From a virus: a DNA stretch of 64,000 bases. The notes below the pieces were generated by a model. The model was not told the DNA's origin. It worked only from the letters and a program-made list of their open reading frames with translations, and ran no database searches. The translations under genes were made by a program, and so were the position numbers. Position 1 is the first letter of the stretch; every line of letters begins with the position of its first letter. Shown here piece after piece: positions 1-64,000 of this stretch. The stretch spans positions 1-64,000 of the IMG/VR virus record IMGVR_UViG_3300033142_000925; one strand, 5' to 3'.

Positions 1-7
1 GTAAGGA

Positions 8-30
8 TAGGAAGCTGCCGTATCTTCCTA
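8..30 (-). other. RNA hairpin after the peptidase gene
   Basis: A 7-base stem (TAGGAAG paired with CTTCCTA) and a 9-base loop lie 30 bases past the stop of the peptidase gene. No T-run follows within the window, so this may be a weak terminator or only a processing structure. Bases 1-59 hold no gene that I can support. Confidence 0.3.
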
Positions 31-59
31 CTTAAAGGTTACCATGGAACCGGTCAGGG

Positions 60-671
60 TCAAACCCCGTAAATGATCCGGTAAGGTTCAACATTGGATT
101 GAAGCTCAGTCTTGTCCATACGCCGATTGAATCCACCCTTACCATCTGCGAACCGTGCGCCCCACGAGTCGTTGAATATTAGAAGTCCGCCATCCTCACT
201 GGTGTACGCCACGACCGCAAGATAGTGACCCGGATCAGTCAAGCATATCTGGACCGCTCTACCCCGGTCTATTTCTTTAATAATGTGATCCCAGCTTGCA
301 CCCCATTCGAATCGCGCTCCGACCCCGAAAACATCCCGCACAGCAACCGGATAGTATTGAGGCACCCGATTCTCCGGGATAGTCGCCCCACCAGTTCCAA
401 GGTCCCTAACGGACTTTAGCTTGTCAGCATTACGCGGATCGTTGAAATAATCCATCAGGACCTCTTCAGGTTGGGGCAAGAACGCGCCCGGACATTTGAT
501 CACAACATTCTTTCCCATAGCTGCCAGACAATTCACCGCAGCCGTCGGTCCGCAAGATTCCAGCCAACTACCCCGATCATTCAGCGTTGCTTTGTTGTAC
601 GCTTCAGTCGGATTGTTCTCTTGAGAATAGTAGGCTTCCTTCGAATCCCATTTCCTTGTTCCACTAAACAT
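60..671 (-). CDS. C39-like cysteine peptidase, endolysin candidate
   Basis: 203 residues. The pattern is that of papain-like C39-family peptidases: the nucleophile Cys40 in SCGPTAAVN, His149 in PGHYLAVVAY and Asn167-Asp168 in FNDSWG. Such domains cut peptides. In phages they occur in lytic enzymes and in a few structural or defence-related proteins. There is no signal peptide or wall-binding domain. The ATG overlaps the previous stop as TAATG behind GGGGAGG. No other muralytic enzyme is visible in the window, so an endolysin role is possible. However, it sits behind the terminase, far from the membrane lysis genes at 25-26 kb. Fold is fairly sure, role uncertain. Confidence 0.65.
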   Translation of the reverse strand: MFSGTRKWDSKEAYYSQENNPTEAYNKATLNDRGSWLESCGPTAAVNCLAAMGKNVVIKCPGAFLPQPEEVLMDYFNDPRNADKLKSVRDLGTGGATIPENRVPQYYPVAVRDVFGVGARFEWGASWDHIIKEIDRGRAVQICLTDPGHYLAVVAYTSEDGGLLIFNDSWGARFADGKGGFNRRMDKTELQSNVEPYRIIYGV

Positions 672-1042
672 TAGCTATACCTCCCCGTATACATATGCAT
701 CGACGACCGCATCATGGTCGCCAGCCGTTCCTCTTCTAACATTATACCCCATAACTGTTCCCACGGCGGAGACTCTACCCAATGCAATCGCCACGCGGCC
801 ATAGGCCCCCCGATCTTATTGTCGTCAGTCGTCCACTTGTGGATATCCTCATCGTGTTCAGCCTGACTCTTGATCGCCAGTATCAGATTGACCATGGCTT
901 CCTTTCTGGTCTGTCTCTGAGGGGGTGAAAACTCGACGTTGTATTCCTCGTTCAACCGAGTGACACACATGCGGCATATAGGAGAGTCGCCGGAGAATTG
1001 GTGATCTTCCAGTATTCCTTCGCATGTGATACATCGTCGCAT
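671..1042 (-). CDS. small zinc-finger protein
   Basis: 123 residues of unknown function. An N-terminal four-cysteine zinc site is clear: Cys4-x2-Cys7 and Cys23-x2-Cys26. The rest is a helical, tryptophan-rich domain (EDIHKW, WRLHWV, WEQLW). I place the start at 1042 because this ATG overlaps the terminase stop (TAATG) and follows a GGGGGG ribosome site. An in-frame codon at 1060 lies inside the terminase gene and lacks such a site. Position between the terminase and the peptidase suggests a DNA- or nucleotide-binding accessory protein, but nothing in the sequence proves it. Confidence 0.7.
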   Translation of the reverse strand: MRRCITCEGILEDHQFSGDSPICRMCVTRLNEEYNVEFSPPQRQTRKEAMVNLILAIKSQAEHDEDIHKWTTDDNKIGGPMAAWRLHWVESPPWEQLWGIMLEEERLATMMRSSMHMYTGRYS

Positions 1043-3054
1043 TAACCCCCCTTGATCCACTGTCCAGCGATCCGGGACTGCTTGAACCGGTGCGTCAACA
1101 GGATACGGGTAACATCCCCCACATCTTCACCCGACGCCTGTGCTGCAAGATCCGCATCCACATACTTCTGGGATTTGAACATGAAATCGATAGTATCTTT
1201 GATCTTCTGATCATCAACTACCGGCTTCGGAGGCTCCGGCCTGTTCTGCTTCTGGATATTGATCAACGTGACTTCAGGTGTGAGTCTCTGAAGGTCCGCA
1301 ATCTTTTGTCGCTCTTCTTCCGACAGATTTCCCCCGACAACACTCCGCTTGTCTTGATGACTCGTCAGTGCGTCCGCTTCCTGATCGAAAAACTCAAATA
1401 CATTGTGATCTGGCATAACCATCCCCGCTTGTCTGCAATATGCTTCCGCAAAGAAAAAGTGATCGGGTTTCGATCCTTCCTTCCATACAAATCGACTCTT
1501 CTCAGGATGATCTTCATTGGCTTCCAGTATTCGAGTCGATGCCAACAAATGGTCGTAATAAACACCCTCTTCAAGGAACTCAGCATTCAACGGGTTGATC
1601 AGGTGTTGAAGTTCCACATCCTGCCGTACGTAATCCAGAATGGCCGTACGGTTCATGCTCAGTTCTTTTTTGACGTCATTCTTAGTCAGGTTCGTCGTGC
1701 TTTCCTGAAACCGGCTTGACCAGACATTCGAAAAGTCCGCCTTGATCTCAAGCACCTTGTGAATCTCCGGCAGCGCATCAATCACAGTACAATCCGGTTT
1801 CCACTCCCGCATGATCTGTCCAAGCTGGGAGAATCCGGGGAGCGTCCACATCCCGATCAGTCGATGGGTCACACCTTCCTTACTTCGGACCCGCTCTCTC
1901 ATGACCACATGAAGATCAGCCCCGACATCCACACCCATAAATCGTTTCCGATTCCGTGCTACACGTGTAGGCGGATACGGATAGTTCCGTCGGCAGTCAT
2001 TCAGCATTGTACGTGTGATCCGGGCACCCTTGGAACTGAACGGTAGACCAAGATCAGAATTGAAGAATATCTGAGTCTTCAGATCATTGCCAATCGACTT
2101 ATTCCATTTCGAGTACAGATCCCGGAGCGTAGCCTTCGGTGACAACTGGGCAACCAGTTTACTGACCCTAAAACCCTTCCATTTTCGAAAGGGATGGGCA
2201 TGATCCCAACGTCCCGGACCTAAACGGTCAATCGGGCAGCCGCAATCATGAATTAGCCTAATCTCATCCTCACAGATCGGATTAGGGTCCGCATCGGTAT
2301 CACGCGGCTTGAACACATTAGATGAGGTCTCTCGAACCACGTGCTTGAAAAAGTCAGGTGTGAACCACGTATTACACCGTGGGCAAAGCAATTTCCACTC
2401 GCCCATGGAACTTTCACCGTATCGTTCATCTATTCCAAACCCTTCCACAGTCGGGTTGCTGATCTCTCGTTCAAACTGATAAGGACTTGCCGTGAGCCTG
2501 TCCGGGAGCATCAACAGATTGCCCAGATTGCACCGGTCTTTCTCATCGATGAACGCGCTATCAATAGGTATCTCAATAAACTCATCCTGTACGTTCGAAC
2601 CAACATACGCCAGCGTGCCCTCTCCAAAGTGCATAAGTGATGTCCTATGGACCTTCGTATCCGCCAGCGCAACCATGTGCCGATAATGATCGACACGGCG
2701 ATGCAGCTTGTAGATTCGGTTGTTTACAAACCGGTTTCGCAGTTCATACTTGGGAAGCACATACATAACCGACATACCGCGCTCTGCCGCTTCAAGATGT
2801 GACTGAATGATGAATAGCTCAGATAACCCACACTGAACCGACTTCTCGACGCACATATACGGAATGTCATCAATGAACCTGTACAGGTCCCATAAATAGT
2901 TGGCCCCGTTGTTCAGGGCGAAGTCCATGAACTCCCCTCGAATGTTCCGATGATATTTAAGCGCCCAGTACAAAGGTCGAATGTCCTTAAATATCTCATA
3001 CCGTAGGGTTTCTTCCATATCAGTACTTTCATTCAAAACATCAGCTTTCGTCAT
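1042..3054 (-). CDS. terL: terminase large subunit, lambda GpA type
   Basis: About 670 residues. This is the motor and nuclease that packages phage DNA into proheads. The P-loop near residue 75 reads EKSVQCGLSE, the K-S-x3-G-x-S form known from the lambda gpA branch rather than classical GKT. Walker B follows as FIDEKD near residue 170. A zinc-ribbon insertion has Cys-x2-Cys near 225 and Cys-x-Cys near 272. The RNase H-like nuclease begins with MGVDVGADLHV near 375. I prefer the ATG at 3054, 9 bases after AAGG, over the TTG at 3063. It overlaps the small subunit gene by 14 bases, so the two are translationally linked. Confidence 0.88.
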   Translation of the reverse strand: MTKADVLNESTDMEETLRYEIFKDIRPLYWALKYHRNIRGEFMDFALNNGANYLWDLYRFIDDIPYMCVEKSVQCGLSELFIIQSHLEAAERGMSVMYVLPKYELRNRFVNNRIYKLHRRVDHYRHMVALADTKVHRTSLMHFGEGTLAYVGSNVQDEFIEIPIDSAFIDEKDRCNLGNLLMLPDRLTASPYQFEREISNPTVEGFGIDERYGESSMGEWKLLCPRCNTWFTPDFFKHVVRETSSNVFKPRDTDADPNPICEDEIRLIHDCGCPIDRLGPGRWDHAHPFRKWKGFRVSKLVAQLSPKATLRDLYSKWNKSIGNDLKTQIFFNSDLGLPFSSKGARITRTMLNDCRRNYPYPPTRVARNRKRFMGVDVGADLHVVMRERVRSKEGVTHRLIGMWTLPGFSQLGQIMREWKPDCTVIDALPEIHKVLEIKADFSNVWSSRFQESTTNLTKNDVKKELSMNRTAILDYVRQDVELQHLINPLNAEFLEEGVYYDHLLASTRILEANEDHPEKSRFVWKEGSKPDHFFFAEAYCRQAGMVMPDHNVFEFFDQEADALTSHQDKRSVVGGNLSEEERQKIADLQRLTPEVTLINIQKQNRPEPPKPVVDDQKIKDTIDFMFKSQKYVDADLAAQASGEDVGDVTRILLTHRFKQSRIAGQWIKGG

Positions 3055-3751
3055 TAGATTCAACCTTTACAAACTCAGCATCCATAGCCGCTTTCCTCGC
3101 ATCCAACATTGTCAACCTATCCAACCGCTTCTGTAACTCCTGCAATTGCTTCGGAGAAGGTGACCGATCCTGACCCTGTGCATAGGGACTCTGGCCATTT
3201 GAAGGCTCACCGCTGCCCACATAAATCGACTGATTGAACACACCTTTCTCCCGACCACCCAGTGCTTCAGGAGAATGTAGAATGTTGTAGCTGAACTCAA
3301 GTATCCGGGCGACCGCTCCGGCATTGTCACCAGTGATCTTGATACTCATAAACTCATGGAGTCGCTTCCAGACCATATTCTCAAGCGCCGACCGTCGAGC
3401 CATAGTATAGAACCGCTTTTCCAGACGCGCCAGTGCAACGTATGACTTCACGCCCGGATGTCTGAGCCATTTTTGGATCGTTATCACAGTCACATCGTAG
3501 GCTTTAGCCCACGCCGTGGCCTTCTTGTATTCAGTCGCATATCTATACGCAAAATCCCTCATCCGCTCAGGAATGAAGGGAAGATCATCCACATTAGGTA
3601 AATTATCCACATCTACAAACTGTGAGAAGGTAGATTCAAGCGGAGCGCGAGCTATCGCGGTCGGGTTGTTATCGTCTATCACAATCTCACGGACCTTGCT
3701 GACATGCAGACCGACTCTCGCATGGAGAGCCTTAATCTCAGAACTTGCCAT
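3041..3751 (-). CDS. terminase small subunit (candidate)
   Basis: 236 residues, directly upstream of and overlapping the large terminase gene. A helix-turn-helix is visible around residues 78-100 (KATAWAKAYDVTVITIQKWLRHPGVKSY), followed by a long helical region (LEKRFYTMARRSALENMVWKRL) that could form the oligomer ring, and a Ser/Pro/Gln-rich linker with a basic helical tail. This layout of DNA-binding domain plus oligomerisation helices is that of TerS proteins, which recognise the packaging site. Identification rests on layout and position, not on a specific motif. Start: ATG at 3751, overlapping the stop of the previous gene. Confidence 0.7.
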   Translation of the reverse strand: MASSEIKALHARVGLHVSKVREIVIDDNNPTAIARAPLESTFSQFVDVDNLPNVDDLPFIPERMRDFAYRYATEYKKATAWAKAYDVTVITIQKWLRHPGVKSYVALARLEKRFYTMARRSALENMVWKRLHEFMSIKITGDNAGAVARILEFSYNILHSPEALGGREKGVFNQSIYVGSGEPSNGQSPYAQGQDRSPSPKQLQELQKRLDRLTMLDARKAAMDAEFVKVESNDES

Positions 3752-4151
3752 AGGGCATTATCCTCATAGCCATCAATACCGTAGCAGCTTGCTCCGCATC
3801 GAGGTAAACAAACTGACGACGGCCATCAATCGTCACTTCCACCATCGTTTTTGTTACCACGTTTCCGTTCGAGTCCACCAACAGGTTTGGGGTGTTCATC
3901 GTTCCCTCCCCCTTGATCGTCGGCACTCCCCCCGTCTCTATCACCAATTCCCCCGTCAGTGAGTAGGTCTTCGTCACCTTCTTGGGCGGTGGCTTCTTCG
4001 CGGCTGTCGTCTTCTTCGATTGCGAGGATGAGTTCGTCGACACTTTCGGTTCTGGTTTCTTCGCCCCGGTAGGCTTTGCTGCGGTCGCCTTCTTTCGAGA
4101 CTGAGTAGTCGCGGAGGCTGGCTTCTTGGACTTCGTTGTTTTTTCCTTCAT
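3738..4151 (-). CDS. basic Lys/Ala/Thr/Pro-rich N-terminus protein
   Basis: 137 residues. The first 60 are almost entirely K, A, T, P and S with repeats of the KKPxPKK kind, like histone H1 tails. They are likely disordered and could bind DNA. Residues 62-137 form a compact beta-rich domain (TYSLTGELVIETGG, VTKTMVEVTIDGRRQFVYL). The start at 4151 has GGAGG 7 bases upstream. The 5' two thirds overlap the preceding gene in another frame. Position just before the terminase genes suggests a packaging or DNA-associated role, which is inference only. Confidence 0.65.
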   Translation of the reverse strand: MKEKTTKSKKPASATTQSRKKATAAKPTGAKKPEPKVSTNSSSQSKKTTAAKKPPPKKVTKTYSLTGELVIETGGVPTIKGEGTMNTPNLLVDSNGNVVTKTMVEVTIDGRRQFVYLDAEQAATVLMAMRIMPYGKF

Positions 4152-4395
4152 TGTTCATCCTCCATAGAATCCATCGCTTCAACCGGTAGGCTCGGAGGCT
4201 CACACCCTCTCGCCATCCACAGTCGTTTTTTAGATTTCTTTTTTCGGCAGGCACTCTCCCGCGCACATCGATCCGGCTGCGCAGTGGACCATCCACAAAC
4301 TCAGCCGTAGCAACACACTGCGGAGGTGTTCCGGGCAGCAACAGCAGGTAAGCACAGCCGGAACAATACACTTTCGATCTCTTCATTCGTCTCAT
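3826..4395 (-). CDS. Cys-containing protein with long acidic overlap
   Basis: 189 residues as an uninterrupted frame. The first 80 fill an otherwise empty 244-base stretch and look like a real domain with cysteines at CSGC, QCVA and DCGW and aromatic/basic residues, a pattern seen in small phage zinc proteins. From about residue 82 the frame runs inside the next gene and becomes extremely acidic (EEDDSREEATAQEGDED). The start overlaps the prior stop (ATGA) behind GGGGG. Whether the acidic part is functional or only read-through to the next available stop is unclear. Confidence 0.5.
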   Translation of the reverse strand: MRRMKRSKVYCSGCAYLLLLPGTPPQCVATAEFVDGPLRSRIDVRGRVPAEKRNLKNDCGWREGVSLRAYRLKRWILWRMNNEGKNNEVQEASLRDYSVSKEGDRSKAYRGEETRTESVDELILAIEEDDSREEATAQEGDEDLLTDGGIGDRDGGSADDQGGGNDEHPKPVGGLERKRGNKNDGGSDD

Positions 4396-4970
4396 AACAT
4401 CCCCCTATCCAGTATAGCATGGGCGCTCTCACGGTAGTCAGAACCGGACTCGCCTTCCAGAAACTCAGAAACTATGCCGACGTTGTAATGGAACGCGCGC
4501 ATCTGCTCACGATTCAAATCGTCGGAATACTCCCCCTGCAATGGAAGCCGTGCAAGTACACCCATCGACCGGGAAAACAAAGCGCCATACATCGCATACC
4601 GGTATGCAGTCTCACAAACTGCTGTCGTCAACCGGCTGTTCAAAAACGCTGGCATGGTCGTGGGATAAACTCCCAGTTCTGCCGGGTTCAATAAGCCATA
4701 CAACCAATTCTCTCTACTCGATGATATCTCACCAGTTTCCATCAACATATGGATCAAAGTCAGACGGCCCATGTACTCCTGAGACTCACCTATCAGGATC
4801 GGTTGATCCGAATCCTTCAACGCTTCCTCAGTATATTCAGCGTACGTATAGACTACCCGCACCGGCCCATTTGAATGTAATTCAACCGGTGTAGGATAAG
4901 CCATCGACCCGATCTTGCTCAGATTAAGACGCTTCCTCGGAGGGAGTTTCTTCAGGTATATCACTCTCAT
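4392..4970 (-). CDS. conserved-looking hypothetical protein
   Basis: Not recognised. The convincing part starts at MAYPTPVELHSNGP (ATG at 4904, 170 residues) and is a mixed alpha/beta protein. Two starts are possible. The ATG at 4904 falls just after the stop of the preceding gene but has almost no ribosome site. The ATG at 4970 has a very purine-rich GGAGG-type site but overlaps the preceding gene by 47 bases and adds a basic tail. I list the longer form. No transmembrane segment, signal peptide or known motif. Confidence 0.6.
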   Translation of the reverse strand: MRVIYLKKLPPRKRLNLSKIGSMAYPTPVELHSNGPVRVVYTYAEYTEEALKDSDQPILIGESQEYMGRLTLIHMLMETGEISSSRENWLYGLLNPAELGVYPTTMPAFLNSRLTTAVCETAYRYAMYGALFSRSMGVLARLPLQGEYSDDLNREQMRAFHYNVGIVSEFLEGESGSDYRESAHAILDRGML

Positions 4971-5511
4971 CTCCCTCCCCCTCCTTCGGTTTGTCATCTT
5001 TTTTTGTTCTGGTAGAATTACCCGTACCTTTGCCCTTGCCTTTCGGCTTAGCAGGGGCTTTCGGCTTGACCTCTTCATGGAACACGAGAGTGGCCAGAGT
5101 GGTCATTTTCTCGAACTCTATAGCTCGGAAAGTGAAGACTGTGAAAGAAATAGGTTCTCCCACCACAACACTGGCGCTCATGAGGCCCATCACGTCCTTA
5201 GCGTCCTCAGATAGCTCCACGTGGGCTACAACGTCGTCAGGGAGCTTTTTGTCCAGTACAACGTTGGTATATATCCTATACGCGTTGTTTTGACGCATCA
5301 ACCACAGTTCACCCATGATATCAAACCGTCTCCCGGTCATAACCTGATTCCGATCTCCATCGAAGTACATCCGTACACTCGATCCTCTGTCGGGAGTCTT
5401 CAGAGTAGATGATCTCAAAATGATTCCGTTACCATTGTACTCTACTTTCCCAAACGCACCTGAGCCCACGGCTTCCAGATGTTTCTCAAACTTCTCTGCT
5501 TTTGCGATCAT
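4924..5511 (-). CDS. hypothetical protein with charged C-terminal tail
   Basis: 195 residues. Residues 1-150 look like a beta-rich globular domain (SSVRMYFDGDRNQVMTGRRFD, RIYTNVVLDKKLPDDVVAHVEL). After that comes a disordered Lys/Pro/Gly stretch and a Glu/Ser/Asp-rich end, a basic-then-acidic arrangement. The start at 5511 has AGGAGG 6 bases upstream and overlaps the polymerase 3' end by 26 bases. It lies in the DNA metabolism block, so a nucleic-acid-binding accessory role is a reasonable guess. No family recognised. Confidence 0.6.
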   Translation of the reverse strand: MIAKAEKFEKHLEAVGSGAFGKVEYNGNGIILRSSTLKTPDRGSSVRMYFDGDRNQVMTGRRFDIMGELWLMRQNNAYRIYTNVVLDKKLPDDVVAHVELSEDAKDVMGLMSASVVVGEPISFTVFTFRAIEFEKMTTLATLVFHEEVKPKAPAKPKGKGKGTGNSTRTKKDDKPKEGEGDESDIPEETPSEEAS

Positions 5512-7936
5512 GTCGCCTCCTATTTTTCATCTTGACTGGCATAGCCTTAACAGGGGTTTCAAATGCTTCATGGAACGCGTCAACAACGCGTCTCTTCTCT
5601 GCTGGTACCGTATCAACCAGTCCACAATCATGGACCGTATGTACGATCTTGCTCTCAAACTTACCTTTCTTCAAGAGTCGTGCCAGCCTGATCAATCCAA
5701 TGTAAGTATAGTCTGCTGCGCTCGATTGAATAGGGGCATTCATCGCCTGACGTTCGGCTCTGCCCTGATCAAACCAGCTATCCGACAATCCCATCGGCAA
5801 CCGTCGTTTCCTATTGAACACGGATACCACATAGCCGTGCTTCCTGACGAACCGCTTCTGACTCTCCATCCACTTATAGATGTTCGGCAGCCGCTCAAAA
5901 TACAGGTTCATAAACGCCTGCGCCTCTTCTACCGTCACACCCAGTCCATGGGCCAGCCCAACAGCAGTGATTCCGTATACCAGACCGAAATTGATGGTCT
6001 TAGCCTTCCGCCGTTCCAACTTCGTCGGCTTGTAGCTGTCCGGTAGACCATAGATTGTCCGATAGGTCTGAGCATGAGGGTCAAGGCCCCGCGCAAACGC
6101 ATCAAGGAACGCCGTTTCCCCAGATACCGCCGCGATAGCTGCAAGCTCGGCACTCTTCAAGTCGGCTTCAATCAGATAATTCCCCGGCGTCGCTGTATAG
6201 ATTGACCTGATCAACTTGTCATGCGGTACATTCTGAAGACTCGGGCTCGAACAACTCGCTCTCCCGGTCACGGCCCCAGTCAGATTGTAATGGGCGTGTA
6301 TCCTACCGTCACTTTCCCATCGGAACTCAAGTGCCTGCCCGATATGAGTGTTGACCATTGTTTTCACATAGCTCAGGTCCGAAAGGTATTGAGCTATGTC
6401 AGATTTCGGCTGTGTAGCGATGAACTCGATACTCTCTTTGTCCGTGCTGTGACCTGTCTTCGTTTTCTTCAGCGGAGCGAATCCCATACGCTTGTACAAC
6501 ACCTGTTGAAGCTGTTGTGAACTTGCTATATTGAACTCTTGACCCGCGCACGTATAGATTGACTGCTCCAACCACTCAAGCGATGCTTCACAATGAGCCT
6601 TAACTACGTGGGCTCTTTCTTCGTCCACATAGATGCCCGCGTATTCGGCGTCACTCATCACCCGACGTACCGGCATACTCACTTTATTAAAAAGCGGCAG
6701 CAAATGATCCGCTTTCATCAGTTCTACAGTCTTTTCATATAGAATCCAAGTCGATACAGAATCCAGAGCGCCGTAATCAGACAGCATCTTATAGGGAATC
6801 TTCGCGTAGTCGGCCTTGATCTTGTTTTCGTATTTGTATTTTTCCAGTGGGATGTCGTACCCACCGAAATCAGTGTGTATCCAAGTCAGGTCTTTCAATC
6901 GTTTTGTGAAGTTCTCATCGACCAAGTGGGCCGATATCATCGTGTCAAAGTACTTGTCATAGATCGGGATACCGTTGAACCGCATCACCCGGACCTCATA
7001 AGCACCGTTATGCATGAGCTTTGTCAGCTTCGTATTCCCCAGCATCCCGCGCATCGTCCAATTGAGCCCTTTATTCTTCTCGACCAGAGACCATGGGATA
7101 TAATAGCCGTGAGTACCAGAATTGGCAAACGAACAGCCAATAATATGGGGCTTGGCAGGTTCCTCGTCATTCACACCCGTCTCGATATCGTATGCGAATA
7201 TTTCAGAGGCTACCATCTTCTTGATGACTCTACCCGCCTGTTCTGCGGTTTTCACAACCGTCGTCACGATGTCCGACGCCACATACCGATCTTCCTTACT
7301 CAGTTCCCACGCCCGCATCAGGTCCTTGATCACAAGTTCGGTGCTGAACACTGACTGCTTTCGCTCATTCCGCATACAGTACGATGGGTGAAAGGTAGGG
7401 ATGAACCAGCAGTCGAACTCCCTGAGCCATATCTGCTTACCCTGCCATGTCGTAATCCCGCCGACTACGGTCTCTGACTTCCGGGCGGTCCCCTCTTCCT
7501 GCGCACCCTTATAATAACGCTCAAGCATCGCAGCCAGAGGGACATTCCCCATACCTACGATGACTTTCGGTTTCACTCGCTTGATCTCGGCTTCCAGATA
7601 TCTTCGACACTTCCTGATTTCCAATGAAGACGGGTTCCGGTTCTTCGGAGGGTGACATCGGGTGGTGTTAGTAAATCGAACTTGGCTCTCTGGTATACTG
7701 GCAGGCACAAGCAAGTCATCCCTCAGATATTCCCCGGACTGACCCACAAATGGAAGATTCAATTCATCCTCAGTAGCTCCGGGAGCCTCCCCGATTATCA
7801 TCAGGGCGGCATTGTCAGGGCCGTCGCCCTCCATACACACATTCATAGAGTTGGCGCATAACTTAGGACACAGATCGCAATCTGGCCAGTACTCTACGCC
7901 AGATGGGATATCTGTTCTTTCAAGCTGTTTAGCCAT
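5486..7936 (-). CDS. uracil-DNA glycosylase / family A DNA polymerase fusion
   Basis: 816 residues, two enzymes in one chain. Residues 1-215 are a family 4 (iron-sulfur) uracil-DNA glycosylase: cluster ligands Cys20, Cys23, Cys94 and Cys110, active-site motif GEAPGATEDE (49-58) with PFVG, and HPSY at 183. Residues 220-430 are a DEDDy 3'-5' exonuclease (YDIET at 249, NGAYE, YGALD). The rest is polymerase A: motif A DLKSAELA, motif B RRKAKTINFGLVYG, motif C VHDC in place of the usual VHDE. It probably replicates the phage genome and removes or senses uracil. Fusions of this kind are known in some large phages. Overlaps the upstream gene by 43 bases. Confidence 0.92.
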   Translation of the reverse strand: MAKQLERTDIPSGVEYWPDCDLCPKLCANSMNVCMEGDGPDNAALMIIGEAPGATEDELNLPFVGQSGEYLRDDLLVPASIPESQVRFTNTTRCHPPKNRNPSSLEIRKCRRYLEAEIKRVKPKVIVGMGNVPLAAMLERYYKGAQEEGTARKSETVVGGITTWQGKQIWLREFDCWFIPTFHPSYCMRNERKQSVFSTELVIKDLMRAWELSKEDRYVASDIVTTVVKTAEQAGRVIKKMVASEIFAYDIETGVNDEEPAKPHIIGCSFANSGTHGYYIPWSLVEKNKGLNWTMRGMLGNTKLTKLMHNGAYEVRVMRFNGIPIYDKYFDTMISAHLVDENFTKRLKDLTWIHTDFGGYDIPLEKYKYENKIKADYAKIPYKMLSDYGALDSVSTWILYEKTVELMKADHLLPLFNKVSMPVRRVMSDAEYAGIYVDEERAHVVKAHCEASLEWLEQSIYTCAGQEFNIASSQQLQQVLYKRMGFAPLKKTKTGHSTDKESIEFIATQPKSDIAQYLSDLSYVKTMVNTHIGQALEFRWESDGRIHAHYNLTGAVTGRASCSSPSLQNVPHDKLIRSIYTATPGNYLIEADLKSAELAAIAAVSGETAFLDAFARGLDPHAQTYRTIYGLPDSYKPTKLERRKAKTINFGLVYGITAVGLAHGLGVTVEEAQAFMNLYFERLPNIYKWMESQKRFVRKHGYVVSVFNRKRRLPMGLSDSWFDQGRAERQAMNAPIQSSAADYTYIGLIRLARLLKKGKFESKIVHTVHDCGLVDTVPAEKRRVVDAFHEAFETPVKAMPVKMKNRRRHDRKSREV

Positions 7937-8187
7937 ACTTCACCGAACCTCTTTGTTCCAACCTGTGCCATGACTGTCATCATAAGAAGTGACAGATCCT
8001 GATTTGCTTTCCAATTCAGATTTACCAACGGCTGCCCACGAGGAGTAGTCCCGGCGAAAGTCGCCGACAACATATTCCCGGCACTCATCAAGATGTTGGT
8101 CACCGCCTGCTGAACATCATTATCCGCAGCCATGTACACATCAATAATATCATCTCCGGGGATCACATCAATCTTTGGACTATCCAT
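7894..8187 (-). CDS. small hypothetical protein before the polymerase
   Basis: 97 residues, mainly helical (DVQQAVTNILMSAGNML, LSLLMMTVMAQVGTKRF), no cysteine cluster or membrane segment. The ATG at 8187 follows AGGAGG with good spacing. It overlaps the exonuclease gene upstream by 8 bases and the polymerase start downstream by 43 bases. This tight linkage suggests a small replication accessory factor. Not recognised. Confidence 0.6.
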   Translation of the reverse strand: MDSPKIDVIPGDDIIDVYMAADNDVQQAVTNILMSAGNMLSATFAGTTPRGQPLVNLNWKANQDLSLLMMTVMAQVGTKRFGEVWLNSLKEQISHLA

Positions 8188-9082
8188 TTTGGCCTCCTGT
8201 CAATCGATCATACAGATTACCCATTCCACTCTTCAGTAGAACATCACCGAACGCCTCCGCTTCATACGTCGGAGCCTTGAGCCATTCGAGTTCATCCACT
8301 GGCGGCGGATCGATCTTGATTAGTTCAAGATTTCGTTCAAGGACCCACTTATTAGCAATCGTTTTCTCCGCCCACTTCGGGTAACCGTGAATGATCATAC
8401 CATGAATCAGATCATTCTCTCCAAGCTCTCGGTCCGCAGCCAATATAGCCCCCAGTTTCTTAGGGAATCTCGGCACTCCCGACACATTGTCCGAAGGATC
8501 TCCGGTCAGGGCCTTGAACACCCACATCCGCTCCATAGGGATCGGTTCGCAGTTGAACTTCTTCGTAAACTTGGACTGCAACTCTGTCTCAGTCAGAACC
8601 GCATTCTCATATAAGATATCACCATGATCCACAAGTGACCACCAATCCCAGTCAGTAGAAACAAACAGTTTCTTTCCTTCATCGCTCCACATCACTGTCC
8701 ACACCGTGTCATCAGCTTCATGCCGGTCCGCCAATACCTGATCAACCCCCATTGTGGGGAGGCTTTCTTTCACGAGACCAATAGCATCGTGAAAGGCTTT
8801 CCGGGACGATGAAGGCTCCAACGCTCTGTCTTTCTTCCGTTGCGCTTTGTAGATCGGATGTTTTTCCTTTCTCCAATTGTTCCGGCCCTCCCAGATAAAT
8901 ACTATCCGTAAGGCTGGGTTTTTCTTTCTCCACTCGATTATCAACCGGGCCACACCCATAAGCATTCCGGTCTTCCTTCCCTTATATTCCAGCATCGGCA
9001 TACCATAATGACTCCGGGACAACAGGTTCATAGCGTCCACATACATTATCTGGTACGGCTGAAAATCACTCAGATTCTTCAT
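8180..9082 (-). CDS. 5'-3' exonuclease / flap endonuclease
   Basis: 300 residues, the length of phage FEN nucleases such as T5 D15 and T7 gp6. Metal-binding acidic residues appear in order: YVDAMNLL (residue 16), IWEGRNNWR, EADDTVW, STDWDWWSL, then the helix-hairpin-helix region GDPSDNVSGVP. These enzymes remove RNA primers and 5' flaps and feed recombination. It works with the polymerase encoded downstream, which has no 5' nuclease domain of its own. The start overlaps the end of the small zinc-ribbon gene in another frame. Confidence 0.9.
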   Translation of the reverse strand: MKNLSDFQPYQIMYVDAMNLLSRSHYGMPMLEYKGRKTGMLMGVARLIIEWRKKNPALRIVFIWEGRNNWRKEKHPIYKAQRKKDRALEPSSSRKAFHDAIGLVKESLPTMGVDQVLADRHEADDTVWTVMWSDEGKKLFVSTDWDWWSLVDHGDILYENAVLTETELQSKFTKKFNCEPIPMERMWVFKALTGDPSDNVSGVPRFPKKLGAILAADRELGENDLIHGMIIHGYPKWAEKTIANKWVLERNLELIKIDPPPVDELEWLKAPTYEAEAFGDVLLKSGMGNLYDRLTGGQNG

Positions 9083-9233
9083 CAGATTCCTCCACTGCCA
9101 CCTCTATATGATTACAATTAGAACAGACTACTCTAACGCTGCCATCAGCCAATTCCCACCTGTCTGAAGGAGGGAACTCAATATCATTGATCTTACGTCC
9201 ACAAGCATTACAAGTTACTTCCTTTAATCCCAC
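9066..9233 (-). CDS. 55-residue zinc-ribbon protein
   Basis: A very short gene read from a GTG at 9233 inside the end of the preceding gene, stopping at 9066 inside the exonuclease start. Four cysteines form a zinc ribbon: TCNACG near residue 8 and VCSNCN near residue 37, followed by an acidic tail. AAGGCAGG lies upstream of the GTG. It fills an otherwise empty 140-base gap, and the two Cys-x2-Cys knuckles make chance unlikely. Function unknown; such ribbons usually bind nucleic acid or partner proteins. Confidence 0.7.
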   Translation of the reverse strand: MGLKEVTCNACGRKINDIEFPPSDRWELADGSVRVVCSNCNHIEVAVEESDEESE

Positions 9234-9466
9234 GCAGCCTGCCTGCCTTCAGCAACAACCAACTCGATCTGTTCTAACTTATTAAGCTGGTTATCAGATA
9301 AACCATGACCCTCACTACGCAGCCAATTCTCGATAGATTCGAGAAAGTCATCCTCCCAGTTGTTCAAGTCCTCATTGTTGTTTTGGCAATTACTTATCCG
9401 GTCGAGTAGTGCCTCGACCTTCTCCAATCTGCTAAACTCCTTATCCAGTCTGTCCAATCTGCTCAT
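9224..9466 (-). CDS. small acidic coiled-coil protein
   Basis: 80 residues from the ATG at 9466, which follows AAGGGGA with good spacing (an in-frame codon at 9481 lacks one). The sequence has leucine heptads (LDRLDKEFSRLEKVEALLDRI and LNKLEQIELVV) and many acidic residues, so it probably forms a coiled-coil dimer. It sits between two small regulators in the early block. No known family. Confidence 0.6.
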   Translation of the reverse strand: MSRLDRLDKEFSRLEKVEALLDRISNCQNNNEDLNNWEDDFLESIENWLRSEGHGLSDNQLNKLEQIELVVAEGRQAAWD

Positions 9467-9780
9467 AGATTCCCCTTCCACGGCGGTAAACTCATCTTAG
9501 CTTCGGTAATGGACTCCGCACGCGCACTCAACGATTCGATACAGGTATCAAGTTCTTCGTCAGTAGCCGCAACCCAGTAACCCGTACTATCCGAACACAC
9601 AGGAAGAATGAACTCGATCCTGAGACGATGAACACACGCCCGGACCGTGACACTGGTAGCGCCCTTTGACAGGAATCTACAAAGATAACTTGCCTTCACA
9701 GCCGAAGACCTACCTACATGCAATTTCAATATCCGAGCTAATGCGCGGACATCCTTATCACGTGCCTTAACCACACTCAT
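9463..9780 (-). CDS. winged-helix-like small protein
   Basis: 105 residues. A helix-turn-helix type pattern is visible (RSSAVKASYLCRFLSKGATSVTVRACVHRL), followed by a beta wing (IEFILPVCSDSTGYWVA) and a C-terminal helix. The start at 9780 has GAGGAGG 8 bases upstream and overlaps the RuvC-like gene by 4 bases. Possibly a DNA-binding regulator of the early region. The assignment is by secondary-structure feel, so it is tentative. Confidence 0.55.
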   Translation of the reverse strand: MSVVKARDKDVRALARILKLHVGRSSAVKASYLCRFLSKGATSVTVRACVHRLRIEFILPVCSDSTGYWVAATDEELDTCIESLSARAESITEAKMSLPPWKGNL

Positions 9781-10283
9781 AGCTGTGACCTCCTCGCCCA
9801 CTCTGCTATCAATAAACTATCGGCGTCTTTCTGTTTATCTATCAACTTCGCGAACTTCGGGAACAATCTTATCCCGATATCCTTTGACGCCTTTTTCAAT
9901 TCAGGCGTACCTTTCACACCTTTCGGCAACATGACACGCTGCCACTGCTTGCTATCAACGTATTCATAGGATAACCCGGCCCACTCGACGCAGATCAGAG
10001 TAGCCTCAAGAGCGCGCAACGCACTTACAGTAGCTTTAAATCCTTTCGGATTAACATACGGACGTTCAATAAACACCCGGATATAATCCTTATTACCCCA
10101 CCTCGAAGCGAAGTCAGCCAGCCATGTCTGCAACTGCATCCAATCTATCCGGGTGATGATCGCTTTCTTTTTCGTGTAGCTCTGCTCTTTATGAGTAGGT
10201 ACCGGAGCAAAATACACCTCATCCCCTCCGATGAATGCAAACGATCCAGTCACTCCATTATCAATCCCGATATACGCTTTCAT
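9777..10283 (-). CDS. RuvC-like Holliday junction resolvase
   Basis: 168 residues, the usual RuvC length. The RNase H-fold catalytic acids are all present: Asp in GIDNGVTGS near the N-terminus, Glu in FIERPYV, and the Asp pair in KDADSLLIAEW at the C-terminus. Resolves four-way junctions made during recombination and replication, and may debranch DNA before packaging. The ATG at 10283 lies behind AGGGAG; a GTG one codon earlier is also possible. It partners functionally with RecA and SbcCD encoded upstream. Confidence 0.88.
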   Translation of the reverse strand: MKAYIGIDNGVTGSFAFIGGDEVYFAPVPTHKEQSYTKKKAIITRIDWMQLQTWLADFASRWGNKDYIRVFIERPYVNPKGFKATVSALRALEATLICVEWAGLSYEYVDSKQWQRVMLPKGVKGTPELKKASKDIGIRLFPKFAKLIDKQKDADSLLIAEWARRSQL

Positions 10284-10285
10284 CA

Positions 10286-10576
10286 CTACTCCCTGATATG
10301 CTCTTGCACACCCTCATGATCGGGATCTCCCCACTCACGAGTCTGAATCTCCTCAAACTTCTTCAACACTTCCTCGTACAGGTCGTATCCGCACAGGAAA
10401 GCATGTCCCAATAGAAGAATCACACAATCGGCGGCCTCCACTGGGTCGTGATCCTCTTCCAATTCCAGAACCTCTCGTTTCAAATGGGCAACACGTGTGC
10501 CCGGTGTAGCTGTCGGGAACTTTATCAATCCGAACTCTCCGACCTTTTTCTGCAATTTCGATAACTCACTTACCAC
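10286..10576 (-). CDS. MazG-like nucleotide pyrophosphohydrolase (DUF550 type)
   Basis: 96 residues when started at the GTG at 10576, which overlaps the helicase stop (GTGGTAA) and follows AAGGA. The all-helical MazG pattern is visible: LKREVLELEEDHDPVEAADCVILLLGHAFLCGYD, where the E-x2-E-x12-E-x2-D metal-binding acids can be placed, followed by the REWGDPDHEGVQEHIRE end typical of DUF550 proteins. Such enzymes hydrolyse dNTPs and could adjust the nucleotide pool during phage replication. The longer frame to 10738 is only the reverse side of the helicase gene. Confidence 0.75.
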   Translation of the reverse strand: MVSELSKLQKKVGEFGLIKFPTATPGTRVAHLKREVLELEEDHDPVEAADCVILLLGHAFLCGYDLYEEVLKKFEEIQTREWGDPDHEGVQEHIRE

Positions 10577-12195
10577 TTGATAGCATCCTTGATATAGTCC
10601 GGGATGAACTTCTTGTTCCGTTTGTAGAACCATCCGAATCCCGAATCCAAAATATAGGTGACGGCCTTCTCTTTCGGAGACCGCACCGAGCGCCCCAGCG
10701 CTTGTATAAACATGACAGTTGTAATCCACCCATACCAATTATCGTCAAGCTCCATTTTCCGCTTGACTACCTTGTCACCCATACTTGGATAGGGAATCTT
10801 GCAGAACACCTGAATCTTGCTCAGGTCTCCATGGAGGTCCAGACCTTCCCGCAGCCCACTCGCCACGATGAATGATCCGTTCTTCCGCTTATGACTTTCC
10901 AGCATGTCCTGTGGACGGGGAAAGTTCTTGTTGAACGTGAATCTCCTGTCGAACAGGTTGTTCTGTAGATACGAGGCGATCTTCTCGCTGTGAGTCTGGA
11001 TTATTCCCTTACGATCCGGGAATCTGTCCACGATCTCCTGTACCCGGTCCACAATGTTAGGTAAGGTCTCATCGATGTCGTTATAGCTCATCTTACCAGC
11101 ATATTTCTTGACTATAGGCCGATTCTCAGGCGGGAAGGTAGATGGAACCTGTACATAATAGGTTTCATCAGGATTCAATCCAACTTCCCGGCAGAACATT
11201 TCCTTGTTGAGAATTGTGGCACTCATCAGGATCACTCGCTCACCGTAATTGAATAACCAACGGCTTGCCCACTTACCAACAAACACCGGACGGAACGTCA
11301 CGTTAGCACCGTGGCGACCCTTGCTTTTGAAGTCGAATACGAACTCAGTCGGATATTCTTTCTGACGCTCGAACAGATAGGTACTCATCTTTTGAAGCAT
11401 ACCTCCAAGGTCCTGCATACGCCGTAACTGATTCTTATCATCCAGACCGACCGCATTGAACTGACGTTGAAGGGCGTCATATTCTGCCTGATATTCGGTT
11501 CTCGTAGCTCCCACAAAGTCATCGTACTCTCCCAAAGTGTACGCTTCAGGGACCACTATCCCACCTCGACTATCGATGGTGAAACTCAGGAACTCCGTGA
11601 ACTTGCCCGGAATATTATGAGCCTCGTCAACAATCAACAGCTTACGCCCACCATATCCGCCACCATAACTGTTCTGGTAAAAGAATGAATCGAAGTTGTG
11701 AACCGTAACAGGGGCGGCCATTGCTTTCATCTTCGCTACCTGATACGGACAGTTCGGATTCGGTCCCATCTTCCGACGGCGGCAGGGTCCGTTCGCACAG
11801 CTATCCCCGGCCTCGCCCTCTATACAGGCATACGCATTCCGGCCTTTCATCACATACATATCGGGAAAGTCTCTCTGGTACTGGTCCTGCAATAGCTTCT
11901 GGACCGTCACCAAATGAGTACTGTTAGATTGAAACGCAAACGACCGGGCGACGTGGCTCTTTCCTGCGCCGGTGGGAGCATCTACCACAACATACCGGTA
12001 TCCCTGCTCGAAGGCGTCCTCGATTTCTTCGATGGCTTCCCGTTGGTTTGGTCGGTATCCGTTCCCGACAAAGTAGTCTGTAGCAGGCCCGTCAGAGCCG
12101 AATATGTTTTTGGACCCACCATCAGTTTCGATAGCTTTTCCCGCAGCTTTTTTGGCGCTGTTCCTATTTTTTGATGATGCTGTCCGCACAGACAT
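10570..12195 (-). CDS. DinG/XPD-type superfamily 2 helicase
   Basis: 541 residues. Walker A DAPTGAGKSH is near residue 73 and the DEAH box LLIVDEAHN near 200. Between them four cysteines (ACIEG, SCANGPC, NCPY) match an XPD/DinG iron-sulfur domain. Motif VI-like GRSVRSPKE lies near residue 505. Such helicases move 5'-3' on ssDNA and act on forks, R-loops or recombination intermediates. The basic first 40 residues overlap the HNH gene by 214 bases, but GGAGAATGGAAT before the ATG at 12195 supports this start. Confidence 0.88.
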   Translation of the reverse strand: MSVRTASSKNRNSAKKAAGKAIETDGGSKNIFGSDGPATDYFVGNGYRPNQREAIEEIEDAFEQGYRYVVVDAPTGAGKSHVARSFAFQSNSTHLVTVQKLLQDQYQRDFPDMYVMKGRNAYACIEGEAGDSCANGPCRRRKMGPNPNCPYQVAKMKAMAAPVTVHNFDSFFYQNSYGGGYGGRKLLIVDEAHNIPGKFTEFLSFTIDSRGGIVVPEAYTLGEYDDFVGATRTEYQAEYDALQRQFNAVGLDDKNQLRRMQDLGGMLQKMSTYLFERQKEYPTEFVFDFKSKGRHGANVTFRPVFVGKWASRWLFNYGERVILMSATILNKEMFCREVGLNPDETYYVQVPSTFPPENRPIVKKYAGKMSYNDIDETLPNIVDRVQEIVDRFPDRKGIIQTHSEKIASYLQNNLFDRRFTFNKNFPRPQDMLESHKRKNGSFIVASGLREGLDLHGDLSKIQVFCKIPYPSMGDKVVKRKMELDDNWYGWITTVMFIQALGRSVRSPKEKAVTYILDSGFGWFYKRNKKFIPDYIKDAIKW

Positions 12196-12356
12196 ATTCC
12201 ATTCTCCAATACGAGCCGTAACTCGTTAAATCTCCGGTCAAACACATGGTGACCAGCCGCGTTCCACTTACTCCCACATCCGGGCCAGATACACCGGCCA
12301 TCTGATCGGGAGCGAACCTTCTCCTGCCAGTCGGCGTCATTCTTCGCGTATGTCAC
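11982..12356 (-). CDS. HNH endonuclease
   Basis: 124 residues from a GTG. The HNH core is clear in residues 15-70: CIWPGC zinc ligands, the AAGHHVFDRR metal site, the LENGICLCGQHHQK second half with Cys and His, then a helical end. These are DNA-cutting enzymes, often mobile homing endonucleases or packaging helpers in phages. The last 214 bases run inside the helicase gene in another frame, and the final 30 or so residues look unstructured. It sits right behind a small DNA-binding-like gene and breaks the SbcC-helicase neighbourhood, as a free-standing homing gene would. Confidence 0.8.
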   Translation of the reverse strand: MTYAKNDADWQEKVRSRSDGRCIWPGCGSKWNAAGHHVFDRRFNELRLVLENGICLCGQHHQKIGTAPKKLREKLSKLMVGPKTYSALTGLLQTTLSGTDTDQTNGKPSKKSRTPSSRDTGMLW

Positions 12357-12528
12357 GACGCCGCTTCATTTCGCGGACCACTGCGCCCCGCGCAGAGTTC
12401 ACAGACACGCCTATTATTCTTGCAAGAACAGGTAACCCATATAATGAAGTTGGGTGCAACATCGTAGACATATACTCACGGAGTTTTACCATGTCTTTTT
12501 CTGTCCACTCATGATACTTTCGATTCAC
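12337..12528 (-). CDS. small helix-turn-helix protein
   Basis: 63 residues from a GTG overlapping the SbcC stop (GTGA), behind AGAGGT. The sequence LPVLARIIGVSVNSARGAVVREMKRRR fits a helix-turn-helix followed by a basic recognition helix. It overlaps the HNH gene by 20 bases, so the two could work as a DNA-binding plus nuclease pair. Family not recognised. Confidence 0.6.
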   Translation of the reverse strand: MNRKYHEWTEKDMVKLREYMSTMLHPTSLYGLPVLARIIGVSVNSARGAVVREMKRRRDIREE

Positions 12529-14489
12529 CTCAATACCTCTACCTTAGATTCTCCGCTGTCTGCGCTTACCCTCATAGTATTCGTAAAGATATCGCGCATT
12601 TCTGTGTGACTAACCATCATCACTTGCGGGAACATTTTCCTGAGTGCTTTGTTGATCAGACGAACAAGGTCGTCCCGACGCTTGGGGCTCAGATTCCCCA
12701 TGGCCTCGTCAAGGATCAGATAATCAACAGTCACCTCACGGTAATCCCGGATGATCTGGGATATAGCTACCCGTACAGAGATGAAAAACATCACCTTTTC
12801 CCCGGCGCTCAGTTGATTGAACGTCCGGCCACCCTTACGGTCCTGAAGTGTAAACTCCACACCGGGCTTGCCTCGATCTTCAACCTCAGTCACCGTGATC
12901 CGTCCGCTATCAAACTCCTGATACACCGATGTGGCCACTTCCTCAATCTGGGCCATCGTATCTTGAATCAATCTCATCGGAATCCCGTACCGGCTCCACG
13001 CCTCGATCAACAGCTTGGCCGCTCTCATATCTTTCCGGCCTTGCTTGATATCCGCTTCACAGTCTCGAATCACCTTCTTGACCCCGATATTGTTTTTCAT
13101 ACTCTCCCGGTGGACCTTGATCTCACGGGTATTAGCTGCAATCTCACTGGTAACGTCATCAATCTTGTTACCCATATTCTCAATATCCACATGAAGCTGC
13201 CGGTATTCATCTCCCAATTTTTCCTGAAGATCGATGAACCGGTTATCCTTGTTCATCTTATCCGCTCGAAGTTTCCGCAGTTCCCGGAGTATGACAATCT
13301 CCCGATTCTTATCCCCATCTACCTGAGCAACCGCGTCCTCAATAATGCCCCTCAATTCTATCATCCGGGCTTCTATCCAGTTGAACTCTTTAATCTGAGC
13401 CTTACGATCCACAACCGACTGCTTATCTGCTTTGTATTTCTTCCGAAGACCTTCCAACTCTTTACGCCAGATATCAATCTGATTCTCAGCTACCGGAGCC
13501 GAACATAGCGGACACTTATTATCAACAGATTCAGATTCTACAACCTTGCTCAGAAGTTCACCTCTACCTGAAGCCTCACCTATTGCCTTATCCAAGTCAC
13601 TGATAGTGGCGACCTCATCCTCAACAACGATCTTAGGCTTATCCAAACCGTCACGCTCTTTCACACTCTCCGCTGACAGTACAGTGCTATCCTTCACCCT
13701 ATCTTCGATATCGTCCTGTTCCTCTTCCAACACCTTAATGTCACGGTCGAGGGTCCTACGTTCCACAGATATCGCCGCTTTCTCTTTCAAGAATGCCTGA
13801 TACTTCTCTTCCTCAATCAGCAAGCTATCCTTCTCTGACTTCAGATCCAGATGATCACGGTTCAAGGTCTCGATCTCGGCCTCTGCGTCAGCAACGAGTT
13901 GTTTCGTTGCAACCTCATCTACCAGCCCAGCCTCAGCCCCTTCCTTCTTGGATTCTGCCAGTTTTTTACTACCCTCAGCAGCAGAATACTCGTCCTTTGC
14001 CGCCTTCAGCAGCTTCTTGTAGGGTCCAATCTCGGCGAGCTTCTGTAGAGCTTCCAACCGGTTGGCGGGGGTGACCCGGATCAACGTATCATGGCGCACA
14101 TCGTGGAGACCGAAGAAAGCGGTCAGCATGAACGTATCACCGTCCATACCGAGATGAGCCTTGACCCATTCGTCGGCTTCTCTTCCCTTCACCACCAACT
14201 CACCCGCATTACGAACCTCAAAATAGCCCGTTCCGCTCTTCTTACGGCCCCGCCGAATCTCGATGTTGTCATCCTCCCAGATTGTGACTTGATGCGTGCC
14301 GTCCCCGTTGATCCGGGACATCCCTTCCATGGTCTCTCGACCAATACCGAAATAGGCATAAGGGATAGCTTCCAATAATGAGCTTTTCCCCGCACCGTTC
14401 TCTCCGGTCACCGCAATTGTTGAACCTTCCATATCGACTACCACATCCCGATAGCTCAGGAAGTTCTGTAAACTTATTCTCTTGATCAT
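12525..14489 (-). CDS. sbcC: SbcC/gp46-like recombination nuclease ATPase
   Basis: 654 residues, shorter than bacterial SbcC but like T4 gp46. Walker A GENGAGKSSLLE is at residue 35, long coiled-coil arms surround a zinc hook CPLCSAP near residue 330, then come the signature LSAGEKVMFFISVRVA and Walker B YLILDEAMGNLSPKR near the end. With the nuclease encoded just upstream it forms the Mre11-Rad50-type complex that resects DNA ends for RecA. The start overlaps the SbcD stop as ATGA, so the subunits are made together. Confidence 0.93.
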   Translation of the reverse strand: MIKRISLQNFLSYRDVVVDMEGSTIAVTGENGAGKSSLLEAIPYAYFGIGRETMEGMSRINGDGTHQVTIWEDDNIEIRRGRKKSGTGYFEVRNAGELVVKGREADEWVKAHLGMDGDTFMLTAFFGLHDVRHDTLIRVTPANRLEALQKLAEIGPYKKLLKAAKDEYSAAEGSKKLAESKKEGAEAGLVDEVATKQLVADAEAEIETLNRDHLDLKSEKDSLLIEEEKYQAFLKEKAAISVERRTLDRDIKVLEEEQDDIEDRVKDSTVLSAESVKERDGLDKPKIVVEDEVATISDLDKAIGEASGRGELLSKVVESESVDNKCPLCSAPVAENQIDIWRKELEGLRKKYKADKQSVVDRKAQIKEFNWIEARMIELRGIIEDAVAQVDGDKNREIVILRELRKLRADKMNKDNRFIDLQEKLGDEYRQLHVDIENMGNKIDDVTSEIAANTREIKVHRESMKNNIGVKKVIRDCEADIKQGRKDMRAAKLLIEAWSRYGIPMRLIQDTMAQIEEVATSVYQEFDSGRITVTEVEDRGKPGVEFTLQDRKGGRTFNQLSAGEKVMFFISVRVAISQIIRDYREVTVDYLILDEAMGNLSPKRRDDLVRLINKALRKMFPQVMMVSHTEMRDIFTNTMRVSADSGESKVEVLR

Positions 14490-15580
14490 GCCAACACCTC
14501 CGTGATAATACTCTCACCCATCTTCTTGGCATTCGTCCGGTCCTTCAAAGGAACATCCGGGGAATCTCCCAACCAATCAGTCAAGAGCTTCACATGAGAT
14601 ACAGTTTTCTTCTGGGCCGTAACCACCGTTCTGTCTCCCGTAACTTTCGTTTCATACCGGGTCACATGCCCCCCATACTTATTAAACAACGCCCGGACGT
14701 ATGACTCATCAACTACACCATACTGTTTTGCCAGCACCGTGATCTTGATGATCGCGCTGTCTGCAATCTCAGCTATAGCCGCCTCGTCAAGCATGGTCTC
14801 ATCCTTGGCAGTGAGATCCAACTCGACATGCTGCCAACGTGTTCCCATATGATCAGGGAACTCGCATTCCGTATAATCATCAGGATCTTCTAACCGAATA
14901 CTCAAATAACCCTTTCTCTCATCCACTTCCCCAAAATTGTTGATCGTCATCGATCCGGGATACACGACTCGGGCCTTAGTATTTTTCCATGTAATCTGTT
15001 TATGAATATGTCCAGCAAATATCAGTCCCGGCATCTTCGCCAGATCGAGTTCCAAAGCATCGCCAGCCTCGAAGAAAATGTCATTCGAGTACTCACTATT
15101 CACTACCTGTCCATGGGTCACACAGAAGTCTACCGACCCCCTCCACATCTGAGCGATGCTTCGAGCCTTGTCTCTCTGGGCCAACGGGATATGAGGATAG
15201 AACAGCACTTTCGCAGTACCGGTAGAATCCACTATGTTAAATGTTCCGGGCTCAGTAATAGCGACGACATGGCTCATTTTCACTTCCTTGATCATGCCAG
15301 TATTCACCCAGTCAGTACCGGAATCATGGTTCCCCGGTATCACATAAATCGGAACCTCCGGGAAAGCCGAAAGGAACTTGAACCACAGCGCGATAATCTG
15401 CGTGGTAGGGTTCAGTTTATTGAATACATCCCCGGCAATCACAAGCACCTGTCCTGTCTGATGTGCCAAAGTCCCTATATAATGCAACTTGTTCCACAGG
15501 TCCAACCGCTGAACTGGTATCCCTTGCGACAGATATGAATCATTCTCTTTCCCCAAATGGAGATCAGCTATTAGTATCAC
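14486..15580 (-). CDS. sbcD: SbcD/gp47-like nuclease subunit
   Basis: 364 residues. All phosphoesterase motifs of Mre11/SbcD are present: ADLHLG at the N-terminus, AGDVFN, PGNHDSGTD, VTHGQV and FAGHIHK. The two-metal site cuts double-strand ends and hairpins together with SbcC. Translation seems to start at a GTG at 15580 inside the RecA gene end (overlap 17 bases). In T4 the homologous gp47 feeds recombination-dependent replication, and the same is likely here given RecA and RuvC nearby. Confidence 0.92.
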   Translation of the reverse strand: MILIADLHLGKENDSYLSQGIPVQRLDLWNKLHYIGTLAHQTGQVLVIAGDVFNKLNPTTQIIALWFKFLSAFPEVPIYVIPGNHDSGTDWVNTGMIKEVKMSHVVAITEPGTFNIVDSTGTAKVLFYPHIPLAQRDKARSIAQMWRGSVDFCVTHGQVVNSEYSNDIFFEAGDALELDLAKMPGLIFAGHIHKQITWKNTKARVVYPGSMTINNFGEVDERKGYLSIRLEDPDDYTECEFPDHMGTRWQHVELDLTAKDETMLDEAAIAEIADSAIIKITVLAKQYGVVDESYVRALFNKYGGHVTRYETKVTGDRTVVTAQKKTVSHVKLLTDWLGDSPDVPLKDRTNAKKMGESIITEVLA

Positions 15581-16652
15581 GTTCAGCCTCCCTTAACTCT
15601 ACAATATCGTACACCTCGGCCAAAGCTAACTCATCAGTCTGCAACAACTTGGCCAGACCCGAAGCGGTATAACTCTTTTTCCTCTCCGGCATCCGTAATA
15701 CCGGAGTTTTCGGCTTATCCGATTTCGTCTTTCCGACAGGCTCCACAAATGCCCCGGTATATTCGAGGAAGGCAATCAAGTCCTTCACTCTATCAATCCC
15801 CACTCCATATTCAATCACAAATGATGCTTTACGATGGGGCGGGAATACTTTATTCTTCTTGAGAGTGACATTGACCATCGTGGCCAACTCCTGCGTGTCA
15901 TCCGGGGCATTGTCATAACCCATGAGCGATTTTCCCGTTTTCTTCCCGGACCGGGGCGCTCTAATCTCCATGAGGTAGGTCGCGTAATAATCCAACGCCT
16001 TCCCTCCCGGACGGGTCTCGGGATTTCCAAATACAACCCCGATCTTCATACGAATCTGATTGATAAAAATGAGAAGCGCGTCGTTCTTTTTGACCAACGG
16101 CGACAGCTTCCGGCAAGCCTGACTCATGAGTCTGGGCTGCAATCCTACATGGGACTCCCCCATCTCCCCTTCCACTTCGGCACGGGGAGTCAGGGCAGCC
16201 ACGGAGTCCACGACCACGAGCTTAAAACCCGCCTTGATCGCTTCCTCCGTAGCATTAAGAGCGTCTTCTGCGCATCCCGGCTGAGAGATCGTCAATCGTT
16301 CCATATCAATCCCCAGCGCTTCGGCATAGTACAGGTCCAGCGAGTGTTCCATGTCGATGAATAGTGTCGGGAGATCAACCCCCGTCATATCCTCAATCAA
16401 CTGGGTCTCTCTGATCGCGTGCAACGCCATCGTGGTTTTTCCGCCTGACTCAGGACCGTATATCTCAGCAATCCGTCCCCACGCATACCCGACAAACGGG
16501 TTACCACTCATGGCAAGGTTCAACAGCAGGCTGCCCGAAGACAGCCCATTGATTATTCGATTCTCAAGATCAGGAATCATACTGGCCAACGACGGCTCTT
16601 TGAGGGCCGCGTTGACCTTGTTGCGCAGTGCTTGAAGCTCTTCTTTATTCAT
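15564..16652 (-). CDS. recA: RecA/UvsX-type recombinase
   Basis: 362 residues. Walker A YGPESGGKTT lies near residue 65, Glu in FIDMEHSLD near 98, Walker B LVVVDSVAALTPRAE near 147 and the L1/L2-like loops EGEMGESHVGLQPR and NPETRPGGKAL. This is closer to bacterial RecA than to T4 UvsX. It forms filaments on ssDNA and carries out strand exchange, supplying recombination-primed replication and repair. Flanked by the SSB-like gene upstream and SbcD downstream, making a compact recombination operon. The ATG at 16652 follows the SSB stop directly. Confidence 0.93.
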   Translation of the reverse strand: MNKEELQALRNKVNAALKEPSLASMIPDLENRIINGLSSGSLLLNLAMSGNPFVGYAWGRIAEIYGPESGGKTTMALHAIRETQLIEDMTGVDLPTLFIDMEHSLDLYYAEALGIDMERLTISQPGCAEDALNATEEAIKAGFKLVVVDSVAALTPRAEVEGEMGESHVGLQPRLMSQACRKLSPLVKKNDALLIFINQIRMKIGVVFGNPETRPGGKALDYYATYLMEIRAPRSGKKTGKSLMGYDNAPDDTQELATMVNVTLKKNKVFPPHRKASFVIEYGVGIDRVKDLIAFLEYTGAFVEPVGKTKSDKPKTPVLRMPERKKSYTASGLAKLLQTDELALAEVYDIVELREAERDTNS

Positions 16653-16655
16653 GCC

Positions 16656-17774
16656 CTACAGCCTCGACTTTCCCGACTTCTTACTGCCGGTTTTCTTAGA
16701 TGTAGAACCCGTTCCTGAACGTGCCGATGACGATGTTTTTTTGCTGGTGGTACGCTTCCCAGAAGCCGCCCCTGTACCTGCTCCCTTTTTGGAGGTAGAC
16801 GCTGGTTTTCCAGTAGTCCTCTTCGGAGGGTCCTCAGCTTCTTCTTCCTCTTCCCACGGGATATCGTCTTCGAAGTCGTCATCTGCGGGCGTTTCATCGT
16901 CGCCGGGTTCCTCATCGTCTTCAACATCGTCAAGGTAGGAATCGTCGGGCTCATCCTCGGAGTCGTCTTCCAATTCCACCTCTTCATCGTCGTCCACGTC
17001 TTCGGAGTCCTGACCAGTAAGGTACGCTGCAACCTTGGTCACTTCGTCCACATCGATTACACCCAGTTCGTCAAGATCGAGTTCATCAAGTTCCTTCGAT
17101 ATTTCTACCTCGGGCATGTCAGTCTCTTCTTTCTCGGCTCCCCAGACCACAGCAGTGTACTTGGTAGTCTTCCCTTTCCGACGTTCTTTCTTAGTGAAGA
17201 GAACCCGTGTTGCAAGCTGCTTACCATCTTTAATGAACGGTGTATGTTCACCATTGATCATACCAGTGAGTCCTTCCCACTGGGCCTCGCTCAGGCTGAG
17301 CAATCCCACGTCTACATTGGAATCCTCATTGTCCGGGTCCAGTTCGAAGTCGGCTTCCTGATGCTTCTTGCCATTCTTATCTTTGATCAGAACGTACTGA
17401 CCACGGATCGCTTTCAGCACCACAGCGCCCTTGCCACGGATGTCATTCGCCCTGTTTTTGAGCTTGTTACCCGCTGCCTGCTCGTTCTCCTCTTCACGAA
17501 GACGTTTGCCTTCCTGATAGAGTTCGAGGGTGTGTTCACAGATTTCGCAGTCGTCAGTAGCGAACCCGCCACCTTCAACGCCCCCGGCGCACACTACTGA
17601 ACGCCTGCCCTGCGGACCTTCGTACCAGTGTGAGAAAAAGCTGGTGTATTCCAACCCCAACAGATACCACGGAGTCTTCGAATCGGGTATGCTCAGATAG
17701 AGGCTCTGCCCGCCTGATTCCATAGAAGCACTGGTCTGTTGTATGTCTTCGGTTTTCCCAAGACTTTTAGCCAT
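16656..17774 (-). CDS. ssDNA-binding protein candidate with acid-base tail
   Basis: 372 residues. The N-terminal 215 residues contain aromatic/basic strands and a possible zinc site (Cys62, Cys76, Cys79, His81), resembling gp32-type phage SSBs. Residues about 220-305 are overwhelmingly Asp and Glu, like the partner-binding tails of SSBs. Unusually, a final 65-residue tail is basic and rich in Lys, Ser, Thr, Gly, like a histone tail. The start at 17774 follows AGGAGG. Position between the UvsY-like candidate and RecA supports the ssDNA role. No single motif proves it. Confidence 0.68.
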   Translation of the reverse strand: MAKSLGKTEDIQQTSASMESGGQSLYLSIPDSKTPWYLLGLEYTSFFSHWYEGPQGRRSVVCAGGVEGGGFATDDCEICEHTLELYQEGKRLREEENEQAAGNKLKNRANDIRGKGAVVLKAIRGQYVLIKDKNGKKHQEADFELDPDNEDSNVDVGLLSLSEAQWEGLTGMINGEHTPFIKDGKQLATRVLFTKKERRKGKTTKYTAVVWGAEKEETDMPEVEISKELDELDLDELGVIDVDEVTKVAAYLTGQDSEDVDDDEEVELEDDSEDEPDDSYLDDVEDDEEPGDDETPADDDFEDDIPWEEEEEAEDPPKRTTGKPASTSKKGAGTGAASGKRTTSKKTSSSARSGTGSTSKKTGSKKSGKSRL

Positions 17775-17787
17775 AATCGGCCTCCTA

Positions 17788-18300
17788 CTATAATTCGGCG
17801 AGCGACCCGCTACCCTTCAACGAAGAGGCCGACAGGTTCCGAATCTCGGAGTCTGTCAGACGGGCGATCTCGCGCAGTGTCCAAACTTTTGTATTGTAAC
17901 CACTCACCAAAATATTGACCTTTTTGGTGATATCCTTCAGGTCGCGGAGAGCGGCTTTCTTCGCTCTATACTCACTGGCGTTTTCCAGCATGACTTTGGA
18001 TTTCTTAAACCCCTCAGTCTTCTTACCAAACTCCGTGTCCACATCCATATATTTTTCCTGAAACCAGAGTTCAAAGTCTTCTTCCCCTTCTTCGATCTCA
18101 CGTTCCAGAGGAATGAGAAATGTCTTCCAGTACGATATACGCGCCGGGAGTTCGTTCAATCCCTGTTTGATTTCATCCACTGACATATCATCAAGGAACA
18201 TAGAGTCCACCACAGGGGCCGAATACTTCTTACCCTTGTAAGTAAACTCAATATCGATATTCTCAATGCCCTTGATACCTATTAAACTCTTTTTTGCCAC
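17788..18300 (-). CDS. recombination mediator candidate (UvsY-like layout)
   Basis: 170 residues from a GTG at 18300, which has AGGAGG 7 bases upstream; an earlier frame to 18420 lies inside the tubulin gene and is not needed. The protein is mostly helical: an ELPARISYWKTFLIPLEREI helix with a tyrosine-tryptophan core, a YRAKKAALRDLKDITKKVNIL helix and a final helix VWTLREIARL. This arrangement, and the place next to SSB and RecA, are like UvsY-type proteins that load recombinase onto SSB-coated DNA. Similarity is only structural impression, so confidence in the role is low. Confidence 0.55.
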   Translation of the reverse strand: MAKKSLIGIKGIENIDIEFTYKGKKYSAPVVDSMFLDDMSVDEIKQGLNELPARISYWKTFLIPLEREIEEGEEDFELWFQEKYMDVDTEFGKKTEGFKKSKVMLENASEYRAKKAALRDLKDITKKVNILVSGYNTKVWTLREIARLTDSEIRNLSASSLKGSGSLAEL

Positions 18301-18325
18301 TTCACGGCCTCCTATATAGTAATAA

Positions 18326-19432
18326 TCACTGTTTTCGAGATTTCCTAACAACTGAATTGATATCCAATCGATCAACCCCTTTCCGGTCGTCGAGCCGCTG
18401 CTGATCTTTCTCAGTTCCACGGATCATCTTATCGATACCCTTGCTGCGAGCCATACCGGACAACAACAGGTGAACCTGTAGCTCAGTTATCCGGGAATTG
18501 TAGTAGCTGGTCCGAATCACCGAAGGGGTGTGTCGGGTAGCCTTGCTCACAGATGTGAATATTTCCTCAATGAACTCCGCAGTCCACGACCACCGTTTCC
18601 AACTCATCGGGACCCCGATGGATATCACATACTGCTTTGCTGTTCTGATATCGAGGGACCCGAACACGAGGCTCGACTCTCTGATCGCACGCATCAACCC
18701 TCCATCCTCATCGACCCTCGCTGAAAATACCATCCGACGCAGATCGATATAGCCATTCTTGGCGAACAGCATTCTGCGAAGGTCATTGGCATCCAACGCC
18801 TTGTACCCCGCGGATACATCAATAAAGTCAGAGTACTTTTCCAACTGGGTCAGCACATGGAACCGCTTCAGACTGGTCACTATCCCGGCGTTCACTGCGC
18901 CCCAGTAATCCCCGTCTTCCGACCGGCCGTACCTCTGGACGCAGAAATCGTTGTCAATCAGAAGAGTCGATACCCGTTCTCTCTGGATATACTCTTTGAT
19001 CAACCGGTCCAGTGCTTCCAAAGCGTTCGGCTTGGTCGGCAATCCTTCCCGACTCTCAGGCAACGTGTAGATCAGGAAAATGTCTTTCCCGAGTTCGATC
19101 AGATAGTCCAGCACCGGGAACAGGAATCCAGTTCCAGCACCTCCGCCTCCACCAATAGTGACAAGCACGCTGCGAGCAGGGCCAAAGTTCTTCCGGTTGT
19201 TCAGAAACTCTTCAATATCCTCAATCCTCTCACTGGCAAGTTGTTCACCAAAGTGAGGATCACGACCCGTCCCACCCGTCTCGAATACAAGCCGCTCATA
19301 CCGACCCATACCCATATGGGCAAAGTCGATCCCGGCAAGGTTCATCACCACTGCCGGGATCTCCATACCCTCTTTGAAAGCCTTGGCGAGTCGTCCCCCG
19401 CCTTGGCCCAAACCTATTACGAAGTCAAACAT
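18326..19432 (-). CDS. tubulin/FtsZ-superfamily GTPase (TubZ/PhuZ-like)
   Basis: 368 residues. The N-terminal loop FVIGLGQGGGRLAKAF fits the T1 G-box of TubZ-like proteins, and residues 94-102 (GGGGGAGTG) are the tubulin signature T4 loop. LPTKPNALEAL and NAGIVTSLKRF follow in the expected nucleotide-binding order. LDANDLRRML near residue 213 matches the T7 catalytic loop that completes the GTPase site of the next subunit. It should polymerise into filaments. Phage and plasmid relatives position or segregate DNA. The C-terminus is basic (RKSRKQ). The start overlaps the DUF3102 gene by 8 bases behind AAGGAGA. Confidence 0.82.
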   Translation of the reverse strand: MFDFVIGLGQGGGRLAKAFKEGMEIPAVVMNLAGIDFAHMGMGRYERLVFETGGTGRDPHFGEQLASERIEDIEEFLNNRKNFGPARSVLVTIGGGGGAGTGFLFPVLDYLIELGKDIFLIYTLPESREGLPTKPNALEALDRLIKEYIQRERVSTLLIDNDFCVQRYGRSEDGDYWGAVNAGIVTSLKRFHVLTQLEKYSDFIDVSAGYKALDANDLRRMLFAKNGYIDLRRMVFSARVDEDGGLMRAIRESSLVFGSLDIRTAKQYVISIGVPMSWKRWSWTAEFIEEIFTSVSKATRHTPSVIRTSYYNSRITELQVHLLLSGMARSKGIDKMIRGTEKDQQRLDDRKGVDRLDINSVVRKSRKQ

Positions 19433-20237
19433 CGAACTTCTCCTTCATCGCAGTCACCCAATTCTCCATGAGTTCCACAAGAGCTTCCACGTCTCCGGCA
19501 GTGTGCTTGATCACTGCTTTCGAGATTTTCAAGGTAGGTACCAGAGCAATTTCTCTGGCAAAGAAGTCGCGAGTCTTTTTCAGCATCCTCGCAAGGTCTT
19601 CCATCCCGCTCACATCCTTACGGAGTTTTTCCCGCATCTTCTTGAGCTTTTCGATGGCCGCCTCTACATCAGAATCCGTTTCATGCCCCTGCTTCTTGAG
19701 TTCTTCCAGTTCGGTAAGAACCTCATCATACGAAATCTGCAAATCATCATTCGAAGAATCGTTCTGGAACTCGTCAACCTGTAACTGCGCCTCTTTCAAC
19801 TTCTCTTCGAGGTCGGCAATCCGCTGGTCCCGTTCGTCCTCGGGCTCCATGTCCATGTCAATATCGAGATCGTCGTCTTCAGGCGGCGCGATCTGAGCGA
19901 GAGCCTTATTCATACTCGTTGCATCGATCTTCAGGATCACATTCCGGTCAGCATAGATTTTCATATACCTCGACGCCTGCTGGCGACCAAAGTTCAGGTG
20001 CTTGTCAACAAACGGAATCCACTGTCCATGAGGTGTCTTTTCCTTATAAGCAGTGAGGGCCGCACCCACATCGATCCACATCTTGACCGATTCCATAGTA
20101 TGAATCGCAGCATTATTATGAAGCTCATTGATCTTAACCGCAGCTTTGACTGCCGCTGCGTTGGCAGGTTTCGTCGTTACCACAGCCTTTGTCTTAGCTG
20201 GGGTTTTCTTCTTCGTCGCTGTCTTTGTACTGGCCAT
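19425..20237 (-). CDS. DUF3102-like DNA-binding coiled-coil protein
   Basis: 270 residues. After a Lys/Ala/Thr-rich basic tail, residues 30-105 match the DUF3102 pattern (GAALTAYKEKTPHGQWIPFV and FGRQQASRYMKIYADR, a helix-turn-helix region). Then come an acidic linker, a long coiled coil (about 135-215) and a C-terminal helical domain. The start has GGAGG before ATATATG and overlaps the primase end by 44 bases. It is translationally linked to the tubulin-like gene, so it may be its DNA adaptor, as TubR is for TubZ. The DUF3102 function itself is not established. Confidence 0.7.
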   Translation of the reverse strand: MASTKTATKKKTPAKTKAVVTTKPANAAAVKAAVKINELHNNAAIHTMESVKMWIDVGAALTAYKEKTPHGQWIPFVDKHLNFGRQQASRYMKIYADRNVILKIDATSMNKALAQIAPPEDDDLDIDMDMEPEDERDQRIADLEEKLKEAQLQVDEFQNDSSNDDLQISYDEVLTELEELKKQGHETDSDVEAAIEKLKKMREKLRKDVSGMEDLARMLKKTRDFFAREIALVPTLKISKAVIKHTAGDVEALVELMENWVTAMKEKFDV

Positions 20238-21144
20238 ATATTTCCTCCACTTGGTCAGGTTCTAATTGATTGGGGTCCATCCCCTCTGGTAACTCTACTG
20301 ATACGGTAGGAACATGGCGGTTCAATAATTTGTACTGCCCCACTTTCTTCTCAGTGCCGTACATCCCATCACCCCCGGCATCGTCACCGTCATAGCTTAG
20401 TACCACTTTCTTGGCATACTTTCGTAGAAGCCGGATCTTCTCCGGCGTCATCGCCATTGTACCCATATTCGCCACGGCAGCTATTCCAAACTGCTGAAGG
20501 TAGATAGCATCAAACTCACCTTCTACCACTACAACAGTAAATAATCGTCGGTTCGGTGAATACCTTACAACCTGTCTCAATCCGAATAGCGCCCGATGAG
20601 GTGATCTGCTCTTCCTCGTTTTCGGTGCCATCTCCGGTTTCACCGCTCTTCCTACATATGAAACCAGCCTCCCTTCCGGCGTATAAATTGGAAGCACTAC
20701 ACGGTCGTGATATTTCTTCACACCTGACCGCATATCAAATCGCCGGATCATGCTCTCGTCTATCCCACGCCGGAGAATGTACTGCCATTCCGGGGAGCCC
20801 TCTTCCAGCTTAGGGAATACTTTATGGAATGATTTGATATTGAAATACTTAAATCGGTTGTCGTCAGAATGCAGCTTCTCCCGGATACGCTCTTCCAGTT
20901 CTGAAATGTCATCCTGACCTCGAACCAATCTACGAGCCAGTGACATGGGAATACCCACAGTCTCCACAAGGAACTCCGCAAGACCGGCCTCAGCACCGCA
21001 AGCGAAGCACCTGAAATAACCACTATCGGCCCAGATTCCCCCGGACGGATTGTGATCGTCGTGAAATGGACAGATCACCATGAGGCGCTTATCGCCATCC
21101 TCGTAATCAACACCTTGACCACGTAAGATCGCTTCAACTTCCAA
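20194..21144 (-). CDS. DNA primase (zinc + TOPRIM)
   Basis: 316 residues. The N-terminus has a CHC2-type zinc finger: CPFHDDHNPSG then YFRCFACGAEAG. The TOPRIM catalytic core follows with VVVEGEFDAIYLQQFG and LSYDGDDAGGDG. It makes RNA primers for the lagging strand, working with the DnaB-type helicase encoded just upstream. It is shorter than bacterial DnaG because the helicase-binding domain is missing or reduced. Translation starts at TTG 21144, overlapping the helicase stop. Confidence 0.9.
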   Translation of the reverse strand: MEVEAILRGQGVDYEDGDKRLMVICPFHDDHNPSGGIWADSGYFRCFACGAEAGLAEFLVETVGIPMSLARRLVRGQDDISELEERIREKLHSDDNRFKYFNIKSFHKVFPKLEEGSPEWQYILRRGIDESMIRRFDMRSGVKKYHDRVVLPIYTPEGRLVSYVGRAVKPEMAPKTRKSRSPHRALFGLRQVVRYSPNRRLFTVVVVEGEFDAIYLQQFGIAAVANMGTMAMTPEKIRLLRKYAKKVVLSYDGDDAGGDGMYGTEKKVGQYKLLNRHVPTVSVELPEGMDPNQLEPDQVEEIYGQYKDSDEEENPS

Positions 21145-22594
21145 GGCTCTTCTTCCCCGCTCTCGGTTTAGGTTTCGGCTTCCTCGCCTTTCGTTCCATG
21201 TCTATAGAGTGCCCAGTCATACCGGCAAGCGTACTGGTTCTCTTGACCTCTTCATTCAATCGCATGATCGACAGGTTAGGACTCAGCTTGATCGGTTTCT
21301 TCGGCGGCTCAGCATTACGCATCTTGACTACCTGAAACTTCATCCGACCCTCAATCACATCCTTATCCGTACGGATCAATGCTACAATCACCGGGGCGGC
21401 CTCTGATATTGCTCGGGCATACTTCAGGTCCGACGCGTCGTACAGTTCCTTTCCATAGGCTTCATCAATCACCTGTCCAGCGGTCCACCCTACAAGGTCA
21501 TGCTCATTACAGAATGCCTTGAAATCCCAGACCACCTCGCTCTGATCCTTCCAATCGCTCCGGCCTTTCATGATAGGCTCAACGATGTTAATATAATCCA
21601 ACCCGACCACATCAATCCGCTTCCCCGTCTCTTCCTCGAAGCGCAGCTTATCCCGTTCTAAATCAGCTACCGTCCACCGGCGAGGATATCCACACAAGGC
21701 CAACACGTTATCACGTGATGCTTTGTACTGGATGATCGTTTCGTCCCATCTCTTGTAGTCGGCTGGATCAAGATCGGCGGTCCTGAACTTCATCCCGTGT
21801 ATCCGAGTGAGCCGGGAGTCAATCCTGAATGCCAATTCATCTACTGACATCTCACCGGAACCTATCATCACATTGTGGCCGTGTTCGTAAGCAGTCACAC
21901 AGAACTCAATGATGGCGGCTGTCTTCCCTACTCCGGTCACCCCTGCTACCAGTGCAAACTCTTTCGGCATGATACCGCCAGTCATCCGATCAAACGCATA
22001 GATACCGGTACGGATACCAGCCTCCCCATCCTCGGACTCGTCCTTTGCCGCTTCCTTCTCTTCCATCACTTCCTTTCTATGGGCATAATGATCCAGATAC
22101 AGGACAGCGTTCTCAGAGTCTCGAATTACGGCTTCTCTGGATACACTTGATAGGGTACGTTTCGAAGAGTCCAAATCAAACTGACGTATCGATCCAATCA
22201 CAGACCCACACGCAACAAGGACCCGGCGCGACTCCGACAACCGAAGAAGCTGGGTCATCATATGCCGTACCGTCTTAGGACTGATCGGCGCGGTGTTCAC
22301 TTCGTATAACTGTTCCAGAGCTTCAGCAAATAATCCCTGCTCTGACTTGCTCATGATCCCTCGATCTCGTAGCTCATTCAGGACCATGGCTTTTGACAAG
22401 GTTATCCGAAGGTCCTCGGCTACCGTGTACACGTCCTGTAACAGAATGTCAGAAAACCAGTCTTTCTCTACTGTACCCAACACAGCGGGATTTTCCCGGA
22501 GGGCATAAGCAAGCAATTGGTATTCAATCTCGATGTCTCTAAAATCTGAAGCCCTCTCAGTGACTTCCTGCTCAATACTCTTTTTCCCAGCCAA
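21134..22594 (-). CDS. replicative DnaB-type helicase
   Basis: About 486 residues from a TTG at 22594 with AGGAGG 6 bases upstream. The frame is open to 22636 but lies inside the loader gene there. An N-terminal helical domain (YQLLAYALRENPAVLG) is followed by the RecA-like motor: Walker A AGVTGVGKTAA, the SGEMSVDELAFR motif, Walker B VVGLDYINIV and the WTAGQVIDEAYG region. It unwinds the fork ahead of the polymerase. Loader, helicase and primase are consecutive genes. Confidence 0.92.
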   Translation of the reverse strand: MAGKKSIEQEVTERASDFRDIEIEYQLLAYALRENPAVLGTVEKDWFSDILLQDVYTVAEDLRITLSKAMVLNELRDRGIMSKSEQGLFAEALEQLYEVNTAPISPKTVRHMMTQLLRLSESRRVLVACGSVIGSIRQFDLDSSKRTLSSVSREAVIRDSENAVLYLDHYAHRKEVMEEKEAAKDESEDGEAGIRTGIYAFDRMTGGIMPKEFALVAGVTGVGKTAAIIEFCVTAYEHGHNVMIGSGEMSVDELAFRIDSRLTRIHGMKFRTADLDPADYKRWDETIIQYKASRDNVLALCGYPRRWTVADLERDKLRFEEETGKRIDVVGLDYINIVEPIMKGRSDWKDQSEVVWDFKAFCNEHDLVGWTAGQVIDEAYGKELYDASDLKYARAISEAAPVIVALIRTDKDVIEGRMKFQVVKMRNAEPPKKPIKLSPNLSIMRLNEEVKRTSTLAGMTGHSIDMERKARKPKPKPRAGKKSLGS

Positions 22595-23375
22595 TTGCTT
22601 CCTCCTGAGTTTCCCGGTCGTACAGTTCACTCGCAAACTTCACGATGTGTGGGTTCATATAATCAATATCCTCTTCCATTCTATCCGACCAATCCGAGTT
22701 CTGAGTCTTCCGGTAATCCTCACCAGCCATAATCAGGAAGCGAAGGTGCCCCCGCAACATGGACATAGTAGATTCCCCGAACATCCTTCCCAGTTCCTCT
22801 TCATGAAGGTTGGTACAGATGATAAACGCGACACCTCCCGATATCATCCGGCGGATAAACTCTTCCAGAGTCTTCGCCACGAAGTTTGATTTCTGGGCGA
22901 TGTATACCTTATCTAACTCATCGAACAATATGATTTTTCCTGACTCATATTCTTCTAAAAGTTCGCTATCTTTTACCTTCACCGCTTCCACATACTGCTG
23001 GGCCGTGAAGTACTGAACAGAATAGCCCTGTACAACCGCAGCTTTTCCGATAGCACACTGAATCGAAGTCTTTCCACGGCCATTCGGACCCATGAGCAGC
23101 ATACCCAGAGATTTCCGAGTCGCTATCTTCAGCTTGTCGATGTATCTGGAAGCCACAACAAGCATCTGCTCCGGGCGGACCTCAGTCAGGTCTTCCAGTG
23201 CGAGATCCCAGTATTCCGTCGGTATCTTCGCCTCGATCAGACCGTTCAGATAACGCTGTACGATCCGACAGGAACACTCATGCTCCCCGATGAAGCCTAC
23301 ACCTTGACAGATCGTACAGCCGTCGACCAACTCAGCTTTCAGGTCTGTCATCTGATCAATCAGTTTCTTTCTCAT
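22572..23375 (-). CDS. DnaC/DnaI-like helicase loader
   Basis: About 267 residues from the ATG at 23375 behind GGGGAGGG. The N-terminal part carries a zinc knuckle (CTICQGVGFIGEHECSC), as in DnaI-like loaders. The AAA+ domain has Walker A LLMGPNGRGKTS, Walker B IILFDELDKVY, and sensor-like ICTNLHEEEL. It loads the DnaB-type helicase encoded immediately downstream, with a 23-base overlap. No tail or virion features. Confidence 0.9.
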   Translation of the reverse strand: MRKKLIDQMTDLKAELVDGCTICQGVGFIGEHECSCRIVQRYLNGLIEAKIPTEYWDLALEDLTEVRPEQMLVVASRYIDKLKIATRKSLGMLLMGPNGRGKTSIQCAIGKAAVVQGYSVQYFTAQQYVEAVKVKDSELLEEYESGKIILFDELDKVYIAQKSNFVAKTLEEFIRRMISGGVAFIICTNLHEEELGRMFGESTMSMLRGHLRFLIMAGEDYRKTQNSDWSDRMEEDIDYMNPHIVKFASELYDRETQEEAIGWEKEY

Positions 23376-24147
23376 TCTTTCCCTCCCCAAACTCTGCAAT
23401 CAACGTCTTCTCCTGTTCATCCAGTAGTTTTTTATACGCTGCACTGTTCTCCATGTTCGTAGATACGTTCAGATAAGTATCGTCATCCTCCATAGCATCC
23501 TCGAACTCTGAAAGCATACTCGGATACAAGAACAGCCCAAAGTTAAACTTCATCCTCGGGTACTTCTCCACACGATACCATTTACAGTACGCATCGAAGT
23601 CCACTTGACCCACAACTTCCAGCAGTGTAGCAAACTTGTTCTTCTTCGTCAGGAACACGGGGTTGATTTGTGAAGGTCTGAAATACTTCAGTAGGATGAC
23701 TTCCACCTTCTGCCAATCCTCATCATCCCTGATATCCTCAGCACTCCACTGACCTTTCAAATGTACACCCGAGTGACCATTTGCCAAACTTTTAGGTTTA
23801 GCCGTAGCCGTCCCGTTCTCTCTCTCTTCTCTTATACTATTACTATATACCTTTAAGATAAGAGGAACAGACTCGGCTATAGCTAAACCTAATTTATTTA
23901 GCACCCGCACCTCCTTTCTGTTACCCTTGGCAGTGGCCACCTCAATAAAACCGGTTGCTGCCAGTGCGCGAGTAGTGTGTGTGATCATCTGCTTAGATAA
24001 CCCTGTAGCTTTCCTGATCTCGTCCTGTGTGGGAGCATCCTGACCGTGGTCCTCGAAGTAACTGAATAGCAGCAGTAGTTGATACCGGTCACTGGCGGCT
24101 GCCAGCTTCCATAGATTTGTACGTGTCTTCGCCGATAGCGCCCTCAT
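23356..24147 (-). CDS. winged-helix replication initiator candidate
   Basis: 263 residues. Residues 20-85 form a MarR-like winged helix (APTQDEIRKATGLSKQMITHTTRALAATGFIEVA). A linker is followed by a second helical domain (WQKVEVILLKYFRPSQINPVFLTKKNKFATLLEV, then KWYRVEKYPRMKFNFGLFLYP) like those of replisome organisers. It lies directly before the helicase loader, the position of initiator genes in many phages. The start overlaps the previous stop as TAATG. The role is inferred from layout; no origin-like repeat array was seen. Confidence 0.65.
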   Translation of the reverse strand: MRALSAKTRTNLWKLAAASDRYQLLLLFSYFEDHGQDAPTQDEIRKATGLSKQMITHTTRALAATGFIEVATAKGNRKEVRVLNKLGLAIAESVPLILKVYSNSIREERENGTATAKPKSLANGHSGVHLKGQWSAEDIRDDEDWQKVEVILLKYFRPSQINPVFLTKKNKFATLLEVVGQVDFDAYCKWYRVEKYPRMKFNFGLFLYPSMLSEFEDAMEDDDTYLNVSTNMENSAAYKKLLDEQEKTLIAEFGEGKNEKETD

Positions 24148-24509
24148 TACAGAAGATCCTCCTCAGCAGATACTGAAGGTGGAGCCACTTGATGGACGGT
24201 AGTTGTCATCTCTAAGCTGGACCGTCTTCTCTTTCTGGGATTCTGATACATACCAGAGAATGAGGTATACACCAGTGTCTCGGCAGTTCGCCTACCTATC
24301 CGGGGATCATGCTCGACAAGGGCTCTGGCCGCCTGCCGCTTGTTCATTCCCCTTACCAGACAATCCTCAAGGTACTCGACCCGCTGCATAGTAACGGTCA
24401 TACTCTCCCGGTGCTCACTATACGCCTTTGACAACTCCATCATATCTGGATCATTTACCGTCCCCTGTACAATAACAGTTTCGATAGCTGTGCGCAATCG
24501 TTTCGTCAT
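24147..24509 (-). CDS. small helical DNA-binding candidate
   Basis: 120 residues. The middle (YLEDCLVRGMNKRQAARALVEHDPRIGRRTAETLVY) resembles a helix-turn-helix, followed by a basic patch (NPRKRRRSS) and a flexible Ser/Pro/Glu end. The ATG at 24509 is 6 bases after GGGGG. It is the second gene of the early operon, between the sigma-like protein and the initiator candidate. Possibly a regulator. Family not recognised. Confidence 0.6.
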   Translation of the reverse strand: MTKRLRTAIETVIVQGTVNDPDMMELSKAYSEHRESMTVTMQRVEYLEDCLVRGMNKRQAARALVEHDPRIGRRTAETLVYTSFSGMYQNPRKRRRSSLEMTTTVHQVAPPSVSAEEDLL

Positions 24510-24534
24510 AGAGACCCCCTTTAATAAGAACTAA

Positions 24535-25119
24535 TCACACGAGCGGGAGATTTCTAACAACACTTTTGAAAACACGGCGGTGAATTACGTACAGATAGTC
24601 CACGGGGATCGACAATTCGTCCGCCGATTCTTGGGCAGAGTATCCCTTACGCATGAGTCGAAACCAGTCCAAAGCAGTTCGGTATAGTTTTGGACTGTTA
24701 GCCTTTTTCAAAGCAGTTCGGTATTGTCTTGGACGGTTTGCTTCCGTACTGAGTATTTCTTCGATACGGTCAAGGGTGATGTTCGCTTCCACAAGCTCAT
24801 AACATGGGTCATGGTCCGCGAACTCTTGCGGGTGTGCATACTGATCATAGTGGGCCATCTTCTCGTTGAATGGTAGCTTCCTCAGCCGTCCATCGATCAT
24901 ATGGCCATACTTGGAAAATGCTGCGGAGCGGGCAGTCTCCACCGGGGTCTTGCGCCCGTCGTACTTATTCATCGCCTTGATGATCGCTTCCCATATCTCC
25001 TGTTCAGCATCCTCTCTGTCCATGGAATTAGGGAATCTTCGGGCGACCTTGTACGCGTGGTATCCTACATAATTCTTCAGATACCCATCTGTCATTACTT
25101 CATTTAATACGGCAGTCAT
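24535..25119 (-). CDS. RNA polymerase sigma-factor-like protein
   Basis: 194 residues. The N-terminal half matches sigma region 2 (NSMDREDAEQEIWEAIIKAMNKYD, then AAFSKYGHMIDGRL). The C-terminal half matches a region 4 helix-turn-helix (RKGYSAQESADELSIPVDYLYVIHRRV). It is the first gene after the strong promoter at 25.15 kb, behind GAGGAGGAAGCT. A natural role would be to redirect host RNA polymerase to later phage genes. A 13-residue in-frame duplication (QYRTAL / LYRTAL) separates the two halves. Confidence 0.72.
   Translation of the reverse strand: MTAVLNEVMTDGYLKNYVGYHAYKVARRFPNSMDREDAEQEIWEAIIKAMNKYDGRKTPVETARSAAFSKYGHMIDGRLRKLPFNEKMAHYDQYAHPQEFADHDPCYELVEANITLDRIEEILSTEANRPRQYRTALKKANSPKLYRTALDWFRLMRKGYSAQESADELSIPVDYLYVIHRRVFKSVVRNLPLV
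24670..24734 (-). repeat. 39-base-period direct repeat inside the sigma-like gene
   Basis: Two 26-base copies (24670-24695 and 24709-24734) differ at only 2 positions and begin 39 bases apart, exactly 13 codons. They encode the repeated peptide YRTAL. Because the period is a multiple of three the reading frame is kept. This looks like a recent tandem duplication in the linker between the two sigma-like domains. Confidence 0.85.
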
Positions 25120-25137
25120 AGCTTCCTCCTCAAGAAA

Positions 25138-25153
25138 CTTGTTCTGCTATAAT
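25138..25153 (-). repeat. 16-base motif at early promoter start, copy 1
   Basis: On the minus strand this reads ATTATAGCAGAACAAG and covers the end of the -10 element and the expected transcription start of the early promoter. An identical 16-mer occurs at 63367-63382, just after the minor head protein gene. Confidence 0.7.
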
Positions 25154-25180
25154 AGTACCACATTGACAAGTCTGTGTCAA
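25152..25180 (-). promoter_or_regulatory. sigma70-type promoter of the early operon
   Basis: A perfect -35 TTGACA (25180-25175), a 17-base spacer and -10 TACTAT (25157-25152) point toward the sigma-like gene. Transcription would start near 25145, giving a leader of about 25 bases that contains a GAGGAGG ribosome site. It lies just after two hairpins ending the late operon. Confidence 0.82.
25163..25180 (-). promoter_or_regulatory. operator-like inverted repeat over the -35 box
   Basis: TTGACA and TGTCAA are exact inverted repeats separated by 6 bases, 18 bases in all, with the left arm being the -35 hexamer itself. A dimeric repressor bound here would block RNA polymerase. No candidate repressor gene is adjacent, but several small helix-turn-helix proteins are encoded in the early block. 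Confidence 0.55.
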
Positions 25181-25206
25181 GTCGTGTTTTTTCGTGTTCT
25201 TCGGGA

Positions 25207-25238
25207 GATAAAAGAGGTGACTCCATTACAGAGCCACC
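25207..25238 (-). terminator. intrinsic terminator ending the late operon
   Basis: An 8-base stem GGTGGCTC / GAGTCACC (one G-U pair) with a 7-base loop is followed on the minus strand by TCTTTTATC. It lies 35 bases past the last membrane gene and just before the early promoter, so it would insulate the two operons. Confidence 0.65.
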
Positions 25239-25253
25239 CCAAAGAGAAGAGAG

Positions 25254-25271
25254 ACCACCCCGAAGGGCGAT
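25254..25271 (-). terminator. UUCG-capped hairpin right after the late operon
   Basis: A 7-base stem with two G-U pairs closed by a C(UUCG)G tetraloop starts 2 bases after the stop of the 171-residue membrane protein. Such loops are unusually stable. It probably protects the 3' end of the late mRNA or assists the terminator at 25207-25238. Confidence 0.55.
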
Positions 25272-25272
25272 G

Positions 25273-25788
25273 TTATCTTGTACCAAAGTAGATACCGACA
25301 CCGATCAACACAGTCTCCACGATAACTACTACAAACAGAGTATCCCGCTGAGACTTCAGCTTGCCCTGTTTGATTTCATATTCCGTCACGAGATCAATTA
25401 TTGCCTGCTCGTGAACGCCTTCATTCGCCTTCAGTTCCGCCAGTGTATCTGTCAAAGATATCCCCAAGTCGGTCAATTGTTCCTCCAAGCTCAGTATGTG
25501 AGATTCCAAGCTTGCTTGTCTCACTAAGGCCCTCGCTAATACTCTGTTCAAGTCGTCTATTTTCTGCTGCGAGGTCACCTGAGATTCCGAGGCTTCTATC
25601 AAGGTCCGCTCTAAGTTCTTGATTATCCCGCTTTGTGTCTGCCACTGTTGTTTCAAGGTCTGATACTCGGACATTAGCGTCTTCCAGTCCTCGTTTGTAA
25701 CTGTCACGCTCTGCGCGAAGGCTATCGGCAAGTTCATTAGCAGCAGTGAGATCAGGATCAGGCCGGAGACGAACCGCAATCGAGTCAT
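25273..25788 (-). CDS. exported coiled-coil membrane protein, spanin candidate
   Basis: 171 residues. A signal peptide ends at PIAFA-QS near residue 25, a long coiled coil spans about 30-145, and a C-terminal membrane helix (VVVIVETVLIGVGIYF) ends the protein. A lipobox cysteine is absent. Its ATG overlaps the stop of the holin-like gene (ATGA), so translation is probably coupled. For 368 bases it shares DNA with the 143-residue gene in another frame. Nested membrane/coiled-coil genes next to a holin are typical of spanin pairs that fuse the two membranes of Gram-negative hosts. The assignment is inference. Confidence 0.65.
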   Translation of the reverse strand: MTRLRFVSGLILISLLLMNLPIAFAQSVTVTNEDWKTLMSEYQTLKQQWQTQSGIIKNLERTLIEASESQVTSQQKIDDLNRVLARALVRQASLESHILSLEEQLTDLGISLTDTLAELKANEGVHEQAIIDLVTEYEIKQGKLKSQRDTLFVVVIVETVLIGVGIYFGTR

Positions 25789-25852
25789 AGACCGCCACCA
25801 TCAGCAGAATTATTACCAGCGCTGCTATCGCCTTCCACATCCACGGTTTCAT
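25421..25852 (-). CDS. membrane-anchored coiled-coil protein, i-spanin-like
   Basis: 143 residues. An N-terminal membrane anchor (AIAALVIILLMVAVYD) is followed by heptad-rich coiled coil (LADSLRAERDSYKRGLEDANV, ENRRLEQSISEGLSE), as in Rz-type inner membrane spanins. The start is well supported by AGGAGG 7 bases before ATG. It begins inside the end of the holin-like gene and continues through the 171-residue gene in a different frame, so the region is read in three frames. Together the three products look like a lysis cassette. No endolysin lies next to them. Confidence 0.65.
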   Translation of the reverse strand: MKPWMWKAIAALVIILLMVAVYDSIAVRLRPDPDLTAANELADSLRAERDSYKRGLEDANVRVSDLETTVADTKRDNQELRADLDRSLGISGDLAAENRRLEQSISEGLSETSKLGISHTELGGTIDRLGDIFDRYTGGTEGE

Positions 25853-26183
25853 TCTTACCTCCTGTTACTGTTCGTGCTTGCATACCTGCCCCGATATTCT
25901 TCGAGGTTTCCCGGAGTCCATACCGGGCTGCGATTGCTATGAGAACTCCCGACAACGATGCGAGGACCGTGCCGAACTTCATGTTATCAATGAGTTGTGA
26001 GTAGAACATCACCGGCACTTCCATGAACCTGCCTTCCTCGTCAGTCATGGCCGCAAGTTCCTTCATATCGCCCATGGCTTGGACTGTTAAAAAGCTCATC
26101 AATACCAGTACACCAATACAGATCAACGTGAATGTCAGTGCGATCCTGAACAACCGCCCTCCTGACTGTTTGAATAATGCCAT
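25785..26183 (-). CDS. two-membrane-helix protein, holin candidate
   Basis: 132 residues. Two hydrophobic segments are visible: IALTFTLICIGVLVLMSFLTV (residues 14-34) and FGTVLASLSGVLIAIAARYG (70-90). They are separated by a charged stretch, and a Gly/Ser/Asp-rich tail follows. Size and topology fit small phage holins, which time lysis by opening the cell membrane. The neighbours downstream are spanin-like. The ATG at 26183 follows GGGGGATAAG. Other membrane roles cannot be excluded. Confidence 0.6.
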   Translation of the reverse strand: MALFKQSGGRLFRIALTFTLICIGVLVLMSFLTVQAMGDMKELAAMTDEEGRFMEVPVMFYSQLIDNMKFGTVLASLSGVLIAIAARYGLRETSKNIGAGMQARTVTGGKNETVDVEGDSSAGNNSADGGGL

Positions 26184-26197
26184 CTTATCCCCCTACT

Positions 26198-28780
26198 TTA
26201 CCATCTTGATTTGTCTAATATCAACATTGTGGTTGTTGACAAAGCCAACCCTACCGGCTCATTCACAATACTCTCAAGAGTGTAATCCTCAAATGCTTTG
26301 AACTGAGAATACCAACCCTCCTCTACATTATATCCATAAACAGTTCCAGAGACTAAACTCGACAACCCGGTCAAAATACCTCCGGGTACAACTACTTCAC
26401 AAGTTGCCCCGTCCGCCGCTGCTGTTTGGGCAAAACCAACACATCGTTTAATACCCTCACCAACAACACGAATCAACGAAAGAAATGAAGGATCAGCATC
26501 GTTATCTATAGCAAGTACCTGTCTATCCGAATAAGCTATTTCTCCGGCAGTACCCATGGGAAAAGGTGTTCCAAAAGTGACAACGTAAGTACTTGTATCA
26601 TATTCTATAAGCATCCCCTCAGTACTCGAACAGATCAGATACTTTGATTTAGTCAGCCTATGAAGCCTGCTTGCTTGACTGAACGCTGACGGAGTATATA
26701 TTGTACCCCCAGAAAGGGTCCCTCCTGATTCAGTTACAGTAACAAGCCTGAACCCAGCCGCACCAGTATCTCGCATAACCAATAAAACATGCGTATCATC
26801 GATCATGGATGTGCCTGTGATCCATAACGCAGGAGACGCCCACGCCGCCGCATCTATCGTTGCGATAGAACCCAAAGAAGGATTGACACCTGACGTATCT
26901 ATTACAACCCCACGAATACCTGTTCCTGACTTGAACCAGAAACCATACGCCTTATCTTCAGAAACTATACAGTGTATTGGATATCCCATAGATGAATCCC
27001 CAACCGTATCAGGAGTGTTTTTTGTGATAGTCATATCACTGATATCATAATGATTGGCCTTAAATGTTGCACCACTGACCCAAGTAACTAACACCTTATC
27101 CGCAGATAACAACGATGCTTTATTAAATGCTCCACCACTGGCTTCTTCAGTAACTGGTGTTCCTTCTGTAAGAGAATCAGTACCATTTCTCTTAACAACT
27201 TTCCCTATGATTGTACCTGCACCTACAGTAGAAAGGTATGCCCGTTCATCGTCTAAAGCTACAATACCTGTACGATTTCCAGCAATGTCTCCGGTATTAT
27301 ACATAGGCCAGATACCAACTTCACCTTTAGCATCTAAATCAAGGATACCTACAAATTGGATTCCAGTTCCAATAGCAGTAAACCAGATCGTATTGTTCGT
27401 TCCTTGAAAGAAGAAAGGGGTTGTAAACGTATCTGTACCACTATAGATATCCTGTGACAGTCTACGTCTTGTTATTTTTGTGAACTCATCCATAGTACTA
27501 CCGTCCCATGTTTTCACAGTACCATTGATAAGTCTCTCTATCATATCTCCAATTTCGACACTTTCACCGGCAGCTACTTCATATTCGCCAACAGGTGCAA
27601 GTATTGAAAACCCCAGATGATATTCTTCAATAGCCCCGGCCTGAATCCCTGTACCATCCTCCACATCATCCAACCGCGTCCGTATATCCCACCCCACTGG
27701 CAGAGTGTTATCAATACCGAAATCCGACCACTGTTCCAAAGTTTCCCATGTGAAAATGGGATCGTCCCCAAAGAAGATCCCCAAATCAGAGGCCCCTTCC
27801 ACTATCTCCACTTCGGCAATCTTTATCCAGCCTGCGGTACGTGCCGGAGGTGCTGAGTATGCGCCTGCTTGAGTATCACTCACAAGGGATGTCAAACCTG
27901 TTGCTGTCCCTCCAAACGACAAGATACCGGTCTTTGCAGCAAAGAAGGTGATCGTATCTGTACTTCTGGAAGTTGTAAACGGTTTATCAAAAGCGAACCC
28001 TGTAAAGGCAGCGTCTACCGCCGTTGCTATCACCGTACCTGAATCCAAACTGGTAACAGCAATCTCAGCATACAGGAGATTATCACTCTCCACCAAGTCG
28101 AGAACACTCTGAGGAACCGGATTGCTACCATCGGTATTGAACCAGAGAAGAACCGATTGTCTGAATATGGTCCCTGCTGCATTCCGGGACATAATAAACA
28201 GCATGTACCTACCGTCATACATATTCGACGCCCCGGTCTCTGCCGGGAACTGAAGGTCTGATTCCTGTGTGAGTATCGCCGCCCCTTTCTTTATTGTGAA
28301 CTCGAAGCCATATTCCAGCCCGGTATTCACAACCGCAGTACTGACCAGCCCTGTTACAGGGTCCTTAAAGTTTCTGGACAACGCGTTGTACCCTGCTTCT
28401 GTCGGTCTGATCTCAAGTGAATCCCTACGATCTCCGGTCTGCGCAGTCGCATCATCAAACGCTATAAGCGTGTCTACCGGTACCGGAACTATAAATGGAG
28501 ATTTAGCTTCCGATACAAATCCAAATGTGCCGTTCACCATATACGGACCTTGGTAATCTATGACAACCCCCGTCTTCAGACTCGCGGTAAAATCGGTTGT
28601 GTGAACAAGCTGTAATCCACGAAATACTTCAGCGTGGGTCTCCTGATCCGAGAGTGATGCAAGAAGATCAATCAAGTTCTGATACTGCTGCGTCCCTACC
28701 CGATTGATATCAGCATCTCTGAATATTTCGTTAGGGAACCATTGCTGGGTCTTAACCCCTCGTCCATCTCCGTATTTCAT
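26198..28780 (-). CDS. tail adhesin/fibre, smaller paralogue
   Basis: 860 residues. Residues 1-165 are clearly related to the N-terminus of the next larger adhesin (WFPNE, NLIxxL, KDPVTGLV, EYGF), so this is the shared virion attachment domain. The middle (about 430-790) is a run of beta blades with motifs such as ALDDERAYLSTV and SADKVLVTWVSG, suggesting a beta propeller. The last 65 residues (VVPGGILTGLSSLVSGTVYGY) again match the paralogue. Probably recognises the host surface. The start lies behind GGAGAGATAG. The region is moderately AT-rich in its second half. Confidence 0.78.
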   Translation of the reverse strand: MKYGDGRGVKTQQWFPNEIFRDADINRVGTQQYQNLIDLLASLSDQETHAEVFRGLQLVHTTDFTASLKTGVVIDYQGPYMVNGTFGFVSEAKSPFIVPVPVDTLIAFDDATAQTGDRRDSLEIRPTEAGYNALSRNFKDPVTGLVSTAVVNTGLEYGFEFTIKKGAAILTQESDLQFPAETGASNMYDGRYMLFIMSRNAAGTIFRQSVLLWFNTDGSNPVPQSVLDLVESDNLLYAEIAVTSLDSGTVIATAVDAAFTGFAFDKPFTTSRSTDTITFFAAKTGILSFGGTATGLTSLVSDTQAGAYSAPPARTAGWIKIAEVEIVEGASDLGIFFGDDPIFTWETLEQWSDFGIDNTLPVGWDIRTRLDDVEDGTGIQAGAIEEYHLGFSILAPVGEYEVAAGESVEIGDMIERLINGTVKTWDGSTMDEFTKITRRRLSQDIYSGTDTFTTPFFFQGTNNTIWFTAIGTGIQFVGILDLDAKGEVGIWPMYNTGDIAGNRTGIVALDDERAYLSTVGAGTIIGKVVKRNGTDSLTEGTPVTEEASGGAFNKASLLSADKVLVTWVSGATFKANHYDISDMTITKNTPDTVGDSSMGYPIHCIVSEDKAYGFWFKSGTGIRGVVIDTSGVNPSLGSIATIDAAAWASPALWITGTSMIDDTHVLLVMRDTGAAGFRLVTVTESGGTLSGGTIYTPSAFSQASRLHRLTKSKYLICSSTEGMLIEYDTSTYVVTFGTPFPMGTAGEIAYSDRQVLAIDNDADPSFLSLIRVVGEGIKRCVGFAQTAAADGATCEVVVPGGILTGLSSLVSGTVYGYNVEEGWYSQFKAFEDYTLESIVNEPVGLALSTTTMLILDKSRW

Positions 28781-28803
28781 CTATCTCTCCTCAATACCTA
28801 TAA

Positions 28804-31800
28804 CTATTTCACAACTAAAGCTGTAGTTGTTACTGCTTTCCCTACAGCTATACCCTTAAAGCTTTCAACTAAAGAAGCATCTGTAAAATCAGCTCTATAC
28901 TCGTGCCCTATATTCAAACCAACCAATCCTTCAAGGATACCACCATGAACCACATCAACTGTATCCCCAGATCCGGCAGTCTCTTTAGCAAGACCTAAAT
29001 ATTTTGGTACTTCAAAAGTGCGGTAATGTACATCTGCTGATCCATCATTATATCTGTAGAAACCCAAACATATACCGGGAGCAACCATAGCAAACTTTCC
29101 TTCTCCGACTATGGATGCTGCAAGTGCGCTTACGTCTATTTCATCAGTTAAAAATACAACTCCTGATGGGCTAATTTTAGCTAACATAGCTCTCATCTGT
29201 AATACTGAACCAGACGATGATGTTTTACTTTGATATGTAAATACTACATATCCACCGCCCAGTACTATAAGTGACGCATCTGTTGAAGATGTACTGTAAT
29301 AAATCCCAGAAAATGAAACATCACTGAATAGTACTTGTAATGTTTTAGGACTTGCAGTAGTTCCATCTAAAGCTTCATGTTTTAAAAGTGCAATTCGACA
29401 TTGATAATCTTCTCTTGCAAATATAACTAAATACCCATCTCCCATATGTCGTAGTCTGACCTCATTAACTCCTGTCCAACCCGGTAGCACAAGAGTGTTT
29501 CGTGTCCATGGAGTAAACGAAGTCCCTGTAAAATAAACCATACCATAACCAACGGTTGAAGCAGTAGTATACGCAAAGGCAAACCATTTATCATTTATTT
29601 CAATACAATCAATCTTTGTTGCTGTACCAGTAATAAGCGTTTGTTTTGAAGCTATTATAGATATAGATGAACCATTAAAATTAAACCCGACACATTTTAC
29701 ATCCGAATCAGTACCATCTTTGTAAACAACAACAAAATCATCATTTGTCATATTACAAACAGCGATACTATTTGTTCCATTTACTTCAAAATTAAGTAGC
29801 GCACCTTCAATTGTTATAGTGCCGCCACCTGAATTATATTTGACAACAATAACTTCACCATCATTCGATCCACCTGTATCATTATATGCAATTACAACAT
29901 ACTCATTACCTAAATAACAGGTATTATGATAATAAGCTGATTCTGTTTGTAATATTGTCTCAGAAGTTTTCCATACTATATCACCATCAACCAGTTCTCC
30001 TACTCTGGCATAAAAATCAGTAACCCCTATATTACACCATGAAACCATAAAAAAGTTGGTTTCCATTGGTGTTACTACAAATTGCACCAGAGTCCCCGTA
30101 TCATAGAGTTGTTCGGCTATCAGCATGTTTAGTTTACACTTTTTATATTCATCATTCTTTTCAAAATAACCTATGGGATCTCCTTTTGTTACAGCTTCAC
30201 TAATTGTAACAGGGACAGACATTATTGACGGATCAAACCCTAAATGCCTTTCTAAAATAGCCTTATCCTGAATCCCCTGACCTGTTCGCATATCATCAGT
30301 GGCCTTTTGAATCGCCAAACTTATTGGAGTACCTGAAGCAATCGCTCTTGGAATAAACGCATCAGGTAAGGCTTCAAAAATCTTACTCTGCTTATTGAAA
30401 TATATATCAGCTTCAAGATTAGTCGTAATGCTTTCGGTCAATAAACCACTATAAATATCAAAGAAGTTTAAGTCACCATTCATACCCAAATAATAAGGTA
30501 AATGGTATGCGTAGAAATCAAGATCCCCAGCAATAAAACGATTATTACCGTAAGCCACATACATATCATCGGCTCCGATAACCCCAGCATCGAACCAATC
30601 AATTCCATTGTAAGAATAAGAAACATGGAAAGCATCATCACCCGCCATGAACACACCATTTCCAAACGCAATTGATCTAACGGCTCCGGGTATTACAATT
30701 CCCCGAGATGTCCATGTTCCGGTTGGGTCTGTTGCTGTATATATTTCACCAGTAGACAGTCCAGCTACATAGATACCATTTCCATAACTTAGGGATATAG
30801 CAGCCGCACCAGCAAACTTATCACCTTGATCAGTCCACGCTCCTGTCGGATCAGCAGTAGTATATATATGGCCAGTACTCTCACCGACGATGTACAGACT
30901 TTCCGCATACAAAGAAGAGCTTCCAGTTAGAACATAACCCGCCCACGTTGCGTTTGCAGTCCAAGTCACCCCGGTCGGTGAGGTATACATGACATTGGAA
31001 GTTCCAGTCATAACAAAGTAACTGGGACTCGCCATTAAAGTATGCCAATAATTATGCACACTTCCTTGGTCAACCCAAGTAAACCCGTCAGTAGAAGTAA
31101 ACGCATTACTATCACCACAAACTACAAGAATTGTTCCATTATAAGCAAAATAACGACCTCGAAGTGTACCTCCTCCCAGAGTATGCTCATCAGTCCAATT
31201 CACACCATCAATTGAAGCCCATATCGAAGTCGACGTTATCATTACAAAAGCACCCGCACCATATCCCGTTCTTTTTATAGGTGTTGCAGTTATAATTCCA
31301 TTAGCAATCCAAGCCTCTGGATCTGAACCACCAAATCGTAGGAGATCCGTGAAATTACTATGCGTATCTGGCGTACCTGACCACGCTGTGTCCTCATTAA
31401 CTGATCCACTTTCTGACGGTATTACAATAAATGTAGAATCGTTTATTCCCCCAGATCCTAAATCTAATGAGGCTATAAACCTCAATGTCTGATTCAATAC
31501 CGTGTACGTAGATCCATTATCAAACTGCTGACTGATTAACTCACGTATAGCTGTTCCATCATACCAACTGAGAATAAACTTATCGGTTGCAAAATCGTAT
31601 TTCAATATTAAATGTGTAGATCCCACATCCCAACCAGCAATAAACTGATCTACAATGGTATCATACTGAAATCTGGGATAATACTCAGTATCAATAGTAA
31701 ACTCATCTAAAAAAAGATGATCGGCACTCACCGCTTCCGGTCCGTGTATACCATTCACAAACGGATAATAAGCCCAACCGGGAGTGATCTGTATATCCTG

Positions 31801-32997
31801 CCAGTAAGTGTATACCGCATCTGTTCCAACCCAATTTGCAAAAACATACGCATGAATGGTATTGCCAATATAAGCTCCAATATCAACTCTGATCTCTAAA
31901 TCAAGAGTATCATCATCCAACCATGTATATTTAAACTCAGTTGTAAAATAATCCGTCACCGTATGTGCAACCCAATCAACAATAACACCAAACTTATGTG
32001 ACTGGTCACTATTGAATATCTGCAATTGTGTATTCGGTGAAGTTCCTCTTTTAGCTCTACCTCTTACTGTATAAAACTGAACATCTGATACAATATCTTC
32101 TGATATTACGCCTCTATATGAAAATCCACTTATCGCTACCTTATTCCAGACCTCACCATTGAGAGTTTCTTGAGTTACAACCACACCGTCGGTGACTGCA
32201 TCCCAGTTAGCAGTGGTCAAGTCTGTAGGATCGGTGACAATATTCGTATATCTACCACCAATAAAATGAGGTATAATCACACTACCCAATCCCGGTCGTT
32301 TTACGTTATCAACATCCACTCCCAGACTCGGATCAAAAAATACGAGGCTTCCTGAATCCACATCCCACGAATCAGAATCCCGAACATCCTTAATATTAGC
32401 CTGAGTGATCGCAGTCGCGCTCTGAGCCACATACACTTCAGCTACCTTGATCCATCCAGCCGTCGACGCGGGAGCTACAGGTGTCGCTGATGGAGTTCCT
32501 GCGAGTACTTGAAAATCAAATCCGTACTCCACCTTTGTGTCGGTCGGAGCCGTTGTAACAAGACCCGTTACCGGGTCCTTGTACGCTCTGGATAAACTGT
32601 CATATTCGGTTCGGTTAGGTCGTACTTCTACAATATCAATACGATCATTGGAGCCATCACCCGTCGTCACTGCGATATTGGTATCCACTGGAACATTGAC
32701 AACAAACACATCGCCCGGAGATCCAACAAAAGCCCATACCCCATCCTGCATATAATACCCAGACACGGACAGGCATATCCCCATTCCCAATGACATAGTT
32801 AAGAGGGTGCTATGCGTCAGCCGCAAGCCATTCACCGCGATATTGGGCGATGCATCTTTTAGACTCAAAGTGTTCATCAAGGACACTATCAGATTCGTAT
32901 ATTCCTTCTCGTTCAGGAAGTTTACATCACCGTCTACTAACTGTTCATTGGGAAACCACTGAGGTGCCCTGATTCCTTTACCTTCTGGAAATTGCAT
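28804..32997 (-). CDS. large tail adhesin/fibre with propeller repeats
   Basis: 1397 residues, among the largest proteins here. It has the N-terminal attachment domain shared with the 860-residue paralogue, then a carbohydrate-binding-like segment (about 240-400) and a lectin/LamG-like segment (about 405-545). At least six Asp-box-like repeats of S-x-D-G-x-x-W type follow (545-870; SIDGVNW, STDGFTW, SPTGVTW), as in sialidase or BNR propellers. A second blade series (960-1330) and the shared C-terminal domain end it. Much of the gene is distinctly AT-richer than its neighbours, which suggests acquisition. Likely receptor-binding protein. Confidence 0.8.
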   Translation of the reverse strand: MQFPEGKGIRAPQWFPNEQLVDGDVNFLNEKEYTNLIVSLMNTLSLKDASPNIAVNGLRLTHSTLLTMSLGMGICLSVSGYYMQDGVWAFVGSPGDVFVVNVPVDTNIAVTTGDGSNDRIDIVEVRPNRTEYDSLSRAYKDPVTGLVTTAPTDTKVEYGFDFQVLAGTPSATPVAPASTAGWIKVAEVYVAQSATAITQANIKDVRDSDSWDVDSGSLVFFDPSLGVDVDNVKRPGLGSVIIPHFIGGRYTNIVTDPTDLTTANWDAVTDGVVVTQETLNGEVWNKVAISGFSYRGVISEDIVSDVQFYTVRGRAKRGTSPNTQLQIFNSDQSHKFGVIVDWVAHTVTDYFTTEFKYTWLDDDTLDLEIRVDIGAYIGNTIHAYVFANWVGTDAVYTYWQDIQITPGWAYYPFVNGIHGPEAVSADHLFLDEFTIDTEYYPRFQYDTIVDQFIAGWDVGSTHLILKYDFATDKFILSWYDGTAIRELISQQFDNGSTYTVLNQTLRFIASLDLGSGGINDSTFIVIPSESGSVNEDTAWSGTPDTHSNFTDLLRFGGSDPEAWIANGIITATPIKRTGYGAGAFVMITSTSIWASIDGVNWTDEHTLGGGTLRGRYFAYNGTILVVCGDSNAFTSTDGFTWVDQGSVHNYWHTLMASPSYFVMTGTSNVMYTSPTGVTWTANATWAGYVLTGSSSLYAESLYIVGESTGHIYTTADPTGAWTDQGDKFAGAAAISLSYGNGIYVAGLSTGEIYTATDPTGTWTSRGIVIPGAVRSIAFGNGVFMAGDDAFHVSYSYNGIDWFDAGVIGADDMYVAYGNNRFIAGDLDFYAYHLPYYLGMNGDLNFFDIYSGLLTESITTNLEADIYFNKQSKIFEALPDAFIPRAIASGTPISLAIQKATDDMRTGQGIQDKAILERHLGFDPSIMSVPVTISEAVTKGDPIGYFEKNDEYKKCKLNMLIAEQLYDTGTLVQFVVTPMETNFFMVSWCNIGVTDFYARVGELVDGDIVWKTSETILQTESAYYHNTCYLGNEYVVIAYNDTGGSNDGEVIVVKYNSGGGTITIEGALLNFEVNGTNSIAVCNMTNDDFVVVYKDGTDSDVKCVGFNFNGSSISIIASKQTLITGTATKIDCIEINDKWFAFAYTTASTVGYGMVYFTGTSFTPWTRNTLVLPGWTGVNEVRLRHMGDGYLVIFAREDYQCRIALLKHEALDGTTASPKTLQVLFSDVSFSGIYYSTSSTDASLIVLGGGYVVFTYQSKTSSSGSVLQMRAMLAKISPSGVVFLTDEIDVSALAASIVGEGKFAMVAPGICLGFYRYNDGSADVHYRTFEVPKYLGLAKETAGSGDTVDVVHGGILEGLVGLNIGHEYRADFTDASLVESFKGIAVGKAVTTTALVVK

Positions 32998-33008
32998 ATT
33001 ATCCTCTC

Positions 33009-33755
33009 CTATACCACAGTCGCGTCTGAAGTCTTCGTCATCTGTACTGTCCCCCGAACGACTGCATCAATGGTTTTATAGAACTGAACGGTCCCGATAA
33101 ACGCATCAATAGTCTTTGTAAACCTAAACTGTTTGATAAATACAAGGTCGAAATCAACTCCCGCTGCTCGTATTCTATCTATAAGTTCACCGACATAAGA
33201 AATAACAGCACCAACACCGTCACCCCCCACAAAGTTCTGATTAACGTATGCTTGATTTGTATTGTTCAGAAATATCGATTCGGTGAAATCCTGCGCACCC
33301 TCGATCCTAACCTGAAAATACAGATTCTTAGAGTCAAACTGCTCAACAACCTGAATGGTAGTCGTATCCACAATGAAGTACGTAAGCGCATCGATAATCG
33401 CCCACCGAGTAGTCCTGCGTGGGTTACTCTGCTGGATCGCAATCGCACGGTACCTCTTCCTGAACGTTTCATCCGGCTCCGCTCTGTTACGTCGAGGGAG
33501 ATTCAAAAAAGCGCTCACAAGGATATCCAGATTCTCATCTTCAGCTATATCTAAATCAAACGACTGAACAAAATAATTTGATACCGTCCGCAAGTACTCC
33601 AACTCGTTACATAATGCCCCACAATTGAAGTCTGAAGACTCCTCAATGACCGGTTCCGGTGTGAAATCTTCAGATCCTATGATGGCAACATACGTTTCCC
33701 CGGTCTTATTCACCGCGTCGGATACTGCTTTGTTGAAAGTACTTATAATTCCCAT
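33009..33755 (-). CDS. baseplate wedge/tail protein (gp48 of Mu-like position)
   Basis: 248 residues. The core (LEYLRTVSNYFVQSFDLDIAEDENLDILVSAFLNLPRR and ETFRKRYRAIAIQQSNPRRTTRWAIIDALTYFI) is like tail proteins that follow gene J in contractile-tail phages and cap the wedge. The C-terminal 45 residues contain three copies of a short repeat, FTKTIDAFIGTVQ, FYKTIDAVVRGTVQ and MTKTSDATVV, probably a small beta structure that links to the adhesins. It lies between baseplate J and the adhesin genes. Weak ribosome site. Confidence 0.68.
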   Translation of the reverse strand: MGIISTFNKAVSDAVNKTGETYVAIIGSEDFTPEPVIEESSDFNCGALCNELEYLRTVSNYFVQSFDLDIAEDENLDILVSAFLNLPRRNRAEPDETFRKRYRAIAIQQSNPRRTTRWAIIDALTYFIVDTTTIQVVEQFDSKNLYFQVRIEGAQDFTESIFLNNTNQAYVNQNFVGGDGVGAVISYVGELIDRIRAAGVDFDLVFIKQFRFTKTIDAFIGTVQFYKTIDAVVRGTVQMTKTSDATVV

Positions 33756-33757
33756 AA

Positions 33758-34837
33758 TTACACCAATGATACGGAGATCGTACCGGCACGCCCTACCTGA
33801 GTGGCCGCAATAGTCACATTGGCCGCAGGCACCGTAAGGTCCACATCCACAACACCGTACACACCCATGATCGCACCTACGATCTCGTTATAAATGATAT
33901 CAACACCTACTCCCAGCGTATTCACGTATCCGCTCACAGCGTCAACGATATCGTTCTCAAGCTGGTCAGTATCGACCCCTGATAATACTTCGACACTCAT
34001 AGTAATATCCTGAGTTACAATGCTCGGAGCCTGTACTACCACATTCACACCGGCTGACCTGTATCCGGGATTATCCTCAGTGCCATCCCCGTCAATGACT
34101 CCCTGAACTTCCAGCACCTTAGCCGCTGAAACTTCCACCGCCGACCCATCATCCACATATAGATCCACATTGACATTTCCTACAGGGGGAAACAACTCAA
34201 CAACAGATACACTGGTTATTCCCTCAACACTCAGAGCGCCCGCTGTCAATCCAGCAATATTGGACCGTCCGAGTCCTTCAATATAAGCTTGAAACCGGGT
34301 TTTATAGGCAATATCAGATTCCTGATCCACACCACCAGTCGCGGCCAGTGAGTTAGTCACCGTATCGACGCCTGCAATACTGTCTTCAAGAACCGTAAGA
34401 GTTCCACTACCGATATTATATGAACTACCCGCACTCTCGGCTTCACAGGATACAGCGTTCGAATTGACCTGTCCCGCAGCAATCGTGCCTATTTCAGTCG
34501 TCAGGAAGCGCAGCCCGGAAGCCGTCTTAACCCGCGTCCCTATTGGAATTGTAATCTCCCCGTTTGCTATTGCTCGGGAGAACACCACATCAACCGCCGC
34601 TTTCGTACCGTTCTTCCTCTCGAAGTCAAAAGCGGTCTCCTGTACGTTGTCAAGATATCGCCGGAATCCAAGATAGATTCCTACATATATCTCCTCCATA
34701 CTGAGTGCGGACCCTTCAACAAATGACCTGATCACCGATCCCGGCGACAGGTCAGTGATTGAGCTTGAGTTCGCAATGATATACGCAACCATATCAGAAA
34801 CAATATCATCAAACTGTTTTGTCGTAAATCCTGCCAT
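33758..34837 (-). CDS. baseplate J-like protein
   Basis: 359 residues, the normal size for gpJ/gp47-type wedge proteins. Typical features are the N-terminal helical part (LSMEEIYVGIYLGFRRYLDNVQETAFDFERKNGTKA), the domain with IPIGTRVKTASGLRFLTTE, and the conserved DQESDIAYKTRFQAYIEGLGRSN segment followed by GNVNVDLYV. It forms the baseplate wedge ring of contractile tails. A strong GGGAGAGGAGA site precedes the ATG, just behind a perfect 26-base palindrome. Confidence 0.9.
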   Translation of the reverse strand: MAGFTTKQFDDIVSDMVAYIIANSSSITDLSPGSVIRSFVEGSALSMEEIYVGIYLGFRRYLDNVQETAFDFERKNGTKAAVDVVFSRAIANGEITIPIGTRVKTASGLRFLTTEIGTIAAGQVNSNAVSCEAESAGSSYNIGSGTLTVLEDSIAGVDTVTNSLAATGGVDQESDIAYKTRFQAYIEGLGRSNIAGLTAGALSVEGITSVSVVELFPPVGNVNVDLYVDDGSAVEVSAAKVLEVQGVIDGDGTEDNPGYRSAGVNVVVQAPSIVTQDITMSVEVLSGVDTDQLENDIVDAVSGYVNTLGVGVDIIYNEIVGAIMGVYGVVDVDLTVPAANVTIAATQVGRAGTISVSLV

Positions 34838-34850
34838 TCTCCTCTCCCTT

Positions 34851-34876
34851 CAAATGGTGCACGCGTGCACCATTTG
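34851..34876 (-). other. perfect 26-base palindrome between baseplate genes
   Basis: Arms CAAATGGTGCACG and CGTGCACCATTTG are exact reverse complements with no spacer. As RNA it would fold into a hairpin just before the ribosome site of gene J. No T-run follows, so it is not a classical terminator. It may be an RNA processing or stability element, or a protein-binding site. Confidence 0.75.
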
Positions 34877-34878
34877 GA

Positions 34879-36615
34879 TTATGTAACCACCGTCACGGGG
34901 AGGCTTTCTTCAGCCCCTATAACGTTGATATTCATACTGATATTCAATACATCCGAATCAAGGCTTACTATCATATTCTCCACAGACTCGATTCTCGGGT
35001 CCTGTGTGAGTGAGTTCCTGATTGCCGTTTTCAGATACTTGATTGCGAGTTCCGTGCCCGCTATTCCCGCCTGCGCAGTGATACCGAAAGCACTCTGCTT
35101 GATCATACTTCCAGCCATGGTATTGAGTCGGAGGTCTATCGCCTGTTGAATATTCTCAATTCCGCTGATCAAGGCTACATCACTATTTTCTTGAATCACA
35201 ATATCCCCATTAGCATCAATCCTGATATCGGTACCATACGGATCTCGTGTGAAATCCTCAGTAAGAATAAATTGTTCCTTGTTGACACCATCCCCCGGAT
35301 CAACCTGTACGGGTAAGAAAATCTCTTCGCCCGGAGTAAGGTCTTCATTGGAAGTGATCCCAGCATTGACTGAGGCGATATACGGCCACAGATTCTCATC
35401 ACCCAGTTCATTCAATGCGATCCGTTGAAGAGTGTCATCTCCCTTCACCGTATATACTTTCAATCCTGAATATTCATACGATGCCAGTGAGACCGATCTT
35501 TCAACAGTATCTCCTGATACGTCCACGCCTGCATCTTCTTCAATTTCCACGGTGTTGGACTGCTGCCAGCCTACACTGATTTGAAATCCGTAAGTCTTCA
35601 GAGCTTGAATGATGGTCTCCCGAAATAACTCCTGAGCGTTCGCATACCGTTCGAATGTGATCTTCCCAGCCCGGTACGTATCAAACAACGTACCCGTAGC
35701 TATCATCCCGATATCGATCATATTCTTAGAAATGTCCAGCGGAGCGGTCAACACACGAGTGGTCTGATTCAGAAACCGGTTGTACCTCGTTCGGAGTTCC
35801 AAAGATTTGGCTTTCAAGAGAGCAACTGAATTGAGAATACCCTGAACATCTTGATACACGTTCAACAGCGTGTCCAGAAAACCGTCAGCGTCATCGAGGG
35901 CGCTGATCGGGTCCTTGGAGATATTAACCACGCGACCTTTCTTCACTCTCAGCTTGTCAAGTTTTTCATATACAAACAGACTGATCGTGAAAGGATACCT
36001 GAGTGGATTGTCCGCATTCCGGTCCAGTGTGAAATCGAGAAGCACACATTTGTAAGCTTGCTCATCCGCCAGATCGTAAACCCGAAGCTCTTTCTTATCC
36101 CAATCCTTTTTGTCTTTGTAGCGCATGATCTTATCACGGAACTCATAAAAAGCATTCCTGCCTGTGAACCCTACCCGATTACTCGAAGCCTTATCCGCAC
36201 CTGATACCGCAGCCGCCACATCGGTGAATGCGCTCACTACAGCATTGGAATAAGTTGGGAATACGTGCGTGGTCCCGGATATTGCTTTGAGGGTTATCTG
36301 AATATTGTCTGCCCCGTATTCATCCACAAAGGCATTCCCAAAGGTCTTCGTGATCGCGGTCCGCTGAGGTTCCTTAATGGTCAGACTGTTCGGAGGCATA
36401 AGAAGAGTAAACGACTCAACAACATTCCCACTATTTTTATCTACTATTTCAAACAACCAACTCTTGCTCAAAACAGAATCTAAACTACCTCGCGCAGCAT
36501 GGGTACCATATTTTGAGGTGTTGCCCAACCAAGACTGTCCAATCTTGAAGTTAGCTGCACCGGCTCCCGGCTGAGGTCCTGCATTTCCAAAAAGATTCGC
36601 TATTATATCACTCAT
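34879..36615 (-). CDS. baseplate protein with LysM and gp25-like domains
   Basis: About 578 residues from the ATG at 36615, overlapping the previous stop as ATGA. The N-terminal part (SWLFEIVDKNSGNVVESFTLLMPPNSLTI) resembles T4 gp53/Mu-N-like tail proteins. A LysM module (YTVKGDDTLQRIALNELGDENLWPYI, then TPGEEIFLP) lies near residue 385. The last 130 residues (DIRIDANGDIVIQENSDVALISGIENIQQAIDLRLNT, TQDPRIESVENM) are a gp25-like wedge domain. Usually these are separate proteins, so this is a fusion joining the inner baseplate. Confidence 0.82.
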   Translation of the reverse strand: MSDIIANLFGNAGPQPGAGAANFKIGQSWLGNTSKYGTHAARGSLDSVLSKSWLFEIVDKNSGNVVESFTLLMPPNSLTIKEPQRTAITKTFGNAFVDEYGADNIQITLKAISGTTHVFPTYSNAVVSAFTDVAAAVSGADKASSNRVGFTGRNAFYEFRDKIMRYKDKKDWDKKELRVYDLADEQAYKCVLLDFTLDRNADNPLRYPFTISLFVYEKLDKLRVKKGRVVNISKDPISALDDADGFLDTLLNVYQDVQGILNSVALLKAKSLELRTRYNRFLNQTTRVLTAPLDISKNMIDIGMIATGTLFDTYRAGKITFERYANAQELFRETIIQALKTYGFQISVGWQQSNTVEIEEDAGVDVSGDTVERSVSLASYEYSGLKVYTVKGDDTLQRIALNELGDENLWPYIASVNAGITSNEDLTPGEEIFLPVQVDPGDGVNKEQFILTEDFTRDPYGTDIRIDANGDIVIQENSDVALISGIENIQQAIDLRLNTMAGSMIKQSAFGITAQAGIAGTELAIKYLKTAIRNSLTQDPRIESVENMIVSLDSDVLNISMNINVIGAEESLPVTVVT

Positions 36616-36992
36616 TCTGCTCTCACCTTTGTCTGTCCTGCGTCCGTGATCTTGACCGTTGTGGATATGACACAAGCACCTCCACCGTCCAGAACACCCG
36701 GTACGTTTAATGTTCCCGTCTCGTCGTCAACCCGAAGGGGTTCAACTCCATCCACCCTGTTTTTCACAGCGGACGCCGGAACATTCGTCGGGAAGGGCGC
36801 AACTGAAGTACACAGCCCCGGCGTATCTCGCAATCCCGTAGGGATCGTAACAGACAGATTATCTTTATACACTCCGTTAGCTTCAGCTTTCACCTTCGTT
36901 GACGGGGTGCCCAGTACAGTTACAGACCCGGAAATACCGGCTCCCGTAATCCCTATTGTCATTCCCTGAACAGCAACTTCCTTCAGTGCCAT
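36612..36992 (-). CDS. small baseplate-associated protein
   Basis: 126 residues, beta-rich and glycine-rich (VQGMTIGITGAGISGSVTVLGTPSTKVKAEANGVYKDNLSVTI). The order of alternating valine strands and the DNLSVTIPTG loop recall the small beta proteins next to tail spikes, such as PAAR-like tips, though no metal-binding His/Cys set is visible. It lies between the spike protein and the LysM-gp25 protein with a GGAGGTGGACCAGTA site and overlaps at both ends. The role is inferred from position. Confidence 0.6.
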   Translation of the reverse strand: MALKEVAVQGMTIGITGAGISGSVTVLGTPSTKVKAEANGVYKDNLSVTIPTGLRDTPGLCTSVAPFPTNVPASAVKNRVDGVEPLRVDDETGTLNVPGVLDGGGACVISTTVKITDAGQTKVRAE

Positions 36993-37591
36993 TACTGGTC
37001 CACCTCCAAGTTCCCGTTTATCGTTACTGTTGAAGCACTCGATACAATCGTATTACCGTTTGAATCAGTAAGCTCAAAAGTCCCGGCTGCCACGTCCAAC
37101 TTGAAAAACGTACCGTCCGGGGTCTCTATAGTTATTGTACCATCTTCTTCGATCAGAACCGAAGTACCTGATTTCAAGATGATTTTATCTTCGAGAGGCT
37201 TGTCCGCTTCAAGCATCGTGGTCGCTGTGGTCTTGCTGCCGGAGTTCACCGGAGGCTTGCTAAACTCGTTAGCCAGATACGGAAAGATGGTACCAACTAT
37301 CACTTTGTGCCGGGTACCGTAAGAAGCGTACATAACTACTACGAAATCCTCGATAGCGGGCAAACTAACGGTACCATAAGGCGCTCCGGCAATCGTTCCA
37401 GCCTGAGACATTACCGGTATATTCTGAAGCACTTGACCATCATGCGTCTTCAAATCACAGGTCACCCGCTGGGAATACACCTCGATCACCTGAGCGATGA
37501 ATGCAGACCGCCCATGAGGGGCCATCGTGGTTCGGTTAGGGAATTGCACGGCACTCTGTTCTACCTGTACATCCCGCTTCTGCTTTCTCAT
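36992..37591 (-). CDS. baseplate spike protein (gpV/gp5-like)
   Basis: 199 residues. Residues 25-110 form an OB-fold (IAQVIEVYSQRVTCDLKTHDGQVLQNIPVMSQ, then PAIEDFVVVMYASYG) and the remainder is short beta repeats (IILKSGTSVLIEEDGTITIETPDGTFFKLD, STVTINGNLEVDQ) that build the triple-stranded spike stem. This is the membrane-piercing tip at the tube end. No lysozyme domain is inserted. It overlaps the hub gene by 4 bases. Confidence 0.82.
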   Translation of the reverse strand: MRKQKRDVQVEQSAVQFPNRTTMAPHGRSAFIAQVIEVYSQRVTCDLKTHDGQVLQNIPVMSQAGTIAGAPYGTVSLPAIEDFVVVMYASYGTRHKVIVGTIFPYLANEFSKPPVNSGSKTTATTMLEADKPLEDKIILKSGTSVLIEEDGTITIETPDGTFFKLDVAAGTFELTDSNGNTIVSSASTVTINGNLEVDQ

Positions 37592-38991
37592 GACATCGCG
37601 TTCCTTCTGAAGATTTTATCCTTCAGTTCGATAGGCTTAGTTCTATTAAAGCCACGGGTTACAGTAAGGTTGCTCTTCAGGGCCCCTTGATACTGCCACG
37701 TATGCGCAACGCCCTCCACATAGAAGAATCCCTCAATTCCGTACACTTCGATCTTGTCACCAATCTTCGGATCGTCGTCGGAGTTTGAGGGTACCATGTG
37801 AGTAATCGCGCCTGACAGGTAATTCTCATTATCCGTAAACCAATTCAACAGAGTTATGGCCGCTTCCTTGCTGACCGTCTCCGCCGCCCCTTGCGTGATC
37901 TCCCGATCTTCCCCCACAATTTCCTCTATGCGGGTGTAGAACAGTTCTGTGATCAACGGCTTGAACAGGTACTTCCCTACAAGCGGCTTATCAACCTCGG
38001 CCTGTCCCAGCAGGAGACGAGCAAGATCGGAAAGCTCGAAGGCCGGTTGCTTCACAGAGTAAAACGTATAAACCTCATCCATGCTCTTGGCCAGATCAAA
38101 CTGAAGTAGATGGTTCTGATCAATCCGCTTTGCCGGGAGACTGTCGAATGCGTTCCCTACAACTCCGTTGGTTTTGGTACCATTAAACGGTGTTTCTCTG
38201 AATACCAGACACGCTTTCTCCGGGAGTGTCACTTCCTTATTATCGATGGTCACTTTCCTCGGCCCGTTGTCGATCCAGAACTCATTGAACGGTTTCTGAA
38301 CCAACTGCTCAGCCAACTGCCAGAAGGTGAGGGTCTGCTCTGTACCGTTGAAAAGTTCAAACGTTCTCGGGATCGCCGGAGCGAGGCTGCTGGTCAGTCC
38401 TGACCCTACATCGAGATAAGCATCGAGATAGGTAATGAACTTGGTCGCATCGATAGCCGTCAAGTAGTCTATGAATGCTTCAATCAGGACCCTTACCATC
38501 TCAGCAAAAGACACCCCGTCAATCGAAGCGTCAAGGATGGCTTTACTCAGGGCCGCAGCCGCGTCAATCAGACCGTCAGATTCGAGGCCCAGTGCGGTGC
38601 CCAGTCCAAGGCCGACATTTGCGGTTACGAGTAAGCCGCCGAATTGCTGGCATGTGAGTGTCGCGGTTCTGGTAGGCTTTCCATCGGACGGGTTGATCGA
38701 TCCTGAATATGACACCCTTGTGATATACCCCAGAAACTTGAGCGTTCCGAACTCGTAGATTCGAATCACATCCATAAGGTTGAGAACATCCAGAATATGA
38801 GTATCCGCGCTCTGAGGAAGCACGGCTAACTGACAGGACCCTTGCGGATTCTTAATGGTTTTCTGAAACCGGTAATTCATAATGTCCGGCGTAACGTCGA
38901 GGGTATCTTTCTTGTTCCCGGCAGGCCACTCCCACCGGTCAATCTCTACCCTTATGGACATTCGTCGTATTGTATCAATAACAGCGGCCAT
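37588..38991 (-). CDS. baseplate hub protein (gpD/gp27-like)
   Basis: 467 residues. The N-terminus (RVEIDRWEWPAGNKKDTLDVTPDIMNYRFQKTIKNPQGSCQLAVLP) and the DVIRIYEFGTLKFLGYITRVSYSG stretch are like late-control D/hub proteins that form the tube-like ring under the tail tube. A helical insertion with Ala/Leu/Asp repeats (residues 130-200) is unusual. The C-terminal GDKIEVYGIEGFFYVEGVAHTW pattern is typical of hubs. It lies between tape measure and spike, as expected. Confidence 0.78.
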   Translation of the reverse strand: MAAVIDTIRRMSIRVEIDRWEWPAGNKKDTLDVTPDIMNYRFQKTIKNPQGSCQLAVLPQSADTHILDVLNLMDVIRIYEFGTLKFLGYITRVSYSGSINPSDGKPTRTATLTCQQFGGLLVTANVGLGLGTALGLESDGLIDAAAALSKAILDASIDGVSFAEMVRVLIEAFIDYLTAIDATKFITYLDAYLDVGSGLTSSLAPAIPRTFELFNGTEQTLTFWQLAEQLVQKPFNEFWIDNGPRKVTIDNKEVTLPEKACLVFRETPFNGTKTNGVVGNAFDSLPAKRIDQNHLLQFDLAKSMDEVYTFYSVKQPAFELSDLARLLLGQAEVDKPLVGKYLFKPLITELFYTRIEEIVGEDREITQGAAETVSKEAAITLLNWFTDNENYLSGAITHMVPSNSDDDPKIGDKIEVYGIEGFFYVEGVAHTWQYQGALKSNLTVTRGFNRTKPIELKDKIFRRNAMS

Positions 38992-41063
38992 TAGTTACCC
39001 ACCGTCGGAATGACCATTTCGCCATCCGTAAATACGATACCAGCTTCACTCAATGCGGTCACAAGTTCCCGGATCGCTGTTGAAAGTTCACCCTCAGTAG
39101 TTGTCTGCCGGTTATAGAACTGCATAAGGATCGGATCGATTACATCTGTAATTTCACCTTTCTCTCTGATCTTACCCCCGATATCAAACAATCCAAGCCC
39201 CTCAACCGCTTCCTTCTTAGCCTGTCCACGGACCGCAGAGAGAATATCATTAAACAAACTACTAAACCCTCCAACACCTCCGCCGAATGATTGAAAGTCA
39301 CCCTCTTTTAATGATCGCCACGCCCCCATCCATCCGGGAGTAGCATCTGATATTTCATTGATCTGCCCCTGAAGACCTTCATTCTCCCGAAGTGACCGTA
39401 TGGTCGACGCGTTGGTTGCAAAGTTAGGATTTTGAAGCCAAGGGTCAACCGCATTCATATCTTTAATAGTCAAATTGGCTTCATCAATCTCAGCAGTAAG
39501 ATTACTAACATCCTGCGCAGTTATCGTATTCACTTCTTCAATGGTCTGATTTATTTGACCTTGAGCCGCTTCCATAAGGTCCCGGCGCACTCCACCAAAC
39601 TGAACATTGGTCGCATTGGTGTTGATCGGGTTTCCTGTGATCCATGCCGCCACACCCCCGAGCATTGTAGTCAATTCAAGGGCTGCATCCTGAACACCCT
39701 TGAGAGCTTCAATCTGTCTGGCTGCTGTCACTTCCCGAGCCTGATCATAATCAACAAGATTTCCATCGTCATCGTAAATCTTTCCTCTGACTCCGGCGGT
39801 AGCAACCCCTTTACCCGCTGCCGTGGAATATTCTCTACCCGATGATTGGATGAACGCATCAACCATGCTCATGCTGGTCCCGGCTCCCATATACTTCTGG
39901 ACCCTCATTCTCATAAGGTCCTCATCCCCGCCCGTCGACCGCTGAAGGTACTGAAATACAGCTTCATTGGTTTCGGTAGGATTCTGTTCCATCCGCATCA
40001 TAGTATCGGTCACACTCTCACCCGATTTTCTCATAGCCTGAAATGCTATGATGTCTTCCGGTGTTTGAAGCTGTGCCGCGCTCTGGGCTCTATTTGTTGC
40101 CAACTGATTCAAGGCCACTGCGCCGGTTGGTGACAGTCCGCCAAATTGGGCATATCCCGCCAATACGTTGCCTCGTTGATTCACCTCATCCTGAGACAGC
40201 TTGATCCCGCTGGTCATCGCGCCTTCGATGGTTCTGTTCATTTCTGTGAGGAAGGTTCCGAGACTTCCCCGGCCAAACGTTCCCGCGCCCCCGGCCAAGG
40301 TCCCGTATTCCATATTGACCCCGGCCCGCTGTGTAGTACCGAGAAGCTGTCCAAGCAAGCCAGCGTCAACACCTGCCCCTGTCATTACATCAGCAAACAG
40401 GCCAAACTGCCCCGCTGTGCCCTTCGTAAACTGGGCACCCGAAGTGCTGGCCGATGTCATGAGCGCATTTACCATACCAATAGGCACACCCGTACGTCCG
40501 AGTTCAGTCATATAATTCTGAGTGTTTTCGTACGATGCTCCAAGTCGCTGGGAGATCCCCCCACCGAAGACGTTTTCCATACGTCCATATGAACTTTCTG
40601 CGAACTTCTGTACTCCCATGGCCCCTGCTCCGAGTGCCATGAGTGCGATTCCTATAGGACCGCCGACGAGACCGCCAGCCATGTTCGCGAGGCCACCGGC
40701 TGCGGCACCTCCACGACCTGCGCCTGCGGCCTCAGCAGTAGAGAAAGCGCCACCGACCGCACCGGGCCGGATGGCGTTATTGTATCCACTATTCGAGGAT
40801 TGTCTCTGTCTGGATTGTTCCTGATAATCCCGGTTCCGGGTTTCACGTGCGGCTACATCTGCATTCGACTGACCACCCGCCATGACTCCTGAGTTCGGAG
40901 ATACAGCCTTCGAGAAGGGGTCACCTCCACCAATAGCACCGGGTGACAACCCCTTTGCGGAGGCTGCCACCTGATCATAGGCTTCTTTGAGCTTTCGTAT
41001 TTCTCGTGCCGCTTGGTCTGCGCCTTGCGCCTCGACCTTAATCCGGCTGACTATATCCGGCAT
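38991..41063 (-). CDS. tail tape measure protein
   Basis: 690 residues. The start is a helical segment (IKVEAQGADQAAREIRKLKEAYDQVAASAKGL), then a low-complexity Gly/Ala-rich hydrophobic region (GAGRGGAAAGGLANMAGGLVGGPIGIALMALGAGAMG, residues 115-155), then long helical stretches. These are the features of tape measure proteins, which set tail length and travel down the tube during injection. Its length would correspond to a rather short tail. It lies behind the chaperone genes and before the hub, the standard order. Confidence 0.85.
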   Translation of the reverse strand: MPDIVSRIKVEAQGADQAAREIRKLKEAYDQVAASAKGLSPGAIGGGDPFSKAVSPNSGVMAGGQSNADVAARETRNRDYQEQSRQRQSSNSGYNNAIRPGAVGGAFSTAEAAGAGRGGAAAGGLANMAGGLVGGPIGIALMALGAGAMGVQKFAESSYGRMENVFGGGISQRLGASYENTQNYMTELGRTGVPIGMVNALMTSASTSGAQFTKGTAGQFGLFADVMTGAGVDAGLLGQLLGTTQRAGVNMEYGTLAGGAGTFGRGSLGTFLTEMNRTIEGAMTSGIKLSQDEVNQRGNVLAGYAQFGGLSPTGAVALNQLATNRAQSAAQLQTPEDIIAFQAMRKSGESVTDTMMRMEQNPTETNEAVFQYLQRSTGGDEDLMRMRVQKYMGAGTSMSMVDAFIQSSGREYSTAAGKGVATAGVRGKIYDDDGNLVDYDQAREVTAARQIEALKGVQDAALELTTMLGGVAAWITGNPINTNATNVQFGGVRRDLMEAAQGQINQTIEEVNTITAQDVSNLTAEIDEANLTIKDMNAVDPWLQNPNFATNASTIRSLRENEGLQGQINEISDATPGWMGAWRSLKEGDFQSFGGGVGGFSSLFNDILSAVRGQAKKEAVEGLGLFDIGGKIREKGEITDVIDPILMQFYNRQTTTEGELSTAIRELVTALSEAGIVFTDGEMVIPTVGN

Positions 41064-41292
41064 TTGCCAACTGCTCCTTCATCCGTTCAATCTGTTCCGG
41101 CGTATACCCCGCTCTCGCGAAGTTCTTCTCCGCCGTCTCGTCGATCACCGGATCACCCGCTTTCCTGTCATGGAAGCGCTTTATCTGTTCCGACGATGGC
41201 AGTTCAGTCCAGCCATAGAACATCAAAACCTTCTGGTTTTCAGTTAGCTTCTTGAACCTCTCATCCGTCGGCAGTATTCGAAAATGATGCAT
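41038..41292 (-). CDS. tail assembly chaperone, downstream frame
   Basis: 84 residues from the ATG. The segment HHFRILPTDERFKKLTENQK is typical of the second half of tail chaperones in contractile phages. No convincing ribosome site precedes the ATG. The same frame stays open upstream to 41400 and reads sensibly there (ADWKTLARDESLDLWIM leading into the ATG). This suggests it is made as an extension of the first chaperone by a +1 or -2 ribosomal frameshift in 41303-41400. Overlaps the tape measure gene by 26 bases. Confidence 0.75.
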   Translation of the reverse strand: MHHFRILPTDERFKKLTENQKVLMFYGWTELPSSEQIKRFHDRKAGDPVIDETAEKNFARAGYTPEQIERMKEQLANAGYSQPD

Positions 41293-41302
41293 GATCCATA
41301 GG

Positions 41303-41692
41303 TCAAGACTTTCGTCCCTTGCTAAGGTCTTCCAGTCCGCCCGATTTAAGTTTTGATTGAAACTCGCCGCGAAACCGCAAATAGGATGTGTACAGTTCCC
41401 CTATGCACGCCTCATCATAACACGTCCAAGCGGATTTAAACCACTCAGGCGACTCCTCACGGATGACGAGGTTATCCGCGTAGGCTGTAGCTTCGACAAG
41501 CGCGAGGTGATCCGCTGGGTAAGTATCCCGTGCAAATCCTCCGAGCTTCCTTGAGATGTCTGCTTCTATTCCTGCTTTTTCAAACGGGCTTGGGTACTTC
41601 ATTGTGAAGACCTCGCCGTTATACTCGACCGTGAACTTCAGATCATCTTCATGAATAATCTGTTGTCCGATTCTGATATCTTTCTTCGCCAT
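41303..41692 (-). CDS. tail assembly chaperone, first frame
   Basis: 129 residues from the ATG at 41692, which has AGAGGAG 5 bases upstream; a TTG six codons earlier is less likely. Helical protein (FEKAGIEADISRKLGGF, EWFKSAWTCYDEACIGELY). Position between tail tube and tape measure is that of gpG/gp-E type chaperones that coat the tape measure protein during tail assembly. The last 98 bases overlap an open second frame that continues as the downstream chaperone. Confidence 0.78.
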   Translation of the reverse strand: MAKKDIRIGQQIIHEDDLKFTVEYNGEVFTMKYPSPFEKAGIEADISRKLGGFARDTYPADHLALVEATAYADNLVIREESPEWFKSAWTCYDEACIGELYTSYLRFRGEFQSKLKSGGLEDLSKGRKS

Positions 41693-41717
41693 TGTGTCTC
41701 CTCTTCTCAAAAGGAAT

Positions 41718-41749
41718 ACCCAGTGGGGCTGGACGTAACCCCACCGAGT
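41718..41749 (-). terminator. strong hairpin after the tail tube gene
   Basis: An 11-base stem with two G-U pairs (arms ACTCGGTGGGG and CCCCACTGGGT) and a 10-base loop, followed by ATTCCTTTT. It lies 12 bases past the tail tube stop. Probably a partial terminator or 3' stabiliser that lets the tube be made in excess over the chaperones and tape measure. Confidence 0.6.
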
Positions 41750-41761
41750 TTAAAACGATGG

Positions 41762-42469
41762 TTAGATCGTTCGCTCTACACTCATCATCCGCAGATTCGC
41801 GGTTATGTAACTGTTGGGCGTGATCTGAACCCCATTACTCGCAATCATAACCTTTCGGAACTGATTTACGAGTTGACCGGTTGCGGTGTTCAGGAATTGC
41901 AGTGTATCGAACTCACCCGGTTTCCCGTCATTCGACTGCACCTGACTCCGTGTCGGTATAAACTCAGCCAAGGCGACCGCGCCGCCATCTGGCCATGGAC
42001 CCTCGCCCGGTCTCTCCGGGAGAAAGGTTGATAGTGTAACAGTACACGAGTATCCCTGCGAATCATAGTCAACAGGACCATGATAGTTCAGGACGTTGGC
42101 TGGATTAACCAATTTTGTTATCCTAAAGGCTTTTTATCCCTTAGTTCTACACCTTCATTTCAGTGTAGTTCAGCATATCTTTTCAACTCAATGAGTTGGT
42201 GCGGCCTCGTGGAAGGATTATATTCTGCCTTAGCAGGTTCACCTTCTATGCGTTGCCCCTGACCAGCCGTTTAAAGCATAGCCTTCGGTTCGGATTCCCA
42301 TCTCAGGGTTCCCGCTTCATTCCGCACTTTCTTACCCCTATATCGCTACAGGGGAGGCCGTCAATCCAGCCCAATCCTCGTCGTAGGAAGCCCCGGTCGC
42401 GAGACCTACAGGCTGTCCGTTAATAAGAACTTGTACCCATGCACCACCAGCAAGTATTTTCTGCGCCAT
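41762..42469 (-). CDS. tail tube protein, split by a group I intron
   Basis: Two exons: 42469-42368 (34 codons, MAQKILAGGAWVQVLINGQ... to ASYDEDWA) and 42109-41762 (115 codons plus stop, VNPANVLNYHGPVDYDSQG...). Spliced length is 149 residues, normal for contractile tail tubes, and the junction DWA-VNPAN is smooth and in phase 0. Unspliced, exon 1 runs into TAG after nine extra codons. The ATG at 42469 follows AGGAGG. The protein polymerises inside the sheath encoded just upstream. Joining is inferred from sequence and from the intron fold; not proven by RNA data. Confidence 0.88.
42110..42367 (-). ncRNA. group I intron (IA-like) in the tail tube gene
   Basis: 258 nt without an ORF. P1 pairs exon end GGGCU with GGCCU, giving the required U-G at the splice site. 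P10 pairs intron AUUGAC with exon 2 GUUAAU, six pairs. P3 is GUGCGG/CCGCAC (42327-42322, 42204-42199), P4 CGGG/UCCG, P5 CCC/GGG with AA and AAU joiners. P7 is UCAGGGGCA with UGCUGA (42262-42254, 42175-42170), P8 CAACUC/GAGUUG, J8/7 AAAAGAUA, P9 CUACAC/GUGUAG. Extra stems (GAAGG/CCUUC and an inner CUGC/GCAG) between P7 and P3 indicate subgroup IA. The last base is G, as expected. Confidence 0.9.
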
Positions 42470-42478
42470 GCGATCCTC

Positions 42479-44209
42479 CTATACGCTCGCCACGAGTTCG
42501 TGGAAGTGGTTCGTTATGAAATTGAAATTGACTGGCAGTGTCACGTACGCATCGTAATCGATGAATACCTGATCAGCGTTCAATGTGATCTGTACACCCC
42601 ACCATGAGAGCCCGTCAGCCGGGTTCTTGATGAAGATGCCAAGGTCCTGATAGATTGCCAGTCTCGCTTCTACCGCCCCTTTCAAAACACCGCCCGTGAC
42701 TGCCGTTCCCGGCTGCCCAACAAACTGCAATTCCAGTGATTCTCTCAGGTCCCGTGATGCAAAGAACATCTCGGTTACTACTGAGAACTCATTCCACTTC
42801 AGATCGTTTGTCTGGTAAGTGTTAAACTGTCGCACCAGTCGAGGCCGACCAGTCGGTGCGTAGTTGATCGCGGCAACACCTTCCTGTAACAGAGCTTCAA
42901 GGTTGCTGTCAGTTAGCTTGTATTCAAGCTCTATGAAGTCCAATTCCTTGAAGGTGAGAGGTTGGTTGATTGCCAAGGTACATTTCATACCCATCAGCAT
43001 ACAGGCCGCATACGACCCGGAATAATTCTGGATTACTCCATTCACATCCCTTCGAGTACCACCATTGAAGGCGTATAACCCGGCCTTGCTGTTAAGCGTC
43101 TGTGCTGCCGTAACCGCCGCTGCGATATCGGTTGCCAAGACTCCCGTCTTCCACGGAGCCCCTACAAGGAACTGCCGTTCTTTCCGTCCGGTCACTGCGC
43201 TCATTGCCTCACAATGGGTTTTGATAGGCGCGTGTACCGCCGCCAGCGGGTCAGGTGTCGAGATGAACTGCACATTCTCCGCTTCCATCTGCAACAAGGC
43301 CGCTGTCCACTGGGTCGTATCATAGTCACCCTCAACCGCTCCAACAAGGAACTCTGCGACACTGTTGTCCACGATTTCTACATTGGTTGCGAGGTTTCCC
43401 GCCGCCGCTGATACTCTCGCAGACTGCGCGTTGATAACATCAAGCATCGCGTACATTGAAGATTCTGCTTCAACGGCTGCGGCGTTGATGTCCGCTGCGG
43501 TTACTCCGTCCAGTTCCAGTGGGCTATCATTCTCACTGCCCGCAATCGCAAAACAGGTATAGCCAGTCTGGGCGTTGATGTACGTCGCCAATTCGCCGAT
43601 AGTGCCATAATCATTCAAGTCGATACTCAGTGGATTCGTGACATCTGTATCGAGTGTTTGTGCTGCACTGGTATTCACGATGGTCATACTGGACGCGCCG
43701 CCCGTATTCTCAATCGAAAAACTCTTCTTCCAGATGTTGTCAAACTCCTCAACCGGATCGCTCTGAAACTCTATGGTGACTTTTTTACCGAACGTGTCGG
43801 TACTGGTCGCCACAGTCACTTTAATCTGATTCGTATAGAGACCGTAATCCCTACTGGCCAGATTGATCTTTGTGACTGCCGACGCAACCAAGGCGAGCGC
43901 TGCCTGTGTTGCGGCGTTTACACGCATCGCGAAGATGCGCTGGGGGCTTAGTCCTCCCCCCGGACTGAATGCAAGTCGAACAGCCTCCATCAAAGGTCCG
44001 CCACGAAGAGCGTCCACTGCTTCGGCGATGGTATTGAACTGTAGAAGGGTAGCGGGCTGACCCCCCGTACATTGGCCCATAACCACGCCATTGTTAGCAG
44101 AGGCAAGCCCCGCAGCACCTTTCACCGAGTCGATACGTGAGTATGCTCCCGGTATGATGTGCGAACTGATCTGACCAGCACTTTGGAATGTGCGATAATT
44201 CAGACTCAT
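42479..44209 (-). CDS. contractile tail sheath protein
   Basis: 576 residues. The N-terminal stretch with PGAYSRIDSVKGAAGLASANNGVVMGQCTGGQP, the middle helix-strand domain, and the C-terminal part (LRESLELQFVGQPGT, EARLAIYQDLGIFIKNPADG, VFIDYDAYVTLPVNFNFI) match phage sheath proteins, which contract to drive the tube through the envelope. This gene shows that the virion is a myovirus. It directly precedes the tail tube gene, with GGAGGG before its start. Confidence 0.9.
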   Translation of the reverse strand: MSLNYRTFQSAGQISSHIIPGAYSRIDSVKGAAGLASANNGVVMGQCTGGQPATLLQFNTIAEAVDALRGGPLMEAVRLAFSPGGGLSPQRIFAMRVNAATQAALALVASAVTKINLASRDYGLYTNQIKVTVATSTDTFGKKVTIEFQSDPVEEFDNIWKKSFSIENTGGASSMTIVNTSAAQTLDTDVTNPLSIDLNDYGTIGELATYINAQTGYTCFAIAGSENDSPLELDGVTAADINAAAVEAESSMYAMLDVINAQSARVSAAAGNLATNVEIVDNSVAEFLVGAVEGDYDTTQWTAALLQMEAENVQFISTPDPLAAVHAPIKTHCEAMSAVTGRKERQFLVGAPWKTGVLATDIAAAVTAAQTLNSKAGLYAFNGGTRRDVNGVIQNYSGSYAACMLMGMKCTLAINQPLTFKELDFIELEYKLTDSNLEALLQEGVAAINYAPTGRPRLVRQFNTYQTNDLKWNEFSVVTEMFFASRDLRESLELQFVGQPGTAVTGGVLKGAVEARLAIYQDLGIFIKNPADGLSWWGVQITLNADQVFIDYDAYVTLPVNFNFITNHFHELVASV

Positions 44210-44394
44210 TTGTTACCCTCCAATACTGATTTTAAGGTTTTTGCCCACTCAGCTTTTGTTTTTAGTATACCACGATACTGCCCTTCAACATAGGCCCTCG
44301 TGTACGGATGTATATCCGGTACTTCGAGTTCTATGTACTTAAAGGCAGGGTATTTCGGTTCTTTTTTAGTTCTGGTAGAACTTGTCTTAGCCAT
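44206..44394 (-). CDS. small basic hypothetical protein
   Basis: 62 residues with a Lys/Thr/Ser-rich start and a helix at the end (GILKTKAEWAKTLKSVLEGNK). GGGGG lies 6 bases before the ATG and the stop overlaps the sheath start. Similar short proteins occur between tail completion and sheath genes. Its opening MAKTSSTRTKKE resembles that of the zinc-ribbon protein at 54.1 kb. Function unknown. Confidence 0.6.
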   Translation of the reverse strand: MAKTSSTRTKKEPKYPAFKYIELEVPDIHPYTRAYVEGQYRGILKTKAEWAKTLKSVLEGNK

Positions 44395-44402
44395 ATAACC
44401 CC

Positions 44403-45179
44403 CTATACAGCCCCCAACGTGAAATACGTCGGTAAGGTCTGTGTATCTATTGATGCGATACTCGTCAATGAGGTATCAAATACCGTTGCCCGATGGTTCA
44501 TAGCGAGCGTCACAGTAATATTTGATCCATATAGAAGAGTCCCAAAATCGAGGTTTATATCCCCCGAACGTCGTCCTTGTATTCCTGACAGGTCATACCC
44601 ATCCACATTGTGTAGATCAATTCTCTTCTGAGTTACAAAGTGGGCAACCATATCAAACAGAAAACTCGTTACCTCTTTGCTCTCACTCCACACATTGAAA
44701 TCGATGCTATGACTCGTATGATATTGCTTTGTTATCCCTACAATCGACCCGGTTGCTGCGACCCTTGCCAGAACCTTTGCCCAGCCTGCGTCAGAGCAGA
44801 ACACTTCCTTCGCGTCCCGGTAACCGCCCATGTTTACAATATCTTCCTCACTCCAAATGGCCGCTGTGTATTCGTCGCCCATAACCTCAACATCTTCTTG
44901 CATTGTCGAGTCGACCACGGTCACTGCCGGAAATACGTTCGTACTCTGACTCTGCCCCAGTACCTCCTGAGACAGAAGGATCGCGAACGGGTGGACCGTA
45001 CCCACTCTGATATTGTCAAAGTTGGGGAACAGTTGAGAATATCCAACCGTCTGAAGAAAGTCCCTGACCTCTCGGGCCAGCTTGATCTCTGGATTCTCAG
45101 ACTCCAACAAATAGATGAATCGATCATTTGCAGCTACGGGTCTGACCTCTGCTCTGGATGTCTTGTAAATATTTCCCAT
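44403..45179 (-). CDS. tail completion/terminator protein candidate
   Basis: 258 residues. Mixed alpha/beta (LAREVRDFLQTVGYSQLFPNFDNIRVG, VFPAVTVVDSTMQED, FLFDMVAHFVTQKRIDLHNVDGYDLSGIQGRRSGDI, LLYGSNITVTLAMNHRA). Its place, after the neck protein and before the sheath, is that of the tail terminator that caps the tube and joins it to the head. The ATG overlaps the stop of the preceding gene (TGATG). Identification by order only. Confidence 0.6.
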   Translation of the reverse strand: MGNIYKTSRAEVRPVAANDRFIYLLESENPEIKLAREVRDFLQTVGYSQLFPNFDNIRVGTVHPFAILLSQEVLGQSQSTNVFPAVTVVDSTMQEDVEVMGDEYTAAIWSEEDIVNMGGYRDAKEVFCSDAGWAKVLARVAATGSIVGITKQYHTSHSIDFNVWSESKEVTSFLFDMVAHFVTQKRIDLHNVDGYDLSGIQGRRSGDINLDFGTLLYGSNITVTLAMNHRATVFDTSLTSIASIDTQTLPTYFTLGAV

Positions 45180-46057
45180 CACTTCATATCCTGTTCGAGC
45201 GCACGCTGTAGAATCTCTTCAGCATACGGTCGCATGTAATCTACTACCGCCTGACGCACGGGCCATGGCGGTTGCTCAGGTACGATCCACGACATCGGGT
45301 CACTCCCAGCCGATACGACCCTGAAGGTAAGGTAGCTTGATGACTTCGCTTTCTGAGTCGACGCCTGCATTGCTACCATACCCGCATATCGTCCAGCCTT
45401 CTGAGTGTATTCACCCATCGTCTTGCCGCCCTTGGTTATGGTCTTTTTCTGGATTCCCCGCTTAGACTTCCTATCAAACCGAGTCCCCCATGAATAATCC
45501 CGTCCTCCCTGACTATTGTTATCCACTGTGGACCGTCCCCCGGTAGGTGACGCCCCGGCTGCTTTCTTCTGATCCGCATCCTTAACCTGTGAACTGAAAC
45601 TCTTATATACAGATATCGGCATAGGGTTATTCCTGAACTGATCGCTTCCCGGAGTCCCGTGCCTGAATGCCACTATGTTATATCGGCCTTTCTTACCTAC
45701 CTTACTCTTCGGACCCTTCAACAGTCCTTCCTTCAGATCAATCAGACCGTGCCCTCTTTCCAGAAGGTCTGTGACTGACATACCGTTCTTTGTCGTATAC
45801 GATGTGAAAACTTCCCATGATGTCGGGCTGATCTGCCTCCGTTCAATAGTCCTGTGATACTGCTTTGAGTTGACCACAAACGGCAATCCGGGAAGGTGCC
45901 CACCGGCAGCTACCCTCATCCACGCTTCCTGATACATCGTACTGAGCTTTTCGACTGCCAGCATCGTAGTGCTGAGTACCAGATTCCCTTTGCCCTTCGA
46001 CATGAGTTGAACGAACTCGGGAACGATCTCTTGTGCTGTTACAGTCAGGGTCTTCAT
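45179..46057 (-). CDS. neck/head-tail joining protein (HK97 gp10-like end)
   Basis: 292 residues. The C-terminal segment LTFRVVSAGSDPMSWIVPEQPPWPVRQAVVDYMRPYAEEIL is like the ending of HK97 gp10-type head-tail joining proteins (FRTVS..S...WI). The N-terminus starts with a helix common to that family. A basic, Gly/Lys/Arg-rich insertion (residues 165-220) is odd and may contact DNA or the portal channel. It overlaps the next gene upstream at one base. Confidence 0.68.
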   Translation of the reverse strand: MKTLTVTAQEIVPEFVQLMSKGKGNLVLSTTMLAVEKLSTMYQEAWMRVAAGGHLPGLPFVVNSKQYHRTIERRQISPTSWEVFTSYTTKNGMSVTDLLERGHGLIDLKEGLLKGPKSKVGKKGRYNIVAFRHGTPGSDQFRNNPMPISVYKSFSSQVKDADQKKAAGASPTGGRSTVDNNSQGGRDYSWGTRFDRKSKRGIQKKTITKGGKTMGEYTQKAGRYAGMVAMQASTQKAKSSSYLTFRVVSAGSDPMSWIVPEQPPWPVRQAVVDYMRPYAEEILQRALEQDMK

Positions 46058-47175
46058 CAGTATATCACCTTATCATGGAGCCGGTCCTTCAGTTTAACAC
46101 TGACACGGTTCACGAACGCTTTATTCTCTGAGTTCCGCAGCGTATGAAGGTTGGTCAAGGCTGTGAACGTCGGATGGTAGGTAAACTGGGCCGTATATGG
46201 AATTGCAGGCTTCGTAACGTTCCATTTTAGTTCATTTCGACCAAAAACCTCTACATCGTTGCCCGGACCGGTCGTATAATCGGTTCCGTCCTTCGTGATC
46301 ACCCTCAAAACCCTACTCAGATCATAATAGGCTGTCACCACGTCGTTTCCTGCCACTAACGAGGGTTGAATTACCACCGAACCGATCTGCTCCTGCGAGA
46401 GGGCTGTGAATAGGTCCTCTGGCGCTGGTTGAGCCCAGTAAGGAACCACAAGTATTGCATCCGCATCTTCAAGGACATACGGCTGCTCGTACCTGATTCT
46501 CCCGGAGACGCCGGTAAGCATGAAGTCAAACGGCTTCACATACGTATAATCCACTTCTAAAACGTCACCAACTTCCCATGTACCCATAGCAGTGAGGGTG
46601 ATATATTCCTTTGTAGCACTCGCAACCGTATAGGTCTCTGTCTTGGTCGTATTATATACTCGGGTTACCTCATCAACAGATCCCTCATATGATTTGCCCT
46701 TCTCTATGAACCGGGCGGCCACTACTCTCAACACGTTGGTAGCGTAGACATCAGAGTTCTCGTCGGTCACGGCTACCAGTGGTGAATAGGTATAGGTTGT
46801 AGTCAGAAGCCGGTGCAATGCTGGATAAGGTGGGTCGAGTTGAATATAGGACCCATCAGCCGGTTGCGATACAGCCAGCACAAGCGGCACATCCTTATGA
46901 AAGACTTGCGGCGTTCCTATTACAGGTATGTACTTTGGATATACTCGACCGGTGCTGCTATGCCTTGCCACCTCATCAAGAATCTGAAAGCTGTCCGGGT
47001 TCCTATAAATCGAACCACGTCCCGCACATACGGTACAATTCGGATCGGGTCTCATCGTGTCAGGGTTCAGACAGGAACATTTGACAGCCTGCGTCCACCG
47101 GAGCCACTGTCCGTGTCGGGCGAGAGCTTCTTCATATCTGCGAACGGTTTGAAATGTCCTGAAGGCGTCAGCCAT
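46057..47175 (-). CDS. virion connector protein with zinc site
   Basis: 372 residues. Near the N-terminus a DnaJ-like four-cysteine cluster binds zinc (Cys33, Cys35, Cys47, Cys50 in a CSC...CTVCAGRGS pattern). The rest is repeated beta domains (FLDPPYPALHRLLTTTYTYSP type, VTRVYNTTKTETYTVASATKEYITL, TYVKPFDFMLTGVSGRIRYEQ). Such proteins occur between connectors and tail genes in large contractile phages. They may form the head-closure ring. The start has GGGGAGAGGAT. Exact role uncertain. Confidence 0.6.
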   Translation of the reverse strand: MADAFRTFQTVRRYEEALARHGQWLRWTQAVKCSCLNPDTMRPDPNCTVCAGRGSIYRNPDSFQILDEVARHSSTGRVYPKYIPVIGTPQVFHKDVPLVLAVSQPADGSYIQLDPPYPALHRLLTTTYTYSPLVAVTDENSDVYATNVLRVVAARFIEKGKSYEGSVDEVTRVYNTTKTETYTVASATKEYITLTAMGTWEVGDVLEVDYTYVKPFDFMLTGVSGRIRYEQPYVLEDADAILVVPYWAQPAPEDLFTALSQEQIGSVVIQPSLVAGNDVVTAYYDLSRVLRVITKDGTDYTTGPGNDVEVFGRNELKWNVTKPAIPYTAQFTYHPTFTALTNLHTLRNSENKAFVNRVSVKLKDRLHDKVIY

Positions 47176-47185
47176 ATCCTCTCCC

Positions 47186-48316
47186 CTACGTTATGATGCT
47201 GATCGGTATCGGTGCAAACTTGTACCGGTTCTTTTCCAACCATGAAGTAATTTCATCTGAATACTGTTTGATCCTCGCTCCAAAATAGGCGCTCGTTGCA
47301 CTTTGAGTTGAGCTAAAGCTCTCACTGAGCCCATCCAGACTGACCGACTGGCTTGAGAATCCTGCCAGCAGCCCATCACCGATGACCGAGAGACACTTAA
47401 TTGTAGCATATTTAGCTATCACACTTCTAAGCCCGTCCGGTACGAGGTCGGCATTCTTGTATCCGGTCTCATAATCGAACTCGAAAGCGTCAGGGTACTT
47501 GGCTCCATTATTTCTTGTCCATAAGGGACCATACACAGAGTACGGACCATAACTGAAACCGCCCTGCGGGAACATATGAACCTGTCCGAGTTGCTTCTCT
47601 ACCCTGAGCCAGTCATTCGCGATCATGTCCATAATCTCACCGCCGACCGGAGAGTTCCACTTCGCTCGGGTGACCTTGATGATCGGAAAATGCCTGAACT
47701 GAATGAAGCCATACTTGGTCCACAGTTGTGGATCGAACTCATAAGGCTCATCCTCATTGGTATAATCCACACCTTCTCGCCAGAGCCTCGACTGTACCAG
47801 TGAATCCGCTGGTCGTGTGACCCATGACTTTCGTCGGATGTCCATAGTCAAAAGGGATTCGAACTCGCTCACGGCTTCCCGTGCAATCTGCCGGAACTGC
47901 TCATCCTCCCATTCACTCTGCGCAATGTCAGAACCGATACTATCGATTCCCCACATCATGGTATATCGTAAATCGTCAGGGGTGTAGATGTCTCCCCACT
48001 CTCCCGGAGGTGGTTTGTAATTTCCAAAGGTGTACCCGATCTTATCGACCTCTGTCCCACCCTGAATCGCTGCGGACTGATCACTCTCCGCCCCCGCCGG
48101 TTCTTTAAAATAGGAGGTCTTATACCACTTCGTACTGTCGCCTGCCGCATCATCATAATAGTATTTTGTCTGTTCAGGAATAAGCGGAAGCCGTGTATTT
48201 ACATCAGTAATCTCAACATACGCACCACCCTCAGTATCAGATCGATATATCTTGATCCGGTCATAGTATTCCAAAACATGAGAGATGTTATTTACGTCTA
48301 CTAATAGTCTTACCAT
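47186..48316 (-). CDS. head-tail adaptor candidate
   Basis: 376 residues. The first 80 residues are an Fn3-like beta domain (VLEYYDRIKIYRSDTEGGAYVEIT). Then comes a helical adaptor-type domain (DEQFRQIAREAVSEFESLLTMDIRRKSWVTRPADSL), a beta part (GFIQFRHFPIIKVTRAKWNSP) and a helical end (YFGARIKQYSDEITSWLEKNRYKFAP). This mixture recalls gp6/gp15-type adaptors that dock under the portal. GGAGG precedes the ATG. Inferred from fold impression and gene order. Confidence 0.6.
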   Translation of the reverse strand: MVRLLVDVNNISHVLEYYDRIKIYRSDTEGGAYVEITDVNTRLPLIPEQTKYYYDDAAGDSTKWYKTSYFKEPAGAESDQSAAIQGGTEVDKIGYTFGNYKPPPGEWGDIYTPDDLRYTMMWGIDSIGSDIAQSEWEDEQFRQIAREAVSEFESLLTMDIRRKSWVTRPADSLVQSRLWREGVDYTNEDEPYEFDPQLWTKYGFIQFRHFPIIKVTRAKWNSPVGGEIMDMIANDWLRVEKQLGQVHMFPQGGFSYGPYSVYGPLWTRNNGAKYPDAFEFDYETGYKNADLVPDGLRSVIAKYATIKCLSVIGDGLLAGFSSQSVSLDGLSESFSSTQSATSAYFGARIKQYSDEITSWLEKNRYKFAPIPISIIT

Positions 48317-48501
48317 CAGTTTCCTCCTGTCAGGGCGCTCGTTATTTCAGGGGCAACAATCTTCGCCCCTGCTGCATCGGGTTCACCCGTAACCTCTGCC
48401 TCCGCTATCTCCGGCTCTTTGGGAATACTCGCCCCTGCCACACTGGGAGACCCCGGAAGTGACGCAATCGTCAACGGTGTGAATGCCGGATCAGTAGCCA
48501 T
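48316..48501 (-). CDS. 61-residue Pro/Ala/Glu-rich protein
   Basis: A short low-complexity protein with a loose repeat of about 12 residues (LPGSPSVAGASI, PKEPEIAEAEV, TGEPDAAGAKIV). AAGGGG lies 9 bases before ATG. It resembles its 70-residue neighbour in composition, and both are probably small virion or linker proteins. No function can be assigned. Confidence 0.5.
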   Translation of the reverse strand: MATDPAFTPLTIASLPGSPSVAGASIPKEPEIAEAEVTGEPDAAGAKIVAPEITSALTGGN

Positions 48502-48703
48502 AAACCAAACCCCTTATTATCAATTGTAACACACGATATACAGATGTCGGAGTGTGGGCCTTAACAAGCTCGGGACCTCCCGGAAGTGCCGCCCTTTCCA
48601 AGCTCGGAGTGAATGTGGGTAGAATACCCGCTCCCACACCCTCACCAAACCCATCCGTAATAATAAGATTGCTGTCTCCATACCCTTCAAGAATCAAACT
48701 CAC
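48491..48703 (-). CDS. 70-residue hypothetical protein
   Basis: Starts at a GTG that overlaps the stop of the large beta-helix gene (GTGTGA) behind GAGGG. Contains the repeat-like parts GFGEGVGAGILPTFTPSLE and AALPGGPELVKAHTP, then a hydrophobic end (YRVLQLIIRGLVYGY) that could be a membrane or coat-binding strand. Overlaps the next gene by 11 bases. Not recognised. Confidence 0.5.
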   Translation of the reverse strand: MSLILEGYGDSNLIITDGFGEGVGAGILPTFTPSLERAALPGGPELVKAHTPTSVYRVLQLIIRGLVYGY

Positions 48704-50949
48704 ACCCGAACCCTCTCAAAAACATTCTGATAGGCAGGGTTACCATCTACATCCAATAAATTAAAACGCATGACCTCAGTCACATTATCAGCCTTATAGA
48801 AAATCTCTTGATTGGCGTCCTCATCTATGAGCCTTCGTCCACCAGCCTGATCCCACAATAGGACCATAAACTCACCCATGCTTCCAGATATCGGAGTACC
48901 CGGAACAAGGTCCCACACCGCCGCAGATATGGTATTCAGAGACTTAATGGTATCTATCACTGTCATCCCGGCTGAGTTGTCAGTCACGATTCCTGTACCT
49001 TTGATTATTGCCAAACCACCTGTACAGGAAGCATCCAGTATGATAGTTACCTCACGGGCGCTTATATCAACAACACATCCCGCCACCGCATTCACTATCT
49101 GAACAGTTCCCGCATCGGCTATTAAAGAAACTGTCGAAGCTACACCGTTGAAGTCGATGATCGTCGGCACGCTTCCAAATGATACATTCCGTCCACTGAC
49201 AAGACTCCCTGCTCCGAGCGTTATGGTATTGTACAGTCCACAACCCTCCATCAGGAGACTTGCCGTCACGGTGATCCCGTCAACGAGACAATCAATAAAC
49301 TGACAGTTGACCAGTGCGGCAGCCCCGGCGATATACAGTCTTTCAAATCCACAATTGGTATACGTATCAGCAACCCCGAGCGTGAATACATCCGAGACTA
49401 CTGCCCCGGCTCCGAAGAAACTGTACCCGCTAAACGATTGTCCCGGCGTAACCGCTCCTTTGACTGAATACCTATACAGGTTGTAGTTGGCAGCTATCAA
49501 GATCGCATCAGCAAAGTCATCTACCGGAGCGCTTATCGTACCGAACGGAAATACCGTTCCTGAATCGCCACTACCAGAATCATAATAAACCTGATCCCAC
49601 GTCGGAATCGTAATGCTCTCAGGATTGATCAACTCGTTATCGACCGTCGCACCGTTAGAATTATCAGTGAGTTTCGCAGTACCTCGACAAACAATCGTTC
49701 CACCGGTCACCGTCGATTCCAAGATGATCTGCCCTGTAGCCATATCAATACTGACCGCATCGGCTCCTGTCTTGTTGATGAGTCTAATCCCACCATTGTA
49801 CCCACGAAGTGCCAGCGGTTGACCTGCTCCACCGCAATCTATTGTCGGAGTCGCTTGTCCCGGCACACCACTGAAACAGTTCAGGATATGAGCAACTGCT
49901 GACCCACCTAACGTGATTATTCCAAGAAGAATAGAGTCGTGAATCTCTCCGTTGACATAGTTCAGCGTACCTACATGACAATGCTCTATCGTCGTCCCAC
50001 CATCCAGCACCCCTGAAACGGTACAGTCTCGTATCTCACAGTTGAGAGTTAGTGCATCTGTACCTATAACCAAAGCAGTCTGGGTAGCATTCCTGCCGAT
50101 CAGCGTGAAGTTCGCTACGTTGTCTCCCGATCCTAATGTGATATTGGACAACATCTGTAGCGTATCAAATCCTTTCACGTTAGCAATCAGAACCGCATCA
50201 GGTATGTTGTCCACCGGAAACTCTCTCGTACCTATTGGATAACCAATACCAGAGATTCCAGAACCGGTATCCACCCACACCGCATTCTGATAACTACTGT
50301 ACTGGATTGCTTCAAGTTCCTGCGTGGTACCCGATGATGATGATTCCTTCGAGACTGTGGTAAACGCGGTTGATATGAGCGCCGGTATCGGGTCGCCTAC
50401 GTCATCAACCGCTACCAGATTCCCAGATTTAATATCGCACTCTACCACATGATAAAAGCTATACCCGTCTCCCGATTCCCACGTATCATCTGACCCACCC
50501 GTTAGTGGGTAGGTTTTCACGTGGGTCGCGTCTATCCGCTCAATGACTGTCGCCAGTGAACCATCGGTGTTGTTGAAAGCGACATCCCCCGGCTCGATCA
50601 GATCTGAAACGAAGTCAGCCAAACCATCGGTAAGGATAACGCCGGGGAGTCCATTTGTTGTTTCTCCTGCTGTGGTGGTCCCTGTAGAGGAAACGGTAAC
50701 CCGTTGCTCAAACGCCAGTTGAGCATTCTGCAACGTAGCGGTGATACTTACTAACGAAGCCCCACCAAGCGCTTCCTTTCCACCAGCATCGAGTAATGGT
50801 TTATCGTCAAGGCTTTCCTGTGCTGGCTCAAGTATACCGCGAATGGTATCCACCAAATCTTGAACTGAGATGGTAATGGACGGAGCCTCGACTACTATTA
50901 CCCGAGGACTCCTCCACCATTCTACATGAACATCTGACCGTTCAGCCAC
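48700..50949 (-). CDS. large virion surface protein with duplicated beta-helix
   Basis: 749 residues from a GTG at 50949 behind GGGAGAAAGT. Two related halves are visible: each begins with a YxxxVWVDTGSGxSG / VYYDSGSGDSG-like line (about residues 225 and 475). Each ends with TDNSNGATVDNELIN or VTDNSAGMTVIDTI. Between them are short strand-turn repeats of a pectate-lyase-like beta helix (NCEIRDCTVSG, INCQFIDCLVDGITV). A C-terminal knob follows (RRLIDEDANQEIFYKADN). Possibly a fibre, tailspike or decoration. No enzyme site seen. Confidence 0.65.
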   Translation of the reverse strand: MAERSDVHVEWWRSPRVIVVEAPSITISVQDLVDTIRGILEPAQESLDDKPLLDAGGKEALGGASLVSITATLQNAQLAFEQRVTVSSTGTTTAGETTNGLPGVILTDGLADFVSDLIEPGDVAFNNTDGSLATVIERIDATHVKTYPLTGGSDDTWESGDGYSFYHVVECDIKSGNLVAVDDVGDPIPALISTAFTTVSKESSSSGTTQELEAIQYSSYQNAVWVDTGSGISGIGYPIGTREFPVDNIPDAVLIANVKGFDTLQMLSNITLGSGDNVANFTLIGRNATQTALVIGTDALTLNCEIRDCTVSGVLDGGTTIEHCHVGTLNYVNGEIHDSILLGIITLGGSAVAHILNCFSGVPGQATPTIDCGGAGQPLALRGYNGGIRLINKTGADAVSIDMATGQIILESTVTGGTIVCRGTAKLTDNSNGATVDNELINPESITIPTWDQVYYDSGSGDSGTVFPFGTISAPVDDFADAILIAANYNLYRYSVKGAVTPGQSFSGYSFFGAGAVVSDVFTLGVADTYTNCGFERLYIAGAAALVNCQFIDCLVDGITVTASLLMEGCGLYNTITLGAGSLVSGRNVSFGSVPTIIDFNGVASTVSLIADAGTVQIVNAVAGCVVDISAREVTIILDASCTGGLAIIKGTGIVTDNSAGMTVIDTIKSLNTISAAVWDLVPGTPISGSMGEFMVLLWDQAGGRRLIDEDANQEIFYKADNVTEVMRFNLLDVDGNPAYQNVFERVRV

Positions 50950-50958
50950 ACTTTCTCC

Positions 50959-53900
50959 CTACGGTAGATTTACTACCGAGTCAGTATTCAATACCGCACC
51001 TATGGACACTCCCGCCTCACCGAAGATAGCGTCCGTTTCGAACGGTTCCTTTCCCTTAACCCTCGCTACCGCAACAAGATTGATCGGCGCTACATACTGG
51101 ATCAGATTACTCAAGCTCGCGCCACCCGCAGTTGTCTCGATAAACACGACGTGTGCATTATCGGTAGGTGTAAGATCCACACCTCCGGTGATATCTCCAA
51201 TGGTTCCCGAGGCCAACGTGTAAATGTTGGTTACCCGGTCCACTGAACTATAGATAAAACTTAGATAGTTTCCCGTGTCGTTCGGGTCCAAAATCCTTAT
51301 GACCCCTGAATCAGGTACGTCATTCGGTGTTGGAGATACCGAGCGGGTTCCAAGCGCCAGCAAGATTGTCGCGTCTCCCAGCCTATTATTCGGGTTCAAT
51401 GTTCCGACTGTAAACTCACCGCGCAGGATAGCTCTACTTCCTACTCCATCAGATCGATATGCCGCTGCCTTAACCCCAGAAGTCAAACCAATAATCGCCA
51501 AGGTCTGAAGGTTCGGTGGATCGTAGGTGTCACCAGCATTGTCGATAAGCTGGATATTCCTAACATCTGCCGTAGCAAGGTAACCCTTCTCGATGTACAC
51601 ACCCTGAGCGCCCTGAACCAGTGTACCGGCTCTTGCACCCATCTGAGATGCACCACGCACCTCTGTAAAGGTAGACCATGCCCGCCTGTAGATTCTGCCC
51701 TCGGTATAATCGGCATCCGTCAGACCGGCCACATTTACCTGATAAACCGATTCCTTCATTAAGATGAACTTCCAGTACTCATACACGGCCTTGACCGCCT
51801 GAGCGTTTACCGGGGTTCCAGCAACCGTTCGAGTAATATCACCCGAAACAACTATCTTGTAGTTCTTGTCGCCCACACCCCCACCGATGTCTTTCGGTGC
51901 GCCATCAGCCGCCGCCGCATCACCCCAATCTGCCACCACTGAGGGGGTAAAAGTTCCACCGGAACCGGCCCCTGTCACAAGGTTTACAGCGTTGAACGGA
52001 GTAGCATTTGCCATCTCAACATAAACGTAGGTGTCATCGTACTCCATGAAATATCCCTGAGCCCCCGAAGTGGCCTGAGTCAAAAGCTCGCCAAGAACAA
52101 GGGCAATCGAGGGGGTCGCAGAGGTGAGACGCTTCTGAACCATCATGACCCGAATATCGGTATCGTATCCAGCTACCTCATCAGCGACCGCATTCACGGT
52201 ACTGGTAGCGCCAGAAACTACTCCGGTGATTGTATCAGTGTTGACAAGGTTCGTAGCGCCCTTATTGTTCCAATAAATTGTTCCTGTTCCACCGACCGTA
52301 GCCTCAGTAACTACAACCCGTTTCGTAATAACCCCCGCGCCATCAACTATGATCGCCTCTTCACCGGCTTCGAAGGTTCCTGTTCCACCACTCTGCGTGG
52401 ATGAATACTGCGCGGTATTGTTGTTCAAACTATCAGAACCGTTCGAGATGAATACTGCATTCTGACCACCAGCAGGGGTGTTAACCTGTGCGGAGTCATA
52501 GGTACTGAAGTATGGCCGCAAGTGCCATGTCAGCGATCCCGCGTTGATCAACTGTCCCAGTGCTGGAACGGTCGGGTTGATATATCTCGGATTTGTAGAT
52601 GTCTTGATTTTCACCAGCGCATCCACATGACCTTCCAACCACCACGAGTCCTGAACCTCTTCGTCCTGCTCTAAGAATAGATCCGGCTGCGGAGTCGGGT
52701 TCGAAATACTGTAGAAGAATCCATGATCCCCGATAGCGTTGACAACTCCCGCTGACTGGTAGTTTCCGATGAGGTTGTTTCCAGCACTATCCTTGAAAGC
52801 TCCCTTTTCAATGAACCTGAAAGAAAGGTCCGGGATAAGATAGTCATTCAGAATCGTATACAACTGGTCTCGTACATCACCATCAAGGGCCGGTTTGTCA
52901 TCCAACTGCCCAAGCTCTTGAAATAGCTCAACCGCGTATGTGTAAAAGGCATTCGCACTTCTCACAAGGTTCAAACTGAGAGTGGGGAAGATACCTCCCT
53001 GATTCACTCTCTGTTGTTTCCGTGAACCGTCCGGGATGTTTACCAGTGCCCCGGTATCCAGATAGAAGTTCTGAGCATTCTCAACCTCTGCAACTTTAAG
53101 CCATGTATCATCGGACTGAAGCACTTCGATGTCTGCCGCGTCGTTCCAGTTTGCTCCTGTCTTTCCAGCAAGTATAAGTTTTCCACTGGCGTCACCGTCG
53201 TCGATCACCGCAAGGACACGTCCCTGAATGGTATTGGCAACCGAATCCTGTATGACATCCCCTACCGAGAAAACCGAACCGGCAACAAGGTTGTCGTAAT
53301 ACACAACATCTTGAATGTAGAGCGCATTGTTATTGATCCATGCTGCCGCTGAAACGTCCGAGTCGATCACACGTATGGACCCAAGTAGCGCTGTCCCGAA
53401 CACTTTCTGAGCGTACCCTTGAGCCCCTGTCACTCCTGTAGTATCAGATATACGTGCATCGTCCGGTACAATGAGCGTTCCAGCATCATCGTAGTGGATG
53501 ATCTCACAGTTGTTCGTATCTGTCGCTCCCGGAACTTCAAGAATCCCAGCAACCTGAGTGGTCCCGAGTTTCACACTATTATCCGTCTCAGTTCCGTCTG
53601 CCGCACATACGTTTGTGGCACTGATATCCAGAGTCTCATCATTCACAAAACCCGTTGTCAGTGTGTCTCCGTAGAATGTACCATGCCCTGCTACCCCATC
53701 AATATTGTACTCGATGAACCGGATCGTCATGATCCCGGTCGCGCCCGATATCACAGCCCCGATCCTGATCAGGTCCTTTCCAGCTTCGATCACTCCATCA
53801 AAATCAAGTGTGCTTAGGACTTCGATGAGTTCGTTGTCCTCGAATTGTCCAAGTACGTTGGTGAGGGCCAACACACCGGTAACAATCGGAGTTCCACCGG

Positions 53901-54060
53901 TTACCGACAAAATCTTTCCAAGCGCCCCGCTGTCTGCTCCCCGAACGTAGTCGCCGACTTCAGGGGCATTCGATGTACCAATATCATAGGTCAGGAGACC
54001 GTCGATATGTGATATAACTTTAGCACTGTAATTAAAATCCCAACAATCTGATATAGCCAT
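50959..54060 (-). CDS. large multidomain virion protein
   Basis: 1033 residues. Mostly beta-rich repeated modules of about 60 residues in the first third (GDYVRGADSGALGKILSV, VGDVIQDSVANTIQGRVLAV), a helical section near 340-420 (AFYTYAVELFQELGQLDDKPALDGDVRDQLYTILN) and more GA-type modules. It ends in DSVVNLP, resembling the KSVNLP end of the 754-residue protein two genes upstream, perhaps a shared capsid or baseplate docking tail. GGAG precedes the ATG. No family recognised; a structural protein by context and composition. Confidence 0.65.
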   Translation of the reverse strand: MAISDCWDFNYSAKVISHIDGLLTYDIGTSNAPEVGDYVRGADSGALGKILSVTGGTPIVTGVLALTNVLGQFEDNELIEVLSTLDFDGVIEAGKDLIRIGAVISGATGIMTIRFIEYNIDGVAGHGTFYGDTLTTGFVNDETLDISATNVCAADGTETDNSVKLGTTQVAGILEVPGATDTNNCEIIHYDDAGTLIVPDDARISDTTGVTGAQGYAQKVFGTALLGSIRVIDSDVSAAAWINNNALYIQDVVYYDNLVAGSVFSVGDVIQDSVANTIQGRVLAVIDDGDASGKLILAGKTGANWNDAADIEVLQSDDTWLKVAEVENAQNFYLDTGALVNIPDGSRKQQRVNQGGIFPTLSLNLVRSANAFYTYAVELFQELGQLDDKPALDGDVRDQLYTILNDYLIPDLSFRFIEKGAFKDSAGNNLIGNYQSAGVVNAIGDHGFFYSISNPTPQPDLFLEQDEEVQDSWWLEGHVDALVKIKTSTNPRYINPTVPALGQLINAGSLTWHLRPYFSTYDSAQVNTPAGGQNAVFISNGSDSLNNNTAQYSSTQSGGTGTFEAGEEAIIVDGAGVITKRVVVTEATVGGTGTIYWNNKGATNLVNTDTITGVVSGATSTVNAVADEVAGYDTDIRVMMVQKRLTSATPSIALVLGELLTQATSGAQGYFMEYDDTYVYVEMANATPFNAVNLVTGAGSGGTFTPSVVADWGDAAAADGAPKDIGGGVGDKNYKIVVSGDITRTVAGTPVNAQAVKAVYEYWKFILMKESVYQVNVAGLTDADYTEGRIYRRAWSTFTEVRGASQMGARAGTLVQGAQGVYIEKGYLATADVRNIQLIDNAGDTYDPPNLQTLAIIGLTSGVKAAAYRSDGVGSRAILRGEFTVGTLNPNNRLGDATILLALGTRSVSPTPNDVPDSGVIRILDPNDTGNYLSFIYSSVDRVTNIYTLASGTIGDITGGVDLTPTDNAHVVFIETTAGGASLSNLIQYVAPINLVAVARVKGKEPFETDAIFGEAGVSIGAVLNTDSVVNLP

Positions 54061-54063
54061 AGT

Positions 54064-54387
54064 TTACTCCTTAAACTCTTTGGGCCACTCGTCTTCAGGT
54101 ATGCCCCACTGCTTCGCCATCTCTACGAAGGCTTGCTTTTCGTCATGGAACGCCTTTATGAGCCTGCCATTACGCATCCAGATAAGATTCCCAGACACGG
54201 TATTTACTGTTTTCACAGCGCCGCACAAGCGACATCTGTGACCATCTATGAATACACCACAGGAGGGGCATATGGCATTAGCCCGTCCCTCCTCAGTAGA
54301 TAGATCGGTACTTACTTCAACTTCGACCTCTCCTGAACCGTCCATGGCTCGTAAAGTTTCCTTCTTTGTAGTCTTCGTCTTAGCCAT
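54064..54387 (-). CDS. zinc-ribbon protein in the virion cluster
   Basis: 107 residues. A Cys4 ribbon is clear: Cys40-x2-Cys43 (ICPSCG) and Cys52-x2-Cys55 (HRCRLCG). After it come a beta turn (TVSGNLIWMRNGRLIK) and a helix (EKQAFVEMAKQWGIPEDEW). The start has AGGAGG before ATG and the gene sits between two large virion genes. It may be an assembly factor rather than a virion part. Function unknown. Confidence 0.65.
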   Translation of the reverse strand: MAKTKTTKKETLRAMDGSGEVEVEVSTDLSTEEGRANAICPSCGVFIDGHRCRLCGAVKTVNTVSGNLIWMRNGRLIKAFHDEKQAFVEMAKQWGIPEDEWPKEFKE

Positions 54388-54396
54388 AAAACCCTC

Positions 54397-56661
54397 CTAT
54401 GGTAAATTGACTGACTTATCTCTGATCATCGTAAAGGGAACACTGAAGGTTCCCGTTATGGTATCACTTGCTGCGTTGAACTTGAAGCCTTTCTTTCTGG
54501 CAATCACGCTCACAGCTTGACTTCCTTCATAATTATAGTTGTCCGTAAAGATGCCGCTCGCGTTCGTGACACCCTCCGTGATCAACACCCCTACATCAGT
54601 CTCAATTCTTACATTAACATCGGACACTGCCAACCCTGCTTCGTTTTTACAGGTCACTGTGAGAGACACCGTATTGACGATTATCACCGCGCCTTGAGGA
54701 CTGCCCGTAAAGTAATCGCTTCCGGGATTCGATGTTCCCGAAGCGTTGATTTTCACAATACCGTCCCGGTTGACCTGAAATCGGCAGTCATAGGTTTGTG
54801 ATCCCCATGTTCCAGTATAGGTATTACACGTCTCGCTTCCTGAACCGGCAGCAAGGTACTCAACCTCCAACCTATTGGTAGCATCCCCGCCTGAGTACTC
54901 GATAGCTATATGATATTCGGTCGCGGCGACTAAGGTATACTCGTCCTCGAACTCAAAAGATACATCTGCAAAAGAGGTTAGCAGTGTGGATATATCGAGC
55001 GTGTTGCTCGTTGCCAACGCGGTCCCGGTAGGCGCACCACCTGAATTGGCGTACAGCTTGCAAACTACATTTCCGGTCGGAGAGTTCTGCTTGCGGATAC
55101 TCCAAATAGCCCGCGATAGACTTCCCGCCGTTCCTGTGAACTGCTGAGCTACTCGGGTTATCGAGCCTGAGTAGACATCAACATCCCCATCCTCTGTAGG
55201 TTGGTAGGAATCGACCAACGTCGCGTTCGTCGAGTTCTCGATATCTCCGGTCACCGATCCGGTGAAGACCATATCGTCGTATCCGAAGGTTCCAACAACA
55301 GAATGATGAGCGCCTATAGTACACGCAACAAAGGAACAATCCTTTACATTGTGCGACGTGGACGCGAGCCGGACCGCTCTGCCCGGTGAATTGATAAACT
55401 GGCAGTATTGAACAAGCAAGGTAGATACAAGAATCTCAGCGCAGTTTTCAAAGGTGGATGAGAGTACCTTCTTGTCTATGTTCTCCACCTGTAGTGTGAT
55501 TGTCGATAGATTCTGAAATATACAACCTCGAACACCGAACTTATCGACGTTCGTATCCGAAACATCCAACAACACGCCCACTGATCCTGCGTCTTTGACG
55601 GTGAACCCTGAAATACCCCGTCCACCAGTTTCAGTTCCCATATAGATTTCGGTCGTACCTGTCCCATTGCCTACGAAATTGAGTTCGTAGAAGTCGGCCG
55701 GGAATGCGGTGTCTTTGAAAACCAGAATCTGGGACTCATCCTCAAAGAACGTGTTATCCGTCCCTACGTTATCCCCGATAATGATCTTCCCTTGAATGAA
55801 ATAAACTCCCTCTTTTTTTTCTATGATCCCGAACTTCTTGAGGTCCTCCCCATTGGAGGCATCGGTCATGAAGTCATCAAACGTAGCAGGAGCGCCAGAG
55901 GTGCCTTGCTCTAAGGTCAGACCTGTCCCATAGTACATAACATCCCACCAGCAGTTGATCTTTGAACCAAGAGCGGTAACCGTGAAGGACCAGCCCACAT
56001 AATCGATATCTTCTGGATGCGGACCTATCGTGTAGGATGCTTCGATATTGTCATAGGCCGCATCCACGTGCATGGCAAACGGCACCCATCCACCATCGTA
56101 ACCCTGATCAGACCCGGCAAGCTCCCACTCCCCGTAGTTGTTGGTCGTGATCGTAGTAACTGAGTTAGTGGTCCCCGCTCCGGTCCCGGTTGGAATAGCC
56201 ATCACGGAGCCTGAGACAATCTGTGTGGCACTCTCCACATACCACGTATTGGTCCCGTTATCATAGGACAACAGTTGCCCAATCTGAACACCGTCATCAG
56301 TGACTTGTTTACCAACGTCAGAGGCCACACAGTTGATGTATCCCGCAGAAGATAGCGTGAACCATCTAACCTCGGCCTCGACCCTCATAATGATCCCACC
56401 ATTGGCCTTGAGGTCAAACTGAGAGGGGGTAGCACCGAGCATCCATCCGACAATCAATCCCCCGCTCATATCAGTATGTGTGCCATCACCCGCTGACAGT
56501 AAATCGTAGAGATGGACGGAGGTCGTCTTGGATACCTTCTTGGAGAGCGAACCTGTTCCTTCGACATAGACCTCCTCATCCAGCGTGGGCGAACCACTCC
56601 AATCGGTGGTTGCGTCTGCTGCTGAGATTAAGGTCATATTAGGGACGACTACGCCTGCCAT
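54397..56661 (-). CDS. beta-helix surface protein with Ig-like end
   Basis: 754 residues. After an N-terminal sandwich domain, residues about 260-470 carry right-handed beta-helix turns (NFVGNGTGTTEIYMGTETGGRG, FTVKDAGSVGVLLD, VQYCQFINSPGRAVRLASTSHNVKDCSF). Then comes a jelly-roll like domain (SLSRAIWSIRKQ, TGNVVCKLYANSGGAPTG) and a C-terminal carboxypeptidase-regulatory/Ig-like domain (SLTVTCKNEAGLAVSDVNVRI). Such proteins bind sugars or decorate the virion. GGGAGG is 4 bases before ATG, with a 13-base overlap with the upstream gene. Confidence 0.68.
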   Translation of the reverse strand: MAGVVVPNMTLISAADATTDWSGSPTLDEEVYVEGTGSLSKKVSKTTSVHLYDLLSAGDGTHTDMSGGLIVGWMLGATPSQFDLKANGGIIMRVEAEVRWFTLSSAGYINCVASDVGKQVTDDGVQIGQLLSYDNGTNTWYVESATQIVSGSVMAIPTGTGAGTTNSVTTITTNNYGEWELAGSDQGYDGGWVPFAMHVDAAYDNIEASYTIGPHPEDIDYVGWSFTVTALGSKINCWWDVMYYGTGLTLEQGTSGAPATFDDFMTDASNGEDLKKFGIIEKKEGVYFIQGKIIIGDNVGTDNTFFEDESQILVFKDTAFPADFYELNFVGNGTGTTEIYMGTETGGRGISGFTVKDAGSVGVLLDVSDTNVDKFGVRGCIFQNLSTITLQVENIDKKVLSSTFENCAEILVSTLLVQYCQFINSPGRAVRLASTSHNVKDCSFVACTIGAHHSVVGTFGYDDMVFTGSVTGDIENSTNATLVDSYQPTEDGDVDVYSGSITRVAQQFTGTAGSLSRAIWSIRKQNSPTGNVVCKLYANSGGAPTGTALATSNTLDISTLLTSFADVSFEFEDEYTLVAATEYHIAIEYSGGDATNRLEVEYLAAGSGSETCNTYTGTWGSQTYDCRFQVNRDGIVKINASGTSNPGSDYFTGSPQGAVIIVNTVSLTVTCKNEAGLAVSDVNVRIETDVGVLITEGVTNASGIFTDNYNYEGSQAVSVIARKKGFKFNAASDTITGTFSVPFTMIRDKSVNLP

Positions 56662-57065
56662 TCAGCCTCCCTCTTCTTTGCAAACTCGGCGATCTCTACA
56701 CGGTCGTCTCCCCGGCAGTCATAGGACAAGCACGAGGCTGGTGGGTTCGGCCATACAGAACATTTCCCATCGATATGATAAGGACACCCTTTATGGGGAT
56801 CGACCGCCAAGGTAGCGAGATGAGTAGGCCGACCTGTTTTCTCTTTGAGCCAGTCAGGTGTATCGATATAGTGCATCTTGAACTTTCGGTTCAGGAACTC
56901 ATCTCGATTCATGACGGGGAATAGACTCCCTTTGCAACACGGAGCCTCACACCCTTCACACATGGATGGTTGACGCGGACCTTGCTCTATGGTCGCTACT
57001 TTGAGTTTGTCGCCGTTAGCGGCTATCGTGATGTTCCACACTTGAACAAGGTGTTTATCTTCCAT
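56649..57065 (-). CDS. YkgJ-like cysteine-cluster protein
   Basis: 138 residues with eight cysteines in the YkgJ pattern: Cys36-x2-Cys39-x3-Cys43-Cys44, then CPYHIDGKCSVW (94, 102), SCLSYDC (112, 117). Members of this family bind zinc or an iron-sulfur cluster; their biochemical role is poorly known. It is unexpected among virion genes. Possible roles are protein modification or folding, or a metal-bound virion part. GGAAAACAGG precedes the ATG. The assignment to the family is fairly sure, the function is not. Confidence 0.72.
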   Translation of the reverse strand: MEDKHLVQVWNITIAANGDKLKVATIEQGPRQPSMCEGCEAPCCKGSLFPVMNRDEFLNRKFKMHYIDTPDWLKEKTGRPTHLATLAVDPHKGCPYHIDGKCSVWPNPPASCLSYDCRGDDRVEIAEFAKKREAEWQA

Positions 57066-57074
57066 CCTGTTTTC

Positions 57075-57851
57075 CTACGGTATCTGATCAAGTGTCAGAT
57101 ACGCAATTCCACCCGACGGGGCAGCTATAAGTTCAACCTCATGTACTGCCATCCGTACTTCAATCTGCTCCGTCAACCTTGAAGCCGCAGTAACTATAAC
57201 GAACGTGGTGTTATTCAACCTCACAGAGTATGAGCCCTCTGTGGTCCCTGTTACAATAATACTAACTACGGGAGCGGGAACACCTTCGATCACACCCCCA
57301 CTGCTAACTTCAAGCAACTCAATAACACCGTCGGCATTTCTTCTTACAAATATCACGTTATACTTTGCATAAAACGCCGCGTTGTAACTATCCAAAGCCG
57401 TAGTGGGTACACCATACGGATCAGGAAGAGAACTTTGACCGGTCAGAGTTACACGTCTAAGGCCACCCGTGGTAGCCTCATCATAATTGTTAGTAGCAGC
57501 ACATTGAACTACTATCCAATAAGTAGCTCCGGCAACTAATGGAAAAGCTGCGATAACAGCAGAGTACCAACCCACCGTATTTAATATCGTTGTACCCCTT
57601 CCGATGGCACTTACAATATTTCCGGGTCGATCATTTCCAGAATCATGATCATATAGAGCTATTTCAAAATCTTCAGAGGTATTCGACGCCAATGATTGAT
57701 ACCAGCCAAGTTCCTTAATTTCGTTTACACCCGCCGGGGCCGTGACCTTTATACCAATGGCGCTGTCACCCAAAGATTCACTTGTTCCAACGGGATCAAC
57801 TGTAGGCGCAGTTAATACAAACCCCGCATTGGTTCCTGTTACTATAGCCAT
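57075..57851 (-). CDS. virion protein: jelly roll plus duplicated C-terminal domain
   Basis: 258 residues. Residues 20-125 look like a jelly-roll domain (VNEIKELGWYQSLASNTSEDFEIALYDHDSG, TYWIVVQCAATNN). Residues 170-258 are a paralogue of the whole next gene product (RRNADGVIEL, IPAP/VPAPVxSIIV, YSVRLNNTTFVI, YLTLDQIP). The shared part may be the virion anchor or trimerisation domain, and the jelly roll the exposed part. GGGGG before the ATG. Confidence 0.62.
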   Translation of the reverse strand: MAIVTGTNAGFVLTAPTVDPVGTSESLGDSAIGIKVTAPAGVNEIKELGWYQSLASNTSEDFEIALYDHDSGNDRPGNIVSAIGRGTTILNTVGWYSAVIAAFPLVAGATYWIVVQCAATNNYDEATTGGLRRVTLTGQSSLPDPYGVPTTALDSYNAAFYAKYNVIFVRRNADGVIELLEVSSGGVIEGVPAPVVSIIVTGTTEGSYSVRLNNTTFVIVTAASRLTEQIEVRMAVHEVELIAAPSGGIAYLTLDQIP

Positions 57852-57866
57852 CTATTCGTCCCCCGC

Positions 57867-58154
57867 TTACGGCATCTGATCGAGAGTGAGATATGCAATT
57901 CCGCCTGCCGGTACAGCTACAAGTTCAACCTCGTTCACTGACATTCTAACAAAAATCTGCTTGGTCAACTGAGCCGCCGCCGTGAGTATCACAAACGTGG
58001 TATTGTTCAACCGAACAGAATACGATCCCGCTGTAGCCCCGGATACAATGATACTTGTTACCGGAGCCGGAATGCCGTCAAGAGGTGTAGCATCACTGTT
58101 CGTGGCATTCATCTCAATGATACCGTCTGCCCTTCTTAAAATTGCTAAAGCCAT
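57867..58154 (-). CDS. small virion protein, single copy of the duplicated domain
   Basis: 95 residues, nearly all matching the C-terminal 90 residues of the following gene (RRADGIIEM, DGIPAPVTSIIVSG, YSVRLNNTTFVILTAAAQLTKQI, GGIAYLTLDQMP). Beta-rich, with a regular strand pattern. Possibly a head or tail decoration subunit. GAGGAG lies before ATG. Confidence 0.65.
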   Translation of the reverse strand: MALAILRRADGIIEMNATNSDATPLDGIPAPVTSIIVSGATAGSYSVRLNNTTFVILTAAAQLTKQIFVRMSVNEVELVAVPAGGIAYLTLDQMP

Positions 58155-58174
58155 TTGTTACTCCTCATGCTTAA

Positions 58175-58549
58175 TTATAGCACGTTCCGCCACTCCCAAA
58201 GAGTGCCGGTCTTGTCTGCTTCTATCAATAGAACCTTATCCTCATCCACGCACCGTAACCCGATGAGCCACACATGACTTCTGCTTGTGGACCCTCCACT
58301 TACGGATACCTGAACTGAGGTTCTTTTCCTGTATTCAATTTTAGTCTTTCCCATCTCGGGGAACTTGATACGACGCCCACCGTGTATGATGAACGTGTTA
58401 CTCACGCAATCCACATAAATGGAGTTCGCATTCCATAGGAACATGATCGACTTGATCTGATCCTTGATAGCGAATAGGTCTTCGAACTTTACTTCGTGAG
58501 GGCTGGGTTCATTCTCAACCGACACGATTATTTCCAGTTTATCTTCCAC
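58175..58549 (-). CDS. hypothetical protein
   Basis: 124 residues from a GTG with AGGAG 9 bases upstream. Alternating strands (KLEIIVSVENEPSPHEVKFEDLFAIKDQIKSIMFLW, SIYVDCVSNTFIIHGGRRIKF, TSVQVSVSGGSTSRSHVWLIGLRC) suggest a beta sandwich. No cysteine cluster or membrane helix. Lies within the virion cluster after the capsid gene. Not recognised. Confidence 0.6.
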   Translation of the reverse strand: MEDKLEIIVSVENEPSPHEVKFEDLFAIKDQIKSIMFLWNANSIYVDCVSNTFIIHGGRRIKFPEMGKTKIEYRKRTSVQVSVSGGSTSRSHVWLIGLRCVDEDKVLLIEADKTGTLWEWRNVL

Positions 58550-58577
58550 TTCTCTCTTCTCCTGAGAAAATGCACAA

Positions 58578-58595
58578 ACCCCCGATTAAGGGGGT
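58578..58595 (-). terminator. GC-rich hairpin between virion genes
   Basis: ACCCCC and GGGGGT pair around a 6-base loop, followed by TTGTGCATTTT, directly after the stop at 58601. A weak intrinsic terminator that would lower expression of the genes below it. Confidence 0.5.
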
Positions 58596-58600
58596 AGCGC

Positions 58601-59134
58601 TTACTGTTCGTCGTACTGGAAAGTGATCGTTTTTTGGTTGAGCCCTCCTGCGGGAGTGTTCTCGGTCACATCCAGTTGCAGAACTATCCAATCGCTGTAC
58701 GCCGGGGCCGCAGTGATCTGGCCCGAAAGCCCGCCGCCTATCCCGATGTTGGCGCTGGCCGGTTCTACTTCAGGCATGACTTGATCCGCATCTGCCGAGT
58801 CCGCTTCAATAGGCCCACCTACAAGGTAGGACGCTGCTGAGTAACCCGATATACGTAGATTTGTAGACATGCCCTCTTCTGTTAGCCATCCACCACCGAG
58901 ATTCGACAACCATATTTTGATGTTGTCCACGATGGTGGACCCACCCATATCAGACACGAATAACCGGAGCCACTTCTCGAAAGCGTGACCGTCGGCTTGC
59001 GCGGTTATAGGGTAAGTTGCAGGGACCAACTCCGAAGAGTCATCGGACCCCATATTGATATTGTTCGGATCGACCGTTTCTACGGAACCGGCCTGCGGAC
59101 CATTTGTCTCCGCTATGACGACTGTGGCAGCCAT
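58601..59134 (-). CDS. virion accessory protein after the capsid gene
   Basis: 177 residues, glycine- and alanine-rich with beta pattern (FEKWLRLFVSDMGGSTIVDNIKIWLSNLGGGWLTEEGM, YSDWIVLQLDVTENTPAGGLNQKTITFQYDEQ). The ending resembles jelly-roll fragments found in phage decoration proteins. Ribosome site is weak; translation may be coupled to the gene 3 bases upstream. Role is inferred from position. Confidence 0.6.
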   Translation of the reverse strand: MAATVVIAETNGPQAGSVETVDPNNINMGSDDSSELVPATYPITAQADGHAFEKWLRLFVSDMGGSTIVDNIKIWLSNLGGGWLTEEGMSTNLRISGYSAASYLVGGPIEADSADADQVMPEVEPASANIGIGGGLSGQITAAPAYSDWIVLQLDVTENTPAGGLNQKTITFQYDEQ

Positions 59135-59137
59135 GGG

Positions 59138-59461
59138 TTATTCAGCCCACGCAAGCCATGTCACGATCAGAGCATCCCCGGAGGTATCAGTTCCGCCTGT
59201 ATTGTCAATTTCAGCGTCCACTCGGATCAACTGACCCTCATCAGTATTCAAAACAAACTCTGCGGTCCTATCTACCAGTGCAGCGGTTGTGGTTGTCACC
59301 TCAATAACGCTCACAAGCTGATCGCCCTTCTTGATGTCAGCAACAGTAAAAATACCTGCGGTGGAACCATCAATAGGTGCCTGACGTACAAAAGGCGTCG
59401 GACGCTCAAGCATCTGTCGCCATATTGGAATAGCTCTCTGGATTCTTTCTTTAAAACTCAT
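59138..59461 (-). CDS. head decoration-like small protein
   Basis: 107 residues from the ATG at 59461 behind GAGGAGAAA; a longer frame to 59500 covers a hairpin and is unlikely. The pattern (FTVADIKKGDQLVSVIEVTTTTAALVDRTAEFVL, RVDAEIDNTGGTDTSGDALIVTWLAW) suits a small beta-tulip or gpD-like decoration protein. It is the first gene after the major capsid gene, the common place for decoration proteins. No direct motif proof. Confidence 0.6.
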   Translation of the reverse strand: MSFKERIQRAIPIWRQMLERPTPFVRQAPIDGSTAGIFTVADIKKGDQLVSVIEVTTTTAALVDRTAEFVLNTDEGQLIRVDAEIDNTGGTDTSGDALIVTWLAWAE

Positions 59462-59487
59462 TTCATTTTCTCCTCGATCAAGATAAC

Positions 59488-59512
59488 CGGGAGCCCTCAT
59501 TGAGGACCCCCG
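59488..59512 (-). terminator. hairpin after the major capsid gene
   Basis: An 11-base stem with two G-U pairs (CGGGGGTCCTC with GAGGGCTCCCG) and a 3-base loop lies 35 bases past the capsid stop. There is no T-run. Likely a stabilising 3' end or partial terminator that raises capsid mRNA over downstream mRNA. Confidence 0.5.
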
Positions 59513-59546
59513 TTATGAATAATCTCAATTCAAAAGGTCAACGACC

Positions 59547-60941
59547 TTAGAACCAACCGAGATTAGCTGGACTGACATTTTTGATGTAAGCGTGCTGCTC
59601 TTCTTTCTTCAGCGCCAAGGCACCAAATAAGAGCATGAGGAAAGGATACACGGCTTCATTTGTGGGATACAAATCGAATTTCATTAATGGCAAAAATTGA
59701 AACCACTCTATCGCATCGTATATCTCATCCATGGTAAGGATGAAGATGTCAGATGTTCCGGGGAGGCTCGCATTGTCGTCAACGATTGCATCTGCATCGC
59801 CGTCCACATAGGTTGAAAAATATCCCATGAAACGAACATCGCTGCCGTCGGCTGCACCCACTTTGGACCTGTATACCGCATAAGCGGTGATCGAGGCGTC
59901 AGGGGTAACCGATACGGAAAATACGTTCGTATCGCCGACAGTCGTAATAGTATCAGAATCTTCAGTGGAGGCAAGGCCCTCACCATATCGATTCACTGCG
60001 GAAACTTTATAGTGATACTCACCAAGGTCCCCTGCTGCAAAGTACGAATCGCCGGTTGCTGTTCTGGTAATGCTGTTGATGGTGACCTGTGCAGGTCGAA
60101 GCGCTGTCAGGGTTGAAGCTACGGGAGCCGCACCTTCGTTGATGAATACGTCATCGAGCATTTCCAGTTTCCCGAATGGAGTCGGATACTCATTGAATAT
60201 GGCAGCACCAACATCCTGACCTGACTGAAACCGCACGCGATCTCTGATCAAGTTCTGAAGATCCTGATGGACCATGGTGGAAGAAAGCAGCAAGCTACCT
60301 TTTCCATACTGATCACGAATCTGGCGTGAGCCATCATTGATCAGTTTTTCTACCGATGAACCGGAAGCAGTCGCCCCACGTGCATCAAGCACATTGGATG
60401 TAGCCTGCTGTTTGATTCCTTTCGGCTGTTCGGGAAAGATTGTGTCATTCCCGTTAAACATTGCCTTCTCAACTTCGCGGATTACCCACAAAGCTCCGGC
60501 ATTCTGTTCAATGGTCAGGGCATTCTCGATCATGTTCGAGAGAGTCGCCTGCAAAGTCGCCTTTCGGAGAGTCTGCAAGTACTTGGCTGTCTCATACACA
60601 CGAGCAATGGTCTGGTCAGCTTCCTGACTCTGGCCACCTTCAGGCACCCATGCTCCATCGCTGGAACCTACTGCCGTACGCTTGTCCCACTGGTGAACAG
60701 GGCTGGCTATGGGTTTCTTTTTCACCCGCTGGAAGAGGCGAGCCTCATCCTGCGACCACAACACGTTTACGAGCGTGTTTTCAAGGGATTCCGGGATCAA
60801 TGCACGGCCACCAGCAAACCCGCTGGCGTCTACACCTGATCCGGCTTCTAACGCTTTAGTGAGTTCCTGTAGGACCTCAACGTTACCGAAGTCTCCGTGT
60901 CCCACGAAGTTCTGAGGGAATAGTTCAGGATTTATGTTCAT
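59547..60941 (-). CDS. major capsid protein, HK97 fold
   Basis: 464 residues. The N-arm and E-loop-like part (VLWSQDEARLFQRVKKKPIASPVHQWDKRT), long spine-helix candidate (IARVYETAKYLQTLRKATLQATLSNMIENAL) and A-domain pieces match HK97-type capsids. Residues about 280-400 are an inserted Fn3/Ig-like domain (YHYKVSAVNRYGEGLAST, AYAVYRSKVG) that may be exposed on the capsid surface. Residues 29-52 contain a motif shared with the protease, so the first 30-50 residues are probably a propeptide removed on maturation. GGAGGG stands 7 bases before ATG. Confidence 0.88.
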   Translation of the reverse strand: MNINPELFPQNFVGHGDFGNVEVLQELTKALEAGSGVDASGFAGGRALIPESLENTLVNVLWSQDEARLFQRVKKKPIASPVHQWDKRTAVGSSDGAWVPEGGQSQEADQTIARVYETAKYLQTLRKATLQATLSNMIENALTIEQNAGALWVIREVEKAMFNGNDTIFPEQPKGIKQQATSNVLDARGATASGSSVEKLINDGSRQIRDQYGKGSLLLSSTMVHQDLQNLIRDRVRFQSGQDVGAAIFNEYPTPFGKLEMLDDVFINEGAAPVASTLTALRPAQVTINSITRTATGDSYFAAGDLGEYHYKVSAVNRYGEGLASTEDSDTITTVGDTNVFSVSVTPDASITAYAVYRSKVGAADGSDVRFMGYFSTYVDGDADAIVDDNASLPGTSDIFILTMDEIYDAIEWFQFLPLMKFDLYPTNEAVYPFLMLLFGALALKKEEQHAYIKNVSPANLGWF

Positions 60942-61622
60942 TTAATTACCCTCCTTCATGAGCGCTTCAACCTTCTGGTCTACCCGGTCATTCCGGTTTC
61001 CCAGTTGGTTCTTGTTGATGCGTCCCTCGATCATACCGGCCTCAGTGAGGTCGATCTTCCCGGCGCGGACCCATTCTCGTGATTTCTGAAGCACGGTCAT
61101 ATTGTCGTACTCCACTTTCCCGCCTTCAAATCGGCTCTTATTCAGAACCTTGACGGACTGGCTTCGAACCGGAGTGCCCCCGATCTGACGGATCATATCG
61201 GCTGTACTTTTTTCGAGTTTGGCAGTCATCAGGAGAACTTCTCCCTGACTCTTCACCATTTTCTCTACCCGGTTGAACTTTGCCTGCATGGACTTGCTTA
61301 GCTGCATGATGGTTTCATCCATCGCTTTAGTAAGCTGGCGCAGGAAAGGTTCGACATCAATTGCCGCAGCCGCGTTCGGATCTTCGGCAAGGATTTCAGA
61401 GATGGACTTTTCGTAATCCATATCCTCTTCTTCCTCTTCCTCAGACTCGTCTTCGTCTTCGGCATCTTTTGACTTGCCCTTGGGCTCGTCGTCATCTTTG
61501 GCCTTCCGAAGTGATTCTTCCGAATCGGATTCCAACGACTTCTGGAGGTCGGTCAAGGCGTCGTTGAAATCCTTTTCGATGAGTTCATCATCCAGAAGAA
61601 CTTCTTGTATTGCTTCACTCAT
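60942..61622 (-). CDS. acidic scaffolding protein candidate
   Basis: 226 residues. Residues 1-80 are highly acidic (EDEDESEEEEEED), then a long helical region (EPFLRQLTKAMDETIMQLSKSMQAKFNRVEKMVKSQGEVLLMTAKLE) likely forms a coiled coil, and the C-terminus is basic. Size, charge, helix content and the position between protease and capsid gene are those of phage scaffolding proteins, which shape the prohead and are then removed. GGAGGG precedes the ATG. Confidence 0.75.
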   Translation of the reverse strand: MSEAIQEVLLDDELIEKDFNDALTDLQKSLESDSEESLRKAKDDDEPKGKSKDAEDEDESEEEEEEDMDYEKSISEILAEDPNAAAAIDVEPFLRQLTKAMDETIMQLSKSMQAKFNRVEKMVKSQGEVLLMTAKLEKSTADMIRQIGGTPVRSQSVKVLNKSRFEGGKVEYDNMTVLQKSREWVRAGKIDLTEAGMIEGRINKNQLGNRNDRVDQKVEALMKEGN

Positions 61623-61648
61623 ACTGTGAAACCCTCCAAGTGATATTT

Positions 61649-62446
61649 TTACCTTCCCGCCCCAACAACGTTAGGGATTTTCCGGGATAGGTAGTTGATA
61701 ATTTTAGCTGCTGAATTGCCTTCATATCCTCTATCGTATACGAAGTTAAGCATGTCATTATAGCTACCAATCTTATTATCTCTGACTGCTTTTAAAAGGT
61801 CACCAAACATTCCCCGTAGTTCTTCCGGGGGAACCATATTGTCGACCGTTGATCCCTGAAGACTCTCAGGACTGAGGGCACGACCGCCTGTAAATACAGA
61901 CGCATCTACTCCACCACCCGCCATGAGTGCTTTAGCGAAAGCGGCGAACGGTACCATCTGAACACCACCAAGAGTCCCATCATTGACGGGCCTATGTGTG
62001 ATCGCGGTTTCGTCCCATATAACTTGCTTGATTGCATTCTCGCTCTTTTGGAGAATACCACCACCGATTGAAGCGCCGAGGCGCTTTGCCCCACTCTGGA
62101 TATTCTTCCAAACCTTCTGTGCGATGTCGTTGGCCTGATACAGATAACCTTTTACAAGGGTCCTGTGATCTTTAGTGAACTTCACTTCCAACGGTTCGCC
62201 GATGATGAATCCCGGATCATGTGTCGCTTTATGCTTGTGATCCCACGATAGAACACCGTGCGAGAGGAAGTAGTCGGCGGCTTTCTGTAAGGCCGCCATG
62301 TCTACGGTCTCTCCGTCCTGATCTTTCATCTCGTTAGAGGCTTGGAGATAGACTATCCACTGCCCATTTTCTTCGGCGCCCTTGATAAGGACATCGCTGA
62401 ATGGGCTGTAGAATGGGTTGCTAAGCTGTGCAATTCCCTGTCTCAT
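61649..62446 (-). CDS. prohead maturation protease
   Basis: 265 residues. Possible catalytic residues in HK97/S78-like order are His70 in SWDHKH, Ser126 in RLGASIGGG and the ITHRPVND segment at 149-156 that parallels the typical SLVDRPAN motif. The C-terminal third (residues 172-196) carries a motif shared with the capsid N-terminus and then a helical tail (LLKAVRDNKIGSYNDMLNFVYDRGYEG). It would cleave scaffold and capsid during head maturation and may cut itself. A strong terminator lies just upstream of its gene. Confidence 0.8.
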   Translation of the reverse strand: MRQGIAQLSNPFYSPFSDVLIKGAEENGQWIVYLQASNEMKDQDGETVDMAALQKAADYFLSHGVLSWDHKHKATHDPGFIIGEPLEVKFTKDHRTLVKGYLYQANDIAQKVWKNIQSGAKRLGASIGGGILQKSENAIKQVIWDETAITHRPVNDGTLGGVQMVPFAAFAKALMAGGGVDASVFTGGRALSPESLQGSTVDNMVPPEELRGMFGDLLKAVRDNKIGSYNDMLNFVYDRGYEGNSAAKIINYLSRKIPNVVGAGR

Positions 62447-62463
62447 CGTTTCACTCTCCCATT

Positions 62464-62508
62464 AAAAAAACCCATCTCACCTGATATTGCAATATCAGCC
62501 AAGATGGG
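62464..62508 (-). terminator. very strong intrinsic terminator before the protease gene
   Basis: On the minus strand two 19-base arms (starting CCCATCTT and ending GAGATGGG) pair with one mismatch and two G-U pairs, followed immediately by seven T. The 128-base gap 62447-62574 holds no gene and no convincing promoter after it. Being placed inside the head operon, it must be read through, or antiterminated, or a second promoter is used. Confidence 0.85.
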
Positions 62509-62574
62509 GCTTCAATGAGCCTCTTTTAGTAAAGGTCCAAATGGTCACTCGGGAATCCATTTGCCTTAATTAAA

Positions 62575-62973
62575 CTATACCACAGGATGGCCGTTTGAAA
62601 CAAGTGCTTTGCAGTGGCGACATTTCACCTCCACAAGTGCCTTCTCTAACCCTCGACCTTTCAACAGAAGAGCGCCGCAATCAGGACACCGAAACTCATC
62701 AAGGTCCCCTCCAATCACAAGATTGAAACTCTTCTTGACTGTTTTCTTCCAATCCTTCTTGCCGCCCTTCCACTCATCCACTGTTTGCTTCTTCTTCGCT
62801 CGTTCCTTACTGAACTTCGGTTTGAACTCACCCGTCCGGGCCATACGTTTATAGATTCCTACAATGTACTCGTAGTCCTCACCGTGACCTTGTTCTTCGG
62901 CGCGTTCTTTGGCGAGCTTCCACTTCTCTTCGTCGAAGGGCTCACCATGTACCGTCTTCCAGTTAGGAGGCAT
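62575..62973 (-). CDS. Com-like zinc-ribbon protein
   Basis: 132 residues. The N-terminal segment (DEEKWKLAKERAEEQGHGEDYEYIVGIYKRM) is a helical motif common in phage head-region proteins. After a Lys-rich linker, the C-terminus has a Com-type ribbon (Cys96, Cys99, Cys118, Cys121; RCPDCGALLLKG, VEVKCRHCKALV). Com of phage Mu is a translational activator, so an RNA-binding role is possible. The ribosome site is weak; it may be translated by coupling to the gene 5 bases upstream. Confidence 0.7.
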   Translation of the reverse strand: MPPNWKTVHGEPFDEEKWKLAKERAEEQGHGEDYEYIVGIYKRMARTGEFKPKFSKERAKKKQTVDEWKGGKKDWKKTVKKSFNLVIGGDLDEFRCPDCGALLLKGRGLEKALVEVKCRHCKALVSNGHPVV

Positions 62974-62978
62974 TTGAT

Positions 62979-63290
62979 TTATTCGCCGAATACTTTCGGA
63001 AAGCTCTTCACCAAAAGGTCTAACTCCACGGCGGAAAGAGAGCGGGCTGCAAGTCTTTTCATTGCAACGCGAAGGTCTTCCACATCCAACGGTTTCACTT
63101 TCTTCGCTTTCGCTTTGGGTGCTTTCACAACTTCTGCTTCACTGGTTTTCTCAACCGCTCCCTCATCAGGCTCGGTTGCCGGGGTCTCAACGGTGGGAGT
63201 ATCTGCTCCGGTTTCGTTGATCTCTTCGTCCTTAGATTTTTCGTCTCCTGCTGTCAGCACATCGGCCTCCTTGTCTTTGTCTCTTGCCAT
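62979..63290 (-). CDS. charged disordered protein with helical C-terminus
   Basis: 103 residues from the ATG at 63290, which follows AAGGAGA; the frame extends to 63317 but no site supports that. The first 60 residues are Asp/Glu/Lys/Thr-rich and disordered. The last 35 (LDVEDLRVAMKRLAARSLSAVELDLLVKSFPKVFGE) form two helices. Follows the minor head protein, so it may be a head assembly factor. Not recognised. Confidence 0.6.
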   Translation of the reverse strand: MARDKDKEADVLTAGDEKSKDEEINETGADTPTVETPATEPDEGAVEKTSEAEVVKAPKAKAKKVKPLDVEDLRVAMKRLAARSLSAVELDLLVKSFPKVFGE

Positions 63291-63345
63291 CGGTTTGTCT
63301 CCTTGCCCGCTCTTCACGGGTTATTTAATACTCTAAGTATATCAC

Positions 63346-63360
63346 AGGTCCAACGGACCT
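63346..63360 (-). other. short perfect hairpin after the minor head protein
   Basis: AGGTCC and GGACCT pair with a 3-base loop in the 68-base gap between the minor head gene and the next gene. No T-run follows. A possible processing or pausing signal. Confidence 0.45.
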
Positions 63361-63366
63361 CAAAAC

Positions 63367-63382
63367 CTTGTTCTGCTATAAT
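63367..63382 (-). repeat. 16-base motif, copy 2
   Basis: Identical to the sequence at 25138-25153 over the early promoter start. Here it begins 3 bases after the stop of the minor head gene. No clear -35 box is seen at the right distance, so it may be a weak promoter or a shared regulatory site. Confidence 0.65.
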
Positions 63383-63385
63383 TGT

Positions 63386-64000
63386 CTAATTCCACGGGGT
63401 CGGTTTGATCAATTTTTCAGGATCGTCTATAGGCTTCTGAAGCCTTGCGCCCTCCCGCATAGCCGCCTCCATAGACGCTCTGAACTTCGCATCGATGTCC
63501 TCAAACCCCTGAATGTACTTCACCCACGTACATCGACAGTGCGGGTGCTGAGTCCCAGCAGCTACCCACCAGTCAGCACGTCGGCGGCCATAGTTGTCTT
63601 TCCCCGGCCAGATCGCAGTGTACATTGTACCATCTATCATTACCTGATCGCCACTGTCAGGGGGTTCCGGCAATAGGACCACGACCCTATCATTCACTTG
63701 ACCCACACAAAACGGGCACGCCTCCGATGAGGATATGCCCTTCATGAATATCGTTTCATCCGGTCGCGCCCGGTCCATCTCTGTAATGAGTTGACCGTTG
63801 TTCATGGAGTTTCCGATCTCGGTCTCAGCTATACGCCGCCAGTCCCGATTCATCTCTCCGAACTTATCGAATAGATTCTCCCGGAGTTCCCGGTGACTCT
63901 GCCGATTCTTGATACCAGTTTGTAGGGTGTCATGGATCTTTTTGTACTGGTTCTGCTTCAGGTCCACAATCAACTCACCAGCGTGTTGCTGAGCAAAAGC
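63386..64000 (-). CDS. Mu F-like minor head protein (partial, 5' end outside)
   Basis: The frame is open to the window edge, so the first residues are missing; 204 residues are visible. The Mu F/SPP1 gp7 domain is clear: NRDWRRIAETEIGNSMNNGQ, ACPFCVGQVNDR, and the terminal HPHCRCTWVKYI. These proteins lie inside or at the base of the head near the portal and may guide DNA ejection. In related phages the portal gene comes directly before this one, so it is expected just beyond base 64000. Confidence 0.85.
   Translation of the reverse strand, partial: AFAQQHAGELIVDLKQNQYKKIHDTLQTGIKNRQSHRELRENLFDKFGEMNRDWRRIAETEIGNSMNNGQLITEMDRARPDETIFMKGISSSEACPFCVGQVNDRVVVLLPEPPDSGDQVMIDGTMYTAIWPGKDNYGRRRADWWVAAGTQHPHCRCTWVKYIQGFEDIDAKFRASMEAAMREGARLQKPIDDPEKLIKPTPWN

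Follow-up and report, generated by a model that had tools for sequence, protein, structure and literature searches.

Positions 1 to 64,000 of the IMG/VR virus record IMGVR_UViG_3300033142_000925 (this 64,000-nucleotide stretch is referred to below as the window) contain a gene next to the tail sheath gene that appears to be broken. The gene opens with an ATG at 42469, preceded by TAGGAGGATCGC, and after codon 34 the frame continues for only nine further codons (GLTASPVAI) before reaching the TAG at 42340-42338. The remainder, taken on its own, is called as an ORF from a TTG at 42112, which has no Shine-Dalgarno sequence. This raises the question of whether the locus encodes two proteins, a defective gene, or one gene interrupted by an intron. 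A first-pass annotation had proposed an unannotated group I intron of 258 bases, the early stop being avoided only by its removal, and had anticipated that gene callers would report only the part of the gene that starts at the TTG; both the stop and the TTG-initiated ORF are present as described. The features of the locus are collected in Table 1.

Table 1. Features of the interrupted tail tube gene, its intron and the adjacent genes (window positions).
Feature	Position	Strand	Details and basis
Tail sheath gene	42479..44209	-	directly upstream of the tube gene; phrog_279, E 3.5e-59
Exon 1, tail tube gene	42368..42469	-	codons 1-34; sequence, and homologs uninterrupted at the junction
P1	42355..42372	-	exon GGGCU 42372-42368 with IGS GGCCU 42359-42355; 5 pairs, U-G wobble at the 5' splice site
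Group I intron	42110..42367	-	258 nt, ORF-less, last base G (omega-G) at 42110; comparative ends, R1, covariation
P10 5' strand	42360..42367	-	GGAUUGAC pairs with exon 2 GUUAAUCC (42109-42102)
P2 hairpin	42335..42354	-	3' strand contains the in-frame TAG 42340-42338
P3 5' strand	42322..42327	-	GUGCGG, partner CCGCAC 42204-42199
P4 (CGGG/UCCG), J4/5 and J5/4 (AA/AA), P5 (CCC/GGG)	42291..42314	-	covariation
P6 and P6a	42252..42289	-	covariation
P7 5' strand	42247..42251	-	GCAUA, partner UAUGC 42177-42173; guanosine-binding helix
P7.1 (GAAGG/CCUUC) around hairpin P7.1a (CUGC/GCAG)	42212..42246	-	group IA extra stem
P8	42184..42198	-	covariation; A-U to G-C compensation in L004
J8/7 (AAAAGA) and P7 3' strand (UAUGC)	42173..42183	-	P7 variants
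P9 and P9.1 hairpins	42123..42168	-	covariation
Exon 2, tail tube gene	41762..42109	-	codons 35-149 and stop; homolog alignments
Tail assembly chaperone gene	41303..41692	-	directly downstream of the tube gene; phrog_1038, E 3.5e-5

Relatives of the locus were gathered by scanning viral contigs with exon 2, giving 14 loci. Eleven of these (L002, L003, L005-L013; the L007 and L008 translations are identical) encode the tube protein without interruption. Translation after taking out 42367-42110 gives the expected 149-residue protein, to which ten intronless relatives align at 70-95% identity, collinear across DEDWA-VNPANV; more distant intronless relatives (46-71% identity) are likewise collinear with it. 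Relatives encoding the two pieces as separate proteins, which would speak against an intron, were looked for, and the relatives encode one continuous protein. Because the intronless homologs run continuously through the exact junction, the ends of the intron are fixed, and they coincide with the coordinates of the first-pass annotation. The predicted ligated exon junction reads GATTGGGCT-GTTAATCCA, and the residues of the joined protein around it read DEDWAVNPANVL.

The intron has a patchy distribution. A search with the exon-intron boundary motif matched only the L001 and L004 contigs: L001 carries an identical 705-nt gene with the insertion at the same site, and may stem from the same population of viruses as the window; in L004, the insertion is 257 nt long and sits at precisely the same base. 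The interrupted stretch is the most conserved of the protein, the invariant ASYDEDW (ASYDEDW-AV). Homing introns usually sit in such most conserved stretches.

The joined protein gave a single PHROG match, to phrog_985 (residues 7-63, spanning the junction; weak, E 0.0037), a family that also holds the tube proteins of phage K-type (2.8e-75) and Twort (2.8e-63). Its predicted fold has modest confidence (pLDDT 61), and the best PDB fold matches of this model were phage 812 neck and neck-tail entries (prob 0.98-0.99), with no match at E<=0.001 in the fold search. The proposed comparison with tail tube families gave this weak phrog_985 match across the junction; Pfam and PDB sequence searches with the tube protein gave no usable result, and comparing profiles against the Herelle tube proteins yielded a signal too weak to be used. 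By sequence alone, assignment of the product as a Herelle-type tail tube protein is weak, and the link was supplied by phrog_985 and the fold search. The gene lies between the sheath and tail assembly chaperone genes, and the order sheath, tube, chaperone, tape measure is consistent with the assignment. The chaperone gene is the first of a pair (41038-41692, minus strand; phrog_1038 then phrog_25000/1316) ahead of the tape measure gene, which looks like the programmed-frameshift pair of other tailed phages. With regard to the host, no relative was found in bacterial genomes or among named phages, and no tRNA was found in the window.

The insert RNA folds into the expected parts of a group I intron. 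At its ends are P1 with the U-G pair foreseen at the 5' splice site, an internal guide sequence, P10 and omega-G. P10 is longer than the six pairs first claimed: 8 of 8 positions pair, one of them G-U, and full pairing of two random 8-mers from the window occurs at a frequency of 0.00026. Six P10 pairs are kept in L004 (GGAUUG/YAAUCC), with the G-U changed to G-C. The core comprises the P3-P7 pseudoknot, P4-P6 and P8. P7.1 and P7.1a lie between P7 and the 3' strand of P3, in keeping with the subgroup IA assignment made on the extra stems in this region. One element needed correction, J8/7, which had been given as AAAAGAUA and is AAAAGA, P7 being GCAUA/UAUGC. The P5 loop is short (6 nt), without an ORF. 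The in-frame stop within P2 also occurs in L004, and would hold ribosomes off the catalytic core. An IStron was considered and dropped, as the insert has no ORF and hence no transposase or TnpB.

A search of viral contigs with a P7-J8/7 pattern gave at least 119 stretches, and 33 cores of related introns were aligned for covariation analysis, with P7 fixed by the search pattern. Changes on both sides were present in 40 of 44 pairs, resolving P3, P4, P5, P6, P6a, P7.1, P8, P9 and P9.1. The covariation score was 0.80, compared with 0.21 in shuffles and <=0.16 for slid structures. All 6 pairs of P3 covary (95.9% of cells paired), and P7.1 shows compensatory changes (97.5% of cells paired). Because the pattern had fixed P7, this helix was checked on model matches with other P7 sequences, and pairing was kept in the natural variants GACUA/UAGUC, GCGUA/UACGC, GAGUA/UACUC and GCGCA/UGCGC. 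Where the window and L004 introns differ in P2, P7.1a, P8, P9 and P9.1, the changes are also mostly compensatory. Single-sequence folding was moderately informative, the isolated intron RNA being more stable than shuffles (z -3.3); the comparative support is far stronger. The helices read from one sequence in the first-pass annotation (P3, P4, P5, P7, P8 and P9) are thereby upheld, and on comparative evidence 42110-42367 is confirmed as a group I intron that separates codon 34 of the tail tube gene from codon 35.

The proposed check with the Rfam group I model turned out otherwise. RF00028 gave no match to the window intron, either at the gathering threshold or at E<=10, and recovered none of the 28 clade members tested (the window intron, 20 pattern-positive introns, six named-phage relatives and the L004 intron). 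It did detect other group I introns within some of those same loci and, as a positive control, the three introns of Twort orf142 (63.6-100.9 bits; I2 and I3 scored 97.4 and 100.9 bits). A covariance model of the intron clade, R1, was made from alignment A2. R1 scored the window intron at 213 bits (this sequence is included in its training set), recovered two of the three Twort introns (orf142-I2, 55.6 bits, E 1.2e-16; orf142-I3, 52.9 bits, E 7.9e-16), and matched further RF00028-positive introns in L048 (E 1.3e-8) and L034 (E 6e-6). No R1 match was obtained in the intronless relatives L002, L003 and L005-L013. Because RF00028 also misses the other clade members, and R1 bridges to RF00028-positive introns, we judge its silence to be a gap in the model, not counter-evidence; by these model matches, the clade is related by descent to accepted group I introns, and falls outside what RF00028 can detect. 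The P7 sequence alone was rejected as the cause of the miss, as RF00028 also fails on the intron at L066 6850-7053, whose P7 is GACUA/UAGUC. Such a gap is not a new idea, since under-representation of phage introns in RF00028 and GISSD has been published (PMC11878797); RF00028 is also discussed in PMC6125680, and newer subtype models find thousands of introns in gut phages (PMC12363816). In the Twort nrdE region (L143 16475-20105), the annotation divides the ribonucleotide reductase gene into pieces separated by an HNH ORF, yet RF00028 at gathering likewise gave no match, a further sign of low model sensitivity.

We then considered how the intron came to be shared. Identity between the window and L004 introns is 91.4%, compared with 68.6% for exon 1, 77.7% for exon 2 and 65.2% for the end of the sheath gene. 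In a tree of the spliced genes, the window joins the intronless L002 (support 96/95), not L004, and the intron-bearing phages are not sisters. Since the intron is 91% alike against 69-78% for the exons, and its carriers are not sisters, it probably moved horizontally between phages, although some of its high identity could reflect ribozyme constraint, not transfer. The alternative is vertical descent with multiple losses under strong RNA constraint, a reading that touches the route of spread and not the identity of the intron. Such descent would suit the conservation of catalytic cores, the fact that no more than two lineages with the intron are known, and the lack of any homing endonuclease match in the record. 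Against this, the non-core loops are near-identical as well, the intron is far more alike than the exons and sheath, its bearers are not sisters, and clade introns elsewhere diverge freely (mean column identity 54%); we regard vertical descent as unlikely, while still giving it some weight. The R1 scan of the 80,783-base record, which is possibly incomplete, found only the tube-gene intron, and a search of the 80.8-kb record for HNH, HNH_3 and GIY-YIG endonucleases gave no match, from which we infer that homing, if any, relied on an endonuclease provided in trans or on one that has since disappeared.

Taken as a whole, we consider it very likely (probability about 0.96) that this insert of 258 nt in the tail tube gene of an uncultured contractile-tailed phage is a self-splicing intron of group IA, with splicing as a prediction. 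A decayed or splicing-deficient intron, leaving a truncated tube protein or requiring a helper, would sit well with the failure of RF00028 to recognize the insert, but the core helices, U-G wobble, P10 and omega-G are all intact, the stem differences from L004 are mostly compensatory, both flanking exons are intact and in frame, and the position of the gene, flanked by those for sheath and chaperone, calls for a tube protein; we find this reading very improbable. That the locus makes two proteins, an N-terminal peptide of 43 residues and a protein of 116 residues started at the TTG at 42112 that gene callers would report, is scarcely credible given that this TTG lacks a preceding Shine-Dalgarno sequence and is the conserved 3' end of the intron with its omega-G, and that at least ten relatives encode a single continuous protein.

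For the self-splicing intron, we propose the following course. The intron would fold within the late tail transcript and bind exogenous guanosine in P7, and the RNA would be cut after the U of GGGCU, at the P1 U-G wobble. P10 would then align the 3' exon, and codon 34 would be joined to codon 35 to give the 149-residue tube protein, presumably by protein-free catalysis. Ribosomes translating before splicing would halt at the TAG in P2, staying off the catalytic core. The intron was probably inherited vertically and also spread by horizontal homing into the ASYDEDW-AV stretch, with an endonuclease from elsewhere.

The closest known system is Staphylococcus phage Twort, whose orf142 is the tail tube gene (PMC11878797) and lies directly after the sheath gene. 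Its three introns I1-I3 (AF132670, NC_007021) are annotated in AF132670 as small, ORF-less group I introns, like the window intron. The first-pass annotation had set the window intron apart from those of Twort as small, ORF-less and in the tube gene; this contrast does not hold, as the three Twort introns share the gene, the size class and the lack of an ORF. R1 aligns to I2 and I3 through P3-P9.1. The differences lie elsewhere: the Twort introns are inserted late in the gene (exon 1 extends to about residue 115), whereas the window intron follows residue 34; P7 reads GACUA/UAGUC in Twort I2, as against GCAUA/UAUGC in the window intron; RF00028 detects all three Twort introns and misses the window intron; and the phage group and intron clade also differ. 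Another candidate for orf142 in Twort, a "major tail protein" at 72.2 kb, was rejected as the wrong gene, the tube gene being ORF106 after the sheath.

Introns of the same clade as the window intron occur in Yersinia phage phiR1-37 (gyrase A), crAssphage cr128_1 and bajarodcaudo virus 1 (major capsid), and Exiguobacterium phage vB_EauM-23 (terminase region), with nucleotide similarity at 1e-12 to 1e-17 and R1 scores of 91-154 bits. Their host genes are other than the tube gene, and the capsid and terminase-region introns have adjacent annotated homing endonuclease genes, whereas none was found for the window intron. Group I introns are widespread in essential genes of Bastillevirinae, crAss-like and Jug phages, and for some of them splicing has been shown in vitro, during infection of cells or in metatranscriptome data (PMC11878797, PMC7886860, PMC12363816). 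Those of Bastillevirinae lie in polymerase, terminase and nucleotide-metabolism genes, as opposed to the tube gene. The window intron is thus a real new case of an already known kind of phage intron.

The 3' exons of the clade introns (L023-L102) have matches in topoisomerase II, terminase, major head, DnaB helicase, RIIA, portal, Sak4 and tape-measure families. Of 74, 14-15 hit the unnamed families phrog_26582 and phrog_24618; these may represent either a frequently targeted gene or an ORF associated with the intron. Several group I introns of both the R1 and RF00028 types lie a few kilobases apart in L027, L061, L078, L048 and L087, and some of these probably split one gene several times. 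A broader proposal, which we put forward tentatively and consider possible though doubtful, is that the clade is a large phage group IA clade, undescribed as a subgroup and invisible to RF00028 (at least 119 IMG/VR stretches match one exact P7 motif), whose ORF-less members spread at a fixed site using endonucleases in trans.

For this phage, the finding recovers the true N-terminus of the tail tube gene, otherwise shortened by annotation. It also sets beside Twort another phage group whose tube gene has been invaded, independently and at a different site. More widely, RF00028 does not see a common clade of phage group I introns whose members interrupt genes for topoisomerase, terminase, capsid, helicase, RIIA and tape-measure proteins. 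Numerous phage genes now listed as fragments may be whole once spliced, and R1 would find such introns.
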